Positions 1 through 63,517 of a stretch of 63,517 nucleotides of DNA are shown here, in pieces; position 1 is the stretch's first letter, and each line of letters opens with the position of its first letter. The translations under genes and the position numbers were made by a program. Origin of the DNA: Candidatus Mediterraneibacter merdavium (GTDB lineage Bacteria > Bacillota > Clostridia > Lachnospirales > Lachnospiraceae); the NCBI GenBank assembly GCA_019118545.1, contig DWYT01000010.1:1-63517 (forward strand), written 5' to 3'. Below the pieces are notes generated by a model. It ran no database searches and had not been told where the DNA came from. It saw only the letters and a program-made list of their open reading frames with translations.

Positions 1-150
1 CAATTTATTGTATTCCCTTTATAAGAGAATATTCTGTTTGTTAAATTATTTGTTATAAAGAGCAACAGGAAAAACCTTGTTGTTCATGCGCTTTTTCACC
101 TTCTCCCTTTTGTGGGTGTCATGGCGGCCCATTGGCGCGCCAGAGCGGTT

Positions 151-693
151 TTAAAGTAAATCAGAAACGCGAATTTTGAGATCCGCATAAATTCCGGGCG
201 TGATTTCATCGTTGAAAGAATACTGAACAGAATCCTCTTTTTCCCCGAACGAATACACTTGCACGGTTTCCTTTGCTGGATTTACAACCCAGTATTCGCT
301 CACCCCGGCTGTGCGATATTTGAATAATTTTGTCAGATAGTCCATGCGTTGGCTGCTGGGGGATGTGATTTCAATAATCCAGTCCGGTGCTCCGGCGCAC
401 CCTTTGTCCGTTAGTTTGTCCGGGGAACATATCACACTAATATCCGGCTCCACATAATTCTTATCGTCTGTATTTAAAAATACAGCGAACGGCGCAGGAT
501 AAATCTTACAGTTTCCTTTTTTATCTGATATATAGTTACCTATGACGCGGCTTAACTGCTGGACCAACTCTTGATGTATCCGGCTGGGCGGCGCCATCAT
601 ATATAATTTACCGTCAATCAGTTCTGCCCGTTCACCGTCAGGGAGAGCATAAATATCATCTACTGTATAGGTGTTTCTTTGTGGCAATGGCAT
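151..693 (-). CDS. Uma2 family (DUF820) putative endonuclease-fold protein
   Basis: This 180-residue protein matches the Uma2/DUF820 family, whose members have a PD-(D/E)XK nuclease-like fold. The family layout is visible: an N-terminal YTVDDIYALPDGERAELIDG segment, a VEPDISVI stretch near residue 82 carrying the acidic residues, and PDWIIEITSPSS followed by K and Y residues near 104-125. AAAGGACGTG upstream of the ATG is the ribosome site. The biochemical role of this family is poorly defined; it is often multicopy and linked to mobile DNA in other bacteria, which is family knowledge. No methylase or other restriction partner is adjacent, so I do not call it restriction-modification. Confidence 0.85.
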   Translation of the reverse strand: MPLPQRNTYTVDDIYALPDGERAELIDGKLYMMAPPSRIHQELVQQLSRVIGNYISDKKGNCKIYPAPFAVFLNTDDKNYVEPDISVICSPDKLTDKGCAGAPDWIIEITSPSSQRMDYLTKLFKYRTAGVSEYWVVNPAKETVQVYSFGEKEDSVQYSFNDEITPGIYADLKIRVSDLL

Positions 694-977
694 AGTGTCA
701 CGTCCTTTCTTTTTCTAAACGATTCAAATTTCCCCAAACCGTTCTCCATGGGATACACCTCCTGCAAATGAATTGTACACCGTAGAATACAGAACCTCAA
801 CATATTTTTTGAGAAATAAGTACTAAAAACATTTATTATGCCATGAACGGTTTACAACAACAATACTGAAAAATTACGTATTTCCGTTGATAATCTTTAG
901 AATATCTTTATTTTCTTATATCAGCCACCTTTAGAATTACAGGATATCCTGTGATCAATGAAAGGGGGCTGTATTTT

Positions 978-1487
978 ATGTCAATTCAAGAACTTACCAA
1001 CTATTTTTTACAATACGGCGCTTTTTTTATCTATCTGATTGTGCTGTTGGAATACTTGAACCTTCCGGGTTTCCCGGCGGGGGTCATCATGCCGCTGGCC
1101 GGGATATGGGCGGCGAGAGGAGAGATCAGTTTTCCCGCAGTAATGCTGCTGACCGTGGCGGCGGGCCTGACTGGAAGCTGGGCGCTTTATCTCCTTGGGC
1201 GATTCGGCGGAGGCAAACTGATGGGATTTTACTTTAAGAAGTTTCCAAAGCATCAGCCTGTGATCGAAGATAAGATGGAATTCTTAAGGAGGAAAGGGAG
1301 CGCAGGGGTGTTTGTAAGCAAGCTGCTCCCCATGGTGAGGACACTCATCTCCATCCCAGCGGGCATGGTGAAGATGAATTTCACAAAATATACGGTGAGC
1401 TCTGTGTGCGGGATATTTCTCTGGAATCTGGCGTTTGTGGGAGCGGGATACTTCTTCGGGGACGCGGCGATCGACTTTCTGGCATGA
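978..1487 (+). CDS. DedA/SNARE-associated family membrane protein
   Basis: A 169-residue integral membrane protein of the DedA (VTT domain) family. Hydrophobic segments lie near residues 10-30, 45-70 and 130-165. The family stretch with GRFGGGK, then a conserved F-x-R-x-(I/V)P-type loop seen here as VRTLISIPAGMVKMNF, is present. DedA proteins are implicated in lipid flipping and envelope homeostasis. A GTG start at 951 is possible, but AAAGGGGG at 961-968 sits ten bases before the ATG at 978, so I chose that start. It lies directly upstream of a GT4 glycosyltransferase and a DUF374 acyltransferase, which suggests a shared membrane-lipid role. Confidence 0.88.
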   Translation: MSIQELTNYFLQYGAFFIYLIVLLEYLNLPGFPAGVIMPLAGIWAARGEISFPAVMLLTVAAGLTGSWALYLLGRFGGGKLMGFYFKKFPKHQPVIEDKMEFLRRKGSAGVFVSKLLPMVRTLISIPAGMVKMNFTKYTVSSVCGIFLWNLAFVGAGYFFGDAAIDFLA

Positions 1488-1561
1488 GGGCAGGCGGCAT
1501 ATCAAATAAGCATCTGCTGCATACTGGCACAGCTACAGGATAACTAAAGGGGGACATGACC

Positions 1562-2899
1562 ATGAAGATAGCAATGCTGACAAACAATTACAGACCTTTT
1601 GTGGGCGGAGTTCCGATCTCCGTGGAGAGACAGGCACAGGAACTTGTAAAGCGGGGACATGAGGTGACGGTCTTTGCTCCTATGTACGGAGACACAGGGG
1701 AAGAAAGGGAGAAAGTCCTGCGGACAGACGGGGTCGCGCCGGAGCGGGTCGTGCGTTATCACACGCAGAAGCATAAGATGGCAAACGGCATGGTATATCC
1801 GGCTGTGTTTCCCACAGAGGTCACAGAGGTGTTTGCAGAGGAGAACTTTGATGTGATCCATGTACACCACCCGATGTTCGCAGGCCCGCTGGGTGTCCGG
1901 CTGGGGAAGAAGTACGGTATTCCGGTCGTTTTCACATGCCACACCCGCTATGAGGATTATCTTCACTATATCCCGGCGCTGCGCGTCCACGAGCACAGTC
2001 CGGCGTGTAAGAGACGGGCCGTCAGGTGGATACAGGAGAAAGTGGTTCCGGGGTATATCAAATGGTTTGCCGATCAGTGCGATCTGGTTCTTTCCCCGTC
2101 AGCGGGCATGAGGCAGGTTCTGAGAGGGTATGGGATGAAAAGCGTGTGCACCGTATTTCCTACCGGATTGGAGGAGAGCTTTTTTAGGAGAAATGATCTT
2201 CGCGCGGCGGAGATACGCAGAGAGTACGGCAGGGGAAAGAAGCATCTTCTTGTCACGGTGTCCCGTCTGGAGAGGGAGAAGAATTATGGGTTCCTGCTCC
2301 GCGGGATCGCGGATGTCCGCCGCAGGATGGGAGACGATTTCCACGTTCTTATCGTGGGAGACGGAAGCCGGAAGGCGGAACTAAAGGTCAAGGCCTCTCT
2401 TCTGGGAATACAGGATATGGTTACGTTCGCAGGAAATGTTCCGAATGAAGAGGTGAAAGATTACTTAAGTGCCGCAGACCTGTTTCTGTTCGCCTCTACA
2501 TCAGAGACACAGGGTATCGTGCTGGCGGAAGCATTTGCCGCAGGCACCCCGGTCGTGGCGGTACGTGCCGTGGGAACAGACGATATTATTGAGAACGGCG
2601 TAAATGGATTTCTCACAGAAGAGGAAGAAGAGACGTGGGCAGACCGGGTGGCAGAAGCACTGTCGGATGAGAGAAGGCTCAAGGAGATGGGCAGAGCAGC
2701 TCTTGCCTCTGCCGAAAATTACCGTGCATCCACACTTGCCATCTATGAGGAGATGCTCTACAATCAATGTATTGGCGCGAAAAAGGCAGAATTTAAAGGC
2801 GCGGCAGGACTGCCGGAGAGGATGCCGCAGAGAAAGGAAGAGAGAGGATATGGGGCGGAAGAAGATCGCAGAGAGCATACTGCAATGGTTATTCACTAG
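1562..2899 (+). CDS. GT4 family glycosyltransferase (likely glycolipid synthesis)
   Basis: A 445-residue GT-B fold glycosyltransferase. The N-terminal NNYRPFVGGVPISVERQAQ motif is typical of GT4 enzymes such as diacylglycerol alpha-glucosyltransferases. The C-terminal nucleotide-sugar site is seen as SETQGIVLAEAFAAGTPVVA with the EX7E arrangement. It has no signal peptide and should act at the cytoplasmic membrane face. ATG is possible at 1556 or 1562; AAAGGGGG at 1546-1553 favours 1562. The last residues are low in conservation, and the reading frame overlaps the next gene by 50 bases, so translation is probably coupled. Acceptor specificity cannot be read from sequence. Confidence 0.85.
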   Translation: MKIAMLTNNYRPFVGGVPISVERQAQELVKRGHEVTVFAPMYGDTGEEREKVLRTDGVAPERVVRYHTQKHKMANGMVYPAVFPTEVTEVFAEENFDVIHVHHPMFAGPLGVRLGKKYGIPVVFTCHTRYEDYLHYIPALRVHEHSPACKRRAVRWIQEKVVPGYIKWFADQCDLVLSPSAGMRQVLRGYGMKSVCTVFPTGLEESFFRRNDLRAAEIRREYGRGKKHLLVTVSRLEREKNYGFLLRGIADVRRRMGDDFHVLIVGDGSRKAELKVKASLLGIQDMVTFAGNVPNEEVKDYLSAADLFLFASTSETQGIVLAEAFAAGTPVVAVRAVGTDDIIENGVNGFLTEEEEETWADRVAEALSDERRLKEMGRAALASAENYRASTLAIYEEMLYNQCIGAKKAEFKGAAGLPERMPQRKEERGYGAEEDRREHTAMVIH

Positions 2900-3518
2900 A
2901 TATCTTTCACTGATCAGCCGTACCGTGAAGATCGTGTGGGATGAGGACAATATATACGGCGACAGTCAGATCTTCGGATTCTGGCATGAGGACAGCTTTT
3001 TTATGAACCTTGTGCTCGAAAAGCTGTCGCACAAGACCGCGCCTGTGGACGTGATCGTGACGGCTGACACAAGAGGAAATTACATTGAGGATATGGTCAG
3101 ACGGTGCGGGGGAAACGCCCTTCGTGTCCCGGACGGATACAAAGCCTTCCCGGCGCTGAGAAAGATTGTTCAGGATTCTTATGAAAAGACACACTCGCTT
3201 GCCGTGGCGCTGGACGGTCCGCTGGGGCCAAGACATGAGCCGAAGAAGCTGGCGTTCTATCTGTCAGAACACGCAGAGGAAGAGTTTGTCGGCGTCAGCC
3301 TTTCATACTCCGCCTGCCTGCGGCTGACACGCAGATGGGATAAATATGTGATACCGCTGCCCTTTACGGCGGTTACCGTGGCAGTGAGAAATTACGGTAT
3401 TGTGAAGAAAAACGCGGTTCCCGCACTGCCCGTGGACGCGAAAGCGGCGGCGAGAGAAGAGTGCATATCAGTAGCCGTACCGGAGCGGGCGACGGAAAGG
3501 CTGTCAGAAAGCGTCTGA
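2850..3518 (+). CDS. DUF374 lysophospholipid acyltransferase-like protein
   Basis: A 222-residue protein of the DUF374 family, related to lipid A and lysophospholipid acyltransferases. Visible hallmarks are FGFWHEDSFF near residue 40 (the H-x4-D-like acyltransferase site), VTADTRGNYIEDMVRRCGG, and DGPLGPRHEPK near residue 130. The start at 2850 is inside the 3' end of the glycosyltransferase gene and is preceded by GAAAGGAAGAGAGAGG. A longer upstream extension in the same frame is arginine-rich shadow of the overlapping gene. The DedA, GT4, DUF374 order suggests acyl-glycolipid synthesis; that is inference. Confidence 0.82.
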   Translation: MGRKKIAESILQWLFTRYLSLISRTVKIVWDEDNIYGDSQIFGFWHEDSFFMNLVLEKLSHKTAPVDVIVTADTRGNYIEDMVRRCGGNALRVPDGYKAFPALRKIVQDSYEKTHSLAVALDGPLGPRHEPKKLAFYLSEHAEEEFVGVSLSYSACLRLTRRWDKYVIPLPFTAVTVAVRNYGIVKKNAVPALPVDAKAAAREECISVAVPERATERLSESV

Positions 3519-3587
3519 TAAAAGCATCGAATCAAGATATATGAGACATAAAACAGGAAAAAGTCAAAAGGAGATATTACAGACATT

Positions 3588-4286
3588 ATGGAGACCAATC
3601 ACATTTTGATCGTTGAAGATGACAAGGAAATCCGCGAAGGTGTGCAGATCTATCTGCAAAGTCAGGGATATAAAGTCTTTCAGGCCGCAGACGGCATAGA
3701 GGGACTGGAGGTGCTGGAGAAAGAAGAGATCCATCTGGCGATCGTGGATATTATGATGCCGAGGATGGATGGTATACGCATGACGATGAAATTAAGGGAG
3801 AAATACGATTTCCCGGTGATCATGCTGTCCGCCAAGTCCGAGGAAGTGGATAAGATTACAGGATTAAATATAGGAGCTGACGACTATGTGACAAAGCCGT
3901 TTACGCCCATGGAACTGATGGCGAGGGTCAATTCCCAGCTCCGCAGATACAGGAAATTTCTGGAGAAGCTGGCACCCAAGGAGAATGTGCACGTGATCGG
4001 CGGACTGGAGATCAATGAGGAGACAGTGGAAGTGACTATGGACGGTAACCCGGTGAAGCTGACGCCCATCGAGTACAAGATCCTGCTGCTTCTGGCGAAG
4101 AATCCGGGAAGAGTGTTCTCAGCGGAAGAAATCTATGAGCGTGTATGGCAGGAGAAGGCCGTCAACACGGATACAATCATGGTTCATGTAAGGAATATCC
4201 GGGAGAAGATTGAGATTGATACTAAGAATCCGAAATATTTAAAGGTGGTGTGGGGAGTTGGATACAAAATTGAAAAACAGCCATAA
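3588..4286 (+). CDS. OmpR/PhoB-family response regulator
   Basis: A 232-residue response regulator with an N-terminal receiver and a C-terminal winged-helix DNA-binding domain. The acidic pocket is E10 D11 D12, the phosphorylation site is Asp54 in AIVDIMMPRMDG, the switch Ser is in MLSAKS, and Lys in the TKPF motif is present. The output domain shows LTPIEYKILLLLAKNPGRVF and ends in VWGVGYKIE. Its closest style is VanR-like. The stop lies 29 bases inside the kinase gene that follows, so the two form a coupled two-component pair. Confidence 0.95.
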   Translation: METNHILIVEDDKEIREGVQIYLQSQGYKVFQAADGIEGLEVLEKEEIHLAIVDIMMPRMDGIRMTMKLREKYDFPVIMLSAKSEEVDKITGLNIGADDYVTKPFTPMELMARVNSQLRRYRKFLEKLAPKENVHVIGGLEINEETVEVTMDGNPVKLTPIEYKILLLLAKNPGRVFSAEEIYERVWQEKAVNTDTIMVHVRNIREKIEIDTKNPKYLKVVWGVGYKIEKQP

Positions 4287-6561
4287 GGCAGGAATTATTG
4301 TTGTACTTATCATCCTAGCGATATGCTCTGTTATCATGCTCATGCAGTACAGCGGGATCGCGAGATCGCTGGATGCGCAGGAGAACGCACAGACAAGAAC
4401 AGATCATGCCCTTTATAATATCGGCAGCGATCTGGGGGAGGGGAACTATCTCCTATATAATGAATATAAAAACGAAACACCTGCCTCCGACGTGCTGGAG
4501 GATTACGGACGCTTTCATTTTGATTTGCTGAGAAAATATATGGATTACGGCGTCTTTGGCCCTGCGGCGCTTGAGGGGGCGGAAGAGGGCACCCGGGCGG
4601 GCGGGGAAAACGCGGCAGATACGGATGATATGGAAGATAAGGCCGGCACAGAGGATACGGCGGACACGGCAGATAAGAGCGGCGCGGCGGATACGGCGGA
4701 TAGCAGGGACGGGGTGGACACCGCCGACGGGATACTTTATACAAATACCGACGCGGCTGCTCTGGCCGATGTATCAGGAGATGACTATGCGTTCCGCGTG
4801 GCGTTCGAATTTACAGACCAAGGGGACGTCGGCGACATCCGGGTGGACGGAAGCGCCATAGAGCCGAATGAGGCGTACAATCTTGAAAACAATTACATCA
4901 ATTCAGCGCTTTCTGCGGAGAGCAGCACCATCAGCGATATCAGCACTCCGTCCGGCGTGACGGTCATTTATGGGATGACGCAGGACAATCTGGAAGCTTA
5001 TGCCAGTTGGGAAGAGGCGGACATCTCTCATTCGGTCGATGTCGCTTATATCGGGGCATACAGGGACACGCTGGAGATACTGGCGTTGCTCGTCATCGCT
5101 GCGGCGCTCTTCCTGCCCTTGTCCAGACGGCTGGACATCAGTGGGTGGAAGATATTCCGGGCGCCCTTTGAGATCCCCCTTCTGATCTTCTTCTGCGGAG
5201 GAGTACTAGTGGAGATCACAGCGGTTGTCGTGTACAGGACGATCGACGGCACCTTGATCCCCGGCATGGGACATGGGATGGAGCTGGCTGCGCTGGCATT
5301 TAACTTTATCATGTGGATGTTCGTGTTCGGCGTCATATTCTGGGGAGCGACTTCTGTGCGGGCGGTGTTCCGTATGGGAAGAGCCTACTGGAAGGAGCGG
5401 ACGCTGACCGTGAGGCTGATCCGTCATATCCGAAAGCGGGGTGGTGAAAATGACGGGGTTATGAAAGCGAGGGCAGGGGGACTTTGGAAGAGATTCAAGG
5501 CATTTATACAGAGAGAGTACGACGCTCTGCAGCACATTGATTTTACAGAGAAAACGAACCGGACGATATTAAAGATCGTGGCGATCAACTTTGTAATCCT
5601 GTTCATTGTGTGCCTGTTCTGGTGGTACGGGACGTTTGCTCTGCTTGTTTACTCGGCGCTTCTGTTCTTCTTCCTTCGAAAATACACGAAGGATCTTCAA
5701 GAAAAGTATAAGCTTCTCCTTGAGTCTACCAACCAGCTTGCAGAAGGGCGGCTGGACGCGCCTATCGAGGGAGACATCGGGGTGTTTAATCCGATACAGG
5801 AGGAACTAAAGAAGATTCAGAAAGGATTTAAGAAAGCAGTAGAAGAAGAGGTAAAGAACGAGCGCATGAAAACGGAACTGGTGACGAACGTTTCACACGA
5901 CCTGCGCACACCGCTGACCGCCATCATCACGTATACAGACCTTCTGAAAAATGAATCCGACGAGGAGAAGCGAAGAGAGTATATCGAAGTTCTGGAAAAG
6001 AAATCTCTCAGGCTAAAGGTGCTTATTGAAGATTTGTTTGAGATCAGCAAGGCGGCGAGCAAGAATGTTGTCATGCACTATATGAAGGTGGATATCGTAG
6101 ATCTGCTAAAGCAGGTCGGGTTGGAGAATGACGGAAAGATAAAGGATGCCCGTCTGGACTTCCGGTGGAAGCTGCCGCAGGAGAAGGTCGTCATGTCACT
6201 TGACAGTCAGAAGACGTACCGCATCTTTGAGAATCTGATCGTGAACATCACGAAATACGCGATGCCGCACACAAGAGTCTATGTGGAGATGACTGATCAG
6301 GAAAACGCGGTGCACATCTCCATGAAAAATATATCCGCCACGGAGCTTGACTTTGACGTGGAGGAGATAACCGACCGCTTTGTGCGGGGAGACTCCTCGA
6401 GAAACACGGAAGGCTCCGGACTGGGACTTGCAATTGCCAAGAGCTTCGTGGAATTACAGCACGGAACCTTGAAGATATCGACCGAGGCGGATCTTTTCAA
6501 GGCGGATATCACCCTTCCCAAGCTTGACATCCAACAGGCCGGGGAAGAGAAGAGTTTTTGA
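4258..6561 (+). CDS. Multi-pass sensor histidine kinase with low-complexity extracytoplasmic insert
   Basis: A 767-residue sensor kinase. It has an N-terminal membrane helix (about residues 10-30), an extracytoplasmic domain to about 270, four or five more hydrophobic helices between about 275 and 480, a HAMP-like linker, a HisKA box with His547 in NVSHDLRTPLTAI, and an HATPase_c domain ending with GSGLGLAIAKSFVELQHG. The start is TTG with AAAGGTGG about nine bases upstream, overlapping the response regulator. Residues about 105-158 are an unusual Asp/Ala/Thr/Glu-rich repeat. The gene ends only two bases from the convergent DegV gene. The signal sensed is unknown. Confidence 0.93.
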   Translation: MDTKLKNSHKAGIIVVLIILAICSVIMLMQYSGIARSLDAQENAQTRTDHALYNIGSDLGEGNYLLYNEYKNETPASDVLEDYGRFHFDLLRKYMDYGVFGPAALEGAEEGTRAGGENAADTDDMEDKAGTEDTADTADKSGAADTADSRDGVDTADGILYTNTDAAALADVSGDDYAFRVAFEFTDQGDVGDIRVDGSAIEPNEAYNLENNYINSALSAESSTISDISTPSGVTVIYGMTQDNLEAYASWEEADISHSVDVAYIGAYRDTLEILALLVIAAALFLPLSRRLDISGWKIFRAPFEIPLLIFFCGGVLVEITAVVVYRTIDGTLIPGMGHGMELAALAFNFIMWMFVFGVIFWGATSVRAVFRMGRAYWKERTLTVRLIRHIRKRGGENDGVMKARAGGLWKRFKAFIQREYDALQHIDFTEKTNRTILKIVAINFVILFIVCLFWWYGTFALLVYSALLFFFLRKYTKDLQEKYKLLLESTNQLAEGRLDAPIEGDIGVFNPIQEELKKIQKGFKKAVEEEVKNERMKTELVTNVSHDLRTPLTAIITYTDLLKNESDEEKRREYIEVLEKKSLRLKVLIEDLFEISKAASKNVVMHYMKVDIVDLLKQVGLENDGKIKDARLDFRWKLPQEKVVMSLDSQKTYRIFENLIVNITKYAMPHTRVYVEMTDQENAVHISMKNISATELDFDVEEITDRFVRGDSSRNTEGSGLGLAIAKSFVELQHGTLKISTEADLFKADITLPKLDIQQAGEEKSF

Positions 6562-6563
6562 TT

Positions 6564-7436
6564 CTAATGGCATCTCATGGCGCCGATACCGAGAGCACCC
6601 GGCCCTACATGGGCCCCGATGCTCATGGTGAGCGGGAAATAAATCAGTTCCAGTCCGGGAAAGGTTTTCTCTAACTGGGTTTTGAATGTCTGGAACCGTT
6701 CCTCATCCATCTGGGTATTGGCAATGCCGATTTTAAGGCGGCCCTGTTCTCTTAGGTAGGAAAAGCGGGCATTGATATCATCCTTAAGCGCATTCATCAT
6801 GGTCTGGAAAGCGGCTTTCATTCCCCGCGTTTTAGCGTAGGAATCCAGCTTTTCACCCTGTATAGTAAGCACAGGCTTTAAGCGCAGCACAGTGCCGACG
6901 GCAGCGGCGGCAGGGGTGATGCGCCCGCCCTTTTTTAAGTATTCCAGTGTGTCCACGGCGATATAGATAGTGGCATCTAAAGCCTCTTTTTCCAGAATGT
7001 CCCTGATCTCCTGCGCTGTATTTCCTGCCTTGGCCAGCGTCCGTGCGTCCAGTACGGACATGGCCTGTGTGACAGAGATGCGCCGGTTGTCCACAACGAA
7101 TACCCTTCCTTTATACGGCTCGTCCTGCGCGAGGATGAGGGCAGTCTGGCAGGTGTTGCTCAAGGCAGAGGACATAGGGATAAAGACCAGTTGGTCATGA
7201 GTGGCAAGGATATCATCCCACATGGCGGTCACATCTCCGGGCGACGGCTGCGACGTTGAGATAACAGCGCCCGCCGACTGTTTTTTATAAAACTCATCCA
7301 ATGTGATATTGACTCCTTCGTAATAAGTCTCCCCGTCGATGATGACAGGCATGGGGAGTACATAGATTCCGTATTTGTCTGCCTCAGACGGCATGATCCC
7401 GCAGTTGCTGTCTGTCATGATGGCAATCCCTGACAT
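6564..7436 (-). CDS. DegV family fatty-acid-binding protein (FakB-like)
   Basis: A 290-residue DegV-family protein. The family signatures are visible: IMTDSNCGI at the N-terminus, ISTSQPSPGD near residue 80, SSALSNT near 107, YLKKGGRI near 165, and a C-terminal G-x-H-x-GPGALGIG. In Gram-positive bacteria related FakB proteins present bound fatty acids to the FakA kinase; no fakA is nearby, so the partner is not seen here. AGGAGGG sits just upstream of the ATG. The stop is two bases from the kinase stop on the other strand, leaving no room for a terminator between them. Confidence 0.92.
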   Translation of the reverse strand: MSGIAIMTDSNCGIMPSEADKYGIYVLPMPVIIDGETYYEGVNITLDEFYKKQSAGAVISTSQPSPGDVTAMWDDILATHDQLVFIPMSSALSNTCQTALILAQDEPYKGRVFVVDNRRISVTQAMSVLDARTLAKAGNTAQEIRDILEKEALDATIYIAVDTLEYLKKGGRITPAAAAVGTVLRLKPVLTIQGEKLDSYAKTRGMKAAFQTMMNALKDDINARFSYLREQGRLKIGIANTQMDEERFQTFKTQLEKTFPGLELIYFPLTMSIGAHVGPGALGIGAMRCH

Positions 7437-7493
7437 GATATCCCTCCTGATCTTATTGATTCTGGAATTGTTTTACGATTAGTTTTTCATTCA

Positions 7494-7522
7494 TTGACCG
7501 TTATTATAACAGGTGTTAAAAT
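7494..7522 (+). promoter_or_regulatory. Sigma-A type promoter for the TetR gene
   Basis: TTGACC at 7494-7499 and TAAAAT at 7517-7522 are separated by 17 bases, a good match to the housekeeping promoter. It lies between the divergent degV and tetR genes and points to tetR. Assigned by eye. Confidence 0.5.
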
Positions 7523-7607
7523 TATAGCAAAATCAATTTTGAATCACAATGTACAATAACGGGAAAATGTAAGATATCTATACATGAAAGGAAAAGTGTC
7601 AGGAAAT

Positions 7608-8255
7608 ATGGAAGACAGAAGGATTGTTAAGACAAAACGCAACTTAAAAGAAGCTCTGATCGCTATGCTGGACAAAGAAGATTTTGAGCATATATCCATT
7701 ACGGAGCTTTGCAGGAAAGCAGAGGTCAGCAGGATTACGTTTTACTCGCATTACAGTGATAAGTACGCCCTTCTCGATGATATTTTCAACGACATGCTGG
7801 ATATTGGGACGGCAGACTACCGGAGACGGCAGGAGGAAAATAACCCGTCGCGCAGGATAACCGCTGGTTATGTCAATATGCTGGACAGTATTCTCGACTT
7901 GTACTATGACAGGTTCTATTTCTTCCAGTACACAAATCCCGAAAAGAACCCTTATCTTGGTTCCCGGCTGTACAGCATTATCCTTGAGACAGTGGAGATA
8001 CACACCCTGCATGTGGAACAGCGGTTCCGTCTGCGGTACTCTCCGAAAAAGATCGCAGGCTTCGTGTGTTATGGAATGCTTGGATTTGTCAATGAATCCC
8101 ACAAAGAAAAGACGCCGCTGGAGGAGATAAAAAAAGAAGCGCGGCGCCTGCTGACTGACATACTGAAATCAGGTGTACTGGCAGAGAGTGACGATGAAAC
8201 CGGGCATGAAAAAATGGAAGCAATGGGGCTCGAACCCATGACCTCTCGCGTGTGA
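7608..8255 (+). CDS. TetR/AcrR family regulator whose 3' end overlaps tRNA-Val
   Basis: A 215-residue regulator with an N-terminal helix-turn-helix (KTKRNLKEALIAMLDKEDFE then ISITELCRKAEVSRITFYSH) and a C-terminal region like the TetR_C_7 group. The start at 7608 has AAAGGAAAAG upstream; an in-frame ATG at 7584 lacks a ribosome site. The last residues, around MGLEPMTSRV, are read from the opposite strand of the tRNA-Val gene, so the natural family end is near residue 200 and the tail is an accident of the convergent tRNA. The regulated gene is unknown; the MATE exporter beyond the tRNA is a candidate. Confidence 0.85.
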   Translation: MEDRRIVKTKRNLKEALIAMLDKEDFEHISITELCRKAEVSRITFYSHYSDKYALLDDIFNDMLDIGTADYRRRQEENNPSRRITAGYVNMLDSILDLYYDRFYFFQYTNPEKNPYLGSRLYSIILETVEIHTLHVEQRFRLRYSPKKIAGFVCYGMLGFVNESHKEKTPLEEIKKEARRLLTDILKSGVLAESDDETGHEKMEAMGLEPMTSRV

Positions 8256-8288
8256 GGCGAACGCTCATCCCAGCTGAGCTATGCTTCC
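8215..8288 (-). tRNA. tRNA-Val (CAC)
   Basis: On the minus strand the sequence folds as a 74-base cloverleaf. The acceptor stem is GGAAGCA with TGCTTCC, the D stem GCTC with GAGC, the anticodon loop CTCACAC giving anticodon CAC (valine, GUG codon), and the T arm ATGGG-TTCGAGC-CCCAT. The discriminator base is A and CCA is not encoded. Its 3' part overlaps 41 bases of the convergent tetR gene. Confidence 0.96.
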
Positions 8289-8312
8289 ATGTGAAATATT
8301 ATAGCACTCTTA

Positions 8313-8369
8313 GAAGAAAAAACAAGAGGCCGCCGCATCAAAATTTTCAAATGACGCGGCAGCCTCTTG
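8313..8369 (-). terminator. Terminator after the MATE gene
   Basis: A long near-perfect hairpin, arms CAAGAGGC-GCCGC-TCA and TGA-GCGGC-GCCTCTTG at 8323-8369, is followed on the minus strand by a T-rich run (complement of 8313-8322). It lies four bases past the MATE stop codon. Confidence 0.85.
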
Positions 8370-8373
8370 CTAT

Positions 8374-9750
8374 TTATGTCAGATCTTGTTCCCCGGTGTT
8401 ATCATACTTTTTGAAGATATGCCGCAGCATAAAGACAGCGCAGATGGCAAGGACGAACTCAGCCGTGCACTGTGCGTAAGCGAGACCGTACAGAGGGAAC
8501 AGTCTGTTCAGGATGAAGAGAGCTGGAATCTCCAGCACGATCTTGCGCATGACGGCGAAGACAAGCGCGTATCTTCCCAGTCCGAGCGCCTGAAATACAC
8601 CCACTGCGAGAAAATCAACGCAGAGGAACATCAGACCTAAAGAAAAGCCTTTCAGGAACCTGCCGCCGTAAGCGACGATCGTTATGTCCTGCATAAACAA
8701 CTGAACGAGCTGTTCCGAACAGATGAAATACACTACCGTTACAACAGTGAGTATCGGGAGCATGATCTTCATCGCAAAGAGGATGGTATCCTTCATCCTT
8801 TTCCGGTTGCCTGAGGTGAAATTATAGCTGATAAGAGGCATGATACCCTGTGAGAAACCAAGGGTGATCTGCATGGGAACCAAATATATTTTGTATGTGA
8901 TACCCATGGCCGCCACGGCGTCCGCCCCGTAAGAGGCGGTAAAGTTGTTCAGGATGGTCATGCCTGTCACGTTGAGCAGATTCTGGATGGACGCGGGGAT
9001 ACCCACTCCGCATACTTCCATGACGATCTGTTTTTTCAGCCGGAATCTGCGCGGGTTGATGCAGACAAATGTCCGTCCTCTTTTTATAAGCAGGAGGACA
9101 AGGAAATACAGACATGCCACGCAGTTTGAGATAAAGGTTGCAAGTCCTGCTCCCGCAGCGCCCATGTCAAGACCCCAAGGCAGGATAAAGAAGGGGTCCA
9201 GTATGATGTTTAACAAACAGCCGCTCATTGTACCGATGCTGGCGTGGAGGGCGGCTCCCTCTGAGCGGACGAGATACGCCATGACTACGTTGACGATGGC
9301 GGGCGCCGCGCCTAAGCATACGGTCCAGAACAGATAACCTTGTGTTGCTTCCCATGTGTCGGGCGACGCCCCTATGAGCGTCAGAAGAGGAGAGTTGAGG
9401 ATCAGGCAGAGAAGTCCGAAGATTACTCCACTTATAAAAGCGCACCAGAATCCAAAGGCGGAACTTTCCGATACCGTCTCATAATCTTTTCTTCCAAGCG
9501 CCCGGCTCATCATGCTGGAAGTGCCTACGCCGAAGAGATTGTTCACCGCGTTGAACGCCAGAAGGACAGGCGCGGCCAGAGCGACAGCGGCGTTTTCCAC
9601 CGGGTTATTGAGCATCCCTACGAAATAAGTGTCCGCCATATTGTAGATGACCATGACAAGCGAACTGAATACCATGGGCACGGACAACTTCGCCACAGCG
9701 GACGGGATGGGGGTCTGTTCAAAAAGAACTACTTTCTCGTTTTCATTCAT
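8374..9750 (-). CDS. MATE family multidrug/sodium antiporter-type exporter
   Basis: A 458-residue membrane protein with about twelve hydrophobic helices in two similar halves, as in MATE transporters. The first half contains PMVFSSLVMVIYNMADTYFV and ALGRKDYE; the second repeats the pattern with ASIQNLLNVTGMTILNNF and GNRKRMKD. It should export drugs or metabolites at the cytoplasmic membrane, powered by an ion gradient; substrate is unknown. AAAGGA lies upstream of the ATG. A strong terminator follows, and tRNA genes flank it on both sides in the same orientation. Confidence 0.93.
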   Translation of the reverse strand: MNENEKVVLFEQTPIPSAVAKLSVPMVFSSLVMVIYNMADTYFVGMLNNPVENAAVALAAPVLLAFNAVNNLFGVGTSSMMSRALGRKDYETVSESSAFGFWCAFISGVIFGLLCLILNSPLLTLIGASPDTWEATQGYLFWTVCLGAAPAIVNVVMAYLVRSEGAALHASIGTMSGCLLNIILDPFFILPWGLDMGAAGAGLATFISNCVACLYFLVLLLIKRGRTFVCINPRRFRLKKQIVMEVCGVGIPASIQNLLNVTGMTILNNFTASYGADAVAAMGITYKIYLVPMQITLGFSQGIMPLISYNFTSGNRKRMKDTILFAMKIMLPILTVVTVVYFICSEQLVQLFMQDITIVAYGGRFLKGFSLGLMFLCVDFLAVGVFQALGLGRYALVFAVMRKIVLEIPALFILNRLFPLYGLAYAQCTAEFVLAICAVFMLRHIFKKYDNTGEQDLT

Positions 9751-9792
9751 GTGATATCATTCCTTTGTGAAAATATAGAAGATGTACAGGTA

Positions 9793-9831
9793 TAGAAAAA
9801 ACGGAGAAACCTTGTTCTCAAGGGTTCTCCG
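9793..9831 (-). terminator. Terminator after tRNA-Leu
   Basis: A hairpin with 13-base arms (CGGAGAAACCTTG and CAAGGGTTCTCCG, 9802-9831) is followed on the minus strand by a T run (complement of 9793-9801). It sits 12 bases past the 3' end of the tRNA-Leu gene. Confidence 0.85.
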
Positions 9832-9843
9832 AATCTTTCATAA

Positions 9844-9928
9844 TGCGGAAGAGGAGACTTGAACTCCCACAGGATAAAACTCCCACTAGAACCTGAATCT
9901 AGCGCGTCTGCCATTCCGCCACTTCCGC
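9844..9928 (-). tRNA. tRNA-Leu (CAG)
   Basis: An 85-base minus-strand cloverleaf with a long variable arm, typical of leucine tRNA. The acceptor stem is GCGGAAG with CTTCCGC, the anticodon stem CTAGA with TCTAG encloses the loop TTCAGGT, giving anticodon CAG, and the T loop is TTCAAGT. The discriminator is A and CCA is not encoded. Confidence 0.95.
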
Positions 9929-10007
9929 TCGACAAATGGTATTCTATCATAACCGGGAGTGTTTGTAAAGTCCTAATTTTTATCTTCTGTCAAAGCGAGG
10001 TTATTCC

Positions 10008-10746
10008 GCCATTTAATTCAGGAACTTCTTCTTGCAGAATCCGAAAAACTAATTGCTAAAAACGTATTCGGAGCGGATGAAGGGCCACCGGGATTCCGCT
10101 GCAGGGAATAAGAAAAGCTACAGATTCCGGCTATGTCCGAAAAGCAAGGACTGCCGATGGACAACTTCCTACGGTCAGACAATTCCATCGGCAGTCCTAA
10201 GGGACATACCCGCAACCTTGAGCTTTTCTAATTCCCTTCCGAAGTCACCCGGACAGCTCCTTCACCCGCTCCGAAAGTTTTTCAAGCATTTCGTTTTCTT
10301 AAATTCTCCAAATATGAAGTTACAGAGTAAACAGCCGGAAAGCTGCACGGCGCGGCGGGAAAGTTATCTGGAAAGGAGTATCCGTAAGCCGCGCCGGTCT
10401 GTACCTGTGTCCATTTGATTCGGCGGCATTTTCGCTTTGTGAAGTAGGAAGCGGCTGATAAATTGGAAGAAGCGGTCAGCGGCGGGGAGAGGTTGAGATG
10501 TGACTTTGAAGGAAGCTGACAGAATATCTTACCGGGATGAGGAGATGTTGTTAAGCAGTGTGAGGGGATTGTCTGAGTGAAACGAGTTGCGCCTCACACT
10601 GCTTCGCATTTAAACAGCTTCTCAGTCCGTTAGATATTCCCAGATTCCTGACCGGAACAGCGAAACCTCTCCCCGCCGCTGACCGTATTTCAACAGCTTC
10701 TCCGCTTCCAGATATTCTTAAAAAAAATATTGCTGAATTAAATGGC
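10008..10746. repeat. 739-bp structured non-coding element, copy 1
   Basis: This copy starts with GCCATTTAATTC (10008-10019) and ends with its exact inverse (10735-10746). It has the same length, ends and orientation as copy 2 at 43664-44402 and is closely similar through most of its length. It folds into two long imperfect hairpins. The first is centred on identical 15-base arms at 10147-10161 and 10184-10198; the second has 13-base arms at 10553-10565 and 10592-10604 inside wider arms that include GGTCAGCGGCGGGGAGAGGTT and its inverse near 10641-10685 (shown in part). No credible protein gene lies inside. I see no target-site duplication. It looks like a MITE-type or structured-RNA element. 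Confidence 0.8.
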
Positions 10747-10761
10747 AAGGAAATTCACAGA

Positions 10762-10778
10762 GTCTACGTTTCGTAGAC
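10762..10778. promoter_or_regulatory. Perfect 7-bp inverted repeat (operator candidate)
   Basis: GTCTACG, three T, then CGTAGAC lies 20 bases upstream of the XRE-gene promoter and just outside the 739-bp element. It is a possible regulator site; no factor can be named. Confidence 0.4.
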
Positions 10779-10798
10779 CAAGGGGAAGTAAACGTGTA

Positions 10799-10827
10799 TT
10801 GTAAAAAGAGACATGTCTGAGTATGAT
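10799..10827 (+). promoter_or_regulatory. Promoter of the XRE membrane regulator gene
   Basis: TTGTAA at 10799-10804 and TATGAT at 10822-10827 are 17 bases apart. The palindrome GACATGTC at 10810-10817 lies in the spacer, where a bound repressor would block transcription; autoregulation by the XRE protein is an inference. Confidence 0.5.
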
Positions 10828-10878
10828 AATAACAGAGTATAAAGCTTATAAGGACGCGCCAGATAAGGGAGGAGCAGC

Positions 10879-12126
10879 ATGGAAAATAAGACGGGAAGCT
10901 TTATCGCACATCGGAGAAAAGAGCTGGGAATGACCCAGAGACAGCTTGCGGAGATTCTGGGTGTTACGAATAAAGCAGTATCAAAATGGGAGACCGGTCA
11001 GGGGATGCCAGATGTAGGCATGCTTCCGGAGCTTTCAAGGGCGCTGGGAGTGACTGTGGACGAGATATTGGACGGTAAGGAAGTGGTGAGAGAAGATCTT
11101 CCCACGGAAGCCGTCATAGAAGTTCTACCATATGAAGGGAGCCTGCTTGATCTGGCAGTGGAACGTGCGGCGAAAAAGATGTCAGGAGTCAGTGTGAAAC
11201 CCTGCGATGTGGCCGGAGTGCTGTGCCTCTTTCTGGCGGCAGGACTTATCGCGGTACAGGTCTGGTATCTCCTGAGGGGAAGAAGCTACGGACTTACATA
11301 TCTGACAGATTACATACCTGCAGTGATGTCCGGGGCCTCGGTGGTGCTCTTATGGCTCGGCGGCATCTTTGTCCGGTGTCTGCGTCATATATGGAAAAAA
11401 GGATGTGTTCTGATCGCGGCGGCAATTTTGTTTATCACGGGTATTGCGGTGAATGTGGTGTTCCGCCCGGAAGGACGTGAGATCATAAGTATCTCGCCCG
11501 GCGCTTCGAACATCATGCGCTTGAAGCTTACGGAGGACGGGAGCGCGGATTTGTACAGGCAGAGAGGCGTCATATTCGCGGCACAGTGGGATACCTTTCC
11601 CTTTACGGTAAAAGACAGCATAAAGATACAATGGCTGGAAGATGATGTGTGCGCCATGACCTATGAATCACCGGATGACGGAGATGTCCATCAGTATGTG
11701 GCGACTTACGGAGACCGGGGAAGCGGAATTTCTTACTACTATGTATTTAGTATGGTGCACGGGACATGGGCGGCGGAAGATGACCGGGACAACTATGCGA
11801 TAGAGGTGATAGACGGGCCGGGAGCCGGTATCACCGTGCATACACCAGAAGGGACAAAAAGCTATACAGCCGATCAGTGCCTCCAATATGGTACACTTGC
11901 CCTCGTCTTTCCCAGAGAAAATCCGCAGTGGACATTGGTGATGAACAAGGACTGTGTGTTGGATGAAAATGATTCCGGGATAGAAGAAGGCGGTACACTG
12001 ACATTGTGCAGAGTGGGCATGGACAAGACTGCCCCTCTGATACTTGACAGAGCGTCAGGAGAAGGAAAACTCAGCCTGATACCCAGCAAAGCAATGTCGG
12101 ATGAAACGCTTAAAGATAAGGATTGA
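10879..12126 (+). CDS. XRE-type HTH protein fused to a membrane and extracytoplasmic domain
   Basis: A 415-residue protein. Residues 1-65 are a Cro/CI-type helix-turn-helix (ELGMTQRQLAEILGVTNKAV then SKWETGQGMPD). Three hydrophobic helices follow near 113-135, 147-170 and 175-197, and about 215 residues at the C-terminus appear to be outside the cell. This fits a one-component membrane sensor that binds DNA directly. AAGGGAGGAG precedes the ATG. The next gene starts 15 bases after its stop and has the same anchor-plus-extracellular build, so the two probably act together. The signal and target are unknown. Confidence 0.82.
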   Translation: MENKTGSFIAHRRKELGMTQRQLAEILGVTNKAVSKWETGQGMPDVGMLPELSRALGVTVDEILDGKEVVREDLPTEAVIEVLPYEGSLLDLAVERAAKKMSGVSVKPCDVAGVLCLFLAAGLIAVQVWYLLRGRSYGLTYLTDYIPAVMSGASVVLLWLGGIFVRCLRHIWKKGCVLIAAAILFITGIAVNVVFRPEGREIISISPGASNIMRLKLTEDGSADLYRQRGVIFAAQWDTFPFTVKDSIKIQWLEDDVCAMTYESPDDGDVHQYVATYGDRGSGISYYYVFSMVHGTWAAEDDRDNYAIEVIDGPGAGITVHTPEGTKSYTADQCLQYGTLALVFPRENPQWTLVMNKDCVLDENDSGIEEGGTLTLCRVGMDKTAPLILDRASGEGKLSLIPSKAMSDETLKDKD

Positions 12127-12141
12127 GGAGGAGAGAGTCAT

Positions 12142-13650
12142 ATGTTCGGGCAGGATGAAAACAGGACAGGCAGAAAGGTATTCTTTGCAGTATCGGTTAC
12201 AGTTGCGGCGGTCGTGGCGGCTGCGGCGTTTTTCTTCGCGGCGCGATATGTGATCAGATACATACAGGAATATTTGAAATATGCTTCTTTAGAGGGCACG
12301 GGAATTGTGTTGGAAAGGGACGGACTTTCCGGTCTTTTAGACTGGGTACGGGAGCGGGAAGAGGTTCCTGATCACGTGAACGTGTCGTACTTTCAGGCGG
12401 AGCTTAGGGAAAAAGACGCAGAGGTGTATGACTTCCGGCTGACAATGGAAGAGTTTGACGCGGAGGATGAGTACGTGCGGGATATCAGGTTTAATTACGA
12501 CAGCTCCACAGGTGAACTGGAAGCATCCGAGGATGTAGTCACCTATCTTGCTGTCCTTTATGATCCCAATGCAGAGGCGGAGTATGTGGACGCCCAGTTG
12601 AAGAGAATCCCGTTCCGCTCACAGATGCGGGAGCTGGACTTTGGGCGGTATACCGCAGAGTTTCAGAAGGATCGGAGGATTCAGCAGGGGACTCCTGTCA
12701 TAGACGGGACGGACGGAGATATGTTTCCTGTGCTGACATGGGAAGCGTATGGACAGTGCGCGGGCGGCGTAAGCGACGGGAGTTCTCAGGTCGTAATCTC
12801 ACTGACGGATGGAACAGGGGCGATGGGGAGGCGCGTCGAATATCTGTGCGCGGCGTCAGACAAGGAGGCGCTGACCGGGAACCCCGAGACCGTGATGCAG
12901 GTGGATTATAAGATTGATCAAAATGTGCTGATGCTGACGGACGATTTCGGTGAGACATGGATACCAAGCGGTCTGACTGAGGACGAGGTAGCGGATACGC
13001 TGGACATATACCGGAATGGCAATGAAATCCCGGAGAACAGCTTCTGCGCGGACGGGGAGGGGAATTTTGCCGTGTTCTACGGCAGTTCCCCTGTACTGCG
13101 CGTACTTACGGGAGACGGGGCGCAGTGGACGGATATCCCGTTTGCAGAGGAATTTCCGCGAGGCTGTATCGCAAGGGTTATCCGCTTTCTGGACAGTGAG
13201 AACTGGTACGCGGCGCTGGGGACAGACTGGTCTATGGGAACGGGCGGGGCGACCTACGTGTACTGGACGCATGACGGCGGCCAGACATGGACGTCCCGGC
13301 TTCTGCCGGATACGGACGCGCTGCTACTGACAGGGTTGGAATATGCGGATACTATGAACGGAATGTTGACCATGGAGGGAGCTTTTGGCGGCGACACGTG
13401 GCCCCATGTCTATATCACGGCAGACGGCGGTGAGAACTTCACGGAGATTGAATTTCCGTGGGATACCATCGGAAGCGACGTGACCTTTATTAATAAGGTA
13501 GACAGCCTTGTATATGAAAACGGAGTGTATAACCTGATTCTGGGACAAGGCAGGTACGGCAATATGAAAGCCAGATTCACGGCGGAAGCGCTGGACGGAG
13601 CGTGGACGTTCGAAGAGAGCTATATCGGGACAGTTCACACATGGGGATAG
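12142..13650 (+). CDS. Membrane-anchored protein with Asp-box (BNR-like) repeats
   Basis: A 502-residue protein with an N-terminal membrane anchor (residues about 12-38) and a long extracytoplasmic part. Three Asp-box-like motifs are visible: DDFGETW near residue 268, HDGGQTW near 378 and ADGGENF near 428. Such motifs mark beta-propeller blades in sialidases and related folds, but no sialidase catalytic set is seen, so an enzymatic role is not supported. GAGGAGGAGAG precedes the start. It follows the XRE membrane protein in an apparent operon and may be its ligand-binding partner; that is inference. Confidence 0.75.
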   Translation: MFGQDENRTGRKVFFAVSVTVAAVVAAAAFFFAARYVIRYIQEYLKYASLEGTGIVLERDGLSGLLDWVREREEVPDHVNVSYFQAELREKDAEVYDFRLTMEEFDAEDEYVRDIRFNYDSSTGELEASEDVVTYLAVLYDPNAEAEYVDAQLKRIPFRSQMRELDFGRYTAEFQKDRRIQQGTPVIDGTDGDMFPVLTWEAYGQCAGGVSDGSSQVVISLTDGTGAMGRRVEYLCAASDKEALTGNPETVMQVDYKIDQNVLMLTDDFGETWIPSGLTEDEVADTLDIYRNGNEIPENSFCADGEGNFAVFYGSSPVLRVLTGDGAQWTDIPFAEEFPRGCIARVIRFLDSENWYAALGTDWSMGTGGATYVYWTHDGGQTWTSRLLPDTDALLLTGLEYADTMNGMLTMEGAFGGDTWPHVYITADGGENFTEIEFPWDTIGSDVTFINKVDSLVYENGVYNLILGQGRYGNMKARFTAEALDGAWTFEESYIGTVHTWG

Positions 13651-13727
13651 CGTTGGGGTACAAGGGGACATGGCGGCTTTGGAACCGGGGCGGACGTATG
13701 AAAGAAAGTTAAAATAAAGAATATTTG

Positions 13728-13785
13728 TTGACATATATCGGTCATCTATATATAATAAAAACAAATATATAGATGACCGATATAT
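13728..13785 (+). promoter_or_regulatory. Consensus promoter with 20-bp palindromic PadR operator
   Basis: TTGACA (13728-13733) and TATAAT (13751-13756) are both perfect and 17 bases apart. Exact 20-base inverted repeats occupy 13733-13752 and 13766-13785 with a 13-base spacer; the core is CGGTCATCTATA. The left arm fills the -35/-10 spacer, so binding would block the polymerase. The PadR gene 69 bases downstream is the obvious binder. Confidence 0.85.
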
Positions 13786-13853
13786 TATGTGTCCTTGAGA
13801 ACGGTCTGTGTGAACAGATGGGGCGCATATGTGATCGGCGGAAGGAGGAGTAT

Positions 13854-14201
13854 ATGGCGGTAGATAAAAGTCTTATATCAGGGAGCACGGCCATGCTGAT
13901 ATTGAAGCTTCTCTCAGAGAAGGACATGTATGGTTATGAGATGATTGAGACACTCAAAGAACGCTCGAACAATGTATTCGAGCTGAAAGCCGGGACTCTG
14001 TATCCCCTGCTTCATGGCCTTGAGGACAAAGGGGCACTCAAAGTATATGAAAAGCCTGTGGGGGCAAAGGTGAGAAAGTATTACAGTATTACGAAGCAGG
14101 GGCGCAAGGCCCTGAAGGAAAAGGAAGAGGACTGGCGGACTTACTCGCAGGCAGTCGCGGACGTTATGGGTATGCTTGCTTTCGAAGGAGGGATCGCATG
14201 A
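13854..14201 (+). CDS. PadR family transcriptional regulator
   Basis: A 115-residue PadR-family winged-helix regulator, normal length for the small PadR subclass. Visible family stretches are LILKLLSEKDMYGYEMIETL, FELKAGTLYPLLHGLEDKG and YYSITKQGRKALKE. The start at 13854 is set by GAAGGAGGAG four bases upstream; a longer frame from 13773 would begin inside the operator. Its stop overlaps the next start as ATGA, so it is coupled to the SEDS-like membrane protein. Autoregulation through the palindrome upstream is strongly suggested. Confidence 0.93.
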   Translation: MAVDKSLISGSTAMLILKLLSEKDMYGYEMIETLKERSNNVFELKAGTLYPLLHGLEDKGALKVYEKPVGAKVRKYYSITKQGRKALKEKEEDWRTYSQAVADVMGMLAFEGGIA

Positions 14202-15589
14202 ACAAAGATCATACAGAGCGTGAAGAATCCTATACGGGGCGTGAAGAATACTTGAACACGCTGACAGGGCAGATACGATGTAAGATGGCGCGTGAGGAAG
14301 TAGAGGAGGAAGTCAGGGGACATATCGAGGACCAGACACTCGCTTTTATGAGTGAAGGGATGGAAAGAGATGAGGCGGAGGCTCTGGCAGTACGCGGGAT
14401 GGGCGACCCGGTGGAAGTGGGTAATGAGCTGGATAAGATACACCGCCCCCGGATGCCGTGGGGCATGATCGCCCTGATCATCGCCCTGAGTGTGAAAGGG
14501 TATATGGCTTATCATTTCCTTGTGGCAAAATGTGTGGATGAGGCGGGCAACAGTGTCACGGACCAAGGTATACGATATCTCTTCTTCATCCTATCCGGAC
14601 TGGCAGTGATGGTGGGAGTGTGTTTCATAGACTATACGAGGATCGGGGTTAGGGCAAGGGAACTGATGGCTGTGCTGCTCGTCGGCTGTACGGTCGGATT
14701 AAAGTTCTCCGGAGTGATGATGAATGGGGTGGTCAGATGGATCGGTCTGGGGGCGATAGCAGTGGATGTGCTCGCGCTCCTTATGCTGACGGTTCCCTTA
14801 TATGCAGGCATCCTATACTATTACCGGGGCAGTGGTATGAGCGGGATCATAAAGTCGGTTCTATGGCCTCTGCCCGGATGTATGATCGCGATGATGTGCG
14901 CAGGGGCGTGGATGGCGATGGTTCTGATTGCCGCGTATCTGGTCGTATTCGAGATCGCGGTGTTCAAAGGGTGGTTTGGCATATCAAGACGATCTGCGGT
15001 CACGGCGGGATGCACGGTGGGGGCGGCGCTGCTTATTATGCCGCTTGTCTGGATGAGATGGTTTGCGGCCCCTTATCAGCAGGAGCGTTTGTCTGCGGTC
15101 TTTGGTGTCGGGGGTGATATGCCTTATTATCCCGGTGCATTTGTAAGAACGCTTTTAGACGGGGGAAGGCTGCTGGGGAAGAATCCCGGACTTTCAGATA
15201 CCATTCTGTCGCCGCCAAATCCTTCGGAAGTTCTCCTTGCGGGGATCGCCGGGTACTACGGGATATTGGCAGCGCTTGCCGTGGCGGGTGTGCTTTTGTT
15301 TCTTCTCCTCCGGTTCCTTCATATTTCCTTAAAGCAGAGGAATCAGCTTGGTATGCTCATGGGAACCGGGTGTGCGGGTATATTTTTAATTCAGGCGGGG
15401 ATGTATTTTGTGACCAACACGGGGAGCGCTTATTTGGCATCCTTTTGTCCTTTCCTGTCCATGGGAGCCAGCAGCGCACTTGTAAATTATGTTTTGCTGG
15501 GCCTGCTGCTCAGCATATGCAGATATAAAAATACCGCACCGGAGAGACGCCCGGGAAGAATGAGCAAAGCATACCGCGCGGTAAAGTGA
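14198..15589 (+). CDS. SEDS (FtsW/RodA)-like membrane protein with N-terminal permease-prefix domain
   Basis: A 463-residue protein. The first 75 residues form a soluble helical region (MAREEVEEEVRGHIEDQTLA then DPVEVGNELDKIH) like the prefix domain found on PadR-linked permeases. About ten hydrophobic helices follow. The C-terminal half resembles SEDS peptidoglycan polymerases: a GVVRWIGLG loop, a YQQERLSAVF loop, and a terminal NTGSAYLASFCPFLSMGASS like the SEDS TG-LPF-SYGGSS motif. At the catalytic Asp position (TD in HTDFIF of RodA/FtsW) this protein has Ser343-Glu344. The PadR partner, not division genes, is its context, so a stress-induced wall role or a non-catalytic role are both possible. 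Confidence 0.78.
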   Translation: MNKDHTEREESYTGREEYLNTLTGQIRCKMAREEVEEEVRGHIEDQTLAFMSEGMERDEAEALAVRGMGDPVEVGNELDKIHRPRMPWGMIALIIALSVKGYMAYHFLVAKCVDEAGNSVTDQGIRYLFFILSGLAVMVGVCFIDYTRIGVRARELMAVLLVGCTVGLKFSGVMMNGVVRWIGLGAIAVDVLALLMLTVPLYAGILYYYRGSGMSGIIKSVLWPLPGCMIAMMCAGAWMAMVLIAAYLVVFEIAVFKGWFGISRRSAVTAGCTVGAALLIMPLVWMRWFAAPYQQERLSAVFGVGGDMPYYPGAFVRTLLDGGRLLGKNPGLSDTILSPPNPSEVLLAGIAGYYGILAALAVAGVLLFLLLRFLHISLKQRNQLGMLMGTGCAGIFLIQAGMYFVTNTGSAYLASFCPFLSMGASSALVNYVLLGLLLSICRYKNTAPERRPGRMSKAYRAVK

Positions 15590-15601
15590 AAATATGATAT
15601 T

Positions 15602-15656
15602 AACAAACAAACATCCGGCGGGAGAGCACAGTAAAAGAAGCTCTCCTGCCGGATGT
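15602..15656 (-). terminator. Terminator after rubrerythrin
   Basis: A 17-base-arm hairpin with one mismatch (arms ACATCCGGC-GGAGAGC and GCTCTCC-GCCGGATGT, 15611-15656) is followed on the minus strand by TTGTTTGTTA. It may also stop transcripts of the convergent SEDS-like gene. Confidence 0.8.
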
Positions 15657-15696
15657 CTGCCGTTCAAGATCTTTTTCAGGGCGTTTTTTAGGAACT

Positions 15697-16302
15697 TTAT
15701 TCTTCGGTTGCCTTATAACATGCCAGTGAATAGGGGATAAAGTAACCCAGCTCGTGGCGGCATACGGGGCAGACCTTGGGAGCCTGTATTCCCTCATGGA
15801 CATATCCGCAGTTCGTACACATCCACACGGAAGTCCCTTCCGAGGCATAGTATGTGTTGTTCTCCAACATCTGCGCCAGCTTTCCGAACCGCTCCTCATG
15901 GATATGCTCGATCTCCGCGATCTGGTGGAAAGCGGACGCGACTTCGAGGAATCCCTCCTCTTTCGCGGTATCGCCGAACGCCTGATAGACGTCGGCGTAT
16001 TCTTCATGCTCGTTGTGCTCCGCCGCCCGCAGAAGTCCCGCGATGCTGTCCTGCTGGTCAACCGGGTACGCGCCGTCGATGTGGATAGTCTCTCCCGACA
16101 GATCCTTTAGCAGATCATAGAAACGCTCTGCATGTGCGCGCTCCTGATCCGCTGTGTAGAGGAAGATATCTGATATAGTCCTCATGCCTTCTTCCCGCGC
16201 GCGCTCCGCAGCTATGGTATAGCGGTTTCTTGCCTGACTTTCCCCGGCAAATGCCCGCATCAGGTTCTCCTTTGTTTTGCTTTCAGAAAAATTAACAGCC
16301 AT
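15697..16302 (-). CDS. rbr: Rubrerythrin
   Basis: A 201-residue rubrerythrin, a cytoplasmic non-heme iron peroxidase that protects anaerobes from hydrogen peroxide. The N-terminal ferritin-like four-helix domain supplies di-iron ligands in FAGESQARNRY, ADQERAHAERFY, HNEHEEYADVY and IAEIEHIHEERF. The C-terminal rubredoxin domain has CTNCGY and CPVCRHE for one iron. The ATG at 16302 has AAGGAG eight bases upstream; a GTG start three codons earlier would overlap that site. It is a single-gene unit with its own terminator. Confidence 0.95.
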   Translation of the reverse strand: MAVNFSESKTKENLMRAFAGESQARNRYTIAAERAREEGMRTISDIFLYTADQERAHAERFYDLLKDLSGETIHIDGAYPVDQQDSIAGLLRAAEHNEHEEYADVYQAFGDTAKEEGFLEVASAFHQIAEIEHIHEERFGKLAQMLENNTYYASEGTSVWMCTNCGYVHEGIQAPKVCPVCRHELGYFIPYSLACYKATEE

Positions 16303-16370
16303 GATACACACTCCTTTTTTTATAAGCAGTATGTGCCATGGCTGAAAAATTATTCATGGATTGCCATATT

Positions 16371-17387
16371 TTAGTTAAATCCAATAAGCCGTCTTGCCAC
16401 GTTGTACGCAAGAGAGGACACTTTTCTTCCCGAGCGCCCCGGGAGATTCATGGTCTGTCCGAGAATACCGTAGCGTATCTTTACATATGTCTTATAGTCC
16501 TTTTTCTTTAAGTAGCTCCACAGTTCTTTTTTCTTTATAAGATTCTCGTCCTTCTTTGAGCGGATGCAGAGGATAGAGGACACGGTCATCATAATTGCAA
16601 GATAATTAATCATGTATCTGCGCAGTTTTTTGCTCTGGATGAGACGCAGTTCGTACATGGCGATCATTGCTTTTGTGACAAAGAGCTGCTGGTCGATGCG
16701 GCTGATCATGACTTTTTCATTGACCGACTGATCCTCGCGCCCGATGAAGTAGCGGTAGAAATCTGTGTTCAGGTAATAGAGGGTGCGCACATGGGGCAGC
16801 GGATAGTACACATAGATATTGTCCACATAAAATGTGTGCTTCGGCAGTTTGAGCTGGCATAATTTCAACATTTCCGTGCGGTAGATGACAGAGTGCATCA
16901 GGATGTACTGATCCAGCCGGAAACGTCCGATGTCGTCCCAGCGGAAGATCTCTCTCTCCGGGAGTACATTGTCATAGCGAATGACTTTTTTGTGCTCCAT
17001 CCCCACCTTTTCATATACATAGTTGGAGATGACCATATCAACCTCGCTGGCTTCATCCACAAAACTTTTCACCGCGTCAAGGATCTTGAGCAGGGAGCGC
17101 TCGTCTACCCAGTCGTCGCTGTCCACGACTTTGAAATATTTCCCTGTGGCGTGGGAAAGTCCGCAGTTGACGGCGTCGCCGTGTCCGCCGTTCTCTTTCT
17201 TCACAGCTTTGACAATGGTCGGATATTTTTCCTGATAGCGCTCCGCGATCTGCTGCGTCCCGTCTTTGGAACCGTCGTTGACCACGATGATCTCCACATC
17301 CTCGCCGCCGGGAAGGATGGAATTGATGGCCTTCTCCATATAGGCCTCTGAATTATAACATGGTATGGCAAATGATATATATTTCAT
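16371..17387 (-). CDS. GT2 family glycosyltransferase
   Basis: A 338-residue GT-A fold enzyme of family GT2. Visible motifs are AIPCYNSEAYMEKAINSIL at the N-terminus, EIIVVNDGSKDGT near residue 35, and the metal-binding DSDDWVDE near residue 92. The C-terminal 150 residues are basic and helical with KKKELWSYLKKKDYK. It probably transfers a sugar to a polysaccharide or teichoic acid precursor; acceptor unknown. AGGAGGTAACG sits upstream of the chosen ATG. An arginine-rich in-frame extension further upstream is not likely translated. Confidence 0.88.
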   Translation of the reverse strand: MKYISFAIPCYNSEAYMEKAINSILPGGEDVEIIVVNDGSKDGTQQIAERYQEKYPTIVKAVKKENGGHGDAVNCGLSHATGKYFKVVDSDDWVDERSLLKILDAVKSFVDEASEVDMVISNYVYEKVGMEHKKVIRYDNVLPEREIFRWDDIGRFRLDQYILMHSVIYRTEMLKLCQLKLPKHTFYVDNIYVYYPLPHVRTLYYLNTDFYRYFIGREDQSVNEKVMISRIDQQLFVTKAMIAMYELRLIQSKKLRRYMINYLAIMMTVSSILCIRSKKDENLIKKKELWSYLKKKDYKTYVKIRYGILGQTMNLPGRSGRKVSSLAYNVARRLIGFN

Positions 17388-17569
17388 AAACGTTACCTCC
17401 TGTCGGGATCGGTGCGGCGCGCTTCTTCCGCCGCGTCGTCCCCTGTGTGCTGACACTGCCTTAAGTATAGCATCATTTCTTATAACTTGTAAAATCTATT
17501 TTTTTCCGATATAGTTAAAGTATTCAATCAGGGGCTGTTCTTTGCCCGGACGTTTTTAAGGAGGAAAAG

Positions 17570-18793
17570 ATGAAGAAAAATGTGATTGTAGGACAGTCGG
17601 GAGGGCCGACCGCTGTCATTAACGCAAGCCTGTACGGGGTCGTATCGGAAGCGCTTGCAAAAGAAGCTGATTTTGAAAAAGTATACGGGATGGTCAACGG
17701 GATCGAGGGTTTCCTGAATGGACAGGTCATGGACATGAAGCCGCTTGAAAAGTCAGGCGAACTCACGCTGATCAGGACGACGCCCGGCTCCTATCTGGGA
17801 TCATGCCGTTATAAGCTGCCGGAGGATTTGGAGGATCAGGTGTATCCGGAGCTGTTTGAGAAATTTGCGGAGTACGGGATCGGGTATTTCTTTTACATCG
17901 GCGGAAATGACTCTATGGATACAGTGAGCAAGCTGTCCCGCTATGCGGAAAAGACCGGGAGCGATATCCGTTTTATCGGCATCCCCAAGACGATTGACAA
18001 TGACCTTGTGCACACGGATCATACGCCGGGTTTCGGCAGCGCGGCGAAATATGTAGCTTCCACAGTGAGGGAGATCGCGGTGGACGCCTCTGTATATGAC
18101 AACAAAAAATCCGTGACCATCGTGGAGATCATGGGACGCCATGCGGGATGGCTTACTGCGGCAAGTGTGCTGGCGCGTAAATTCGAAGGAGATAACCCGG
18201 CGCTTATCTATCTGCCGGAGACGGCGTTTGACACGGAGAAGTTCTTAAGCGACGTGCGCGCGGCTTTGGAAAAGACCGCCAATCTGGTGGTGTGCATCTC
18301 CGAGGGCATCAATGACGGAAAAGGCACGTTTATCTGTGAGCTTGCAAGCGATGTGGGCGTGGATACGTTCGGACACAAGATGCTCACAGGCTCGGGTAAA
18401 TATCTGGAAAATCTGGTAAAAGACCGACTCGGTGTGAAGGTGCGCTCCATTGAGCTGAACGTGTGCCAGAGATGTTCCTCCGCCATGCTGTCGGACACCG
18501 ACTTAAGCGAAGCAGCCGCATCAGGCGCATACGGGGTCAAGTGTGCGCTGGCAGGTGAGACGGGCAAGATGATCGCGTTTCGCCGTGGGTCGGGAGAAGC
18601 GTACCGCATCGACTATGTGACAGAGGACGTGAACCTGATCTGCAATGAAGAGAAGACAGTGCCCGCAGAGTGGATCACAGGGAACGGCTCTGACATAGGA
18701 AAAGAATTCATCGAGTACGCGCTCCCCCTGATCCGGGGCAAGGTGGAAGTGCCGAAAAAGGACGGACTGCCGCTGTTCGCGTATAGAAGATGA
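17570..18793 (+). CDS. pfp: Pyrophosphate-type 6-phosphofructokinase
   Basis: A 407-residue phosphofructokinase. The phosphoryl-donor site reads GGNDS at 111-115 and PKTIDND with Lys140. ATP enzymes have Gly at the equivalents of D114 and K140, and PPi enzymes have Asp and Lys, so this enzyme should use pyrophosphate. The substrate site includes MGRHAGWLTAAS near residue 190 and SEGIND near 243. It would interconvert fructose 6-phosphate and fructose 1,6-bisphosphate in the cytoplasm, reversibly. AAGGAGGAAAAG precedes the ATG. It stands alone, convergent to the dehydrogenase gene. Confidence 0.85.
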   Translation: MKKNVIVGQSGGPTAVINASLYGVVSEALAKEADFEKVYGMVNGIEGFLNGQVMDMKPLEKSGELTLIRTTPGSYLGSCRYKLPEDLEDQVYPELFEKFAEYGIGYFFYIGGNDSMDTVSKLSRYAEKTGSDIRFIGIPKTIDNDLVHTDHTPGFGSAAKYVASTVREIAVDASVYDNKKSVTIVEIMGRHAGWLTAASVLARKFEGDNPALIYLPETAFDTEKFLSDVRAALEKTANLVVCISEGINDGKGTFICELASDVGVDTFGHKMLTGSGKYLENLVKDRLGVKVRSIELNVCQRCSSAMLSDTDLSEAAASGAYGVKCALAGETGKMIAFRRGSGEAYRIDYVTEDVNLICNEEKTVPAEWITGNGSDIGKEFIEYALPLIRGKVEVPKKDGLPLFAYRR

Positions 18794-18855
18794 CAGGCGC
18801 TGCCCATAACAATACCCGGCTATAAGCAGCATCTGTATAGTGAGGCTGTATGATT

Positions 18856-19839
18856 TTAGCAGAGCTGTGTAGGGCAGTCTAAGTTCTCCTTCATCTGTAA
18901 AAGTCCCTGCACACCGCAGAAGACCATGCTTTTTACGGCGCTGTCCGTGTAAAAAGCCATGTGCTGGGTGTGGATGACATTTTTAAATTGCCGCAGATAT
19001 GCCATATCGCGGTTGGAGAGGATATCGGTCCGAAGATCTCTGTGGACGATATCCTCTTCGTATTCCATGCAGTCCAGTCCAAGGGCGCCGATGTGTTCAG
19101 ATTCGATGCCGGATATGAGCGCTTTGATATCCGTGAGCGGTCCCCGCGCACAGTTGATGAGAACCACGCCCTTTTTCATCATGGAAAGGCTGTCCGCGTT
19201 GATCATATGGTAAGTCTCTGACATCAGAGGCACATGGAGGGAGATCACGTCGGACTCTTTGTACAGCGTCTCAAGCGGGACATACTCTGCCAGCTCCTTT
19301 GTGGCATCGTCCTCAAAGCTGTCGTGTACGAGGATGCGGCAGCCGAAGCCGGACAGTTCTTTTACGACCGTCCTTCCGATCTGACCGGTTCCGATGATAC
19401 CTACGGTCAGGTCTTTCAGTTCTTTCCCGATCAGTCCTGTCAGGGAAAAGTCGTTGACTTGTGTACGCCAGAGAGCCTGCTTGTAGTTGCGCAGACAGAG
19501 AAGGATCATCATGATCGTGTAATCCGCCACACCGTGGGGGTCGTAACGGGCATTGCATACATGAAGTCCGATCTGACGCGCGTAGTCCACATCGATATGA
19601 TTGTAGCCGATGGTTCTTGTGGAGAGGTAGAGCACACCCTGCGCTTTCAGAGCGTCCAGCTCCGGCTTGCGGTAGGTGTACATACCGAGGATGCTGACTG
19701 CGGAGCCTTTCTCCAGTGTCTTTATATTGCTCATGGTCAGTCCTTTTGGGGAAAGAATAAGCTCGATCCCCGGAATGGCTGATAATTCATCAAAATATTC
19801 CTTTTCATCTTCCCGAACTTCAAATACATAGATCTTCAT
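18856..19839 (-). CDS. D-isomer-specific 2-hydroxyacid dehydrogenase (D-lactate dehydrogenase-like)
   Basis: A 327-residue NAD-dependent D-2-hydroxyacid dehydrogenase. The Rossmann motif is VGIIGTGQIGRTVVKEL, the catalytic Arg is in NCARGPLTD, the Glu in the following ALGLDCMEYEED region, and the His in IHTQHMAFYTD. It resembles D-lactate and VanH-type enzymes. No D-Ala-D-Lac ligase or VanX gene is in the window, so vancomycin resistance is not supported; fermentative D-lactate formation is more likely. GGAG lies eight bases before the ATG at 19839; the in-frame extension upstream is not needed. A consensus promoter lies about 85 bases upstream. Confidence 0.87.
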   Translation of the reverse strand: MKIYVFEVREDEKEYFDELSAIPGIELILSPKGLTMSNIKTLEKGSAVSILGMYTYRKPELDALKAQGVLYLSTRTIGYNHIDVDYARQIGLHVCNARYDPHGVADYTIMMILLCLRNYKQALWRTQVNDFSLTGLIGKELKDLTVGIIGTGQIGRTVVKELSGFGCRILVHDSFEDDATKELAEYVPLETLYKESDVISLHVPLMSETYHMINADSLSMMKKGVVLINCARGPLTDIKALISGIESEHIGALGLDCMEYEEDIVHRDLRTDILSNRDMAYLRQFKNVIHTQHMAFYTDSAVKSMVFCGVQGLLQMKENLDCPTQLC

Positions 19840-20166
19840 ACTCAGTCTCCAATCTTTGAAATAATATGTCGGCGGAACGCAGCCATAAGCTCTGTCTACG
19901 TTCGCCAGTCTTGTCAGATAACTTAGTATAAAAGATGCGAAAATACGTGTCAATGCGTCGCTTTGACGCGGCGAACCTTAATGCTTTGGCGCGGTGAACC
20001 ACACCGTCTTAGAGCGGGGGAAGCGCAGTGCTTCAAAGTGGTGAAGAGGATAGATTGTGCCATAGGACGGGAAGCCTGAGCATAGGATATACAGACTGGA
20101 AAAGTGCGGCGGGGATCATGTCGGACGGCACGGACGCAGTAAGAGAAGGCAGGACAGGGGGACTTT
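19840..20166. other. Intergenic region with a minus-strand promoter and a short direct repeat
   Basis: No gene is seen between the divergent dehydrogenase and subtilisin genes. It holds the dehydrogenase promoter and two imperfect 17-base direct repeats, CTTTGACGCGGCGAACC at 19961-19977 and CTTTGGCGCGGTGAACC at 19984-20000, of unknown use. Confidence 0.6.
19925..19953 (-). promoter_or_regulatory. Consensus promoter of the D-2-hydroxyacid dehydrogenase gene
   Basis: On the minus strand TTGACA (complement of 19948-19953) and TATACT (complement of 19925-19930) are separated by 17 bases. Transcription would start near 19918, giving a leader of about 80 bases. Confidence 0.7.
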
Positions 20167-21909
20167 ATGAGCCAGAAGATTGAAAATATGTTAAACCTTG
20201 CGCTGGAGGCGACGCCCGGCGAGAGGGAACGCTCGGGCGAGCTGGAAATAGGTTTTGACCCGGAGGAGGATGTGTGGGAACTGATCGTGAAATATTCCGG
20301 GACGTTGGACGCCGTGCGGGAAATAGCGCAGTCTGTCACAGAGCTTATGAACGGATACGCAGTGATCGCCATCAGAGAAGAGCGGATCGAAGAGCTTGCG
20401 GCGTTTCCGGAAGTGGAATTTATAGAGAAGCCGAAAAGCCTTTATTTCGAGGCGGCTGTAGGGCGTCAGGTGTCCTGTGTTGACAGTGTGCAGAGTCCGC
20501 CGTTTTCACTGAAAGGAAATGGAATACTCATCGGCATTGTGGACAGCGGCATTGATTACGCTAATCCTGCCTTTAGGAATAGCGACGGCACGACGCGGAT
20601 CGTTTCTCTGTGGGATCAGACGATTCAAGGGAACCCGCCGGAAGGATATACTTCTGGGACAGAGTATACAAGGGAGGAGATCAACGCGGCGCTTGCAGAG
20701 CCGGGAGGTGAAGCACGTTTCCGCATCGTTCCAAGCAGGGATATGAGCGGGCATGGGACAGCGGTGGCGGGAATCGCCGCCGGAAACGGTGCGGGGAGTA
20801 CAGGGGGACAGTACAGAGGCGTGGCGCCGGAGGCGGAACTGATTGTGGTCAAGATGGGCATCCCGAGGACGGAAGGCTTCCCAAGGACAACGGAGCTGAT
20901 GACAGGGGTGGATTATGTTATCCGGAAATCCCTAGAGATGCAGATGCCCGTGGCTGTGAATATCAGTTTCGGCAACACTTACGGATCCCACGACGGCACT
21001 TCCCTTGTGGAGCGTTTTCTAAACGACATCTCCGACACATGGAAAAACGTAATCTGCGTGGGCGCCGGGAACGAAGGAACAACTGCGGGTCACGCGGCGG
21101 GAAGGCTGACGGATGAGGAAGAACGGTCGATAGAGTTCGCGGTGCAGGATTTAGAACCTGCGTTAAACCTTCAGATCTGGAAATCCTATGCGGACGAGGT
21201 GGATATATCCGTGGTAAATCCTTCGGGCGTACGTGTGGGCCCGCTCCGGGAGATATTAGGGCCTCAGCGGTTTGTGCTGGGCGGGACGGAACTGCTCATC
21301 TATTATGGGGAGCCGAAGCCGTACAGTGTGAAGCAGGAGATCTACCTGTCCTTTATCCCGCGCCAGTCCTACATAGACAGCGGAGTGTGGCAGATCGTGC
21401 TCACGCCCCGCCGCATCGTAGAAGGAGACTATCAGATGTGGCTCCCGGCTCAGGCGGCGCTCAATGTGGGGACTGCCTTTCTTCTTCCCAACAGCGATTC
21501 AACACTTACAATTCCGTCAACTGCATCCCTTGTGGTCACGGTGGCGGCATATGACGCAAGGACATTTTCCTACGCGGACTTCTCCGGACGGGGGCCGGCG
21601 TCTGTCTATGAGGGAAGCGATGTGCCAAAGCCTGATCTGGCGGCGCCCGGAGTGCGCGTGACAGCTCCAGTGCCGGGCGGGAGCTACCGGGAGTTCAGCG
21701 GGACTTCCTTTGCCGCGCCCTTCGTCACGGGTGGGGCGGCGCTTCTGATGGAGTGGGGAATCGTGCGGGGGAACGACCCTTACCTCTACGGAGAGAAAGT
21801 AAAGGCGTATCTGCGCAGAGGCGCGCGGGAACTGCCCGGATATGACCAGTGGCCCAATGCGCAGCTCGGGTATGGGGCGCTGTGCGTGAGGGACAGTCTG
21901 CCAGTTTGA
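20167..21909 (+). CDS. S8 subtilisin-family peptidase (CspB-like)
   Basis: A 580-residue subtilase. The catalytic triad is Asp126 (IVDSGID), His196 (SGHGTAVAGIAAG) and Ser514 (SGTSFAAPFVTGGAALL), with Asn302 (GAGNEG) as oxyanion residue. Residues 1 to about 95 look like a propeptide, and an insert of roughly 130 residues (about 330-455) separates the Asn and Ser blocks. No signal peptide is present. This build matches the clostridial Csp germination protease family and related lone S8 proteases, which is family knowledge. All catalytic residues are intact. AGGGGG precedes the ATG. No cspC or sleC is nearby, so a germination role is only a possibility. Confidence 0.88.
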   Translation: MSQKIENMLNLALEATPGERERSGELEIGFDPEEDVWELIVKYSGTLDAVREIAQSVTELMNGYAVIAIREERIEELAAFPEVEFIEKPKSLYFEAAVGRQVSCVDSVQSPPFSLKGNGILIGIVDSGIDYANPAFRNSDGTTRIVSLWDQTIQGNPPEGYTSGTEYTREEINAALAEPGGEARFRIVPSRDMSGHGTAVAGIAAGNGAGSTGGQYRGVAPEAELIVVKMGIPRTEGFPRTTELMTGVDYVIRKSLEMQMPVAVNISFGNTYGSHDGTSLVERFLNDISDTWKNVICVGAGNEGTTAGHAAGRLTDEEERSIEFAVQDLEPALNLQIWKSYADEVDISVVNPSGVRVGPLREILGPQRFVLGGTELLIYYGEPKPYSVKQEIYLSFIPRQSYIDSGVWQIVLTPRRIVEGDYQMWLPAQAALNVGTAFLLPNSDSTLTIPSTASLVVTVAAYDARTFSYADFSGRGPASVYEGSDVPKPDLAAPGVRVTAPVPGGSYREFSGTSFAAPFVTGGAALLMEWGIVRGNDPYLYGEKVKAYLRRGARELPGYDQWPNAQLGYGALCVRDSLPV

Positions 21910-22037
21910 GTCGTGAGAATTTGTATGCTAATATTAAATCATCGCTTTATTTGTCGCAATTTGTGATGGATAAAGTGATGATTAAATGTTGATTAAGACG
22001 ATGAAAAGAGATATACTATGTACGAGGTGGTATAGTT

Positions 22038-23336
22038 ATGAATATTGGAACGGAAACTGAATGGGTTGAATTTAAAAAAACAACGGGTGAATTGAGGGAA
22101 GGTATTATTTCTTTGGCCTCGATGTTGAATAAAAACGGGAAGGGCATATTGTATTTTGGCGTAAGAAATGACGGAGAAGTCGTCGGCCAACAGATAGGTG
22201 ATCGGACAATGCGGGAGATTTCACAGGGAATTGCAAATGCAATCAAACCTCAAATTATACCGACAATTATTACAGAATTATGTGATGAAAAAAATATCAT
22301 AAAAGTTACCGTTAATGGAGAAGAAAAGCCGTATTCCGCCTATGGCAAATACTATATGAGATCGGCGGATGAAGACAGGGAGATATCACCGGGGCAGTTG
22401 CGGACTTTGATGCTTAGCATAGCGGATACTATTGTAAATATTGAAGCAAATAATCAGGAATTAACTTTTGAACAGTTGAAGACATTATATGCCGGTAACG
22501 AATTGACGCTTAGGGAAAATACCTTTAAGCAAAATTTAAATCTTTTGACACGTAATGGCACATACAATTTAATGGCGAGTATCTTAGCCGATGTAAACAG
22601 CTATTCCATCAAAGTTGCAGTATTCCGCGGTTCAGATAAAACAGATTTAATGAAGCGGAATGAGTATGGTTATAAATGTATGCTTGTTGCTGTGAAACAA
22701 GTATTGGATTATATCGAAGCACTGAATGAAACTACTGTCGACCTTAGCGGCAGTCTTAGAAAAGAAAGTAAATTGTTTGATTTTTCGTGCTTTAGAGAGG
22801 CGTGGCTGAATGCCTGTCTGCATAATCGTTGGTCAAGGCAGACGCCACCGGCTGTATATGTCTTTGACAATCGTATTGAGATTGTATCTGTCGGAGGGTT
22901 GCCGGAAGGACTTACATTGGAAGAATTTTACGAGGGAAAAAGTAAGCCGGTAAACCTTGAACTTCAGCAAATCATGGTCCAACTGGACTATATCGAACAG
23001 ACAGGGCATGGCGTTCCGTTAATTGTGTCCCGGTATGGAAAAGAAGTGTTCGATATCACGGAGAATTTTATTACGGTGACAATTCCTTTTAATAATGTTA
23101 AAGAAAAAGGAAGATTGCAAAGGGATGAAGGATTTGTGCCTGACGAGTGCGATAGAAAGATTCTGAATTTGATGGAAGAAGACAGTGGGATTACGGTTCG
23201 CGGACTTAGTGAGCAGATGGGTTTGGGAATGACAACAATTACGAAACATATCCGTGTTTTGAGGGAAATGGGCGTGATAGAAAGGGAAGGCTCTAAAAAA
23301 AGCGGACAATGGAGAGTGAACAAGCTGGTTTTATGA
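22038..23336 (+). CDS. AlbA_2/Schlafen-type ATP-binding regulator with winged-helix C-terminus
   Basis: A 432-residue protein. The N-terminal AlbA_2 domain is seen as TEWVEFKKTTGELREGIISL and then GILYFGVRNDGEVVGQQIG. A central HATPase_c_4 region includes NACLHNRWSRQTPPAVYVFD and TGHGVPLIVSRYG. The C-terminal 65 residues are a winged helix (SEQMGLGMTTITKHIRVLRE). Such proteins are treated as transcriptional regulators of uncertain signal. The gene is clearly AT-richer than its neighbours and has different codon use, which suggests recent acquisition. GAGGTGG lies upstream of the ATG. Nothing adjacent identifies a target. Confidence 0.85.
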   Translation: MNIGTETEWVEFKKTTGELREGIISLASMLNKNGKGILYFGVRNDGEVVGQQIGDRTMREISQGIANAIKPQIIPTIITELCDEKNIIKVTVNGEEKPYSAYGKYYMRSADEDREISPGQLRTLMLSIADTIVNIEANNQELTFEQLKTLYAGNELTLRENTFKQNLNLLTRNGTYNLMASILADVNSYSIKVAVFRGSDKTDLMKRNEYGYKCMLVAVKQVLDYIEALNETTVDLSGSLRKESKLFDFSCFREAWLNACLHNRWSRQTPPAVYVFDNRIEIVSVGGLPEGLTLEEFYEGKSKPVNLELQQIMVQLDYIEQTGHGVPLIVSRYGKEVFDITENFITVTIPFNNVKEKGRLQRDEGFVPDECDRKILNLMEEDSGITVRGLSEQMGLGMTTITKHIRVLREMGVIEREGSKKSGQWRVNKLVL

Positions 23337-23469
23337 CGAGTTTGGCAGAGAAAGCAGGGGGATGAAACAATCTACCATTTTAAATTTGTCTGTACCTCTT
23401 GTTTTATGGTAGAATAATGTAAGATACTAATTTTATTATGACATTCCACGAAGAAAGCAGGATATTTTT

Positions 23470-25323
23470 ATGAGATCACTTCTTGTCTATCTGAAAGATT
23501 ATAAGAAAGAAACCATACTGGCGCCTCTTTTTAAAATGCTGGAGGCGTCTTTTGAGTTGTTTGTGCCTCTTGTCATGGCGGCGGTCATCGACGTTGGCAT
23601 CGCTCAGCAGGACAGGCCCTACATCGTAAAGATGTGTCTTGTGCTTATCGCGCTTGGCATCATCGGTCTGGTCTGCTCGATCACGGCCCAGTATTTCTCT
23701 GCGAAGGCGGCGTCTGGCTTTGGTACAGGAGTGCGTCACGCGCTATTTAAGCACATCCAGAGCTTTACATTTACAGAGATGGATACGCTGGGAAGTTCTA
23801 CGCTCATTACCCGCATGACAAGTGATGTGAATCAGGCGCAGGCGGGCGTGAACCTTGTGCTCCGCCTGTTTTTGCGATCGCCATTCATTGTGTTCGGAGC
23901 GATGATCATGGCATTTACCGTGGATGTGAAGTCTGCTATTGTCTTTGTCGTGGTGATTCCGCTGTTATCTCTTATTGTGTTCGGTATCATGCTTATCACG
24001 ATGCCCCTTTACCGGAAAGTGCAGTCCAATCTGGACAGCGTACTCCTGACGACGAGAGAGAACCTTGCCGGGGCGAGGGTTATCCGTGCGTTTAATAAAG
24101 AAGAGGACGAGAAAGCGCGTTTTCAGAAAGAGAACGAGACGCTGACAGATGCGCAGAAGTTCGTGGGGCGCATCTCGGGTCTTATGAATCCCATGACATA
24201 CATCATCGTAAACGGCGGTATCATTGCCCTTATCTATGTGGGTGCGATCCGGGTGAATATCGGTGATCTGACGCAGGGTGAGGTCGTGGCGCTTATCAAC
24301 TACATGTCCCAGATACTCGTGGAGCTTGTGAAGCTGGCGAACCTCATTATCACAGTGACAAAGGCGGTTGCCTGCGGGAACCGCATTGAAAGTGTGATGA
24401 AGATTAAACCGGAGATGGAGAGCGGAAGCCTGAAATGGGACGTTTCCGCCGCAGGAGCATCATCAGGCGGGAGCAATACCCCGGCGGTGGAGTTCTCCCA
24501 CGTGTCTCTGACATACAAGGGCGCGGGGGCGGAGTCGCTTACGGATCTTTCTTTCCGTGTGGAAAAGGGACAGACCGTCGGTATCATCGGCGGTACGGGT
24601 TCAGGGAAGTCCTCGCTTGTGAACCTGATCCCGCGCTTTTATGATGCGACTGAGGGAGATGTCAGGATTTTCGGCAAAAATATCAGGGAATATGATACGG
24701 AGAGTCTGCGCCGCCATATCGGCGTTGTGCTCCAGAAGGCAGTCCTTTTCAAAGGAACCATAGAGGAAAACCTTAAGTGGGGAAATGAATCCGCCACGGC
24801 GCAGGAGCTTGAGGAGGCTCTTGAGATTTCCCAGTCAAAGGAATTTGTGCAGGCAAAAGCAGGGCAGATGGGTTTCTATGTGGAGCAGGGCGGACGCAAT
24901 CTGTCCGGCGGTCAGAAGCAGCGGCTTACCATAGCAAGGGCGCTTGTCCGCAAACCGGATATCCTCATATTGGACGACAGTGCGTCGGCGCTCGATTTCG
25001 CTACGGACGCTGCCCTTCGCAGCGCGATCCGGGGTATGAAAGAGCAGCCTACAGTGTTTATCGTTTCGCAGAGAGCAGCGTCCATCCAGTACGCGGATCA
25101 GATTATCGTGCTGGACGACGGAGAGATGGCGGGTATCGGCACACATGCCGAACTTCTTGAAAATTGTCCGGCATATCAGGAGATCTACTATTCCCAGTTC
25201 CCGAAAGAAGAAAGGGCAACGTCTGTGAAACCAGAAGACAAAAACTCTGGAAAGGAAGTGCGGGGGGATTATCCAGAGGAAACGCGAGGGAATCTTACAA
25301 GGGAGGCGGAAGTGAATGGCTGA
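23470..25323 (+). CDS. ABC exporter half-transporter, degenerate ATP-site subunit
   Basis: A 617-residue fusion of a six-helix membrane domain (residues 1 to about 320) and an ABC ATPase domain. Walker A is GGTGSGKSS and the signature LSGGQ (478-482) is intact. The catalytic Glu after Walker B is Asp503 (LDDSASALD) and the switch His is Gln534 (VSQRAAS). These changes inactivate one ATP site, as in heterodimeric exporters such as BmrCD, LmrCD and TM287/288. The gene overlaps the next one by eight bases, and the two surely form the dimer. A charged tail of about 40 residues follows the ATPase domain. Substrate is unknown. Confidence 0.95.
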   Translation: MRSLLVYLKDYKKETILAPLFKMLEASFELFVPLVMAAVIDVGIAQQDRPYIVKMCLVLIALGIIGLVCSITAQYFSAKAASGFGTGVRHALFKHIQSFTFTEMDTLGSSTLITRMTSDVNQAQAGVNLVLRLFLRSPFIVFGAMIMAFTVDVKSAIVFVVVIPLLSLIVFGIMLITMPLYRKVQSNLDSVLLTTRENLAGARVIRAFNKEEDEKARFQKENETLTDAQKFVGRISGLMNPMTYIIVNGGIIALIYVGAIRVNIGDLTQGEVVALINYMSQILVELVKLANLIITVTKAVACGNRIESVMKIKPEMESGSLKWDVSAAGASSGGSNTPAVEFSHVSLTYKGAGAESLTDLSFRVEKGQTVGIIGGTGSGKSSLVNLIPRFYDATEGDVRIFGKNIREYDTESLRRHIGVVLQKAVLFKGTIEENLKWGNESATAQELEEALEISQSKEFVQAKAGQMGFYVEQGGRNLSGGQKQRLTIARALVRKPDILILDDSASALDFATDAALRSAIRGMKEQPTVFIVSQRAASIQYADQIIVLDDGEMAGIGTHAELLENCPAYQEIYYSQFPKEERATSVKPEDKNSGKEVRGDYPEETRGNLTREAEVNG

Positions 25324-27115
25324 TATGAAAAAGACGGAAAATACTAAGACAGGCCCCCAAAAGACGGGGCAGGGAAAGACACTGAAAAAAGTATTCCGCT
25401 ATCTGGGAAGATACAGGATATTTGTCATATTTTCTATTCTTTTGGCGGCGGTGTCCGTGGCGCTCACGCTCTACATCCCGAAGCTGACAGGTTACGCGGT
25501 GGATCATATCGTCGGCCCCGGCGAGGTGGATATCCCGGGCGCTGTGCGCATCATGATCCAGATCGGGGTATGCACACTCATCACAGCGCTTGCGCAGTGG
25601 CTGATGAGCGTGTGCAACAACAAAATGACGTATCAGGTAGTGCGGGATATCCGCAACGAGGCGTTTAAAAAGATCGAGGTGCTCCCTCTGAAATACATCG
25701 ACGGGCATCCTTACGGGGAAGTGGTAAGCCGTGTCATCGCGGATGTGGATCAGTTTGCGGACGGACTTTTAATGGGTTTTACCCAGCTTTTTACGGGCAT
25801 TGCGACCATCGTGGGAACTTTCGGCTTCATGTTGTCAGTCAACGTGAAGATTACGTTTGTGGTCGTACTTATCACGCCGGTGTCATTCCTCGTGGCGAAT
25901 TTCATTGCCAAGAGGACATTTACCATGTTCCGCAGACAGTCTGAGATACGCGGTGAGCAGACGGGATTGATCGATGAGATGATCGGAAACCAGAAGGTAG
26001 TGCAGGCGTTCGGTAGAGGAGAGAAGGTGACAGAGGATTTTGATAAGGTGAATAAAGAACTGGGAAAAGCCTACCTGCGGGCAACGTTTTTTTCATCCAT
26101 CACCAATCCTGCGACCCGCTTTGTAAACAGCCTTGTATATACCGGAGTGGGAATCACCGGAGCCTTCGCGGTGGTAAACGGTTCCCTTACCGTGGGTCAG
26201 CTTTCCAGTTTTTTGAGCTATGCGAACCAGTATACAAAGCCGTTCAATGAGATTTCCGGCGTGGTGACAGAGTTCCAGAACGCGGTGGCGTGTGCCCAGA
26301 GGATTTTCGACCTGATCGAGGAGGAGCCGCAGGCGCCGGAGCCGGACAATGCGGTGGAGCTAACGGACATCAGGGGAAACGTCAAAGTGCAGAACGTGGC
26401 GTTTTCCTATGTGCCTGAACAGGAGCTGATCCGGGACTTTAATCTGGAAGTAAGACCCGGACAGCGCATTGCCATCGTAGGCCCTACAGGCTGCGGGAAA
26501 ACAACTCTGATCAATCTGCTTATGCGCTTCTACGATGTGAATGAAGGGTACATTTCTGTGGAAGACGTTGATATACGGGAAATGACGAGAAAGAGTCTGC
26601 GCGCGGGATATGGGATGGTGCTGCAGGAGACATGGCTGAAAACAGGGACGATCCGCGACAATATTACCATGGGAAAACCGGATGCCACGGAAGAAGAGAT
26701 CATTGCGGCGGCCAAAGCGTCCCACATCCACAGCTTTATTAAACGTCTCCCGAAAGGGTACGATACATGGATTACAGAGGACGGCGGCGGACTGTCACAG
26801 GGACAGAAGCAGCTCCTATGCATTGCCAGAGTTATGCTCTGCAGACCCCCTATGCTCATATTAGACGAGGCGACTTCTTCTATTGACACAAGAACCGAGC
26901 TTAAGATTCAGGCGGCCTTCGGAAAGCTGATGGAGGGCAGGACGACATTTATCGTGGCGCACAGGCTGTCCACCATCCGGGAGGCGGACGTGATCTTAGT
27001 TATGAAGGACGGCCGGATCATCGAGCAGGGTGATCATGACAGTCTGTTAAAGCAAGGCGGTTTCTACAGACACTTGTACGAGAGCCAGTGGGCGGGACAG
27101 GAGAAAGCATCATGA
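25316..27115 (+). CDS. ABC exporter half-transporter, catalytic ATP-site subunit
   Basis: A 599-residue partner of the preceding gene with the same membrane-plus-ATPase build. Its Walker A is GPTGCGKTT, its catalytic Glu518 (LDEATSSID) and switch His549 (VAHRLST) are canonical, but its signature is LSQGQ (493-497) instead of LSGGQ. In the dimer that signature faces the already degenerate site of the partner, so all defects gather in one site and the other is complete. GGGAGG precedes the ATG, inside the 3' end of the first gene. It is followed by a translationally coupled Nudix gene. Confidence 0.95.
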   Translation: MADMKKTENTKTGPQKTGQGKTLKKVFRYLGRYRIFVIFSILLAAVSVALTLYIPKLTGYAVDHIVGPGEVDIPGAVRIMIQIGVCTLITALAQWLMSVCNNKMTYQVVRDIRNEAFKKIEVLPLKYIDGHPYGEVVSRVIADVDQFADGLLMGFTQLFTGIATIVGTFGFMLSVNVKITFVVVLITPVSFLVANFIAKRTFTMFRRQSEIRGEQTGLIDEMIGNQKVVQAFGRGEKVTEDFDKVNKELGKAYLRATFFSSITNPATRFVNSLVYTGVGITGAFAVVNGSLTVGQLSSFLSYANQYTKPFNEISGVVTEFQNAVACAQRIFDLIEEEPQAPEPDNAVELTDIRGNVKVQNVAFSYVPEQELIRDFNLEVRPGQRIAIVGPTGCGKTTLINLLMRFYDVNEGYISVEDVDIREMTRKSLRAGYGMVLQETWLKTGTIRDNITMGKPDATEEEIIAAAKASHIHSFIKRLPKGYDTWITEDGGGLSQGQKQLLCIARVMLCRPPMLILDEATSSIDTRTELKIQAAFGKLMEGRTTFIVAHRLSTIREADVILVMKDGRIIEQGDHDSLLKQGGFYRHLYESQWAGQEKAS

Positions 27116-28158
27116 CAAAGTTGAGTACGCTCTGTTATATCGAGAAGGACGGGCAGTATCTAATGCTGCACCGCACGGTAAAGAAAAATGACGTAAACAA
27201 GGATAAATGGATCGGCGTAGGCGGACATTTTGAGCAGGGGGAGAGTCCGGAGGAATGTCTGCTTCGCGAGGTGAAAGAAGAGACGGGATACACGCTTACT
27301 TCGTGGAAATACCGAGGACTTGTCACCTTTGTATACGGCGAGGATATCGTGGAATATATGTCACTGTATACGGCGGACGGTTTTGAAGGAGAACCAATCG
27401 AGTGTGACGAAGGGCAGCTTGAGTGGGTGGACAAGTCGAAAATATCTCAACTGGAGCTGTGGGAAGGAGACAAGATCTTCTTCCGTCTGCTTGATGAGGG
27501 GCGGGAGTTCTTTTCTCTGAAACTGGTGTATAATACATCGGATGTCCTTGAGTACGCGGCGCTGGATGGGATACCCATGGAGCTTTTTGATGAACTTGAC
27601 AGTGAGGGCAATAAGACCGGAATCGTCAAAGAGCGGGGCGTCGTCCATGAAGAGGGGGCGCTCCACGCCACATCTCATGTCTGGATAGTGCGGAAGAACG
27701 GTCAGGACATAGATACGGACGCGGGGACGGTGCAGCGATATGATGTGCTCCTCCAGAAGCGCAGCGAGAATAAGGATTCCAATCCGGGATGCTATGATAT
27801 CTCTTCCGCCGGACATGTGGAGGCGGGCCGCGGGTATCTGGAAAGCGCGATACGTGAGCTTGAGGAAGAACTGGGAATCCAAGCCTTGCCGGAGCAATTG
27901 AAAGAGATCGGCATACGCAGATGCGGCTTTGAGGGTGAGTTTTACGGACGTCCCTTTAAGGATAATGAGATCAGTATGCTCTATCTCTATGAGGAAGCGG
28001 TGGATATTGAAAAACTCCGACTGCAGGAATCAGAAGTGTCGGAGGTGATCTGGATGGATTATAGAGAGTGTTATGAGAAAATCCGAGAAAATAGCTTTAA
28101 ACACTGTATCTATACAGATGAGTTTGATATGCTGGGGAAAGCTCTCGGCCTGATCTGA
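27112..28158 (+). CDS. Tandem Nudix hydrolase (two Nudix domains)
   Basis: A 348-residue protein with two complete Nudix boxes. The first, residues 38-60, is GHFEQGESPEECLLREVKEE and belongs to an 8-oxo-dGTP diphosphatase-like domain. The second, residues 234-256, is GHVEAGRGYLESAIRELEEE in a domain resembling the IPP-isomerase-like YfcD group (LDSEGNKTG and SHVWIV precede it). The ATG at 27112 overlaps the ABC stop as ATGA and has AGGAG eight bases upstream. Substrates cannot be read from sequence. The nucleotidyltransferase gene downstream hints at nucleotide or cofactor metabolism, by inference. Confidence 0.88.
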   Translation: MTKLSTLCYIEKDGQYLMLHRTVKKNDVNKDKWIGVGGHFEQGESPEECLLREVKEETGYTLTSWKYRGLVTFVYGEDIVEYMSLYTADGFEGEPIECDEGQLEWVDKSKISQLELWEGDKIFFRLLDEGREFFSLKLVYNTSDVLEYAALDGIPMELFDELDSEGNKTGIVKERGVVHEEGALHATSHVWIVRKNGQDIDTDAGTVQRYDVLLQKRSENKDSNPGCYDISSAGHVEAGRGYLESAIRELEEELGIQALPEQLKEIGIRRCGFEGEFYGRPFKDNEISMLYLYEEAVDIEKLRLQESEVSEVIWMDYRECYEKIRENSFKHCIYTDEFDMLGKALGLI

Positions 28159-28260
28159 CGGATAATAAGGCTGCCGTTTATCGAGAGGCAGCGGGGAAGC
28201 GGGGGAGGGAGCAGAGAAGCGGCAGGCTGAGATGCTGATGATAGAGAAAGGACGGACATC

Positions 28261-28821
28261 ATGGTAGAAAGAGGAGTAATACACGGAAGATTTCAGATAC
28301 TCCATTTGAAACATATGGAGTATCTGCTGGCGGCAAAGATGAGATGCAAGATCCTGTATATCGGCATCACCCACCCGGACATCGTCTCATATCCGGCGAC
28401 GTCGCCGCAGGATGTGCACGGGACTATAGAGAGAGATAATCCGCTCACTTATATCGAGAGGTATGAGATGATTAAAAACGCGCTGCTCGAATTCGGGGTG
28501 AAGCGTGAGGAATTTGAGATCATCCCCTTCCCGGTAAGCAGGCCTGAACTGCTGACGCAGTACGCGCCGGAGAACGCGGTGTATTATATGAGCATCTGCG
28601 GGGAATGGGATAGAGAAAAATACCGGATATTAAAGGAGCATGGACTGGATGTGGAACTTTTATGGGAGCGTTCGGAAGAAGAACGGGGGATCACGGCAAC
28701 GCAGCTTCGTGATGTGATCGCGGAAAGCGGCGACTGGAAACAGTATGTGCCGAAAGCAGCGGCAGAGTATATAGAAACCCATGCTATCGATGAGCGGATA
28801 CGGAAACTGTATTATGCGTGA
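28261..28821 (+). CDS. Nicotinamide-nucleotide adenylyltransferase-like nucleotidyltransferase
   Basis: A 186-residue cytidylyltransferase-superfamily protein. The nucleotide motif at the N-terminus is HGRFQILHLKHMEYL (a variant of the GxFxxxHxGH site with Lys-His at the end), and the C-terminal GITATQLRDVI matches the ISxTxxR-type triphosphate site. Its size fits archaeal-type NMN adenylyltransferases, which make NAD from NMN and ATP, but other nucleotidyltransferases share the motifs. AAAGGACGG precedes the ATG. It lies 100 bases after the tandem Nudix gene. Confidence 0.75.
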   Translation: MVERGVIHGRFQILHLKHMEYLLAAKMRCKILYIGITHPDIVSYPATSPQDVHGTIERDNPLTYIERYEMIKNALLEFGVKREEFEIIPFPVSRPELLTQYAPENAVYYMSICGEWDREKYRILKEHGLDVELLWERSEEERGITATQLRDVIAESGDWKQYVPKAAAEYIETHAIDERIRKLYYA

Positions 28822-28848
28822 GATTCGGATTTGTCGGGGCAAAGAAGC

Positions 28849-28989
28849 ATCCGCCGCACGAATAAAGGGTTCCTCGTGAACATGCTCTCGCGCGGGTCGC
28901 AACGCAGGCGTGCATAGAACTGTAAAAGACACAGTCCAAACACGCGCGTTGCTCTACGGTTCACTCGGAACACTTATTCTGCGGCGGAT
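28849..28989. repeat. Nested intergenic inverted repeat (large structured element)
   Basis: The region between two convergent genes folds in layers. Outer arms ATCCGCCGCACGAATAA (28849-28865) and TTATTCTGCGGCGGAT (28974-28989) pair with one mismatch. Inside them GTTCC-N2-GTGAAC (28869-28881) pairs with GTTCAC-N2-GGAAC (28959-28971). Within that GCAACGC-N2-GCGTG pairs with CACGCGCGTTGC, and ACTGT with ACAGT at the tip. It could end transcription from both sides, but the length and layering exceed an ordinary terminator. Confidence 0.7.
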
Positions 28990-29083
28990 TATCTTTTCCC
29001 GAGACAATTCGAATTATGAGGTGAATGTCGAGGGGATGTCTGTTGCCTTCGCGGTTATATTCTATCTACTCGGCAACTTCGAA

Positions 29084-29743
29084 TTACGGCAACAGGTACG
29101 AATACATCACTACGAAGTGGCATGCGCTTCCGCCCATCACAAACAGATGGAAGATCTCATGGCTGCCGAAATTCTTATGCCTGTTATTGAAAAGAGGCAG
29201 CTTCAGCGCATAGATGATCCCGCCCACTGTGTAGATGATCCCGCCTGCCAGAAGCCAGCCGAACGCTGCCGGGGACATATTGTTAAGTATCTGCGTGAAT
29301 GCCAGCACACAGGTCCAACCCATTCCGATATAGAGGACAGAGGAGACCCATTTTGGGCAGTACACCCAGAACGCCTTTATCAAGATTCCCGCGATTGCGA
29401 TTCCCCATACGATAGAGAGCAGGATAATCCCGGTTCTCCCTTTCAGCACGATAAGACACACCGGCGTGTAACTTCCCGCAATGAGCACGGAGATCATCAT
29501 GTGATCAATCTTCTTAAGGATGGTATTTACCTTAGCCGAGACGTCAAATGTATGGTAAGTGGTACTTGCCGCGTACAATAAGATCAGGCTTGCCGCGTAA
29601 ATGGCAAGCGAGACAATATAAATTTTACTTGGTTCATTTGCAGCCTTAATGAGCAGCGGCACTGCGGCGAAGATCGCCATCAACATTCCAATAAAATGTG
29701 TGATCGCGCTGCCCGGATCTTTTATGTGATGTTTCTTTTCCAT
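29084..29743 (-). CDS. Hemolysin III / PAQR family membrane protein
   Basis: A 219-residue protein with seven hydrophobic helices and the PAQR motifs: ITHFIGMLMAIF near the N-terminus (Ser/Thr-x3-His), TTYHTFD near residue 72, and HEIFHLFVMGGSACHF near the C-terminus with the metal-binding His residues. Bacterial members (YqfA/TrhA) are linked to membrane fluidity control; the hemolysin name is historical. AGGAGGTGC lies upstream of the ATG. It is monocistronic and convergent with the nucleotidyltransferase gene. Confidence 0.92.
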   Translation of the reverse strand: MEKKHHIKDPGSAITHFIGMLMAIFAAVPLLIKAANEPSKIYIVSLAIYAASLILLYAASTTYHTFDVSAKVNTILKKIDHMMISVLIAGSYTPVCLIVLKGRTGIILLSIVWGIAIAGILIKAFWVYCPKWVSSVLYIGMGWTCVLAFTQILNNMSPAAFGWLLAGGIIYTVGGIIYALKLPLFNNRHKNFGSHEIFHLFVMGGSACHFVVMYSYLLP

Positions 29744-29956
29744 AAATATGCACCTCCTGAAAGTGTTGGGGAAATAACAAGTAGTTTTAAAAACTATATT
29801 AAGTATATGTGTATGCTACACTAAATATTCCGGAAAATCAACCCCTTGTATAAAAATTGATGACTTTCGTTATAAAAAACGATATAATTAATTTCCGAGA
29901 TCATAAGTATAGGTATGGGGAGAGTCTGTACAATGTGAGATAAGGAACGAAAGATT

Positions 29957-31672
29957 ATGAAAAAGTTAAAAGATTTTTTAGACGGTCAGATCCGGCATAA
30001 GTTTCAGCGAAAGGTCCTTTTGGCGATTCTTCTGTCGGTTGTTGTTATCTGTATTATTACGAATGTTGTTATCAGTACGCTTCTCGGTCAGGAGCTTCTT
30101 GAGAAAAAAGAGGATATTGAAGAGGAATATCTGTCTGTGATTTATTCTTATCTGGATGAGATGAAGGATAATCTGGATGTTCTGGCAATCATTGCGGAGA
30201 GCAGTTCGAATGTGAAATGGGTAATGAGCAAGTCCGATCTGAATACCACAGAGACCAAAAAATATGCCCTGAATACGCAGAACAGCCTTACGGCATCTTT
30301 GAACGGCAGCGCGGTAAGCGAATACGTGGAGAGCATGGTACTGGTCAATCAGAGCGGTATGTTTCTTTCAATTACGCAGTCGCCGCAGATGATGCGGGCG
30401 GAAGACATTTTCGCAAGTCCGCTTTTTGATATGAAGGCGGAGAATCAGAAGAGCCGCGCGGGACTTACGGAGTCTGCCATAGATAAAGGGGCAGTGCGGA
30501 TGGCGTATCTGTACCCGCTGAATCTTTCGAGGACAAGTTTTATTTATATAGAATTGTCAACGGATATGATCTCTGATCTGCTCAAGCCTTATGAGGATTC
30601 TGCAAGCATCAGCATCGACACTCTCTGGGGGGAAAAGATGAGTTGGTATTCATCGGAGGCGTGTGAGTCACGGTATGCCGGGGATGTATCAGGCAGAGGG
30701 TATCATGTCAACAGCAGAGAGTTCGAACCGTTTCATCTGTCTCTTAATGTGATGTCTGAGGACAATATCTACACAGGGGATAATAGCTACATTATGTACA
30801 TACTTCTTGTGACGGTCATCCTCGTTATCTGTGTGGCGATCACGGTATCCAGACTGCTTTCCACGAGAGTGACCCAGCCGCTCAGGAGACTGAGCGGCCA
30901 CATCAGACGTCTTTCTGACAAGAATCAGATCACGGTGGACAAGTCCATTGAGGAGGGCGATGATGAGATCGCGGGAATCGGCAAGGCATTTAATCGTCTT
31001 GTGCGCCATATCAACGATCTGATCAGGACACAGAAAGAGATCTATGAGCAGAAACAGAAAGTAGAGATCAGTGCGCTTCAGGCACAGATCAATCCTCATT
31101 TTCTATATAATACGCTGGATTCTGTGCGTTGGATGGCCGTGATACAGAAAGCGAACAATATCGCGGATACCGTCATGAGTCTGGAGAATCTTCTCCGGAA
31201 TATGGCGAAAGGTTCCGGCAACAAGATCACGCTGAAAGAGGAGCTCGCCCTTGCAAGGGATTATGTGAACCTCCAGCAGGTGCGTTACATGGAGATCTTC
31301 GACTATATCTGTGAGGTGCCGGAGGAGTTTGCAGTTTATAGGATCGTAAAGATGACGATGCAGCCGATCATTGAAAACGCCATCCTGCACGGGATCGAGC
31401 CCACGGGGACTTACGGAGAGATACGGGTACACGCATGGGATACGGAAGAGGATCTCTATATCTCTGTGGAGGACAATGGGGCGGGCATCAACGGAGAGGA
31501 ATTTGCAAGGCTGGTTACAACGAGGAAGGACAAGAACGCGATGAGCGGGATCGGTGTCGCGAATGTGGATGAGCGGCTGAAGATGACGTATGGCAGTGCA
31601 TACGGCCTGATCTACGAAGGTGAAGAGGGAAGGTTCACAAGAGTGACGATACATATCCCCAAAGAAAAGTAG
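29957..31672 (+). CDS. YesM-type sensor histidine kinase
   Basis: A 571-residue sensor kinase of the YesM/LytS group. It has membrane helices near residues 20-42 and 276-298, an extracytoplasmic sensor domain of about 230 residues between them, a HAMP linker, a His_kinase domain with the phosphorylated His in INPHFLYNTLDSVRWM, and an ATPase domain with QPIIENAILHG, EDNGAGI and GIGVANVDERL. In B. subtilis and relatives YesM/YesN pairs control sugar uptake loci. Here it is followed by the YesN-type regulator and an ABC importer. Confidence 0.94.
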   Translation: MKKLKDFLDGQIRHKFQRKVLLAILLSVVVICIITNVVISTLLGQELLEKKEDIEEEYLSVIYSYLDEMKDNLDVLAIIAESSSNVKWVMSKSDLNTTETKKYALNTQNSLTASLNGSAVSEYVESMVLVNQSGMFLSITQSPQMMRAEDIFASPLFDMKAENQKSRAGLTESAIDKGAVRMAYLYPLNLSRTSFIYIELSTDMISDLLKPYEDSASISIDTLWGEKMSWYSSEACESRYAGDVSGRGYHVNSREFEPFHLSLNVMSEDNIYTGDNSYIMYILLVTVILVICVAITVSRLLSTRVTQPLRRLSGHIRRLSDKNQITVDKSIEEGDDEIAGIGKAFNRLVRHINDLIRTQKEIYEQKQKVEISALQAQINPHFLYNTLDSVRWMAVIQKANNIADTVMSLENLLRNMAKGSGNKITLKEELALARDYVNLQQVRYMEIFDYICEVPEEFAVYRIVKMTMQPIIENAILHGIEPTGTYGEIRVHAWDTEEDLYISVEDNGAGINGEEFARLVTTRKDKNAMSGIGVANVDERLKMTYGSAYGLIYEGEEGRFTRVTIHIPKEK

Positions 31673-31731
31673 CGAGGGAGCTTATACATAAAGAAGATAT
31701 CTTTCAAGAATGAGAAAAAGAGGGCAGACAG

Positions 31732-33372
31732 ATGTACAATGTGATGATCGTAGACGATGAGACAATTATACTATCGGGGATCCGTTCGCTTGTGGACTGG
31801 GAGAAAAACGACTGTGTACTGGCGGCGACAGCGCGCAACGGACAGGATGCACTTGATCAGATCCGGCGGATGCCCATTGATATCATGCTGGTAGATCTGA
31901 ATATGCCGGTAATGGACGGAATCACACTGATGGAGATCGTGCACAGGGAGTTCCCGAATATTGTATTTATCGTCCTGACGAATCTGGAAGAATTCGAACT
32001 GGCGAGGAAAGCATTGCAGTGCCGGGCTGTGGGATACCTCTTAAAGAGCCGGTTGGAGGCTGTGGATCTGGAGACTGCGCTTGGACAGGCGAAGGAAGAG
32101 CGCGGGAAGAGAAAACAGCTCATGGTGACGAACGCTGCGGAGTATTTTGAAAAAGAGCGTCAGAAAAATATCGTGAGCAAGGCTTTGGAAGAGGTCTTAT
32201 TCTTTCAGCACGGGCTGAGAAAGGAAGAGCATCGGAAGATTCTGGCTGATTCAGGGGTGCTCTGTAACTATGCGTATTTTTATGTGCCGTTTGATTTTCT
32301 GTCCGGGTCAGGCGGGGAACCGCCGGAAAAAGAAGCAAAGGCTAAGATCATGGACTGGATCCGGGGAATGATCGACAAGACTGCGCAAAATCTTTTCAAA
32401 GAAGATTATATTCTGCTGGATCCCGGTTCCGCGAATTCACAGGTGCTGTTTGTTTATCGGATACAGGATGCCGGAGAAGCTGTATGGGAGAAAAAGGCGG
32501 AGATGTTCGCGCGGAAACTCTCCAGCGCGGTGAAGACGGTTACTCAGGTAGAGTGCAGGGTGTTCCGCACAGGACTCCATAACGGATATGATGAGCTTGA
32601 GCAGTGCGCGGCTGAGTATCATGCTTTGATGGAAGAATATTATCTGGAGACTCCGGAGGCGGCTGTGGCGTCCTTTTCAGAGCGTACATACGAGCCGTTG
32701 GGGCTCAAAGGAGTTGGTTTGGAATTATATCACGAGATTATGCAGAGAAATCTCAAGGGGATCACATCCGTGATGGATCATGTAGAAGCGAGAGTCCGAA
32801 ATACGGTACACCAGAAGGGGCAGGCAATCTGGCTGCTCAATGAACTGAACCGCGAGGCATCTGCAGCACTGGCAAAGTTTGGGGTCATGGAGACATCTAC
32901 CTATGAAAGAGTCAGCAGTATCGCCGCTATCGAGAATATCAATACGAGAGGACAGGTGCTGGCATGGCTTAATATGCTCAGAAATACACTGGTTGATGTG
33001 GTAGGCGGCGGGGATATGCCGGGAAGTCCTCTGGCAGAGAAGGCGAGGAAATATGTTCTTGAGAACATTGAGGCATGTATCAGCCTTCAGGACGCTGCCG
33101 CCCATGTGGGTGTGTCTGCCGGATATCTGTCAACGATATTTAAAAGGGAATATGAGCAGAGCTTTGTGGATTTTGTAAACAGGACAAAGATGGAGTACGC
33201 CTGCCTTCTTCTGGAAGAAAAAAATCTGATGGTCATGGAGATTGCCTATCGCCTAGGATATGAAAACGCATACTACTTCTCTAAAGTGTTCCGCAAATAT
33301 ATGGGGATGTCCCCCACAGATTATCAGAAACGGATAGAAGATGAAAAAAGTACAAACAGTGGAAAAAAGTAA
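31732..33372 (+). CDS. YesN-type AraC-family response regulator
   Basis: A 546-residue response regulator. The receiver has D8 D9, Asp55 in MLVDLNMPVMDG and Lys in LLKSRLE. The middle 300 residues are a variable helical region. The last 100 residues are an AraC-type double helix-turn-helix (SLQDAAAHVGVSAGYLSTIF and EIAYRLGYENAYYFSKVFRK). It is the cognate partner of the upstream kinase and most likely activates the sugar ABC operon that starts 148 bases downstream. Confidence 0.95.
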   Translation: MYNVMIVDDETIILSGIRSLVDWEKNDCVLAATARNGQDALDQIRRMPIDIMLVDLNMPVMDGITLMEIVHREFPNIVFIVLTNLEEFELARKALQCRAVGYLLKSRLEAVDLETALGQAKEERGKRKQLMVTNAAEYFEKERQKNIVSKALEEVLFFQHGLRKEEHRKILADSGVLCNYAYFYVPFDFLSGSGGEPPEKEAKAKIMDWIRGMIDKTAQNLFKEDYILLDPGSANSQVLFVYRIQDAGEAVWEKKAEMFARKLSSAVKTVTQVECRVFRTGLHNGYDELEQCAAEYHALMEEYYLETPEAAVASFSERTYEPLGLKGVGLELYHEIMQRNLKGITSVMDHVEARVRNTVHQKGQAIWLLNELNREASAALAKFGVMETSTYERVSSIAAIENINTRGQVLAWLNMLRNTLVDVVGGGDMPGSPLAEKARKYVLENIEACISLQDAAAHVGVSAGYLSTIFKREYEQSFVDFVNRTKMEYACLLLEEKNLMVMEIAYRLGYENAYYFSKVFRKYMGMSPTDYQKRIEDEKSTNSGKK

Positions 33373-33420
33373 CAGAAAAAGAAGGTACAGTTAAAAAATT
33401 TACAAATACTTCTTTGATTT

Positions 33421-33458
33421 CTCGATTTTACATTGCCCGGATCATTTATATAATCGAG
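33421..33458 (+). promoter_or_regulatory. Promoter of the sugar ABC operon, framed by an inverted repeat
   Basis: TTTACA (33427-33432) and TATAAT (33449-33454) are 16 bases apart. CTCGAT at 33421-33426 and ATCGAG at 33453-33458 form an inverted repeat that frames the promoter and may be a regulator site. Confidence 0.5.
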
Positions 33459-33519
33459 GTAACTTAAGTGCATTAAGTTTTACATTTGCAAATGTGAAAA
33501 CGAAGATCAGGAGGTAACT

Positions 33520-34812
33520 ATGAAGAAAAAGTTTGTGAAATCAATCGCGCTCGGCCTCGTCACAGTGATGGCCGCGACATCCATGCTTGCAGGCTGCGGC
33601 AAATCCGACAGCTCATCAGGTGACGAAAAGGGTGACGGGCAGGTAACTCTTACATTCCCGGTATGGGATCTTTCCACGACTCCGATGCTTCAGGAGGTTG
33701 TGGACTCATTCGAGGCGTCACATGAAAATATCAAGATCAACATCGTTGATATCGCTGCGGCAGACTATGTGACGAAGCTTACAACCATGCTTAACGGCGG
33801 ATCAGAGTGTGATATCGTGTACATTAAAGAAGCGGACGGAACTCCGTCCTTCGCGGAGAAAGGGCAGCTTGAGGATCTGACTTCCTACATAGAGGCAGAC
33901 GGGATCGACACATCCAAGTATATCGGATATGATGATTTCAACCTTGACGGAAAACAGGTGGGACTTCCGTTTAAGACCGATTATTATGTGCTGTACTACA
34001 ATAAAGATATCTTTGATGCGGCCAATGTAGAGTACCCGACAAATGATATGACATGGACAGAGTGGGAAGAGATGTGCGGAAAGCTGACAAGCGGCGAAGG
34101 TAACGATAAGATCTACGGCGGATACCTTCACACATGGCAGGCATGCGTTCAGAACTGGGCAGTTCAGGACGGAAAGAACACAATCCTTGGACCGGACTAC
34201 AGCTTTATGAAGCCGTACTATGAGATGGCTGTAAGAATGCAGGAAGCCGGAACGATCATGGATTACGCTACGCTTAAGACAGGTAACATCGCATATGCTT
34301 CTCCGTTCCAGCAGGGAACTGTAGCCACACTTCCGATGGGATCATGGTTCACAAACACGATGATCGCGAAGAAGGAAGCAGGCGAAACAGATGTAAACTG
34401 GGGAATCGCTACACTTCCGCATCCGGACGGCGTTCCGGCAGGAAGTACGATCGGTTCCACAACTCCGATGGCGATCAACTCCAAGTCTGAGCATAAAGAT
34501 GAGGCATGGGAGTTTATCAAATTCGCATGCGGAAAAGAAGGCGCTGATATTCTTATTCAGGCAGGACAGCTTCCGGGCTATCAGGATGAGACAACACTTG
34601 AGTCTCTGGCAGCGCTTGACGGTATGCCGGAAGGTCTGGCAGAAGCTATGAAGACTGTAAGTGTTGTTCCGGACAGACCTGTTAACACATATTCAGCAGA
34701 AGTAAACCAGATGCTCGGAGAAGAGCACTCTCTGATCATGATCGGTGAGGAAGACATCGACACGGTTCTAGAAGAGATGGCTACGCGCTCAGCGGAGATC
34801 CAGACAGACTAA
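33520..34812 (+). CDS. Sugar ABC transporter substrate-binding lipoprotein
   Basis: A 430-residue extracellular solute-binding protein of family 1. A lipoprotein signal ends at Cys26 in TSMLAGCGKSD, so it is tethered to the outer face of the membrane. Conserved regions include LTFPVWDL, DIVYIKEADGTPSFA, GLPFKTDYYVLYYNKDIF and TPMAINSKSEHKDEAW. AGGAGGTAACT precedes the ATG. Codon use is that of a highly expressed gene. A hairpin after the gene would keep its transcript above that of the permeases. Substrate is probably an oligosaccharide but is not identified. Confidence 0.94.
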   Translation: MKKKFVKSIALGLVTVMAATSMLAGCGKSDSSSGDEKGDGQVTLTFPVWDLSTTPMLQEVVDSFEASHENIKINIVDIAAADYVTKLTTMLNGGSECDIVYIKEADGTPSFAEKGQLEDLTSYIEADGIDTSKYIGYDDFNLDGKQVGLPFKTDYYVLYYNKDIFDAANVEYPTNDMTWTEWEEMCGKLTSGEGNDKIYGGYLHTWQACVQNWAVQDGKNTILGPDYSFMKPYYEMAVRMQEAGTIMDYATLKTGNIAYASPFQQGTVATLPMGSWFTNTMIAKKEAGETDVNWGIATLPHPDGVPAGSTIGSTTPMAINSKSEHKDEAWEFIKFACGKEGADILIQAGQLPGYQDETTLESLAALDGMPEGLAEAMKTVSVVPDRPVNTYSAEVNQMLGEEHSLIMIGEEDIDTVLEEMATRSAEIQTD

Positions 34813-34833
34813 CGGGCGGTTTGAAACTTGACG

Positions 34834-34862
34834 GGCGGCAGGAATGACTGCCGCCTTGTTTT
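34834..34862 (+). terminator. Leaky terminator between binding protein and permease genes
   Basis: GGCGGCAG, a six-base loop and CTGCCGCC (34834-34855) are followed by TTGTTTT. Its place inside the operon suggests partial termination that favours the binding-protein message. Confidence 0.75.
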
Positions 34863-34897
34863 GTACAGGCATTGATACAGAGTGGAAAGGAGAACCA

Positions 34898-35806
34898 ATG
34901 AAAGATAACGCAAAAGGAAAGAAAAAGGGATTATCTCTTTCACTGCGACAGAATATTGTCGGATATTCTTTTATCCTGCCGAACTTTATCGGATTTCTTG
35001 TTTTTACTTTTATACCGGTATTGTTCTCTCTGTTCCTGAGCTTTTCTCACTGGGACGGATTTACGGAGATCGAGTTTGCAGGGCTTGACAATTTTATCAG
35101 CATTTTTAAGGACAGAGTATTTACAAGCGCGATATGGAAGACCGCATACTTCTCATTCTTTACGGTAGTGCTTTCTATGGCCGCTTCACTGGGGCTGGCG
35201 CTGCTTCTGAACCAGAAGATCAAAGCGAGAGGATTCTTCCGCTGCGCCCTGTTTTTTCCATATGTTGCTTCCGTCGTGGCGATATCCGTTGTGTGGAACG
35301 CCATGCTGCAGCCGGATTACGGTCCGTTAAATGAACTGCTTAAGTTTATCGGGATATCAGATCCGCCGGGATGGCTGGCGTCCACGTCATGGGTTATCCC
35401 GGGACTGATCATTGTAAACGTATGGAGAAACATGGGATATTTCATGATCATTTACCTTGCGGGTCTCCAGAGTATCGACCAGAGTCTTTATGAGGCGGCA
35501 GAGATCGACGGGGCAAAAGGATGGACACTGTTCAGAAAGATCACATGGCCTCTTCTGAGCCCGAGTACATTCTTCGTTGTAATGATGCTCATCATCAATT
35601 CTTTCAAGGTGTTTGACCTTGTATGGCTGATGACGCAGGGCGGACCGGGAACAGCATCCACGATGCTTTCACAGTATATCTATAACCAAGCATTTATCTC
35701 ATGGGATTACGGAAAGACTTCCGCGGCAGCCATGATCCTCTTTGTGATCGTAGGCGCGCTGACGCTGTTCCAGTTCCGCATCGAGAAAAAAGTCGTGAAT
35801 TATTAA
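34898..35806 (+). CDS. Sugar ABC transporter permease (MalF-type)
   Basis: A 302-residue permease of the binding-protein-dependent sugar transporter class with six hydrophobic helices. The ATPase-contact loop reads EAAEIDGAKGWTLFRKITWP near residue 205, a normal EAA motif. The ATG at 34898 has GGAAAGGAG upstream; an in-frame extension begins within the terminator region and is unlikely. It pairs with the next gene to form the channel. No ATPase gene is in the operon, so a shared MsmX-type ATPase encoded elsewhere is expected. Confidence 0.94.
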   Translation: MKDNAKGKKKGLSLSLRQNIVGYSFILPNFIGFLVFTFIPVLFSLFLSFSHWDGFTEIEFAGLDNFISIFKDRVFTSAIWKTAYFSFFTVVLSMAASLGLALLLNQKIKARGFFRCALFFPYVASVVAISVVWNAMLQPDYGPLNELLKFIGISDPPGWLASTSWVIPGLIIVNVWRNMGYFMIIYLAGLQSIDQSLYEAAEIDGAKGWTLFRKITWPLLSPSTFFVVMMLIINSFKVFDLVWLMTQGGPGTASTMLSQYIYNQAFISWDYGKTSAAAMILFVIVGALTLFQFRIEKKVVNY

Positions 35807-35821
35807 GAGGAGGTGACAGCC

Positions 35822-36652
35822 ATGGTAAAGAAGAAAAATCCGCTAAAAAGAGCACTGGTCTATATTGCGCTTATCCTGTTGACAATGATCACGCTTATCC
35901 CGTTGATCTGGATGCTGTCATCTTCGCTGAAGCTTGACAAAGATGTGTTTTCTGTGCCGATCCAGTGGATCCCACATGAAATGCACTGGGAAAACTACAC
36001 GAAAGTGTGGGAGAAGATCCCGCTTCTGACGTTTACGTTCAACTCTGTGAAGCTGACAGTGGTGATCACCGTAATACAGGTGCTCACATCCAGCTTCGCT
36101 GCATACGGATTCGCGAAATGTAAATTTAAAGGAAGAAACTTCCTCTTCCTGTTCTATGTGGCTACAATGGCAATCCCGTGGCAGGTATACATGCTGCCCC
36201 AGTATTCGCTGATGAATAAAATGAATCTCGTAGATACGCATATCGGTTATATCCTGATGCAGTCCTTCATTCCGTTCGGTGTCTTCCTGATGCGTCAGGC
36301 GTTCATCTCGATCCCGGACGAACTTCTTGAAGCGGCAAGGATCGATGGACTGTCCGAGTACGGTATTTTCTCCAAGATTGCGCTGCCGTTGAGCAAAGCA
36401 TCCATTACCACATTGGTCATCTTCAGCTTTGTTACAATATGGAATGACTATATGGGGCCGATGATCTATCTGGATACGGAGTCAAAGAAGACGATCCAGC
36501 TAGGTATTAAGATGTTCATGGGTCAGTATTCTACTGAGTGGGGTCTGATCATGGCAGTGTCCGTGATGGCGCTGATTCCGGTGCTTATTATTTTCCTGAT
36601 CGGACAGAAACAGTTTGTTCAGGGGATTGCAAGCAGCGGTATAAAAGGTTAA
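35822..36652 (+). CDS. Sugar ABC transporter permease (MalG-type)
   Basis: A 276-residue second permease with six helices and an EAA loop, EAARIDGLSEYGIFSKIALP, near residue 170. AGAGGAGGTGA overlaps the upstream stop region and sets the ATG at 35822. A typical MalG-type C-terminus (QKQFVQGIASSGIKG) is present. It forms the membrane channel with the preceding permease. Confidence 0.95.
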   Translation: MVKKKNPLKRALVYIALILLTMITLIPLIWMLSSSLKLDKDVFSVPIQWIPHEMHWENYTKVWEKIPLLTFTFNSVKLTVVITVIQVLTSSFAAYGFAKCKFKGRNFLFLFYVATMAIPWQVYMLPQYSLMNKMNLVDTHIGYILMQSFIPFGVFLMRQAFISIPDELLEAARIDGLSEYGIFSKIALPLSKASITTLVIFSFVTIWNDYMGPMIYLDTESKKTIQLGIKMFMGQYSTEWGLIMAVSVMALIPVLIIFLIGQKQFVQGIASSGIKG

Positions 36653-36685
36653 ACTTATAGGAGTTATTGGTAAGGAGAAGCTGAG

Positions 36686-38731
36686 ATGAGATTTATACCG
36701 AAAGAACCTGACTATAGCCTGAGTCCATACACGGGACTGACGCGGCGGCACTGGCTTGACGCGGCGCAATATATTCTGGACGGGATATTTAAGCATGTGA
36801 AGGACATGGATTCACCTGTTCTGGTGCCAAGGTATGAGGACAAGATCACTTACCCAAATGCAGATACTCCGAAGTGGAAAGAGCGGGCGGAGATTTTCGA
36901 AGGACTGGCGAGAAGCTTTTTCATCGCGGCTCCACTGATTGCCAATGATTCTGACGCAGTGTCGGAGGACATATTGCTGCGGGAGTATTATAAGAAGCAG
37001 GTGCTGGAGGCATGTACGCCCGGCAGCAGGAATTACGTGTTAAGATATGAGGATCTGGAACAACCTGGGCGGGATGATTTTCTGCTCAATACTTTCCAGC
37101 AGACGGTGGAAACATGTGCGCTTGTCATCTGTCTGTGGGTCAGCAAAGAGGTGGTGTGGGATACTTATACAGAGGAGGAAAAGGAACGGATCTTGGACTT
37201 TATCGAAGGATACGCCATCCGCGCAACCGTTCCGCAGAACTGGCGCCTGTTTAACATGCTGGATCTTGCCTTCCTCCATATGAATGGACGCGCCATTGAC
37301 GAGGATATCATGCGCCATCACGCATCCATTATCCTGCGGTATTACGCGGGGGACGGGTGGTACCGGGACGGACACGGATTTGATTATTATTCGGTGTGGG
37401 CGTTTCAGATGTACGCGCCTATCTGGTGCGTGTGGTACGGATATGAGAAGGAACCGTATCTTGCCGCGAAGTTTGAAGAGTATTCCAATGTATTCATGCA
37501 GAATTATCCGGCGATGTTTGACAAGGACGGATGGGTCAACATGTGGGGAAGGAGCGGACTGTACCGTAATGCGGCTACATCGGCGTTCGATGGCAACTTT
37601 CTCCTGAGAAACCACACGGCGGATCCCGGACTCGCCCGCAGGGTCAGCTCCGGCGCGCTGATGCAGTTCTTAAGCCGGGACGACGTGATGTATGAGGGAA
37701 CCTTTAATCTGGGGTTCTACAAGCCGTTCCTGCCGATGATCCAGCCATACAGTTGTGCGGAAAGTCCGCTGTGGATGGGAAAAGCGTTCCTCTGCCTGCA
37801 TTTCCCGGAGGATCATCCGTTCTGGACGGCGAAAGAGAGCGGAGGGATATGGGATGAAATGAAGGCGGGTGAGACAAGAGAAACGGTTGTTGACGGTCCC
37901 GGCCTGTGCTTTGCAGACCATCATGACAACGGGACGGCAGAGCTGCGTCCGGGCAAGGTGACACGCGCTATCAAGGATGAGGGCGGGATGTGCTGTTACG
38001 CGAAACTGGCATACAATACGAAATACCCGTGGGAATCTTGCATCGGAAACGGCAGGGAATCTCAGATGTATATCATGAGAGAGACCGGTAGTGGAGCGCT
38101 TCACAGACCCAATGTGATCTTCTGGGGCGGCGCGAAGGACGGTGTGCTCTACAGGAGAAACTATTTTGACTATACCAGCGAAATGGAGAAACACTGGCTT
38201 CAGAGCATTGATCTGGCGGACTTCCCGGTTGCGGAAGGACTTGTGCGTGTCGACCGTCTGCGTCTTTACCGGGACGGACTTGAGATCACACTTGGATCGT
38301 ACGGATTCCCGGACACGGGAGATACGGAAGTAAAACGTCTGGAGAAAGATGGTGCCAGAGCGATCGTCTTAAAGGGACACGACTCCCAAGGGAAGGAGAA
38401 GCAGATGGCAATGACCGTGTTCGCGGCGTGGGAGGAACTGGATCTGATCGAAAGCAGAGATACCAACGCTGACACAGAGAACAGTCTGGTGATCTCTGCG
38501 GCGTTAAAGAGAGAGAAGCTGTACGGGTATGAACCTTTTGTCATGATCAGTCAGGTCATTACAAGAGAATCTTTCCGGGATTTTACGGAGGATGAGATAT
38601 TCAGCATCCGAAGCGTTTCCTATGCGGATGAACAGTGCTGCGGCGGATACGGCCCGGTGAAGCTGACGATGAGAGATGGACGGAAGATGACTGTTGATTA
38701 CACGGAACTGGAGGGAAACATGCGGATATGA
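36686..38731 (+). CDS. DUF2264 protein, putative glycan-acting enzyme
   Basis: A 681-residue cytoplasmic protein of the DUF2264 family. The N-terminal two thirds have the tryptophan- and tyrosine-rich pattern of an (alpha/alpha)6-barrel (GDGWYRDGHGFDYYSVWAFQ, then AFDGNFLLRNHT), and the C-terminal third looks like beta-sandwich. Family members sit in polysaccharide loci and are thought to act on uronic-acid or other glycans, but I cannot assign a reaction here. No signal peptide is seen, so it would act on the imported sugar. AAGGAG precedes the ATG, and a strong terminator follows, closing the operon. Confidence 0.82.
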   Translation: MRFIPKEPDYSLSPYTGLTRRHWLDAAQYILDGIFKHVKDMDSPVLVPRYEDKITYPNADTPKWKERAEIFEGLARSFFIAAPLIANDSDAVSEDILLREYYKKQVLEACTPGSRNYVLRYEDLEQPGRDDFLLNTFQQTVETCALVICLWVSKEVVWDTYTEEEKERILDFIEGYAIRATVPQNWRLFNMLDLAFLHMNGRAIDEDIMRHHASIILRYYAGDGWYRDGHGFDYYSVWAFQMYAPIWCVWYGYEKEPYLAAKFEEYSNVFMQNYPAMFDKDGWVNMWGRSGLYRNAATSAFDGNFLLRNHTADPGLARRVSSGALMQFLSRDDVMYEGTFNLGFYKPFLPMIQPYSCAESPLWMGKAFLCLHFPEDHPFWTAKESGGIWDEMKAGETRETVVDGPGLCFADHHDNGTAELRPGKVTRAIKDEGGMCCYAKLAYNTKYPWESCIGNGRESQMYIMRETGSGALHRPNVIFWGGAKDGVLYRRNYFDYTSEMEKHWLQSIDLADFPVAEGLVRVDRLRLYRDGLEITLGSYGFPDTGDTEVKRLEKDGARAIVLKGHDSQGKEKQMAMTVFAAWEELDLIESRDTNADTENSLVISAALKREKLYGYEPFVMISQVITRESFRDFTEDEIFSIRSVSYADEQCCGGYGPVKLTMRDGRKMTVDYTELEGNMRI

Positions 38732-38736
38732 TGAAC

Positions 38737-38776
38737 AAAAGGCAGTAAACGGCGGAAACCGTTTGCTGCCTTTTTT
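38737..38776 (+). terminator. Operon terminator after the DUF2264 gene
   Basis: AAAAGGCAG-AAACGG pairs with CCGTTT-CTGCCTTTT around a six-base loop, followed by a T run. Classic intrinsic terminator. Confidence 0.9.
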
Positions 38777-38794
38777 AACAAAAGAGGGGCGCTT

Positions 38795-39724
38795 TTAATG
38801 GATGAGCGTTCCTGTCTTTCCTTTCAGAGCGTCTTTTACCTTGTCAAATGTAGTGATGTATGCCCGGCGTCCTTCGTGTCCTTCGATGAACTCTACCGCC
38901 GCGCGGAATTTCGGGAGCATATTGTAGATGCCGAAGTGCCCTTCATCCATATAAGCACGTGCCTGAGCGGTGGTGATCTCATCTAACGGCTGTTCGTCAG
39001 GCTGTCCGAGATTGATGCACACTTTTTCTACATTGGTCAGGATGATGAGCATATCTGCGTTGATGCCCTCTGCGAGCCTGCCCGCCGCAAGATCCTTCTC
39101 AATGACCGCGCTGGCGCCCTTTAAGTGATTGTCCTGTTCCATGACAGGGATACCGCCGCCGCCTGCCGCGACAACGATCTGATCCGCGTCAAGAAGTGCG
39201 TTGACCGCGTCAAGCTCTACAATCTTCACTGGGTTCGGTGCAGATACCACACGGCGGAAGCCTTTTCCGGCCTCCTCAATGACATAGTTTCCTTTCTTGC
39301 GCTCTTCGTTCGCCTCCTGCGCGTTCATGTAGCGTCCGAGCACTTTGGTCGGCGTGTAGAACGCCTCGTCATAAGGATCGACGATGACCTGTGTGAGCAC
39401 AGTGCTGACCGTGCGGTAGATACCACGGTTTAAAAGCTCCTCGCGGATACCGTTCTGCAGGTCATATCCGATATATCCCTGACTCATTGCGGAGCAGACA
39501 GACATCGGTGCCGGAGTGTATTCGGGATGCGCCTTGGCAAATTCATTCATGGCTGTGTGTATCATACCTACCTGCGGCGCATTGCTGTGCGTGATGGCTA
39601 CCTGATAGCCTTCTTCAATGAGATCCGCAATACATTTGGCAGTTTTTTTTACGGCAATTTTCTGTTCCGGGAGAGTAGTACCAAGGGCCCGGTGTCCAAG
39701 AGCGACAACAACTCGTTTTTTCAT
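38795..39724 (-). CDS. Carbamate kinase-like protein with altered active-site loops
   Basis: A 309-residue amino-acid-kinase fold protein closest to carbamate kinase, which makes ATP from carbamoyl phosphate. Most of the family pattern is kept (VVAAGGGGIPV, VIEKDLAAGRLAEGINAD, LTNVEKVCINLG, NMLPKFRAAVEFIE). The N-terminal glycine loop that normally reads GGN is Gly10-His11-Arg12, and the THGNGPQVG loop is THSNAPQVG. Both touch the phosphoryl-transfer site, so activity or substrate may differ. GGAG lies upstream of the ATG at 39724. No arginine deiminase or transcarbamylase gene is adjacent. Confidence 0.8.
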   Translation of the reverse strand: MKKRVVVALGHRALGTTLPEQKIAVKKTAKCIADLIEEGYQVAITHSNAPQVGMIHTAMNEFAKAHPEYTPAPMSVCSAMSQGYIGYDLQNGIREELLNRGIYRTVSTVLTQVIVDPYDEAFYTPTKVLGRYMNAQEANEERKKGNYVIEEAGKGFRRVVSAPNPVKIVELDAVNALLDADQIVVAAGGGGIPVMEQDNHLKGASAVIEKDLAAGRLAEGINADMLIILTNVEKVCINLGQPDEQPLDEITTAQARAYMDEGHFGIYNMLPKFRAAVEFIEGHEGRRAYITTFDKVKDALKGKTGTLIH

Positions 39725-39805
39725 AACTGGTCTCCATTCCGCCGTCACATTTGCGGACGGCATAGTATTTTCTTGAGATAACTTATAGAAAGTTTACTAT
39801 CATTT

Positions 39806-41389
39806 TTATGAAAAAGCAACAATAATAGTAAGGGCGGCATCCACGGCAAAGAGTGCACAGAGTATGACGCACAGAGCGATCCTTTTTGAGCGTCCTACTT
39901 TCATAAAAAGCTCTGTCCACTGCGGTGCAAGGTAATACAGGAAGGCGCAGCCTAAGAGGGCAAAGGATATGGAGCTTCCTACATAAACACGCCCGTTCAG
40001 ATTCAGTAAAAATTCACTGTAATCCCGGAAGGGATACCCTAGGATTAGATCAGATGTCAGGTTGAGTATATATTCCAGTACGGTGTAAATGAAAAAGTTC
40101 ACGAAAAAGACACGCACCGGTTTTTTGATGATTCTCTTTGTAAGAAGAAGGATAAGTATACCTAAGATGCCGTACAAAGGCAGCCACGGGCCAAAAAGCA
40201 GCGTATTATCTGTGAGCGCGCCGTCCCGTATCAGATAGATCAACGTTTCCAGAAACCATCCGAACACGGAGAAGGAAAAGAACAGCAGGATATATGAACA
40301 CAAATCATATCTGCGCTCCGGGCGGACAGGCGAGCGCACAGCACGAAATGGAGGCTGCACGGAGAAGAGGAATACCGGGTACTGCTCCGGGGCAAAATAC
40401 GTAGTCTTTGTGTATGGCCCCTGCGAATCATCGTACAGCGCTTTGCTGATGAGCAGCTCATCTTCTGAGGGCACATGCTCAAGGTAGGAGTCATTTAACC
40501 TCTCATACCGGGGAGAACGGGAAAGGACATAATTCCGTCTCAGTGTAAGATAAAGTTCTGAACGACAGCCGGTTATATAAGGATTTACAATTACAAAGTC
40601 AAAAATCCCAAGCGTAAGGATGGAGAGCAGCTTCCATCCGGCAAAGGAGAGATCCAAAAGAAACAGCTTCCATTTATTGCGCTGTGTGAGCTGTCTGGAC
40701 AAAAAGAAAGCGTCTCTTTTGCTGATTTTCGGATTCTCCGCGAGGATGAAGGGGATCATGCTGTACTCATAGCGCTTGATGATACCGCCGATGATGGTCA
40801 GGTTCCAGAGTGTCTGGAAAAAGGAACGGCAGAACATCACCCATGCGGGGTGGAAAATATATCTTAGCTTGTATAGGAAGAAAATTTTCGAGACCGGGGT
40901 TTGGCGGTAGCTGCGGATCTCGAGAAAAAATCGTTTTTCTCCTACCTGAAGGATATTGCTGATAAAGATCTGATATAAAAAAGTAAAAACCGCGCCTGCT
41001 GCAACGAGGATCGCCGCCATGCCCAAAGAGCGTGTAAAGAAAGCATTTAGGGCGCGCAGGGCATTAAAAAAAACGGAAATGCTTGTGGAGTACAAGTCAA
41101 TGATCAGATGGCTCATATTCGCCACAGTGCCGCCGAACAGACCGGACAGGGGTGACCTGTCTATAAAAAGTCCGATGGTCTGGCTGATGACTTCTGAATT
41201 TGGAAGGTCAGGCGCAAAAGCGGCGTCAGAAAGCCGGGGGCCGGGGGCGGTTTGAAGATTGATAAACGTCGTTGAGATCGGATAAGCAGTCGTCAGGACA
41301 GCGATGATAAAGCATACAGCGGCCATTCTCCAATAGCTCTGCCGTATCGATGAACGTACTTTTTTCTTCAATGCTTTTCTCTTCCACAT
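39806..41389 (-). CDS. DUF975-like membrane protein fused to a CmpB-type (DUF1113) domain
   Basis: A 527-residue integral membrane protein. The first 320 residues resemble DUF975 proteins: a basic N-terminus, several helices, and EYSMIPFILAENPKISKRDA followed by a TQRNKWKLFLLDLSF stretch. The last 170 residues match the putative ABC-transporter type IV (CmpB/DUF1113) pattern (SFSVFGWFLETLIYLIRDG, FGPWLPLYGILG). Both parts are usually separate proteins of unknown role. GGAGG nine bases upstream sets the ATG at 41389. It is monocistronic, divergent from the XRE gene. Confidence 0.78.
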   Translation of the reverse strand: MWKRKALKKKVRSSIRQSYWRMAAVCFIIAVLTTAYPISTTFINLQTAPGPRLSDAAFAPDLPNSEVISQTIGLFIDRSPLSGLFGGTVANMSHLIIDLYSTSISVFFNALRALNAFFTRSLGMAAILVAAGAVFTFLYQIFISNILQVGEKRFFLEIRSYRQTPVSKIFFLYKLRYIFHPAWVMFCRSFFQTLWNLTIIGGIIKRYEYSMIPFILAENPKISKRDAFFLSRQLTQRNKWKLFLLDLSFAGWKLLSILTLGIFDFVIVNPYITGCRSELYLTLRRNYVLSRSPRYERLNDSYLEHVPSEDELLISKALYDDSQGPYTKTTYFAPEQYPVFLFSVQPPFRAVRSPVRPERRYDLCSYILLFFSFSVFGWFLETLIYLIRDGALTDNTLLFGPWLPLYGILGILILLLTKRIIKKPVRVFFVNFFIYTVLEYILNLTSDLILGYPFRDYSEFLLNLNGRVYVGSSISFALLGCAFLYYLAPQWTELFMKVGRSKRIALCVILCALFAVDAALTIIVAFS

Positions 41390-41456
41390 GCCTGTCATCC
41401 TCCGGGAAATTTATGATATCCCATTATAAGTTAGAATAAAATGATTTGCAAGTGCA

Positions 41457-41510
41457 TGTAAAGTTTGCTTGACATACTATGTAAAGTATGCTTTACTATA
41501 AATGTAAAGT
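41457..41510 (+). promoter_or_regulatory. Three phased TGTAAAGT repeats over the XRE-pair promoter
   Basis: TGTAAAGT occurs at 41457, 41480 and 41503, exactly 23 bases apart, about two helical turns. TTGACA at 41469-41474 and a weak -10 near 41492-41499 lie among them, and GTAAAG-TATG-CTTTAC (41481-41496) is palindromic. This is a likely operator for the small XRE protein encoded 62 bases downstream. Confidence 0.6.
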
Positions 41511-41571
41511 TGACTATACTTTTTGAGAAAAAGTGAAAAAGAGAAAATAGATATCGGAAGGAGCGTGGCGT

Positions 41572-41787
41572 GTGAAGAACCGGATACAGGAACTGAGAAA
41601 AGAGCGCAGGGTCACTCAGAGCGAACTGGCCGACGCGGTGGAAGTGACCCGCCAGACGATCATTTCCCTCGAAAACGGGAAATACAACGCATCACTCATT
41701 CTGGCGCACAAGATCGCCCAGTATTTTGAGATGAACATTGAGGATATTTTTATATTTGATAAAGAGGAGGAAAATATATGTTTATAA
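41572..41787 (+). CDS. Small XRE-family regulator (YozG-like)
   Basis: A 71-residue Cro/CI-type DNA-binding protein: LRKERRVTQSELADAVEVTR, then QTIISLENGKYNASLILAHK and a short tail ending at the FEMNIEDIF motif typical of this group. The start is GTG with GGAAGGAG upstream. It overlaps the next gene by ten bases. Such pairs of a small XRE protein and a small membrane protein are common in Bacillota; autoregulation through the repeats upstream is likely. Confidence 0.92.
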   Translation: MKNRIQELRKERRVTQSELADAVEVTRQTIISLENGKYNASLILAHKIAQYFEMNIEDIFIFDKEEENICL

Positions 41788-42260
41788 GAATGATGCTGCA
41801 GGGAGCAAATACGGACGAAGAGTACAGGAGAAAACTGGAAGACAGGCAGAAACTGTCGTGGGTGACTTTGCTGATGGGAAGTGCGGCTGTTATCGCCGGA
41901 ATCATTATGCTGAGGGTCATGCCCGATTCCTACAGGACAGGATTCCTGTCCGGCCTCTATTGCGGAGTGGGGGCGAGCGTGATCGTTGCGGATATTATTT
42001 CCCTGATCAAAGTGCGTAAGTTGTTGAAAGATGAAGCTCTTTTGCACAGGGAACGGATCAAGGAAAGCGATGAGAGGAAAAACGAGATCGCGAAAAAAGC
42101 GGCGGCAACGGCTGTGACAGTATTTATTTTCATTTTGTTCGCAACGCTGATCGTATCGGGATTTTTCAGCATGGAGGTGTTCTGGACGCTGTGGGGATCG
42201 CTCATTGCATATCTCCTTATCTTCATTGGATTCAAGACATATTATACAAAGAAAAACTGA
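41778..42260 (+). CDS. Small four-helix membrane protein partnered with XRE
   Basis: A 160-residue protein of unknown function. Hydrophobic helices lie near residues 27-46, 53-74, 112-131 and 134-153, with a charged linker (ERIKESDERKNEIAKKAA) of the kind seen in DUF2178/DUF3796-like proteins paired with small XRE regulators. GAGGAGG precedes the ATG, inside the XRE gene. It may be the membrane sensor or the regulated target; I do not assign a function. Confidence 0.8.
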   Translation: MFIRMMLQGANTDEEYRRKLEDRQKLSWVTLLMGSAAVIAGIIMLRVMPDSYRTGFLSGLYCGVGASVIVADIISLIKVRKLLKDEALLHRERIKESDERKNEIAKKAAATAVTVFIFILFATLIVSGFFSMEVFWTLWGSLIAYLLIFIGFKTYYTKKN

Positions 42261-42397
42261 CAGATGCACCCGGTTGTCTGCAAGGATTAGGGGGCGGGGT
42301 GGAGGTCCATTTTCATGTCAGAAAGCACCGTCATGAGCGAAGAAACCCGTACCGTGCAGAACGCAACCCCTCCACGCCCGCCGTCTTTTGCAATCAG

Positions 42398-42805
42398 TCA
42401 ATATTTCAAAAATTCTGCTGGTGTCATTATCGCCGGATTTTTTACGCCAGATTCCAAAAAATCTTTATCGCCGGTAAGAAGAATATCGGCCTTTGCCTTA
42501 ATTGCCGCCCGCAGAATAGGGCGGTCATTTACATCCCGGATTTGCGTTTCCAACGCGTTTTCGTCTGTTGGAACCGGAACTAATTCTAACATCAGCAGAG
42601 CCGCTGAAAGGAATTTATCCAGAGCCGCCAGACGGTGCGGAAACTTTTTGTTGAAAATCCGTTTCATTTCATCCACATTTTGCTCACAGATCAGGCCATG
42701 ATTGGGATAGGAGGCTGCTTTTACATACGCCTGAAATGGCGTTCCCCCCCCCCCCACGCTTAATGCCGCAGAAATAAGGACGTTGGTATCTATCAAAACT
42801 CTCAT
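42398..42805 (-). CDS. PIN-domain toxin with a 12-G homopolymer in its 5' region
   Basis: A 135-residue PIN-domain protein of the COG1569 type, expected to be a Mg-dependent RNase toxin. Acidic residues are Asp6 (LIDTNVLISA), the Glu of the EQNVDEMKRIF segment, and Asp residues in RDVNDRPILRAA and LLTGDKDFL. The ATG overlaps the antitoxin stop as ATGA. A run of twelve G (complement of 42744-42755) encodes Gly18-Gly21 just after the first beta strand. A gain or loss of one G would shift frame, so the toxin may switch on and off by slippage. Confidence 0.88.
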   Translation of the reverse strand: MRVLIDTNVLISAALSVGGGGTPFQAYVKAASYPNHGLICEQNVDEMKRIFNKKFPHRLAALDKFLSAALLMLELVPVPTDENALETQIRDVNDRPILRAAIKAKADILLTGDKDFLESGVKNPAIMTPAEFLKY

Positions 42806-43077
42806 GCCTTTTCGTCTTCATTCCGCAATTCTTTGACAAGCGCCATCACATCATCTTCCGAAGTCAGGCCGGCGCGTTCTGCTTCTCCGGTCATTTCCTG
42901 TTGGAGCATTTGCATGGCATACACAGCGGAATTGACAATACGGACAGTGTTTCCTTCCACCACGAAAGTAACCCTGTCACCGCTTGCCACACCGAGGACA
43001 TCCCGGACATCTTTGGGGATTGTGACCTGTCCTTTTGCCATGACTTTTGCATTGTCCACAAATGCTTTTGCTAACAT
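42802..43077 (-). CDS. AbrB/MazE-type antitoxin
   Basis: A 91-residue protein with a SpoVT-AbrB swapped-hairpin DNA-binding domain (KGQVTIPKDVRDVLGVASGD and RVTFVVEGNTVRIV) and an acidic helical tail (TSEDDVMALVKELRNEDEKA) that should bind the toxin. AAGGTGGTG precedes the ATG. Overlapping gene order antitoxin-toxin is normal for such modules. A palindrome next to the promoter is the probable autoregulatory site. Confidence 0.92.
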   Translation of the reverse strand: MLAKAFVDNAKVMAKGQVTIPKDVRDVLGVASGDRVTFVVEGNTVRIVNSAVYAMQMLQQEMTGEAERAGLTSEDDVMALVKELRNEDEKA

Positions 43078-43106
43078 GGTTTTGCACCACCTTTCTCAAA
43101 ATATGG

Positions 43107-43158
43107 AAAGTAGGGATTTCCCTACTTTTATTATACGCAGAAAGACCGGAAAAATCAA
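43107..43158 (-). promoter_or_regulatory. Toxin-antitoxin promoter and palindromic operator
   Basis: On the minus strand TTGATT (complement of 43153-43158) and TATAAT (complement of 43130-43135) are 17 bases apart. Right after the -10 box lies a perfect inverted repeat with ten-base arms, AAAGTAGGGA and TCCCTACTTT (43107-43116, 43119-43128). It would cover the transcription start, fitting repression by the AbrB-type antitoxin or its complex. Confidence 0.75.
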
Positions 43159-43203
43159 CGGGAACCATCCCATCAGCGGAGAAAAGCGCGGGGTTTATGA
43201 ACC

Positions 43204-43578
43204 TTATGGATTCATGGCCTCGTGCTCTTTTTTAATCTCAGCAAAGCAGTCTGGAGCCGTCCATTCACTGTTGGTCGGCGTGAGGATCGCCTTGTAAGGG
43301 AAGGGGCCAGCGCCGCTTTTTCGGATGGCTGCCAAAGCCTGATTGAGACGGTTATCGTCAAGGAAGCAGAAGACGATCATCGTGGAGGGAAGCTCTGGTC
43401 CGTCATAGCTGCCCTCGGCGGGGGTCATATCCTTTATGCCGGCAAGGACGCCTAATGGCTGGTTGTAGTCTGAACTCTGTATACGTTTCAGACGGATGCG
43501 CAGGGGGAACAGCGCCATCTCCAGCTTTAAGAGCTGCTCCTTTTCCGGGGGATTAAAAAGTAAGATTGTTTCTTTCAT
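43204..43578 (-). CDS. DUF3783 protein
   Basis: A 124-residue protein matching the DUF3783 family by its C-terminal half: MIVFCFLDDNRLNQALAAIR followed by PYKAILTPTNSEW near residues 68-108. Function is unknown. AGGAGAA lies upstream of the ATG. It sits between the toxin-antitoxin module and copy 2 of the 739-bp element, all on the same strand as the module, with its own start signals. Confidence 0.8.
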   Translation of the reverse strand: MKETILLFNPPEKEQLLKLEMALFPLRIRLKRIQSSDYNQPLGVLAGIKDMTPAEGSYDGPELPSTMIVFCFLDDNRLNQALAAIRKSGAGPFPYKAILTPTNSEWTAPDCFAEIKKEHEAMNP

Positions 43579-43663
43579 ATCATAAATTCTCCTGTTTTCA
43601 TAAAAATGTTATCTATGCCATTGTAATCCAGAACAGAGAAAAAGAAAAGGGGGAGACTTTTCA

Positions 43664-44402
43664 GCCATTTAATTCGGGAACTTCTTCTTGCAGAATCCGA
43701 AAACCTAATTGCTAAAAACGTATTCGGAGCGGATGAAGGAGCTGTCCGGGATTCCGCTACAGAAGATAGAAAAACTGACAGGTTCCGGCTATGTCCGAAA
43801 AACAAGGACTGCCGATGGACAACTCACTTCGTTCAAACAATTCCATCGGCAGTCCTAAGGGACATAGCCGGAGCCTTAAGTTTTACTACTCTTCTTCCAA
43901 AGTCACCCGGGCAGCTCCTTCACCCGCTCCGAAAGTCTTTCAAGCATTTCGTTTCCTTAAATTCTCCAGATATAGCGTTCCCGAGTAACAGCCGGAAAGC
44001 AACATGGGCGCGGCGGAAAGCTATCCGCAAGATGGGCGTATTCTAGCCGCGCCAGTCTTTGTTTGTGTCCATTTGATTCGGCGGCATTCTCGCTTTGGGA
44101 AGTAGGAAGCGGCCGATGAATTTAAGGAAGCAGTCAGTGGCGGGAAGGCGCGGCTTCTGTGACTTAGAGGAATCCGTTGGAGCGGCTTAGGGATAAGGGA
44201 TTGTTGTTAAGCGGCACAATGGGGTTGTCTGAATGAAATGAGTTCCCCATTGTGCCGCTTCGCTCTTAAACAGTCCCGCAACCCTTTAGTCCGCTCCCGG
44301 ATTCCGGACCGGAACAGAAACGCGCCTCCCCGCCACTGACTGCACTTCTAAAATGATTCTTCGCTTCCGGACATTCTTTGAAATGTCGCTGAATTAAATG
44401 GC
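43664..44402. repeat. 739-bp structured non-coding element, copy 2
   Basis: Same length, 12-base ends and orientation as copy 1 (10008-10746). Ends are GCCATTTAATTC at 43664-43675 and its inverse at 44391-44402. Hairpin 1 has arms AGGACTGCCGATGGA (43805-43819) and the inverse (43842-43856), identical to copy 1, within wider arms including CCGGCTATGTCC and GGACATAGCCGG. Hairpin 2 has 16-base arms AAGCGGCACAATGGGG (44209-44224) and the inverse (44245-44260); these differ from copy 1 but still pair. The loop motif matches that of copy 1. No protein gene or target-site duplication is seen. Confidence 0.8.
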
Positions 44403-44486
44403 CGGATAGGTATGATGCGCACAGGAACGCTTTGCCCGAGCAGGCATATATTGATGATAAGAACAATGCGCAAAAGGAGGGGCGGC

Positions 44487-44741
44487 ATGAGGGTCTGTGA
44501 ACTGAGGAATAAGGAAGTTATCAATATATGCAGCGGCAGGCGGCTCGGATGTATCGTAGATGTGGAGATCAATGTGTGCAGCGGCGAGGTGGAGGCGGTC
44601 ATTATCCCGGGACCGGGAAAGATATGCGGATTCCTCGGGACAGACTGCGAGTATGTCATTCCTTTTGCGTGTATCCGTAAGATCGGGCCGGATATCGTGA
44701 TTGTGGAAATACAGGAAGAAAAGTTTTTGCAAAAATTTTAA
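44487..44741 (+). CDS. YlmC/YmxH family sporulation protein (PRC-barrel)
   Basis: An 84-residue PRC-barrel-like protein of the YlmC/YmxH family, associated with sporulation genes in Bacillus and clostridia. The pattern LRNKEVINICSGRRLGCIVD, then the GEVEAVIIPGPGKICGF stretch is characteristic. AAAAGGAGGGGCGGC sets the ATG at 44487; an upstream in-frame extension would start inside the repeat element and is rejected. Its stop overlaps the nrdR promoter region. Confidence 0.9.
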   Translation: MRVCELRNKEVINICSGRRLGCIVDVEINVCSGEVEAVIIPGPGKICGFLGTDCEYVIPFACIRKIGPDIVIVEIQEEKFLQKF

Positions 44742-44755
44742 CAATTGTGTATAAT
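44727..44755 (+). promoter_or_regulatory. Promoter of nrdR-truA
   Basis: TTGCAA (44727-44732) and a perfect TATAAT (44750-44755) are 17 bases apart; the -35 box lies in the last codons of ylmC. The leader then has two small hairpins, GCGGAT/ATCCGC (44768-44786) and AACGCTG/CAGCGTT (44793-44807), before nrdR. Confidence 0.7.
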
Positions 44756-44853
44756 GGACGCAGAAAAGCGGATTGTAAGCATCCGCAGAGGAAACGCTGG
44801 CAGCGTTGATTTACACTGACGCTGAGATTGCTTAAAGAAAGGCGGAAACAGAT

Positions 44854-45303
44854 ATGAGATGTCCATATTGCGGCAACCCGGATACAAGAGTCATTGATTC
44901 CAGACCGGCGGAGGACAAGAGTTCCATCCGCAGACGGCGCTCCTGCGATGATTGCGGGAGACGGTTTACGACTTATGAGAAAGTGGAGACGATCCCCCTG
45001 ATTGTCATTAAAAAAGATAACAACCGTGAGCAGTACCAGCGTTCCAAGATTGAGCAGGGAGTTTTAAGCGCGTGTTACAAGCGCCCCGTTCCCGCAGAGG
45101 CAATCCAGAAGACGATCGACGCCGTGGAGCTGGAGATCTTCAACAGGGAAGAAAAGGAGATCCCAAGCAGTGTGATCGGTGAGATCGTGATGGAGAAGTT
45201 AAAGGATCTTGATCCGGTGGCATATGTACGCTTTGCGTCTGTATACAGAGAGTTCAAGGACGCGGGCACATTTATGGACGAGCTGAAAAAGTTCCTGCAG
45301 TAG
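44854..45303 (+). CDS. nrdR: Transcriptional repressor NrdR
   Basis: A 149-residue NrdR, the zinc-ribbon and ATP-cone repressor of ribonucleotide reductase genes. The zinc ligands are Cys3, Cys6, Cys31 and Cys34 (MRCPYCG and CDDCGRRF). The ATP-cone follows from about residue 46, with LIVIKKDNNREQYQRSKIEQ, and the end contains YVRFASVYREFKD. The length is exactly that of the family. GAAAGGCGG lies upstream of the ATG. Its own ribonucleotide reductase targets are not in this window. Confidence 0.97.
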   Translation: MRCPYCGNPDTRVIDSRPAEDKSSIRRRRSCDDCGRRFTTYEKVETIPLIVIKKDNNREQYQRSKIEQGVLSACYKRPVPAEAIQKTIDAVELEIFNREEKEIPSSVIGEIVMEKLKDLDPVAYVRFASVYREFKDAGTFMDELKKFLQ

Positions 45304-45306
45304 ATC

Positions 45307-46044
45307 ATGCGCACTTACAAATTGACAATCGCCTACGACGGCGGCGGGTATCAGGGTTGGCAGCGGCAGACGAACACAGAGCGGACGATCCAAGGCATCT
45401 TAGAGCGGACAATCTCCTCGCAGACGGGATTCCCGGTGGAGGTGAACGGGTCGGGCAGGACTGACGCGGGGGTTCATGCTCTGGGGCAGACGGCAAGCGT
45501 TGTGCTTCCCGGACAGGCAGAGGAGGATTTTTTTACTGGAGAGATCAATGAGGCGCTTCCGGCTGACATCCGCATCATAGACGCGCAGCTTGTGAAAAAT
45601 GGTTTCCATGCGCGCAAGAGCGCAGTGGCGAAACGGTATGAATATCATATAGACACCGGGGAAAAGCCGGATGTATTTACAAGGAGATACACCTATCATT
45701 TTCCGCAGAAGCTTGATCTTGAGAGGATGAAAAAGGCGGCGGCTTATCTTACGGGGACGCATGAATTTGCGGGATATACGGATAAAAAAGATGAAAAGTC
45801 CACAAAACGGACGATTTATGATATAATGGTCAGCGGACAAGGCAGCAGAGTGAACCTTACATTTGACGGCACTGGATTTTTATACCATATGGTGCGCATA
45901 CTGACGGGGACTCTGCTTGAAGCCGGGACATATCAGCGCACACCGGAGAGTGTGCGCGATGCCCTTGATACAAAAGACAGGAGCAGGGCGGGATTCCTTG
46001 CTCCGGCGAGAGGGTTGTTCCTGCGGGAAGTGCGCTATGACTGA
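45307..46044 (+). CDS. truA: tRNA pseudouridine(38-40) synthase TruA
   Basis: A 245-residue TruA, which isomerises uridines 38-40 in the tRNA anticodon arm. The catalytic Asp53 is in NGSGRTDAGVHALGQ, and FHARKSAVAKRYEYHI and GTGFLYHMVRILTGTL are typical. It starts three bases after the nrdR stop and lacks a strong ribosome site, so it is probably translated by coupling. A terminator follows. Confidence 0.97.
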   Translation: MRTYKLTIAYDGGGYQGWQRQTNTERTIQGILERTISSQTGFPVEVNGSGRTDAGVHALGQTASVVLPGQAEEDFFTGEINEALPADIRIIDAQLVKNGFHARKSAVAKRYEYHIDTGEKPDVFTRRYTYHFPQKLDLERMKKAAAYLTGTHEFAGYTDKKDEKSTKRTIYDIMVSGQGSRVNLTFDGTGFLYHMVRILTGTLLEAGTYQRTPESVRDALDTKDRSRAGFLAPARGLFLREVRYD

Positions 46045-46053
46045 GAGAGGCGG

Positions 46054-46083
46054 GGACAGAGATAAAAACTCTGTCCTTCTTTG
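46054..46083 (+). terminator. Terminator after truA
   Basis: GGACAGAG, a seven-base A-rich loop and CTCTGTCC (46054-46076) are followed by TTCTTT. It lies ten bases past the truA stop. Confidence 0.75.
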
Positions 46084-46170
46084 CTGCGGCGACGGGCCGG
46101 AGTCCGGGAATCTCAGGCGGGGAATGTAGGCGATCGCAGCTTTCCGGGGACAGGATAAAGGAGGTAATCA

Positions 46171-46923
46171 ATGAAACTGATATCATGGAATGTAAACGGT
46201 TTACGGGCATGTGTCCAGAAGGGATTTCTGGATTTTTTTAAAGAGGCGGATGCGGATATCTTCTGCGTACAGGAGACGAAGATGCAGGAGGGGCAGCTTG
46301 AGCTTGACCTTCCGGGTTATCACCAGTATTGGAATTACGCGGTGAAGAAGGGGTACTCCGGAACAGCCGTATTCACGAAAGAGAAACCGCTTGCCGTGAC
46401 TTACGGCATCGGCGTTGAGGAGCACGATCAGGAAGGCCGTGTGATCACCTGTGAGTTTGAGGACTTTTATTTTGTCACGGTATATACGCCCAACTCCCAG
46501 AATGAACTGGCAAGACTGGACTACCGTATGAAGTGGGAGGATGACTTCCGCGCCTATCTGAAAAAGCTGGAAGAGAATAAGCCTGTGATCGTGACGGGAG
46601 ACATGAATGTGGCGCACAGGGAGATCGATCTTAAGAACCCGAAGACAAACCGCAGGAACGCGGGATTTACAGACGAGGAGAGACAGAAGTTCACAGAGCT
46701 TTTAGAGGCGGGATTTATTGATACGTTCCGGTATTTCTACCCGGATCAGGAAGGGATTTACTCATGGTGGTCTTACCGGTTCAGCGCCCGCGCCAAGAAC
46801 GCGGGGTGGCGCATTGACTATTTCTGTGTGTCAGAGTGCTTAAGGGACAGGCTCGCCGACGCGAAGATACTGACAGACGTTATGGGGTCAGACCACTGCC
46901 CGGTGGAACTGGATCTGAACTGA
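46171..46923 (+). CDS. exoA: Exodeoxyribonuclease III / AP endonuclease
   Basis: A 250-residue ExoIII-family enzyme for base-excision repair. Visible active-site segments are [18 protein letters not shown] (metal-binding Glu), [23 protein letters not shown] (Asp and Asn) and [11 protein letters not shown] (Asp-His). Length is normal. AAAGGAGGTAATCA is an excellent ribosome site. It stands between the truA terminator and the metal GTPase genes. Confidence 0.96.
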
Positions 46924-46984
46924 CCGTGGGTTTCGCCGACACAGGCTGAAACTGTGCGCGGCATATCATAAGGAGGAGATCAAT

Positions 46985-48115
46985 ATGACAAAGATAGATA
47001 TCATCTCCGGCTTTTTAGGAGCCGGAAAGACAACGCTTATTAAGAAGCTGCTCTCAGAAGCATTTACAGGGGAGCAGGTGGTGCTCATTGAAAACGAATT
47101 CGGAGAGATTGGTATTGACGGAGGCTTTTTAAAAGAATCCGGCATTGAGATCCGCGAGATGAACTCGGGATGTATCTGCTGTTCTCTCGTGGGAGACTTT
47201 GGGAAATCCCTGAGGGAAGTGGTGGACACCTATCATCCGGACAGAATCCTCATCGAGCCGTCGGGTGTGGGTAAGCTGTCTGATGTCATCAAGGCAGTGC
47301 AGGATGTGCAGGAGGAGATCGATGCGAAGCTCAACAGTTTTACAACAGTGGCGGATGTGACAAAATGCAGGATCTATCTTAAGAATTTCGGAGAGTTCTT
47401 CAGCAACCAGATCGAATATGCGGGCGCTGTCATCTTAAGCCGTACAGATAAAGCAAAACCGGAAAAGATTGAGGAGAGCGTGGCGCTGCTTCGTGAGCTT
47501 AACGGCAAGGCTCCGTTCATCACCACACCCATCGCCCGGCTTTCGGGTAAGAAGATACTGGAGACGATGGAGGAGAGCAAGTCATTGGAGGAAGAACTGC
47601 TGAGCGAGGTCGTGTGCCCGGAGTGCGGTCACCATCACCATGGGCATGAGCATCCTCACGGCCATCACCACGACCACGGCGAATGCTGCGGCCATGGGCA
47701 TGAGCATCATCATGAGCATCACCACGACCACGGCGGATGCTGCGGCCACGGCCATGGGCATCACGGTTCTGAGCATGGGCATCCTCACGAGCATCACCAT
47801 GGGCATGAGCATCACCATGACCACGGACATCATCATGCGGACGAGGTATTCACAAGCTGGGGGCACGAGACGATTCACACTTATACAAAAGAACAGGTCA
47901 ATGATATTTTGAACAGTCTGGAGGACGGATCTTACGGCAATATCCTGCGGGCAAAAGGAATGGTCGCGGGAGCGGACGGCGAGTGGATCTACTTTGATAT
48001 GGTTCCGGGAGAGCACGAGGTGCGCGAAGGCGCGCCGGAGTACACCGGACGCATCTGTGTCATCGGGGCAGAGATCAGCGAAGAGAAACTCGCGGCGCTG
48101 TTCGGTGTTGTCTGA
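46985..48115 (+). CDS. COG0523 (CobW/YjiA-type) metal GTPase with His/Cys-rich insert
   Basis: A 376-residue G3E-family GTPase, expected to be a metal (often zinc) chaperone. Walker A is GFLGAGKTT (9-17), the metal motif CICC is at 63-66, and SRTDKAK is the NKxD-like base site. Between about residues 209 and 287 lies a long His-rich stretch with CPEC and two CC pairs (HGECCGHGH and HGGCCGHGH), made of repeated HHH/HGHEH units. It should bind several metal ions. The C-terminal CobW_C domain follows. AGGAGGAG precedes the ATG. A second COG0523 gene is next. Confidence 0.94.
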   Translation: MTKIDIISGFLGAGKTTLIKKLLSEAFTGEQVVLIENEFGEIGIDGGFLKESGIEIREMNSGCICCSLVGDFGKSLREVVDTYHPDRILIEPSGVGKLSDVIKAVQDVQEEIDAKLNSFTTVADVTKCRIYLKNFGEFFSNQIEYAGAVILSRTDKAKPEKIEESVALLRELNGKAPFITTPIARLSGKKILETMEESKSLEEELLSEVVCPECGHHHHGHEHPHGHHHDHGECCGHGHEHHHEHHHDHGGCCGHGHGHHGSEHGHPHEHHHGHEHHHDHGHHHADEVFTSWGHETIHTYTKEQVNDILNSLEDGSYGNILRAKGMVAGADGEWIYFDMVPGEHEVREGAPEYTGRICVIGAEISEEKLAALFGVV

Positions 48116-48188
48116 TGAGGAAAAGGGGACGCTTTGTTCCTGACAAGGAAAACTGTGCCGCTTTATCGGCGGAAGAATGGAGAGTAGT

Positions 48189-49136
48189 ATGAATGAACCG
48201 AGTGTAATGGTCTATCTGATGACCGGGTTTCTGGACAGTGGAAAGACACAATTTTTAAAGTTTACGCTGGCACAGGATTATTTTCAGATCGATGGCAAGA
48301 CTCTCCTCATCCTCTGCGAGGAGGGCGAGGAAGAGTACGATCCGATGGAAATGTTAAAATACGGCGTTGTCATTGAAAAAGTGGAAGATCAGGAGGATCT
48401 GACAGGGGAATGGCTGGAGGAGATGAACCGGAAACATGAGCCGGAGCGCGTTGTTGTAGAGTATAACGGCATGTGGAAAGTCAGTGACTTTGAGGCGTTA
48501 AGGCTCCCGGAAGGATGGGTGATTGAGCAGAAGCTCACTACAGTGGACGCCAGTACATTCCAGATGTATCTGACGAACTTAAAGCCGCTTTTCGTGGAGA
48601 TGGTCCGGGGCGCGGAGCTGGTACTGTTCAACCGCTGTGACGAGATCGCGCCGCTCGCCGGATACCGCCGGAGTGTAAAAGTGGTAAGTCCTCAGGCTGA
48701 GGTGATATTTGAGGATGAGGAGGGCGAAGTGGAGAATATCTTCGAGGATGAGGTGCCCTATGATTTGAAAACCCCTGTTATTAAGATCGAGAAAGAGGAT
48801 TACGGCATCTGGTATGTAGATATGATGGAGAATCCGGAGCGCTATAAGGGAAAGGTCGTGGAGTTTACGGCGAAAGTGGTAAAACCCCGCTCATTTCCGT
48901 CAAAGGTATTTCTTCCGGGGCGCATGGCGATGACCTGCTGTGCGGATGATACAACGTTCTTGGGATATGTGTGCAAGAGTCCTTACGCGACGAAGCTGAA
49001 GCCGGGAGACTGGGTGAAAGTGCGGGCAAAGGTGGGATTTGCCAATCTCTCTGTATACCGCGGGGAAGGGCCGCTCCTTGAAGCGGAGTATGTAGAGACG
49101 GCGGAACCGATAGAGGAACTGGTATATTTTAATTAA
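48189..49136 (+). CDS. COG0523-related GTPase fused to a DUF1980/TIGR03943-like domain
   Basis: A 315-residue protein. The N-terminal two thirds resemble a CobW-type GTPase: Walker A GFLDSGKTQ near residue 13, the acidic strand VVVEYNGMW, and a base site NRCDE. It lacks the CxCC motif. The last 100 residues (MENPERYKGKVVEFTAKVVK and MAMTCCADDTTFLGYV, then WVKVRAKV) look like the C-terminal domain of YcgQ/TIGR03943 proteins, which accompany zinc-regulated permeases. The ATG at 48189 has GGAG six bases upstream; an earlier in-frame ATG at 48177 is weaker. A metal-handling role with the preceding gene is likely. Confidence 0.8.
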   Translation: MNEPSVMVYLMTGFLDSGKTQFLKFTLAQDYFQIDGKTLLILCEEGEEEYDPMEMLKYGVVIEKVEDQEDLTGEWLEEMNRKHEPERVVVEYNGMWKVSDFEALRLPEGWVIEQKLTTVDASTFQMYLTNLKPLFVEMVRGAELVLFNRCDEIAPLAGYRRSVKVVSPQAEVIFEDEEGEVENIFEDEVPYDLKTPVIKIEKEDYGIWYVDMMENPERYKGKVVEFTAKVVKPRSFPSKVFLPGRMAMTCCADDTTFLGYVCKSPYATKLKPGDWVKVRAKVGFANLSVYRGEGPLLEAEYVETAEPIEELVYFN

Positions 49137-49160
49137 AGAAATCATAAGGAGGAAACGGTT

Positions 49161-50120
49161 ATGGAGAAAAAGTATGACGTGATCGCGCTCGGAGAGCTTT
49201 TGATTGATTTTACGATGAACGGACAGAGTGAGCAGGGAAACAATCTGTTCGAGGCATGTCCGGGAGGAGCGCCCTGTAATGTGCTGGCTCTTCTCAACAA
49301 GATGGGGAAAAAGACCGCTTTTGTCGGGAAAGTGGGAAAAGATCAGTTCGGTACGCTTCTGCGCAATACGATCAGTGAAGCGGGTATCGACGCATCCCAT
49401 CTGGTGACGGATGAGGAAGTCAATACAACGCTGGCGTTTGTGCACACCTTTCCGGACGGTGACAGGGAGTTTTCCTTCTACCGCAATCCGGGGGCGGACA
49501 TGATGTTGGGTGAGAATGAGGTGGATGAGGATTTTGTCAAGGATACGAAGATCTTCCACTTTGGTACATTGTCCATGACCCACGACGGGGTAAGGGCGGC
49601 GACGAAGAAAGCGGTGAGCGCGGCCAAGGACGGGGGATGCCTGATTTCTTTTGACCCGAATTTAAGAGAACCGCTGTGGAGTTCTCTTGATCTTGCGAAG
49701 GAGCAGATGGAGTACGGCTTCAGTATGTGTGACATCCTGAAGATCTCGGACAATGAGATCCAGTTTGTCTCGGGCAGGGAAGATTACGACGAGGGGATCG
49801 CATACCTTCAGGAGAAATACAATATCCCGCTTATCCTCCTGACAATGGGGAAGGACGGAAGCAGAGCGTATTACAAGGGAATGCGTGTAGAGAGAAAAGG
49901 CTTTTCTGTGGATACCATCGAGACGACAGGAGCGGGGGATACATTTGGCGGAAGCTCGCTTACATACCTTTTGGAGCATGACTTTGACAGTCTGACAGAA
50001 GAGCAGTTGGGAGAGATGCTTACGTTCGCCAATGCGGCGGCGGCTATTGTGACTACAAGAAAAGGCGCGATCCGCGCGATGCCAAAGCGCGGGGAAGTGC
50101 TCTCGCTTATAGAAAAGTGA
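49161..50120 (+). CDS. PfkB-family carbohydrate kinase (fructokinase)
   Basis: A 319-residue ribokinase-fold kinase, most like fructokinases. The N-terminal GELLIDFTMNG, the PGGAPCNVLALLNKMG motif, and the C-terminal anion hole TTGAGDTFGGSSLTYLLEHD with the catalytic Asp are present. It would convert fructose to fructose 6-phosphate. AAGGAGG precedes the ATG. It lies next to the AraC/ABC/GH36/GH13 locus, convergent to the regulator, which supports a role in fructose released from sucrose-type sugars. Confidence 0.9.
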   Translation: MEKKYDVIALGELLIDFTMNGQSEQGNNLFEACPGGAPCNVLALLNKMGKKTAFVGKVGKDQFGTLLRNTISEAGIDASHLVTDEEVNTTLAFVHTFPDGDREFSFYRNPGADMMLGENEVDEDFVKDTKIFHFGTLSMTHDGVRAATKKAVSAAKDGGCLISFDPNLREPLWSSLDLAKEQMEYGFSMCDILKISDNEIQFVSGREDYDEGIAYLQEKYNIPLILLTMGKDGSRAYYKGMRVERKGFSVDTIETTGAGDTFGGSSLTYLLEHDFDSLTEEQLGEMLTFANAAAAIVTTRKGAIRAMPKRGEVLSLIEK

Positions 50121-50139
50121 AAACCGCATATAAATCAGA

Positions 50140-50178
50140 GGGAGCGCCCCGGACTGGACATATCAGTCTGGAGCGCTC
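50140..50178. terminator. Bidirectional terminator between fructokinase and AraC genes
   Basis: GGAGCGC-CCGGACTG and CAGTCTGG-GCGCTCC pair (one internal mismatch and one G-T) around a seven-base loop. The flanks are moderately T/A-rich on both sides, suiting two convergent genes. Confidence 0.7.
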
Positions 50179-50199
50179 CTGTATTCTATTGAGTTTGTC

Positions 50200-51057
50200 T
50201 TATGTCGGCTTTACGGCCCGGTTCTGGTTCCGCCATTCTCTGGGTGAGCTTCCGTATACATTTTTAAAAGCGCGTGAAAAGTGCAGTTGATTTGGATATC
50301 CAACTGCATTTCCGATATCTGCGATAGAAAGCTGTGTCAGCTTTAAAAGCTCCGCAGCTTTTGCCATGCGGTAATTCATAAGAAATTCCTGCGGGGACTT
50401 TCCGATTGTCTCCTTAAAGATACGTCCGAAGTAGGTGCGGTTAAGTCCGCAGAATTCGGCAATCCCTTCTACGGAGATATCATTCTGGAAGTTCTGTTCA
50501 ATATAGTTGAGGGCCTCCTTCATATAGAAATCCCGGACCTTTCCGGTTGAGGTCAGGCGCATTGAAGCGGCGGAGCGGGACAAATAATCAAGAAAAAGGT
50601 ACATATGCCCGATCAGATGGAAAGGGGATTCCCTGTTGTGTTCCACCAGATAGAGCATCTCGTCCTTCATCTGCTCGCGCAGCTCCTTTGAAGACGCGTG
50701 ATAAACAGGATGATCCAGAGTGAGTCCGGCGATTTCGACCAGTTCCTTTGCTCTCAGGCCGTCGAATTCAACCCATGTATATTCCCAAGGCAGCTCCTGA
50801 TCAGCAACATAGGTGTTGACCTGACGGGGAAAGATCATAAATCCCTGACCGCTGTGGATCTGATATTCGTGTGTCTGCCCTTTCGAGTCATTTGCGTAGA
50901 GGTGCCCGGTTCCGGAAAGGACATAGTGGAAGAGAAAATGATTTCTTGCAGCAGGGCCGAACGAGTGCGCGGGCCGGCACTGTTCCTTTCCGAACTGGTA
51001 GAGTCCAAGGTCAACAAAATTTTCATTCGGGAATACGGAAAAGAGAATATCACTCAT
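50200..51057 (-). CDS. AraC-family regulator of the alpha-galactoside locus
   Basis: A 285-residue AraC/XylS-type regulator with an N-terminal cupin sugar-binding domain (residues to about 160, with HFLFHYVLSGTGHLYAND) and a C-terminal double helix-turn-helix (ISVEGIAEFCGLNRTYFGRI and SIADIGNAVGYPNQLHFSRA). Its build matches MsmR/RafR regulators. AAAGG nine bases before the ATG at 51057 sets the start. It is divergent from the ABC operon and probably activates it when its sugar is present. Confidence 0.92.
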   Translation of the reverse strand: MSDILFSVFPNENFVDLGLYQFGKEQCRPAHSFGPAARNHFLFHYVLSGTGHLYANDSKGQTHEYQIHSGQGFMIFPRQVNTYVADQELPWEYTWVEFDGLRAKELVEIAGLTLDHPVYHASSKELREQMKDEMLYLVEHNRESPFHLIGHMYLFLDYLSRSAASMRLTSTGKVRDFYMKEALNYIEQNFQNDISVEGIAEFCGLNRTYFGRIFKETIGKSPQEFLMNYRMAKAAELLKLTQLSIADIGNAVGYPNQLHFSRAFKNVYGSSPREWRNQNRAVKPT

Positions 51058-51116
51058 AGCTATAGCCTTTCTCATCATTTTGTGGTTCCGGTAATACAGT
51101 AATTATAACTCAAAAT

Positions 51117-51221
51117 ATACCAAAATGCGACCTGACTTGAGATAAATGGTACAAAAGTTGTATTTTGGCATAAAACAAAAGAAATAAGGATATTTTGAGA
51201 TACATTTTGGTATGTTATAAT
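51117..51221 (+). promoter_or_regulatory. Divergent promoter region with repeated (A/T)TTTTGG sites
   Basis: ATACCAAAATGC at 51117-51128, GTATTTTGGCAT at 51160-51171 and ACATTTTGGTAT at 51202-51213 are copies of one site, the first inverted. A perfect TATAAT at 51216-51221 directly follows the last copy. These are good candidates for AraC-regulator binding upstream of the ABC operon. Confidence 0.65.
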
Positions 51222-51263
51222 TGTTTCACAAGTAAAATCTAAAAGGAAGGAGCTGGAACTATT

Positions 51264-52547
51264 ATGAAAAAGAAACATGCTCTCAGTGTCGTACTTGCGG
51301 CGTCCATGCTTGCTGCAGCCATTCTTCCGGGATGCGGTTCGAATGAGAACAGCGGAAAGACGGAGATTGAGATCCTGCAGTACAAGCCGGAGGCAGCGGC
51401 ATACTTTGATCAGGTGGAGGCTGAGTTCAACGCGACCCATGACGATATCCATCTGACCATCAGTTCTCCGAATGATGCCAGCACAATTATGAGGACACGG
51501 TTTGTCAGGGAGGACTATCCTGACATCATCGGCATAGGGGGGGATATCAACTATTCTTATTATGTTGATGCGGACATCCTTGCTGATGTTTCGGATTATC
51601 AGGGAATGTCAGATATCAAACAGTCATACATCGACATTCTGGAGGCTCTTGAGATCACGCCGAAAGACGGAACATACGGTGTGCCTTACGTGGCGAACGC
51701 GGCAGGTATCCTCTATAACCGGGATATGTTCGAGGAGCACGGCTGGGAGATACCGGAATCATGGGACGAATTGATTGATCTGTGCGAGGAAATTCAGGCG
51801 GAGGGAATCCTTCCCTTCTATTTCGGTTTCCGTGACACATGGACCTGCCTTGCCCCGTGGAACTCTCTTGCCGTAGGCCTTGCGCCGTCAGATACGTGCC
51901 AGCAGGTGAACGCGGGCGAGACGACATTTACAGATGAGTACAGGGAGACAGCGGAGAAGTGTATGGAGATGGTAAGCTACGGGCCGGTTGATCCGTTTGC
52001 CTACGGATACAATGACGCATGTACGGCGTTTGCCCGCGGTGAATCTGCGATGTATCCCATCGGAAGCTACGCGGTGCCGCAGATCCTCTCTGTAAATCCG
52101 GAGATGAATATTGATTCCTTTGTGACACCGGGAAATGATGATCCGGACGGAAATACACTGAATTCAGGGGTTGACCTGATGTTTGCCGTGACGGCTGACT
52201 GCGAGAATAAAGAAGCGGCATACGAAGTGCTCGACTTCCTGCTGGCTGACGAGAATATCCAGAAGTATATTGACGATCAGAATGCCGTTCCCTGCAAGGA
52301 GGGTGACTTTGATCTCGCGCCGATGCTCGACGGCATGCTGCCGTTTATCGAGTCCGGCAACATGACAGACTATCAGGATCATTATTATCCGTCAGAGATG
52401 GCAGTTGACGCGAAGATACAGACATTCCTGATCAATCAGGATGTGGACGCGTTCCTTGCGAACTTTGACAAGGACTGGACGAGATATAACAGAGACATCA
52501 TCCGTGCGGTTCAGGAGTACAACGAAGAAAACGGGACTGCCGAGTAG
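51264..52547 (+). CDS. Alpha-galactoside ABC transporter substrate-binding lipoprotein
   Basis: A 427-residue extracellular solute-binding lipoprotein of family 1, similar in build to MsmE/RafE. The lipobox Cys24 is in AAAILPGCGSNE. Conserved regions include DIIGIGGDIN, YGVPYVANAAGILYNRDMF, WDELIDLCEEIQAEG and AMYPIGSYAVPQI. AAGGAAGGAG precedes the ATG. The operon context with GH36 suggests raffinose-family sugars or melibiose as substrate, by inference. No ATPase gene is present. Confidence 0.93.
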   Translation: MKKKHALSVVLAASMLAAAILPGCGSNENSGKTEIEILQYKPEAAAYFDQVEAEFNATHDDIHLTISSPNDASTIMRTRFVREDYPDIIGIGGDINYSYYVDADILADVSDYQGMSDIKQSYIDILEALEITPKDGTYGVPYVANAAGILYNRDMFEEHGWEIPESWDELIDLCEEIQAEGILPFYFGFRDTWTCLAPWNSLAVGLAPSDTCQQVNAGETTFTDEYRETAEKCMEMVSYGPVDPFAYGYNDACTAFARGESAMYPIGSYAVPQILSVNPEMNIDSFVTPGNDDPDGNTLNSGVDLMFAVTADCENKEAAYEVLDFLLADENIQKYIDDQNAVPCKEGDFDLAPMLDGMLPFIESGNMTDYQDHYYPSEMAVDAKIQTFLINQDVDAFLANFDKDWTRYNRDIIRAVQEYNEENGTAE

Positions 52548-52567
52548 GAAAGGAGCGGGGTTAGAAT

Positions 52568-53440
52568 ATGAAAAAAGTAAATGACAGTAAGCGGACATAT
52601 ATGCTGATCACAATACCGATTCTGGCGCTGTTTGTCTGCTTTAACACCATACCGCTGATCCGCGGTGTGATCTACAGCTTCACGAATTTTAAAGGGTTTG
52701 GTACATATGATTTTGTGGGATTCCGCAATTACATGGATCTTTTCACTGATCCGAGGATCGGCGGCTCATACCTGTTCACGATTAAGCTGGCCATCGTGGC
52801 GACCATTGTGACGAACGTAATCAGTCTTGTACTCGCGCTCGGCTTAAACAGTAAGATCAGGGGAAAGACATTTTTAAGAGCTGCTTACTTTGTACCGAAC
52901 GTACTTGGAGCACTGGTTGTAGGATACATTTTCCAGTACTTCTTTACATATATCCTTCCGGGTATGGGCGACGCTCTTGGGATTGACGCGCTTAGTTCCA
53001 GTATGCTGTCCAACAGTAAAACAGCATGGATCGCTATCGTGATCGTCTGCGCATGGCAGTCTATCGCGATGAATACGATCATCTACATCTCCGGTCTGCA
53101 GACAGTGCCGGAGGAAGTATATGAGGCGGGCGATCTGGACGGAGCTACAGGCTGGAAGAAGTTCAAATTACTCACATTCCCGCTGATCATCCCGTTCTTT
53201 ACCATCAACATGGTATTGTGCGTGAAGAACTTCCTCATGGTATTCGACCAGATCATGGCAATGACAAAGGGGGGTCCGGAGCAGAGCACAGAGTCTATTT
53301 CTTACCTTATCTACAACAACGGTCTGTCAGGAGGAAGCTTCGGATACCAGAGCGCCAACGCGGTGGTATTCTTCATCGTGATCGTGGCGATCTCTGTGGC
53401 GCAGATGTCCATATCAAGTAGGAAGGAGGAGCAGTTATAA
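52568..53440 (+). CDS. Sugar ABC transporter permease (MsmF/RafF-type)
   Basis: A 290-residue permease with six hydrophobic helices and the ATPase-contact loop EAGDLDGATGWKKFKLLTFP near residue 185. AAAGGAG lies upstream. Its stop codon shares one base with the next start (TAATG), so the two permeases are made in equal amounts. It should form the import channel for the lipoprotein's ligand. Confidence 0.95.
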   Translation: MKKVNDSKRTYMLITIPILALFVCFNTIPLIRGVIYSFTNFKGFGTYDFVGFRNYMDLFTDPRIGGSYLFTIKLAIVATIVTNVISLVLALGLNSKIRGKTFLRAAYFVPNVLGALVVGYIFQYFFTYILPGMGDALGIDALSSSMLSNSKTAWIAIVIVCAWQSIAMNTIIYISGLQTVPEEVYEAGDLDGATGWKKFKLLTFPLIIPFFTINMVLCVKNFLMVFDQIMAMTKGGPEQSTESISYLIYNNGLSGGSFGYQSANAVVFFIVIVAISVAQMSISSRKEEQL

Positions 53441-54282
53441 TGTATGAGAAAATGAAAGCAAGAATAAACTGGCCTGTTACGATCCTTCTGTTTGTCGGGT
53501 TGATCACAGTGGCGTTCCCGCTGTATATGACGATCGTCATCGCATTCAAGCAGCCGACCGAGATGACGAACAGCATCTCCGGCATACTTTCCCTTCCGGC
53601 GGCATGGAGCTTAAGCAACTTCGCGCAGGCGATGGAGCTGACAGATTTCTGGCGGTCGCTCGGCAACAGCTTACTTGTGACAGTGAGCACGGTAGTGCTT
53701 TGTATCATCCTTCATTCGCTGATGGGATTTGCGGTAGGAAGAAATAAAGCGCACAGCAAAACTTACAATTTCATCTATCTGTTTATCGTAAGCGGTATGT
53801 TCGTTCCGTTCGCGATCCTGATGATGCCTCTGGCAAAGCAGACTGCTGAGATGCACCTCGATAATTGGACTGGCGTTATCCTGCTTTATGTGGTATTCTA
53901 TATGCCGATGAATTTACTGTTATATACAGGATATCTTGTAAATATTCCGATTGCGCTTGAGGAAGCCGCGAGAGTGGACGGGGCCAGCACATGGCGTACA
54001 TTCTGGAAGATCATCTTCCCGATCATGAAGCCGATGCACGCGACGGTGGCAGTTATCACTGCGCTGGCGGTATGGAACGACGTTATGACACCTTTGATCA
54101 TTATGTCAGGAAAAGGTTCCAATACATTGCCGTTGGCACAGCTTACATTCCAGACTCAGTTCGGTACGAACTATAATCTGGCGTTCGCGTCCTATCTGCT
54201 CGCGTTGATCCCGATCGTCATTTTCTATGTAATCTGCCAGAAGCAGATCATCAACGGCGTGGTGAACGGTGCGGTGAAATAG
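53440..54282 (+). CDS. Sugar ABC transporter permease (MsmG/RafG-type)
   Basis: A 280-residue permease with six helices and the loop EAARVDGASTWRTFWKIIFP near residue 175. The N-terminus is short and basic, and the C-terminus (QKQIINGVVNGAVK) is typical of MalG-type subunits. AGGAGGAG in the preceding gene's last codons provides the ribosome site. The ATPase would come from a shared MsmX-type protein elsewhere in the genome. Confidence 0.95.
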   Translation: MYEKMKARINWPVTILLFVGLITVAFPLYMTIVIAFKQPTEMTNSISGILSLPAAWSLSNFAQAMELTDFWRSLGNSLLVTVSTVVLCIILHSLMGFAVGRNKAHSKTYNFIYLFIVSGMFVPFAILMMPLAKQTAEMHLDNWTGVILLYVVFYMPMNLLLYTGYLVNIPIALEEAARVDGASTWRTFWKIIFPIMKPMHATVAVITALAVWNDVMTPLIIMSGKGSNTLPLAQLTFQTQFGTNYNLAFASYLLALIPIVIFYVICQKQIINGVVNGAVK

Positions 54283-54324
54283 CTTTTAGATATATGCGGC
54301 ATCGGTGAAGACCGACGCTATATC

Positions 54325-54372
54325 CGGTGCAGGGGAAGACCCGGGAACTCCCGAGGTGTTTTTCCTGCACCG
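54325..54372 (+). other. Intra-operon hairpin before the GH36 gene
   Basis: CGGTGCAGG (54325-54333) pairs with CCTGCACCG (54364-54372), with more pairing inside. There is no T run after it, so mRNA processing or stabilisation is more likely than termination. Confidence 0.5.
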
Positions 54373-54410
54373 TTGTGCCTTAACAGAATCGGAAATCAGG
54401 AGGAGAAAAG

Positions 54411-56594
54411 ATGGGCATATTATACGATGAAAGGCAAAAGACAATTACACTGCATACAAAAAATACGACGTATCAGATGCAGATCGACAGGTACAATTTC
54501 CTGCTCCATCTGTATTATGGGAAAAGAGCGGAGGGGTGCATGGATTATCTTCTGACATTTTATGACAGAGGATTCTCAGGAAATCCATATGACGCAGGGA
54601 GCGATAAGACATATTCCATGGACTCTCTGCCGCAGGAATTTCCGTCCCTTGGGACTGGGGATTACCGGACTCCCGCATGTATCATCAAAAATACAGACCG
54701 TACATACAGCAGTGATTTCAGGTATGTAAGCCACAGTATCAGGGACGGGAAATACTCCCTGAAAGGACTCCCGGCGGTGTACGCCGGCGATACGGAGGCA
54801 CAGACACTGGAGGTCGTGCTGGAGGACCGGGTGTCAAAGGTGCGCGCGGTACTTCTCTACGGCGTACTGCCGGAATATGACGTAATCACCCGCAGCGTAA
54901 AGATCGTCAATGCAAGCGACGGTCATGTCTCTGTAAAGAAGCTGGCTCCGGCGTGTCTCGATATGGTGGGGGGAGACTATGATTTTATCACATTTTACGG
55001 ACGCCATGCCATGGAGAGAAATTACCAGAGGCTTCCCATCGGCCATGGAGTATCCAAGATCGGAAGCCTCAGGGGAACATCCAGCCACCAGTACAATCCT
55101 GCGGTCATTGTGGCGGAGCATGACACGACAGAGGAGGCGGGAAGCTGCTACGCAATGTCCTTTGTGTACAGCGGAGGTTTCCAGAGCGAGGCTGGAAGGG
55201 ACCAGTATTACCAGACCCGTGTGCTCATGGGATTTTCAGAGGAGCAGTTCGCCTATCCGCTGGGGGCGGGAGAGGAATTCCAGTCCCCGGAAGTGATCCT
55301 GAGTTATTCCTCTGAGGGACTTTCCAAGCTTTCCCAGAACCTGCACCGCTGCATGAGGACGCATCTGTGCAGAGGGAAATACAAAGAGTCCGCGCGCCCC
55401 ATCCTTTTAAACAGTTGGGAGGCTTCCTACTTTGATTTTACGGGAGAGAGTCTGCTGAAACTGGCAGGGCAGGCCGCGGATCTTGGGGTTGAAATGTTCG
55501 TTATGGACGACGGATGGTTCGGAAAACGCGACAGCGAGTTCAGGGGTCTTGGAGACTGGAAGGTCAATGAGGAGAAGCTGGGTTGCACGTTAGGCGAATT
55601 GATTACTAAGATCAATGCTATGGGACTAAAATTCGGTATATGGATTGAGCCGGAGATGGTCAACGAGGACAGTGATCTCTACAGAGAGCATCCTGACTGG
55701 GCGTTCGTGATCCCGGGACGCAGGCCCAACCGCTCCAGACACCAGCTTGTGCTTGATTTTTCGAGAAAAGAGATCGTGGACCATATTTATGAGCAGATAT
55801 GCAGCGTTCTGGATCAGGGCAATGTGGAATATATCAAGTGGGATATGAACCGGAGTCTGGCTGACATTTACTCCGCTACAGCGGACAGTCAGGGACGAGT
55901 GCTTCACGACTATGTGCTGGGACTCTATGATTTCCTCGAGAGGATCGTCACCAGATACCCGAATATCCTGATCGAGGGATGCAGCGGAGGCGGAGGGCGC
56001 TTTGACGCGGGAATGCTTTACTATACTCCGCAGATCTGGTGCAGTGACAATACGGACGCTATCGACAGGCTGGAGATCCAGTACGGGACATCCTTTATCT
56101 ATCCGGTGTCCTCCGTGGGATCTCATGTATCCGCGTCCCCGAACCACCAGACAGGAAGGATCACATCCCTGAATACAAGAGGAATTGTGGCGTCAGCGGG
56201 AACATTCGGCTATGAGCTTGACCTCGATCAGTTGGGCGAGGAAGAGAAAGAAGAGATCCGCCGTCAGATCACATATTATAAAAAATACGCGCCGCTCATC
56301 CAGAAGGGACTGTATTACCGTCTGACCAATCCTCAGACTGCGGACGCGGGCGCATGGGAGTTCGTATCAGAGGATAAGAAGGAAGCGCTGGTCATGGCAG
56401 TCAGCGTGAAACAACATGCAAATATGACGGTGGACTATATCAAGGTAAGAGGCCTTGAAGAAAATAAAATGTATCGGGAGACAGTAAGCGGAAGGCTGTA
56501 TAACAGTACCGCCCTTATGGAGGCGGGACTTCCTATGCCTGTCGAGCTGGGAGAATACCGCGCGTACCAGTGGCATTTTGTGAGGGAAGATTAA
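54411..56594 (+). CDS. GH36 alpha-galactosidase
   Basis: A 727-residue GH36 enzyme of normal length, removing terminal alpha-galactose from melibiose, raffinose and stachyose. The N-terminal beta-sandwich is followed by a (beta/alpha)8 barrel with EMFVMDDGWFGKRD, GIWIEPEMVNEDSD, the nucleophile Asp478 in YIKWDMNRS, and the acid/base Asp in WCSDNTDA (546-549). No signal peptide is seen, so it acts after import. AGGAGGAGAAAAG precedes the ATG. It follows the ABC genes and precedes the amylosucrase-like gene, forming one sugar operon. Confidence 0.95.
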   Translation: MGILYDERQKTITLHTKNTTYQMQIDRYNFLLHLYYGKRAEGCMDYLLTFYDRGFSGNPYDAGSDKTYSMDSLPQEFPSLGTGDYRTPACIIKNTDRTYSSDFRYVSHSIRDGKYSLKGLPAVYAGDTEAQTLEVVLEDRVSKVRAVLLYGVLPEYDVITRSVKIVNASDGHVSVKKLAPACLDMVGGDYDFITFYGRHAMERNYQRLPIGHGVSKIGSLRGTSSHQYNPAVIVAEHDTTEEAGSCYAMSFVYSGGFQSEAGRDQYYQTRVLMGFSEEQFAYPLGAGEEFQSPEVILSYSSEGLSKLSQNLHRCMRTHLCRGKYKESARPILLNSWEASYFDFTGESLLKLAGQAADLGVEMFVMDDGWFGKRDSEFRGLGDWKVNEEKLGCTLGELITKINAMGLKFGIWIEPEMVNEDSDLYREHPDWAFVIPGRRPNRSRHQLVLDFSRKEIVDHIYEQICSVLDQGNVEYIKWDMNRSLADIYSATADSQGRVLHDYVLGLYDFLERIVTRYPNILIEGCSGGGGRFDAGMLYYTPQIWCSDNTDAIDRLEIQYGTSFIYPVSSVGSHVSASPNHQTGRITSLNTRGIVASAGTFGYELDLDQLGEEEKEEIRRQITYYKKYAPLIQKGLYYRLTNPQTADAGAWEFVSEDKKEALVMAVSVKQHANMTVDYIKVRGLEENKMYRETVSGRLYNSTALMEAGLPMPVELGEYRAYQWHFVRED

Positions 56595-56629
56595 GAGCCT
56601 GCAAAAACAGAGAAGGAGAGGGAACGGAA

Positions 56630-58594
56630 ATGTCAAAGAGAACTGCAAAGAAAAAAGCTGCCGCGAAACAGCCGGTTGTGAAAGAGAAGACTGTTGAAAA
56701 GCAGGTTGCCGCGACAGTACAGAGTGCTGCGAAAAAGACTGCGGCTGAAAAAAGAGCGGTTAAAGACGAGAACGACCGTATATTCGGCGAACGGCTTGCG
56801 CGTCATCACGATGAACTGCGCTGGCTGTATATGGAGCTGTACGGGAATGACGATATGTTTGCAGAACTGTGCAGCCAGATGAAAGAATATTATGACCAGA
56901 GAAACCAGAGCCTGAAAGCGCTGGATGCCAAGCGCGAGAGCGACGCAAAATGGTACCGCAAAAGAGACATGGTCGGAATGATGATGTATATAGACAACTT
57001 TGCGGGAAACATAAAGGGTGTTCAGGAGAAGCTGCCTTACCTTGAAAAGTGTAATGTAAATTACATCCATCTCATGCCGTTCCTTGATTCTCCCAAGGGA
57101 AGATCGGACGGCGGCTATGCGGTGGCGGACTTCCGCAAGGTGAAGCCGGAGCTGGGGACAATGGACGATCTGGCGCATCTGGCGGAGAAGTGCCATGAGA
57201 AGGGGATCAGCCTGTGTATGGACTTTGTCATGAACCATACATCCGAAGACCATGAGTGGGCGGTAAAAGCTCGTCAGGGGGACGGCGAATACATGAGCCG
57301 TTACTTCTTCTATGCGGATCCTTCCATCCCACAGGAGTATGAGAAAACAGTTCCGCAGGTGTTTCCGACCACAGCGCCGGGAAACTTCACCTATCTGCCG
57401 GAGCTTGGCCACTATGTGATGACAACATTTTACCCGTATCAGTGGGATCTGAACTACCGCAATCCGAGGGTGTTCAATGAGATGATGTATAACTTCCTCT
57501 ATCTGGCTAATCAGGGGATGGACATCATCCGTATCGACGCGGTTCCTTATATCTGGAAGGAACTGGGAACAGACTGCAGGAATCTTCCGAAAGTGCACAC
57601 TATTGTGCGCATGATGCGTATGATCGGCGAGATCGTTTGCCCGGGGATCGTGCTTCTTGGAGAAGTAGTCATGGAGCCGGAGAAGGTGGCTCCGTATTTC
57701 GGCACGGTGGAGAAGCCGGAGTGCCATATGCTTTACAATGTGACAACAATGGCTACAACATGGAACACAGTCGCCACAAGGGATATCAGGCTTCTGAGAA
57801 AGCAGATGGACATCGTTTGCTCCCTCCCGAAGGAGTACACCTTCCTCAATTATCTGAGATGTCATGACGACATTGGATGGGGACTTGATTATGAAACATT
57901 GTCCCAGTGGGGAATGAAGGAAGTGCCCCATAAGAAATATCTGAATGATTATTTTCAGGGAAAAATGGAGGGCAGCGTAAGCCGCGGTGAGCTCTATAAT
58001 GAAGATCTGGTGACAGGGGACGCAAGGTTCTGCGCGACAACCGCGTCTATGTGCGGGGTCGAGAGCGCTGGATTTGAACAGAATGATGAAAAGATGAGTC
58101 AGGCTATTGTTAAGGATGTCATGCTTCATGCTTATATGTTTACTCAGTCCGGTATCCCCATGCTCTACAGCGGGGACGAGATCGGTCAGGTCAATGACTA
58201 TACTTACAAGGATGACCCGGAGAAAGCACCGGATTCCCGCTATATCCACAGAGGAAAGTTCTGTTGGGAGCTGGTGGACAATATTACGGATAAGGGCAGT
58301 GTGCAGGGCAGGATCTTTGGCTCGATTTCAGATTTGGAGAAGATCCGCAGAAATGAAGCGGTGTTTGACGCGGACGCGGAAGTGTACACCAAGGATTACA
58401 GCGACCCGTCCATTCTCTGGATTGTAAGAAAGACGGACAAGGAAGAACTTCATGCTGTGTTTAATTTCAGCGATGCAGACAAGACTGTCTGGATGCCGGA
58501 GGTTACGGAATATACAGATCTGATGACAGGAAAGAAAGAGACTGTGGAGAAAACGGTTCTTCCGGCTTGGGATTTCCTGTGGATGAAAAAATGA
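56630..58594 (+). CDS. GH13 amylosucrase-like enzyme (GH13_4) with Lys/Ala-rich N-terminus
   Basis: A 654-residue GH13 protein strongly resembling amylosucrase. The catalytic residues are Asp303 (IIRIDAVPYIW), Glu345 (LLGEVVM) and Asp413 (LNYLRCHDDIGWGLD), all intact. Family landmarks include FLDSPKGRSDGGYAV near residue 151 and NPRVFNEMMYNF near 278. It should split sucrose and either transfer or hydrolyse the glucose. Residues 1-48 form a Lys/Ala-rich tail not needed for the fold. GGAGAGGG sets the ATG at 56630; the longer in-frame start overlaps the GH36 gene. Whether it polymerises glucose or acts as a sucrose hydrolase cannot be told. Confidence 0.9.
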   Translation: MSKRTAKKKAAAKQPVVKEKTVEKQVAATVQSAAKKTAAEKRAVKDENDRIFGERLARHHDELRWLYMELYGNDDMFAELCSQMKEYYDQRNQSLKALDAKRESDAKWYRKRDMVGMMMYIDNFAGNIKGVQEKLPYLEKCNVNYIHLMPFLDSPKGRSDGGYAVADFRKVKPELGTMDDLAHLAEKCHEKGISLCMDFVMNHTSEDHEWAVKARQGDGEYMSRYFFYADPSIPQEYEKTVPQVFPTTAPGNFTYLPELGHYVMTTFYPYQWDLNYRNPRVFNEMMYNFLYLANQGMDIIRIDAVPYIWKELGTDCRNLPKVHTIVRMMRMIGEIVCPGIVLLGEVVMEPEKVAPYFGTVEKPECHMLYNVTTMATTWNTVATRDIRLLRKQMDIVCSLPKEYTFLNYLRCHDDIGWGLDYETLSQWGMKEVPHKKYLNDYFQGKMEGSVSRGELYNEDLVTGDARFCATTASMCGVESAGFEQNDEKMSQAIVKDVMLHAYMFTQSGIPMLYSGDEIGQVNDYTYKDDPEKAPDSRYIHRGKFCWELVDNITDKGSVQGRIFGSISDLEKIRRNEAVFDADAEVYTKDYSDPSILWIVRKTDKEELHAVFNFSDADKTVWMPEVTEYTDLMTGKKETVEKTVLPAWDFLWMKK

Positions 58595-58662
58595 GTCCGG
58601 TATAGCTTGTATAGCTCGTTGATAACGGCAGAGAGATCATAACAGGAGATGGAAATTAGAGT

Positions 58663-58691
58663 TTGACATTTTTGCTTTAAACGAATATAAT
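58663..58691 (+). promoter_or_regulatory. Consensus promoter of glnA
   Basis: TTGACA (58663-58668) and TATAAT (58686-58691) are both perfect and 17 bases apart. Transcription would start near 58698, giving a leader of about 70 bases before glnA. Confidence 0.85.
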
Positions 58692-58703
58692 GGGCGGAGA
58701 AAC

Positions 58704-58737
58704 AAGGGCGTTTCCTATAAGGGGAAGAACGCCCTTT
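58704..58737 (+). promoter_or_regulatory. Leader hairpin (possible attenuator) of glnA
   Basis: AAGGGCGTT and AACGCCCTT pair, with TTCC and GGAA pairing inside, and four T follow. It lies between the glnA promoter and its ribosome site, where an intrinsic terminator would act as an attenuator. The ANTAR regulator downstream is the kind of protein that controls such leaders. The T run is short, so activity is uncertain. Confidence 0.55.
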
Positions 58738-58769
58738 TGTGTGCATAAATATGGAAGGAGGATTTTCAT

Positions 58770-60101
58770 ATGAACGATTATACGAGAGAAGATATCCTGC
58801 AGCTCGTGGAAGAGGAGGATGTAGCTTTCATCCGCCTGCAGTTTACGGATATCTTCGGAACGATGAAAAATATGGCAGTGACGGTCAGCCAGCTTGAAAA
58901 AGCGCTGGATAACCGGTGCATGTTTGACGCTTCTTCGATTGAAGGCGTATCGGGAGAGATGGATACGGATATGTATCTCTACCCGGACTTAAATACGTTT
59001 GAGATATTTCCGTGGAGACCGCAGCAGGGGAAGGTGGCGCGTCTGATCTGTGATGTATACAAAAAGGACGGTACGCCTTATGAAGGAGATCCCCGGCATG
59101 TGCTGAAACGAGCCATCGCGCGGGCCTCGGAGATGGGTTACACGCTCAACGCGGGGCCGGAGTGTGAGTTCTTTCTTTTCCATACGGATGAGGACGGACT
59201 GCCTACTACTCTGACCCATGAGCAGGGCGGTTATTTTGATGTGGGGCCTCTTGACTTTGGGGAAAACGCAAGGCGGGATATGGTGCTGACTCTGGAAGAC
59301 ATGGGGTTTGAAATCTTATCCTCACACCATGAGATCGCGCCCGCCCAGCATGAGATTGATTTCCGTTATGATGAGGCGCTGGTGACGGCAGATAATCTCA
59401 TGACATTTAAGATGGTCGTCAAAACGATTGCCAAGCGGCACGGCCTTCACGCGACGTTTATGCCGAAGCCAAGGATCGAGACATACGGCTCCGGCATGCA
59501 TGTGAACCTTTCGCTTGAGAAAGACGGGATCAATGTATTTCAGGACAAAGAGGATGCAAACGGTCTGAGCAGGGAAGGCTACTATTTTATCGGAGGCCTG
59601 ATGAAACATATGAAAGCGACGACATGTATCACAAATCCGACGGTAAATTCCTACAAGCGTTTTGTGCCGGGATATGAAGCTCCAGTATATATGGGTTGGT
59701 CGTCCAAAACGAGAGGGCCGCTGATCCGTGTGCCGTCCGGAAAGGGAGAGAATACGCGCATTGAGCTGAGAAGTCCGGACGCTGCTGCCAACCCGTATCT
59801 GGCGCTTGCCGTCCTTTTGGAAGCAGGACTTGACGGCATTAGGAACAAGATCATGCCGCCGGAGTGCATTGATGAGGATATCCAGAAAATGAGCCGGGAG
59901 CGAAGAGAAGAACTCGGCATCAAAGAACTGCCCCGGTCGCTGAAAGAGGCAGTGGAGGAACTGGAGAAGGATGAGCTTGTGCTGGATACACTCGGAAAAG
60001 AGCTGGCAGAAAAGATCATGGATGCACAGCGGACAGAATATCATGATTATTGTATGCAGGTGACTGACTGGGAGATCGCGAAATATCTTTATCGATTATG
60101 A
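58770..60101 (+). CDS. glnA: Glutamine synthetase type I
   Basis: A 443-residue type I-alpha glutamine synthetase, forming glutamine from glutamate, ammonia and ATP. Motifs include FDASSIEGVSG near residue 50, GPECEFFLF near 128, the ATP loop TFMPKPRIETYGSGMHVNLS, NPTVNSYKRFVPGYEAP and NPYLALAVLLEAG. Length and the lack of a late adenylylation region fit the alpha subtype, which is controlled by feedback and leader mechanisms. GGAAGGAGG precedes the ATG. It has its own consensus promoter and leader hairpin and is followed by an ANTAR regulator. Confidence 0.97.
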   Translation: MNDYTREDILQLVEEEDVAFIRLQFTDIFGTMKNMAVTVSQLEKALDNRCMFDASSIEGVSGEMDTDMYLYPDLNTFEIFPWRPQQGKVARLICDVYKKDGTPYEGDPRHVLKRAIARASEMGYTLNAGPECEFFLFHTDEDGLPTTLTHEQGGYFDVGPLDFGENARRDMVLTLEDMGFEILSSHHEIAPAQHEIDFRYDEALVTADNLMTFKMVVKTIAKRHGLHATFMPKPRIETYGSGMHVNLSLEKDGINVFQDKEDANGLSREGYYFIGGLMKHMKATTCITNPTVNSYKRFVPGYEAPVYMGWSSKTRGPLIRVPSGKGENTRIELRSPDAAANPYLALAVLLEAGLDGIRNKIMPPECIDEDIQKMSRERREELGIKELPRSLKEAVEELEKDELVLDTLGKELAEKIMDAQRTEYHDYCMQVTDWEIAKYLYRL

Positions 60102-60203
60102 TCAGATGGAAGAAGGCGGTGAAAGGCCGTAACGGCTTCTCCTTTCCTGACAGAAGGGGCAGACACGGGGAGCATAGAGCTGACAGCGGGAGGTGACACG
60201 GGT

Positions 60204-60761
60204 TTGAGCAATGTGATCGTTGCGTTTTCCAAGAGGGAAAACGCGGTGAATATACGGAATATCCTGACAAGATCCGGGGTCGGAGTGTCTGCTGTCTGCA
60301 CGACCGGAGCAAAAGTACTTCAGCATGCGGAACTGTGGAATGATGGGATCGTGATCTGCGGTATGCGTCTCCAAGACATGCCTTACATGCAGCTTCGGGA
60401 GCTGTTGCCGGACGAATATGAGGTTCTCCTGCTTGGCCCGTCGGGAGACTGGATGGGAGAGCTGCCGGAGGGGGTTGTGGGACTTCCTTCCCCGCTTAAA
60501 GTCCATGATCTTCTGGACACGCTGGGGATGGTAAGCGGCGCTCAGGAGAGGAAAAGAAAAAAACGAAGAGAAACCATAAGAAAGAGAAACAGCGGCGAAC
60601 GAAGGGCAATTGAACAGGCGAAAGCACTCCTCATGGAAAGGAACGGAATGTCGGAGGAAGAAGCGCACCGCTATCTGCAGAAGACAAGTATGGAAAGCGG
60701 CACCAACATGACAGAGACCGCGCAGATGATCCTGCGAATGCTGGATGGCGCGAATTGTTGA
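60204..60761 (+). CDS. ANTAR-domain RNA-binding regulator with degenerate receiver
   Basis: A 185-residue protein. The first 115 residues resemble a receiver domain but lack the usual acidic pair and the central Asp (ICGMRLQDMP is at that place), so classical phosphorylation is unlikely. A basic coiled linker (RKRKKRRETIRKRN) leads to a C-terminal ANTAR domain (AIEQAKALLMERNGMSEEEA, HRYLQKTSMESGTNM). ANTAR proteins bind hairpins in mRNA leaders and prevent termination. The start is TTG with GGGAGGTGA upstream. Position after glnA suggests control of nitrogen genes, including the glnA leader. Confidence 0.9.
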   Translation: MSNVIVAFSKRENAVNIRNILTRSGVGVSAVCTTGAKVLQHAELWNDGIVICGMRLQDMPYMQLRELLPDEYEVLLLGPSGDWMGELPEGVVGLPSPLKVHDLLDTLGMVSGAQERKRKKRRETIRKRNSGERRAIEQAKALLMERNGMSEEEAHRYLQKTSMESGTNMTETAQMILRMLDGANC

Positions 60762-60787
60762 CAAGAGCTGTATGTATAGAGTATAAA
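60758..60787 (+). promoter_or_regulatory. Promoter of dapF
   Basis: TTGACA (60758-60763) and TATAAA (60782-60787) are 18 bases apart; the -35 box overlaps the end of the ANTAR gene. The leader holds an inverted repeat, TCAGGCAGACATC (60798) with GATATCTGCCTGA (60836), one mismatch. It is too small for a lysine riboswitch. Confidence 0.6.
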
Positions 60788-60873
60788 AGAATAAGGTCAG
60801 GCAGACATCTACCGGGAAGCGGTCTTGGATACGAGGATATCTGCCTGAGAATGGCAGAAAGGACAGGGATTAC

Positions 60874-61719
60874 ATGAAATTTACAAAGATGCAGGGACTT
60901 GGAAACGACTATGTATATGTGAACTGCTTTCAGGAGAAGATAGAGGATCCATCGGAGCTAGCAAGAAAGATCAGCGACCGGCATTTTGGCGTAGGTTCGG
61001 ACGGACTCATCATGATCAATCCGTCGGACAAGGCGGATTTCGAGATGGAGATGTATAATGCAGACGGTTCCCGAGGGGAGATGTGCGGGAACGGGATCCG
61101 CTGTGTGGCGAAGTACGTTTACGACTACGGTCTCACGGATAAGAAAAGCATTTCCGTGGAGACACTGGGCGGGATCAAATACCTTGACCTGACGGTGGAA
61201 GATGGAAAAGTGAAGCTGGTCAAGGTTGACATGGGAAGACCAGAACTGGAGCCGTCGAAGGTGCCTGTCATCGCGGAGGGAAGCAGTGTGGTGGATGCTC
61301 CGATCATGGTGGACGGAAAAGAATACCGGATGACCTGTATCTCCATGGGCAATCCCCACGCTGTCGTGTTCGTGGACTGTGATGTAAGAGAACTGCCTCT
61401 GGAAGAGATCGGGCCGAAGTTCGAGAACCACGAGAGATTCCCGAAGCGGGTCAATACAGAATTCGTGCGTGTGCTCGACCGTCATACCGCAGAGATGCGC
61501 GTCTGGGAGAGAGGGTCAGGAGAAACACTAGCCTGCGGGACCGGCGCCTGCGCTGTCGCTGCCGCCTGCGCTCTCAACGGACACACAGAGGATGAAGTGA
61601 CAGTGAAGCTCTTAGGAGGCGACCTGCATATCAGGTGGGATCGTGAAAACGATACCGTATATATGACAGGCCCGGCAGAGGTCGTGTTCGACGGAGAGTG
61701 GCCGGAGAGCAGAGACTGA
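60874..61719 (+). CDS. dapF: Diaminopimelate epimerase
   Basis: A 281-residue DapF, converting LL- to meso-diaminopimelate for lysine and peptidoglycan. The N-terminal MQGLGNDYVYV, the first catalytic Cys in GEMCGNGIRC and the second in ETLACGTGACAVA are present, with both pseudo-symmetric domains complete. GAAAGGACAGG precedes the ATG. The stop codon is part of the first of three 16-base tandem repeats downstream, and a terminator follows. Confidence 0.97.
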   Translation: MKFTKMQGLGNDYVYVNCFQEKIEDPSELARKISDRHFGVGSDGLIMINPSDKADFEMEMYNADGSRGEMCGNGIRCVAKYVYDYGLTDKKSISVETLGGIKYLDLTVEDGKVKLVKVDMGRPELEPSKVPVIAEGSSVVDAPIMVDGKEYRMTCISMGNPHAVVFVDCDVRELPLEEIGPKFENHERFPKRVNTEFVRVLDRHTAEMRVWERGSGETLACGTGACAVAAACALNGHTEDEVTVKLLGGDLHIRWDRENDTVYMTGPAEVVFDGEWPESRD

Positions 61720-61763
61720 CCGGAGCGGATACTGACCGGAGAGGATGCTGACCGGAGCGGAGG
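61716..61763. repeat. Three 16-bp tandem repeats over the dapF stop codon
   Basis: CTGACCGGAG begins at 61716, 61732 and 61748, giving a 16-base unit (CTGACCGGAGCGGATA and close variants). The first unit contains the dapF TGA. Slippage is the likely origin. Confidence 0.75.
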
Positions 61764-61781
61764 AAGGCTGTATTTTACGAT

Positions 61782-61829
61782 AAAAGGATCACGGAATGTA
61801 TGAAATATGCAACCGGAGATCCTTTTTTT
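61782..61829 (+). terminator. Terminator after dapF
   Basis: AAAAGGATC (61782-61790) pairs with GATCCTTTT (61818-61826), with CGG/CCG pairing further in, followed by a T run. Confidence 0.8.
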
Positions 61830-61898
61830 GTGTAATACTTTATAAAAGATATCTTAAAGAGGACTCTGCGGCAGGAAGCGTGAGAAAGGGGGGATCAG

Positions 61899-62465
61899 AT
61901 GCGGACTGTGGATCAGGGAGAAGCACAGGGAATAGCGGAACGGCTGAAAGGCAAGGATGAAAAAGCGCTGGAAGAACTGATGGACGCTTATGAGACGGAG
62001 GTTTTCCGCATCGTACAGAAGATCGTAAAAAATATCCTTCCAAAAGAGGACATACAGGAGATCGTAAATGACGCGTTTTTTCAGGTGTGGAAACATGCGG
62101 ATACACTTGATGAGAAGAAGGGAAGCGTACGGACTTATCTTGCGGCGACGGCAAGGAATCTGGCGAAGAACAGGCTGAGGAACCATCAGGGAGGCGTCTT
62201 TTTGGTGCAGGACTACGACGTGGTGGAAGTGGCGGATGTATTCGATACGATCGAGCAGGAAGAGCGGAAGCGGATCGTCAGGGAAGCTCTGGAACAGTTG
62301 TCCGGCGAAGAGAAAGAAATCTTCATCCGTTACTATTATCTCTATGAGACGACGGTGGAGATCGCGGCGCGTCTTGGACTCAATGGGAATACGGTGAAGT
62401 CAAAGCTGAAAAGAGGAAGAAAAAAACTGCAGGCATTTTTGAAAGAAAGGAGAATAGAGGCATGA
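61899..62465 (+). CDS. ECF-type RNA polymerase sigma factor
   Basis: A 188-residue sigma-70 family factor with only regions 2 and 4, as in ECF sigma factors. Region 2 is seen in NDAFFQVWKHADTLDEKKGS and YLAATARNLAKNRLRNH, region 4 in SGEEKEIFIRYYYLYETTVE and EIAARLGLNGNTVKSKLKRG. AAAGGGGGG precedes the ATG. Its stop overlaps the next start as ATGA, so it is coupled to a membrane protein that is probably its anti-sigma factor. Confidence 0.93.
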   Translation: MRTVDQGEAQGIAERLKGKDEKALEELMDAYETEVFRIVQKIVKNILPKEDIQEIVNDAFFQVWKHADTLDEKKGSVRTYLAATARNLAKNRLRNHQGGVFLVQDYDVVEVADVFDTIEQEERKRIVREALEQLSGEEKEIFIRYYYLYETTVEIAARLGLNGNTVKSKLKRGRKKLQAFLKERRIEA

Positions 62466-63481
62466 AAAAGAGAATCACAGACTTAATGGATGATCTCCCT
62501 GCCGAAGAGCTGGATAATATCTTAAAACAGTCCGGGGCAAGGAAGAGAAGGAGACTGGCGTCCGGTATGTCCAAAGCAGCGGCGGCAGTCGCGATCATAG
62601 CGGTGCTGGGCGGCGGAGTTACCTATGCGGCATATTCTGAATCGGGATTCCTGAAAAATCGGCTGGGATTCGAAGAAAAGGATGAGGAAAAGGCCGCCAC
62701 TGTCGTGAAAGAGGAGCAGATCAGCACGGAAAATGACGATTACATTCTCAGTGTGGAGGAGTTTACAGGCGACGAGACGCTCCAGATGCTCCTGATCAGA
62801 GTGGAGGGGAAGACAGACGAGAGCAAGGAATACTTACGGACCCACGAAATAGCAGCACCTGTCTTCAAGACGGCGCAGGGAAGTACCGACAACGGATATA
62901 TGGAGACTCTGAGAGGACGCGAAGGGGTGATCGCAGGTCTGGAGGAGGGAGTCCGCTATTACCTCTTCACTCTGGAAGAGGCGATGGGGACCGGCACCCT
63001 TTACTTTGGAGAGGGACTTAAAAATGTGGACGTGCAGTATGATACGGCGTGGCTTGACGAGCATAGGGATGAGATTCTGGAGCTTGACATTGAAGTGGAA
63101 AATACCGTATCCAGTTCCATTACCCTGTGTCCGGGAGAGATCGAAGACGGGATTACTTTCGACCGGATTGAGATCGGGCATTTTTCCGTAAGCGGGGAAG
63201 GAACCCGCGCTGAGAGTAAGAGGATGGAAGTGGTCTATCCCATTCCTGCGATCACAGCCGTTTATGAGGATGGCACAGAAGTGATCGTCATGGAGGGAAA
63301 TATGGGATACGAAAGAGAGACAGACGCGGACGGAGCCTTGGCAAACGGATACCGGTACAATGCGTCTCCTTATGAAGGAGAGGATATCGGGTTCTGGAGT
63401 GTGTTTGACGGGTATCTGGATGTTGAGAAGGTGAAAGAGATACAGATCAACGGAGAGAGTTATCCGGTGGAAGATAAATGA
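62462..63481 (+). CDS. Putative anti-sigma factor, membrane-anchored (DUF4179-like)
   Basis: A 339-residue protein with a 35-residue cytoplasmic head (MDDLPAEELDNILKQSGARK), one membrane helix near 40-60 (AAVAIIAVLGGGVTYAAYS), and a large extracytoplasmic domain of about 270 residues. The layout and the ATGA overlap with the sigma gene point to an anti-sigma factor of the type found after Bacillota ECF genes; DUF4179-like is my closest match. AAAGGAG lies upstream. The signal sensed is unknown. Confidence 0.8.
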   Translation: MKKRITDLMDDLPAEELDNILKQSGARKRRRLASGMSKAAAAVAIIAVLGGGVTYAAYSESGFLKNRLGFEEKDEEKAATVVKEEQISTENDDYILSVEEFTGDETLQMLLIRVEGKTDESKEYLRTHEIAAPVFKTAQGSTDNGYMETLRGREGVIAGLEEGVRYYLFTLEEAMGTGTLYFGEGLKNVDVQYDTAWLDEHRDEILELDIEVENTVSSSITLCPGEIEDGITFDRIEIGHFSVSGEGTRAESKRMEVVYPIPAITAVYEDGTEVIVMEGNMGYERETDADGALANGYRYNASPYEGEDIGFWSVFDGYLDVEKVKEIQINGESYPVEDK

Positions 63482-63496
63482 AATGAATTGTCTGAG

Positions 63497-63517
63497 GCCC
63501 GGGACAGGTGACCGGGC
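63497..63517 (+). terminator. Hairpin at the window edge, probable terminator
   Basis: GCCCGG (63497-63502) and CCGGGC (63512-63517) form a GC stem 15 bases past the anti-sigma stop. The window ends before any T run could be seen. Confidence 0.45.

Follow-up and report, generated by a model that had tools for sequence, protein, structure and literature searches.

A gene-free composite repeat with a conserved hairpin core, probably moved by an IS66-type transposase, in Candidatus Mediterraneibacter merdavium

The 63,517-nucleotide stretch of Candidatus Mediterraneibacter merdavium DNA analyzed here, called the window throughout, contains two similar blocks, and the question is what kind of element they represent, how they came to their positions and whether their interior has a role. 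Both blocks are 739 bp long, start with GCCATTTAATTC and finish with GAATTAAATGGC. Their terminal inverted repeats are 12 bp long, exact, and identical in the two copies. Each copy is made up of a hairpin L, a small hairpin M and a hairpin R (L-M-R), of which L and R are very long. The copies, their ends and their neighbours are as follows.

10008..10746, + strand: composite element copy 1 (L-M-R), from own-genome comparison and the empty site in G063 and G032
10008..10019, + strand: left inverted end GCCATTTAATTC of copy 1
10735..10746, - strand: right inverted end of copy 1
9844..9928, - strand: tRNA-Leu(cag), neighbour of copy 1
10879..12126, + strand: helix-turn-helix gene, neighbour of copy 1
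43664..44402, + strand: composite element copy 2 (L-M-R), from the empty site in G063, G032, G066, G062 and G079
43664..43675, + strand: left inverted end of copy 2
44391..44402, - strand: right inverted end of copy 2
43204..43578, - strand: DUF3783 gene, neighbour of copy 2
near 44487..44741, + strand: PRC-barrel gene, neighbour of copy 2

Alignment of copy 1 with copy 2 over the full length (79% identity, E 1e-172) confirmed the description in an earlier note on this DNA of two 739-bp copies at these positions with inverted ends and related interiors. The copies are not parts of a longer duplicated region: their 100-bp flanks gave no convincing alignment to each other, and relatives have empty sites. 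The same note saw no transposase or other gene inside, and this view was upheld, as no ORF of at least 80 aa is common to both copies and hence no conserved gene is present; nothing in copy 2 corresponds to the one listed ORF of that size within copy 1 (10053-10418).

The two large hairpins into which the interiors had been said to fold were found in both copies, with the following borders.

10008..10336, no strand assigned: hairpin L of copy 1, inner border set by eye
10337..10409, no strand assigned: small G+C-rich hairpin M of copy 1, borders set by eye
10410..10746, no strand assigned: hairpin R of copy 1
43664..43993, no strand assigned: hairpin L of copy 2, inner border set by eye
43994..44067, no strand assigned: small hairpin M of copy 2, borders set by eye
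44068..44402, no strand assigned: hairpin R of copy 2

The reverse complement of each half aligned back to that half with roughly 70% identity (E 1e-16 to 5e-22). R is a diverged, inverted L: its reverse complement has the L motifs, and model R1, built from L, detects the R modules of the window on the opposite strand (10496-10663 and 44164-44308).

A search of the own genome with the copies, a draft of 2.77 Mb in 168 contigs that is 89.6% complete, returned dozens of dispersed matches, so that the earlier statement that the element is present twice was wrong. There are 84 matches, some of them the two strands of one palindrome, and the mapped loci comprise 57 half-modules across 29 contigs; identity among many of these copies is 70-90%. 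The modules are arranged as L+R composites, as a solo L (contig C151), as about ten full solo R units of about 340-370 bp, and as L paired with an inverted L (C6:6346-7088 and C53:18162-18834). The lengths of eight composites in which both ends are present are 739, 739, 839, 731, 737, 743, 673 and 753 bp. Because they span 673-839 bp, the equal length of the window copies is a coincidence and carries no weight, and the argument that constant length reflects selection on the whole unit fails, the halves also occurring alone. Hits separated by less than 700 bp in genomes G002 and G036 ran + then - in 12 of 12 pairs. Among the loci viewed in other genera the module is mostly solo, with an inverted pair in G126.

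For comparison of empty and filled sites the flanks of each copy were joined and then sought in relatives. The site of copy 2 is unbroken in G063 (87%), G032, G066, G062 and G079, and that of copy 1 in G063 (84%) and G032 (81%). The simplest reading would be that both insertions postdate the split from G063; the alternative is precise loss elsewhere. Under strict filters there were 44 core hits in the own genome, two in G063 and none in G032. The bases adjoining both insertions differ from the empty sites, and comparison with these sites revealed no target duplication at either window copy. The lack of such a duplication had been recorded correctly for both; solo units do have duplications.

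The ends of the ten full solo R units run outward towards GTAACAGTTCAGCCATTTGATTC, the longer end being GTAACAGTTCAG. Target duplications of 7-10 matching bases flank seven of the ten: 7/8 at C31 and C76, 8/8 at C88 and C146, nine at C39, ten at C97, and eight at a shortened end at C126. The window copies lack the outer GTAACAG of the solo ends. No clear duplication was present in any of the 11 composite or L-bearing elements examined, three of which (C6, C24:6893 and C53) have imperfect candidates. The mechanism of insertion, left open earlier, is thus answered in part, for the solo units and not for the composites.

Short hairpin MITEs, 54-164 bp long, form a second family with the same end GTAACAGTTCAG; its own-genome loci (L088, L091, L095, L102 and L106) lie on contigs C9, C18, C83, C16 and C42. 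Among the short MITEs viewed, six are clearly two-ended, and these comprise three with perfect 8-bp duplications, one with 7/8 and two with none. The GTAACAGTTCAG-type end pattern is present in 30 of 41 genus genomes and the IS66 transposase (PF03050) in 14 of 41. No match to a PF03050 helper was found in the own genome, which is a draft, 89.6% complete.

Twelve IS66 loci were scanned for the solo-type end, and L133 in G016 matched. Its ends are GTAACAGTTCAGCC and GTAACAGTTCACCC (in short form GTAACAGTTCAG and GTAACAGTTCAC), and it encodes an intact 485-aa PF03050 protein and is flanked by an 8-bp duplication, CGAAAAAA. Another IS66 element, L132, has ends GTTACTGTTCA and duplication GCCGGAAT. 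Three of four Hungatella solos have the end GTTACTG or GTAACAG; both G295 solos, from another family, have the end GTTAnnGTTCAGG, without a clean duplication. Judged from these ends and duplications, movement of the solo units in trans by an IS66-type transposase is likely, and for the composites we infer the same. Mobility itself is solid, an IS66-type helper is likely, and the window element is probably a composite MITE-like element moved by IS66. The proposal that it is MITE-like and moved in trans thereby gained support from its terminal inverted repeats, the dozens of copies scattered over the genome, the unoccupied sites in relatives and the solo-type end of an IS66-family IS in a congener.

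Several other observations were made on IS66 elements. L132 (G013:C124) and L392 (G033:C38), with their flanks, are 99.9% identical over 3.7 kb across two species-level genomes, which points to either recent transfer or assembly contamination. L132 was considered as an IS66 element carrying the core, given a weak partial hit (R1 22.9 bits, E 0.0022; model R2 14.5 bits). This candidate was dropped: the hairpin resembles a terminator, and the L392 copy, being 99.9% identical, is not independent. By eye, TTATCCACA-like stretches lie near an end in both elements (L132:1-300 and L133:1830-1910), and these we take to resemble DnaA boxes. Cargo between distant units was sought in G025 and G081 and rejected, the units of L280, L282 and L285 having a near partner or a position at a contig end; no U-genes-U element was recognised among these three loci.

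Within the modules lies a conserved core of 165 nt, located in the window as follows.

10088..10252, - strand: core in L of copy 1 (model hit on +; the mismatch test favours - as the folded strand)
10496..10663, + strand: core in R of copy 1 (model hit on -; the mismatch test favours +)
43746..43910, - strand: core in L of copy 2 (model hit on +)
44164..44308, + strand: core in R of copy 2 (model hit on -)

Of the 20 column pairs with the strongest covariation among 28 L modules, 11 fell in the predicted hairpin (0.04 expected), as did 17 of the top 100; when partners were slid by 1-2 positions, 0-2 of the top 100 did so. RNAalifold on 29 cores gave 45 pairs, 30 of them with changes on both sides. 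Sixty diverse cores were aligned by the model, an alignment that leans to the model structure: 91.8% of 2660 cells pair (58.6 in shuffled controls), the covariation score is 0.826 (0.211 shuffled, 0.10-0.17 slid), and 912 cells changed on both sides (271 shuffled). Two weak measures on this set gave double changes in 44 of 45 pairs against 38.5 shuffled, and 126 further pair types against 124.1, with 182 of 500 shuffles as high. One row, G000_C134, was left out on account of an insertion; in alignment A3 antisense, duplicate and gappy rows were removed and 50 of 83 kept.

Conservation is higher at unpaired than at paired positions (0.73 against 0.57; 27 effective sequences). The conserved unpaired blocks include the apical AACTCG-C-TnC-G-CTCAGACA, CTAA/TAAG and CTAAAAGC/TAAC, and the closing pair of the apical C-GNA-G mini-hairpin covaries. 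Three loci of short MITEs (L088, L091 and L102), included as negative controls, had no R1 match. Across several families of Clostridia the fold of the core is held by strong covariation together with conserved motifs at unpaired positions. No Rfam family reached the gathering level anywhere over the window, so none covers the whole unit; at E<=1 copy 1 matched only two microRNA models, far below gathering, and four distant core loci gave no family over the gathering score. The earlier note had offered a structured RNA as the alternative to a MITE. With its covariation and conserved loops the core is indeed a candidate RNA, and the two readings are not alternatives.

The mismatches in the helices suggest which strand folds. 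In helices 3-7, in plus letters, A-C outnumbers G-U by 65 to 23, and pyrimidine mismatches outnumber purine ones by 68 to 11. The columns lean 25 to 4 (p 1e-4), a figure that is indicative only, the sequences being related. An alignment not fitted to the model had the same direction (30/14, 21/4; 17 against 5 columns). G-U cells number 23 of 2186 on the + strand and would be 65 if read on the - strand; G-U pairs in typical RNAs are commoner than in the core. Since on the opposite strand these mismatches turn into G-U and, for the most part, G-A, the test favours the complement of L, which is R on the + strand of the window. The apex on the favoured strand is UUGUCUGAGC-GnA-GCGAGUU. Near-equal G-U and A-C had been considered as a sign of a DNA palindrome, and this was weakened by the later mismatch strand bias. 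By a crude method covering 19 tandem sites of 45 elements, the incomplete L372 being left out of the count, the elements show no preferred direction relative to genes (8 same, 11 opposite). The scarcity of wobble pairs and this lack of an orientation bias both speak against RNA.

R1 matches were found in 47 of 58 Mediterraneibacter genomes, the own genome included, and in 8 of 199 other Lachnospiraceae genomes drawn. Of 390 further genomes sampled across the class, six had R2 matches, two being Lachnospiraceae and four belonging to other families. Core copies in Mediterraneibacter genomes, frequently arranged in inverted pairs, number up to 49 or more, counts of 49 being at the scoring cap and therefore lower bounds. 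All 11 non-own loci listed for R2 retain the apical loop, which is a check and not independent proof as the loop is part of the model; at L379 it was identified by eye, the pattern having chosen another stretch. The ends of the copies in G076, with arms up to 112 nt, and of the carriers in G195 are not of the IS66 type. Many of the core hits in G005, G025 and G081 fall no more than a few hundred bases from the end of a contig, and because of this the repeat, which probably breaks draft assemblies, is probably undercounted.

Five G195 copies were compared with one another. Their arms are 0.85-1.0 complementary within a copy and 0.43-0.70 alike between copies (random 0.43), and their cores are 0.68-0.91 alike. 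At loci L289, L373, L374 and L375 the arms look as if both had been replaced together.

Phage and plasmid sequences contained no match to copy 1. A viral origin was tried by means of the core pattern and rejected, as the models scored nothing above 10.9 bits in the seven viral contigs found. A total of 87 viral contigs (L397-L483) contain the apical 19-mer TGTYTGAGCGNAGCGAGTT, with 22 R2 matches at E<=0.1, the best of 34.5 bits. The 19-mer was rejected as a marker of the element: alone it is not diagnostic, because 64 of the 87 contigs lack a long flanking stem. The apical loop motif is wider than this element.

We are fairly confident in the overall explanation that the window copies are gene-free, non-autonomous mobile composites, moved in trans by an IS66-type transposase and keeping the fold of their core. 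The element consists of one large hairpin module present twice in inverted orientation, with a small hairpin as the link, and the transposase would act on the module. The window composites may have been moved by IS66, with the outer end bases and the duplication lost later, or may have arrived by another route. The core may act as a folded single strand, most likely as RNA in read-through transcripts, and this is the least certain step. The modules being inverted, transcription leaving the element in either direction would carry one hairpin in the favoured sense. We tentatively suggest that this hairpin serves as a two-way cap or protein-recognition site that makes intergenic insertions tolerable or useful. 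The wider idea, an undescribed class of hairpin domain across Clostridia that moves between unrelated transposon backbones and is useful as RNA or single-stranded DNA, is one we hold with slightly more doubt than conviction.

The palindromes could be by-products of an ordinary MITE, the paired changes arising from mutation that copies one arm onto the other, known as quasipalindrome correction, instead of from selection on the fold. Changes in the pairs do lead from one Watson-Crick type to another with few wobble steps, the unit as a whole is a palindrome, and the G195 arms are complementary within each copy and barely alike between copies. However, internal loops persist with conserved sequence, better kept than the stems, mismatches are strand-biased and the apical loop is found in 11 of 11 distant loci, which makes this account unlikely in our view, if one to be taken seriously. 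Somewhat less probable again is a role of the core as a signal in DNA, extruded as a hairpin from the single-stranded form for transposition or replication of the element; we grade recognition of the core as single-stranded DNA in those processes just as low. The inverted pairing of modules at both ends, the paucity of G-U pairs and the apical C-GNA-G mini-hairpin with its covarying closing pair fit such a signal, and mini-hairpins of this type are very stable in DNA. Yet IS66 is a DDE family requiring only its ends, and short MITEs of the same end lack the core. Covariation, conserved loops and intergenic sites could also be expected of a regulatory RNA or attenuator of the host that lies in repeats by chance, but dozens of copies at unrelated genes, the unbiased orientation and the absence of an Rfam family render this improbable. 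Segmental duplication or an assembly artefact, which two similar blocks within one window might suggest, has practically no probability left, being already refuted by the differing flanks, the many copies at 70-90% identity and the empty sites in relatives.

MITEs are mostly under about 600 bp; the solos, at about 340-370 bp, lie within that range and the composites (673-839 bp) above it. As bacterial MITEs are described in the main text of a review (PMC10969869), they resemble the present element in being gene-free, with inverted ends, stem-loops, many intergenic copies and, in our solo units, short length and target duplications; here, in contrast, the core fold is kept between families while arms and ends change, and the modules form an inverted pair. 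That main text has no mention of IS66 or of Clostrid. Single-ORF insertion sequences of the IS66 family, kin of ISGst1 and ISGka4, share with the solo units the end GTAACAGTTCA, an 8-bp duplication as in L133 and the PF03050 transposase (L133), with plasmid relatives annotated IS66 at 26-30% identity. The window element differs in lacking the transposase and the outer GTAACAG, and its genome yielded no intact helper. BOX of Streptococcus pneumoniae, compared by description only (PMC3049150), likewise consists of modular intergenic stem-loop repeats with lone modules and is presumed mobile; its modules are of about 50 nt against about 330 here, where the copies are inverted. Candidate structured RNAs from human microbiomes (PMC8040213) are also palindromic, with predicted structure, in gut bacteria. 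The four displayed there are 80-132 bp long, unlike our element, three or more of those placed are Bacteroidetes, and 230 of 250 are predicted terminators; the main text contains no transposon words, IS66 or Lachnospiraceae, and overlap with its tables is possible. We recognised no published description of this repeat in a literature search that was thin on subscription journals and preprints.

The interior of MITEs is generally thought to drift. In this repeat conservation is highest in the interior, across several families of a class, and it is arms and ends that change. This makes the repeat a testable example of mobile DNA that may carry a fold, and not a gene, as its cargo, and raises the question of which host factor reads the fold. 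It is also abundant in a common gut genus, with many copies at contig ends.

One further arrangement concerns the short MITEs. Ends 1.7 kb apart at G035:C27 (L117) were considered as those of an autonomous element; this was rejected, for the locus consists of two short MITEs (L117:1374-1537 and 2928-3090) flanking an operon. At L117 the MITE end ATGGCTGAACTG coincides with the listed start of the ORFs downstream, and because of this position the repeat may supply their start codons.
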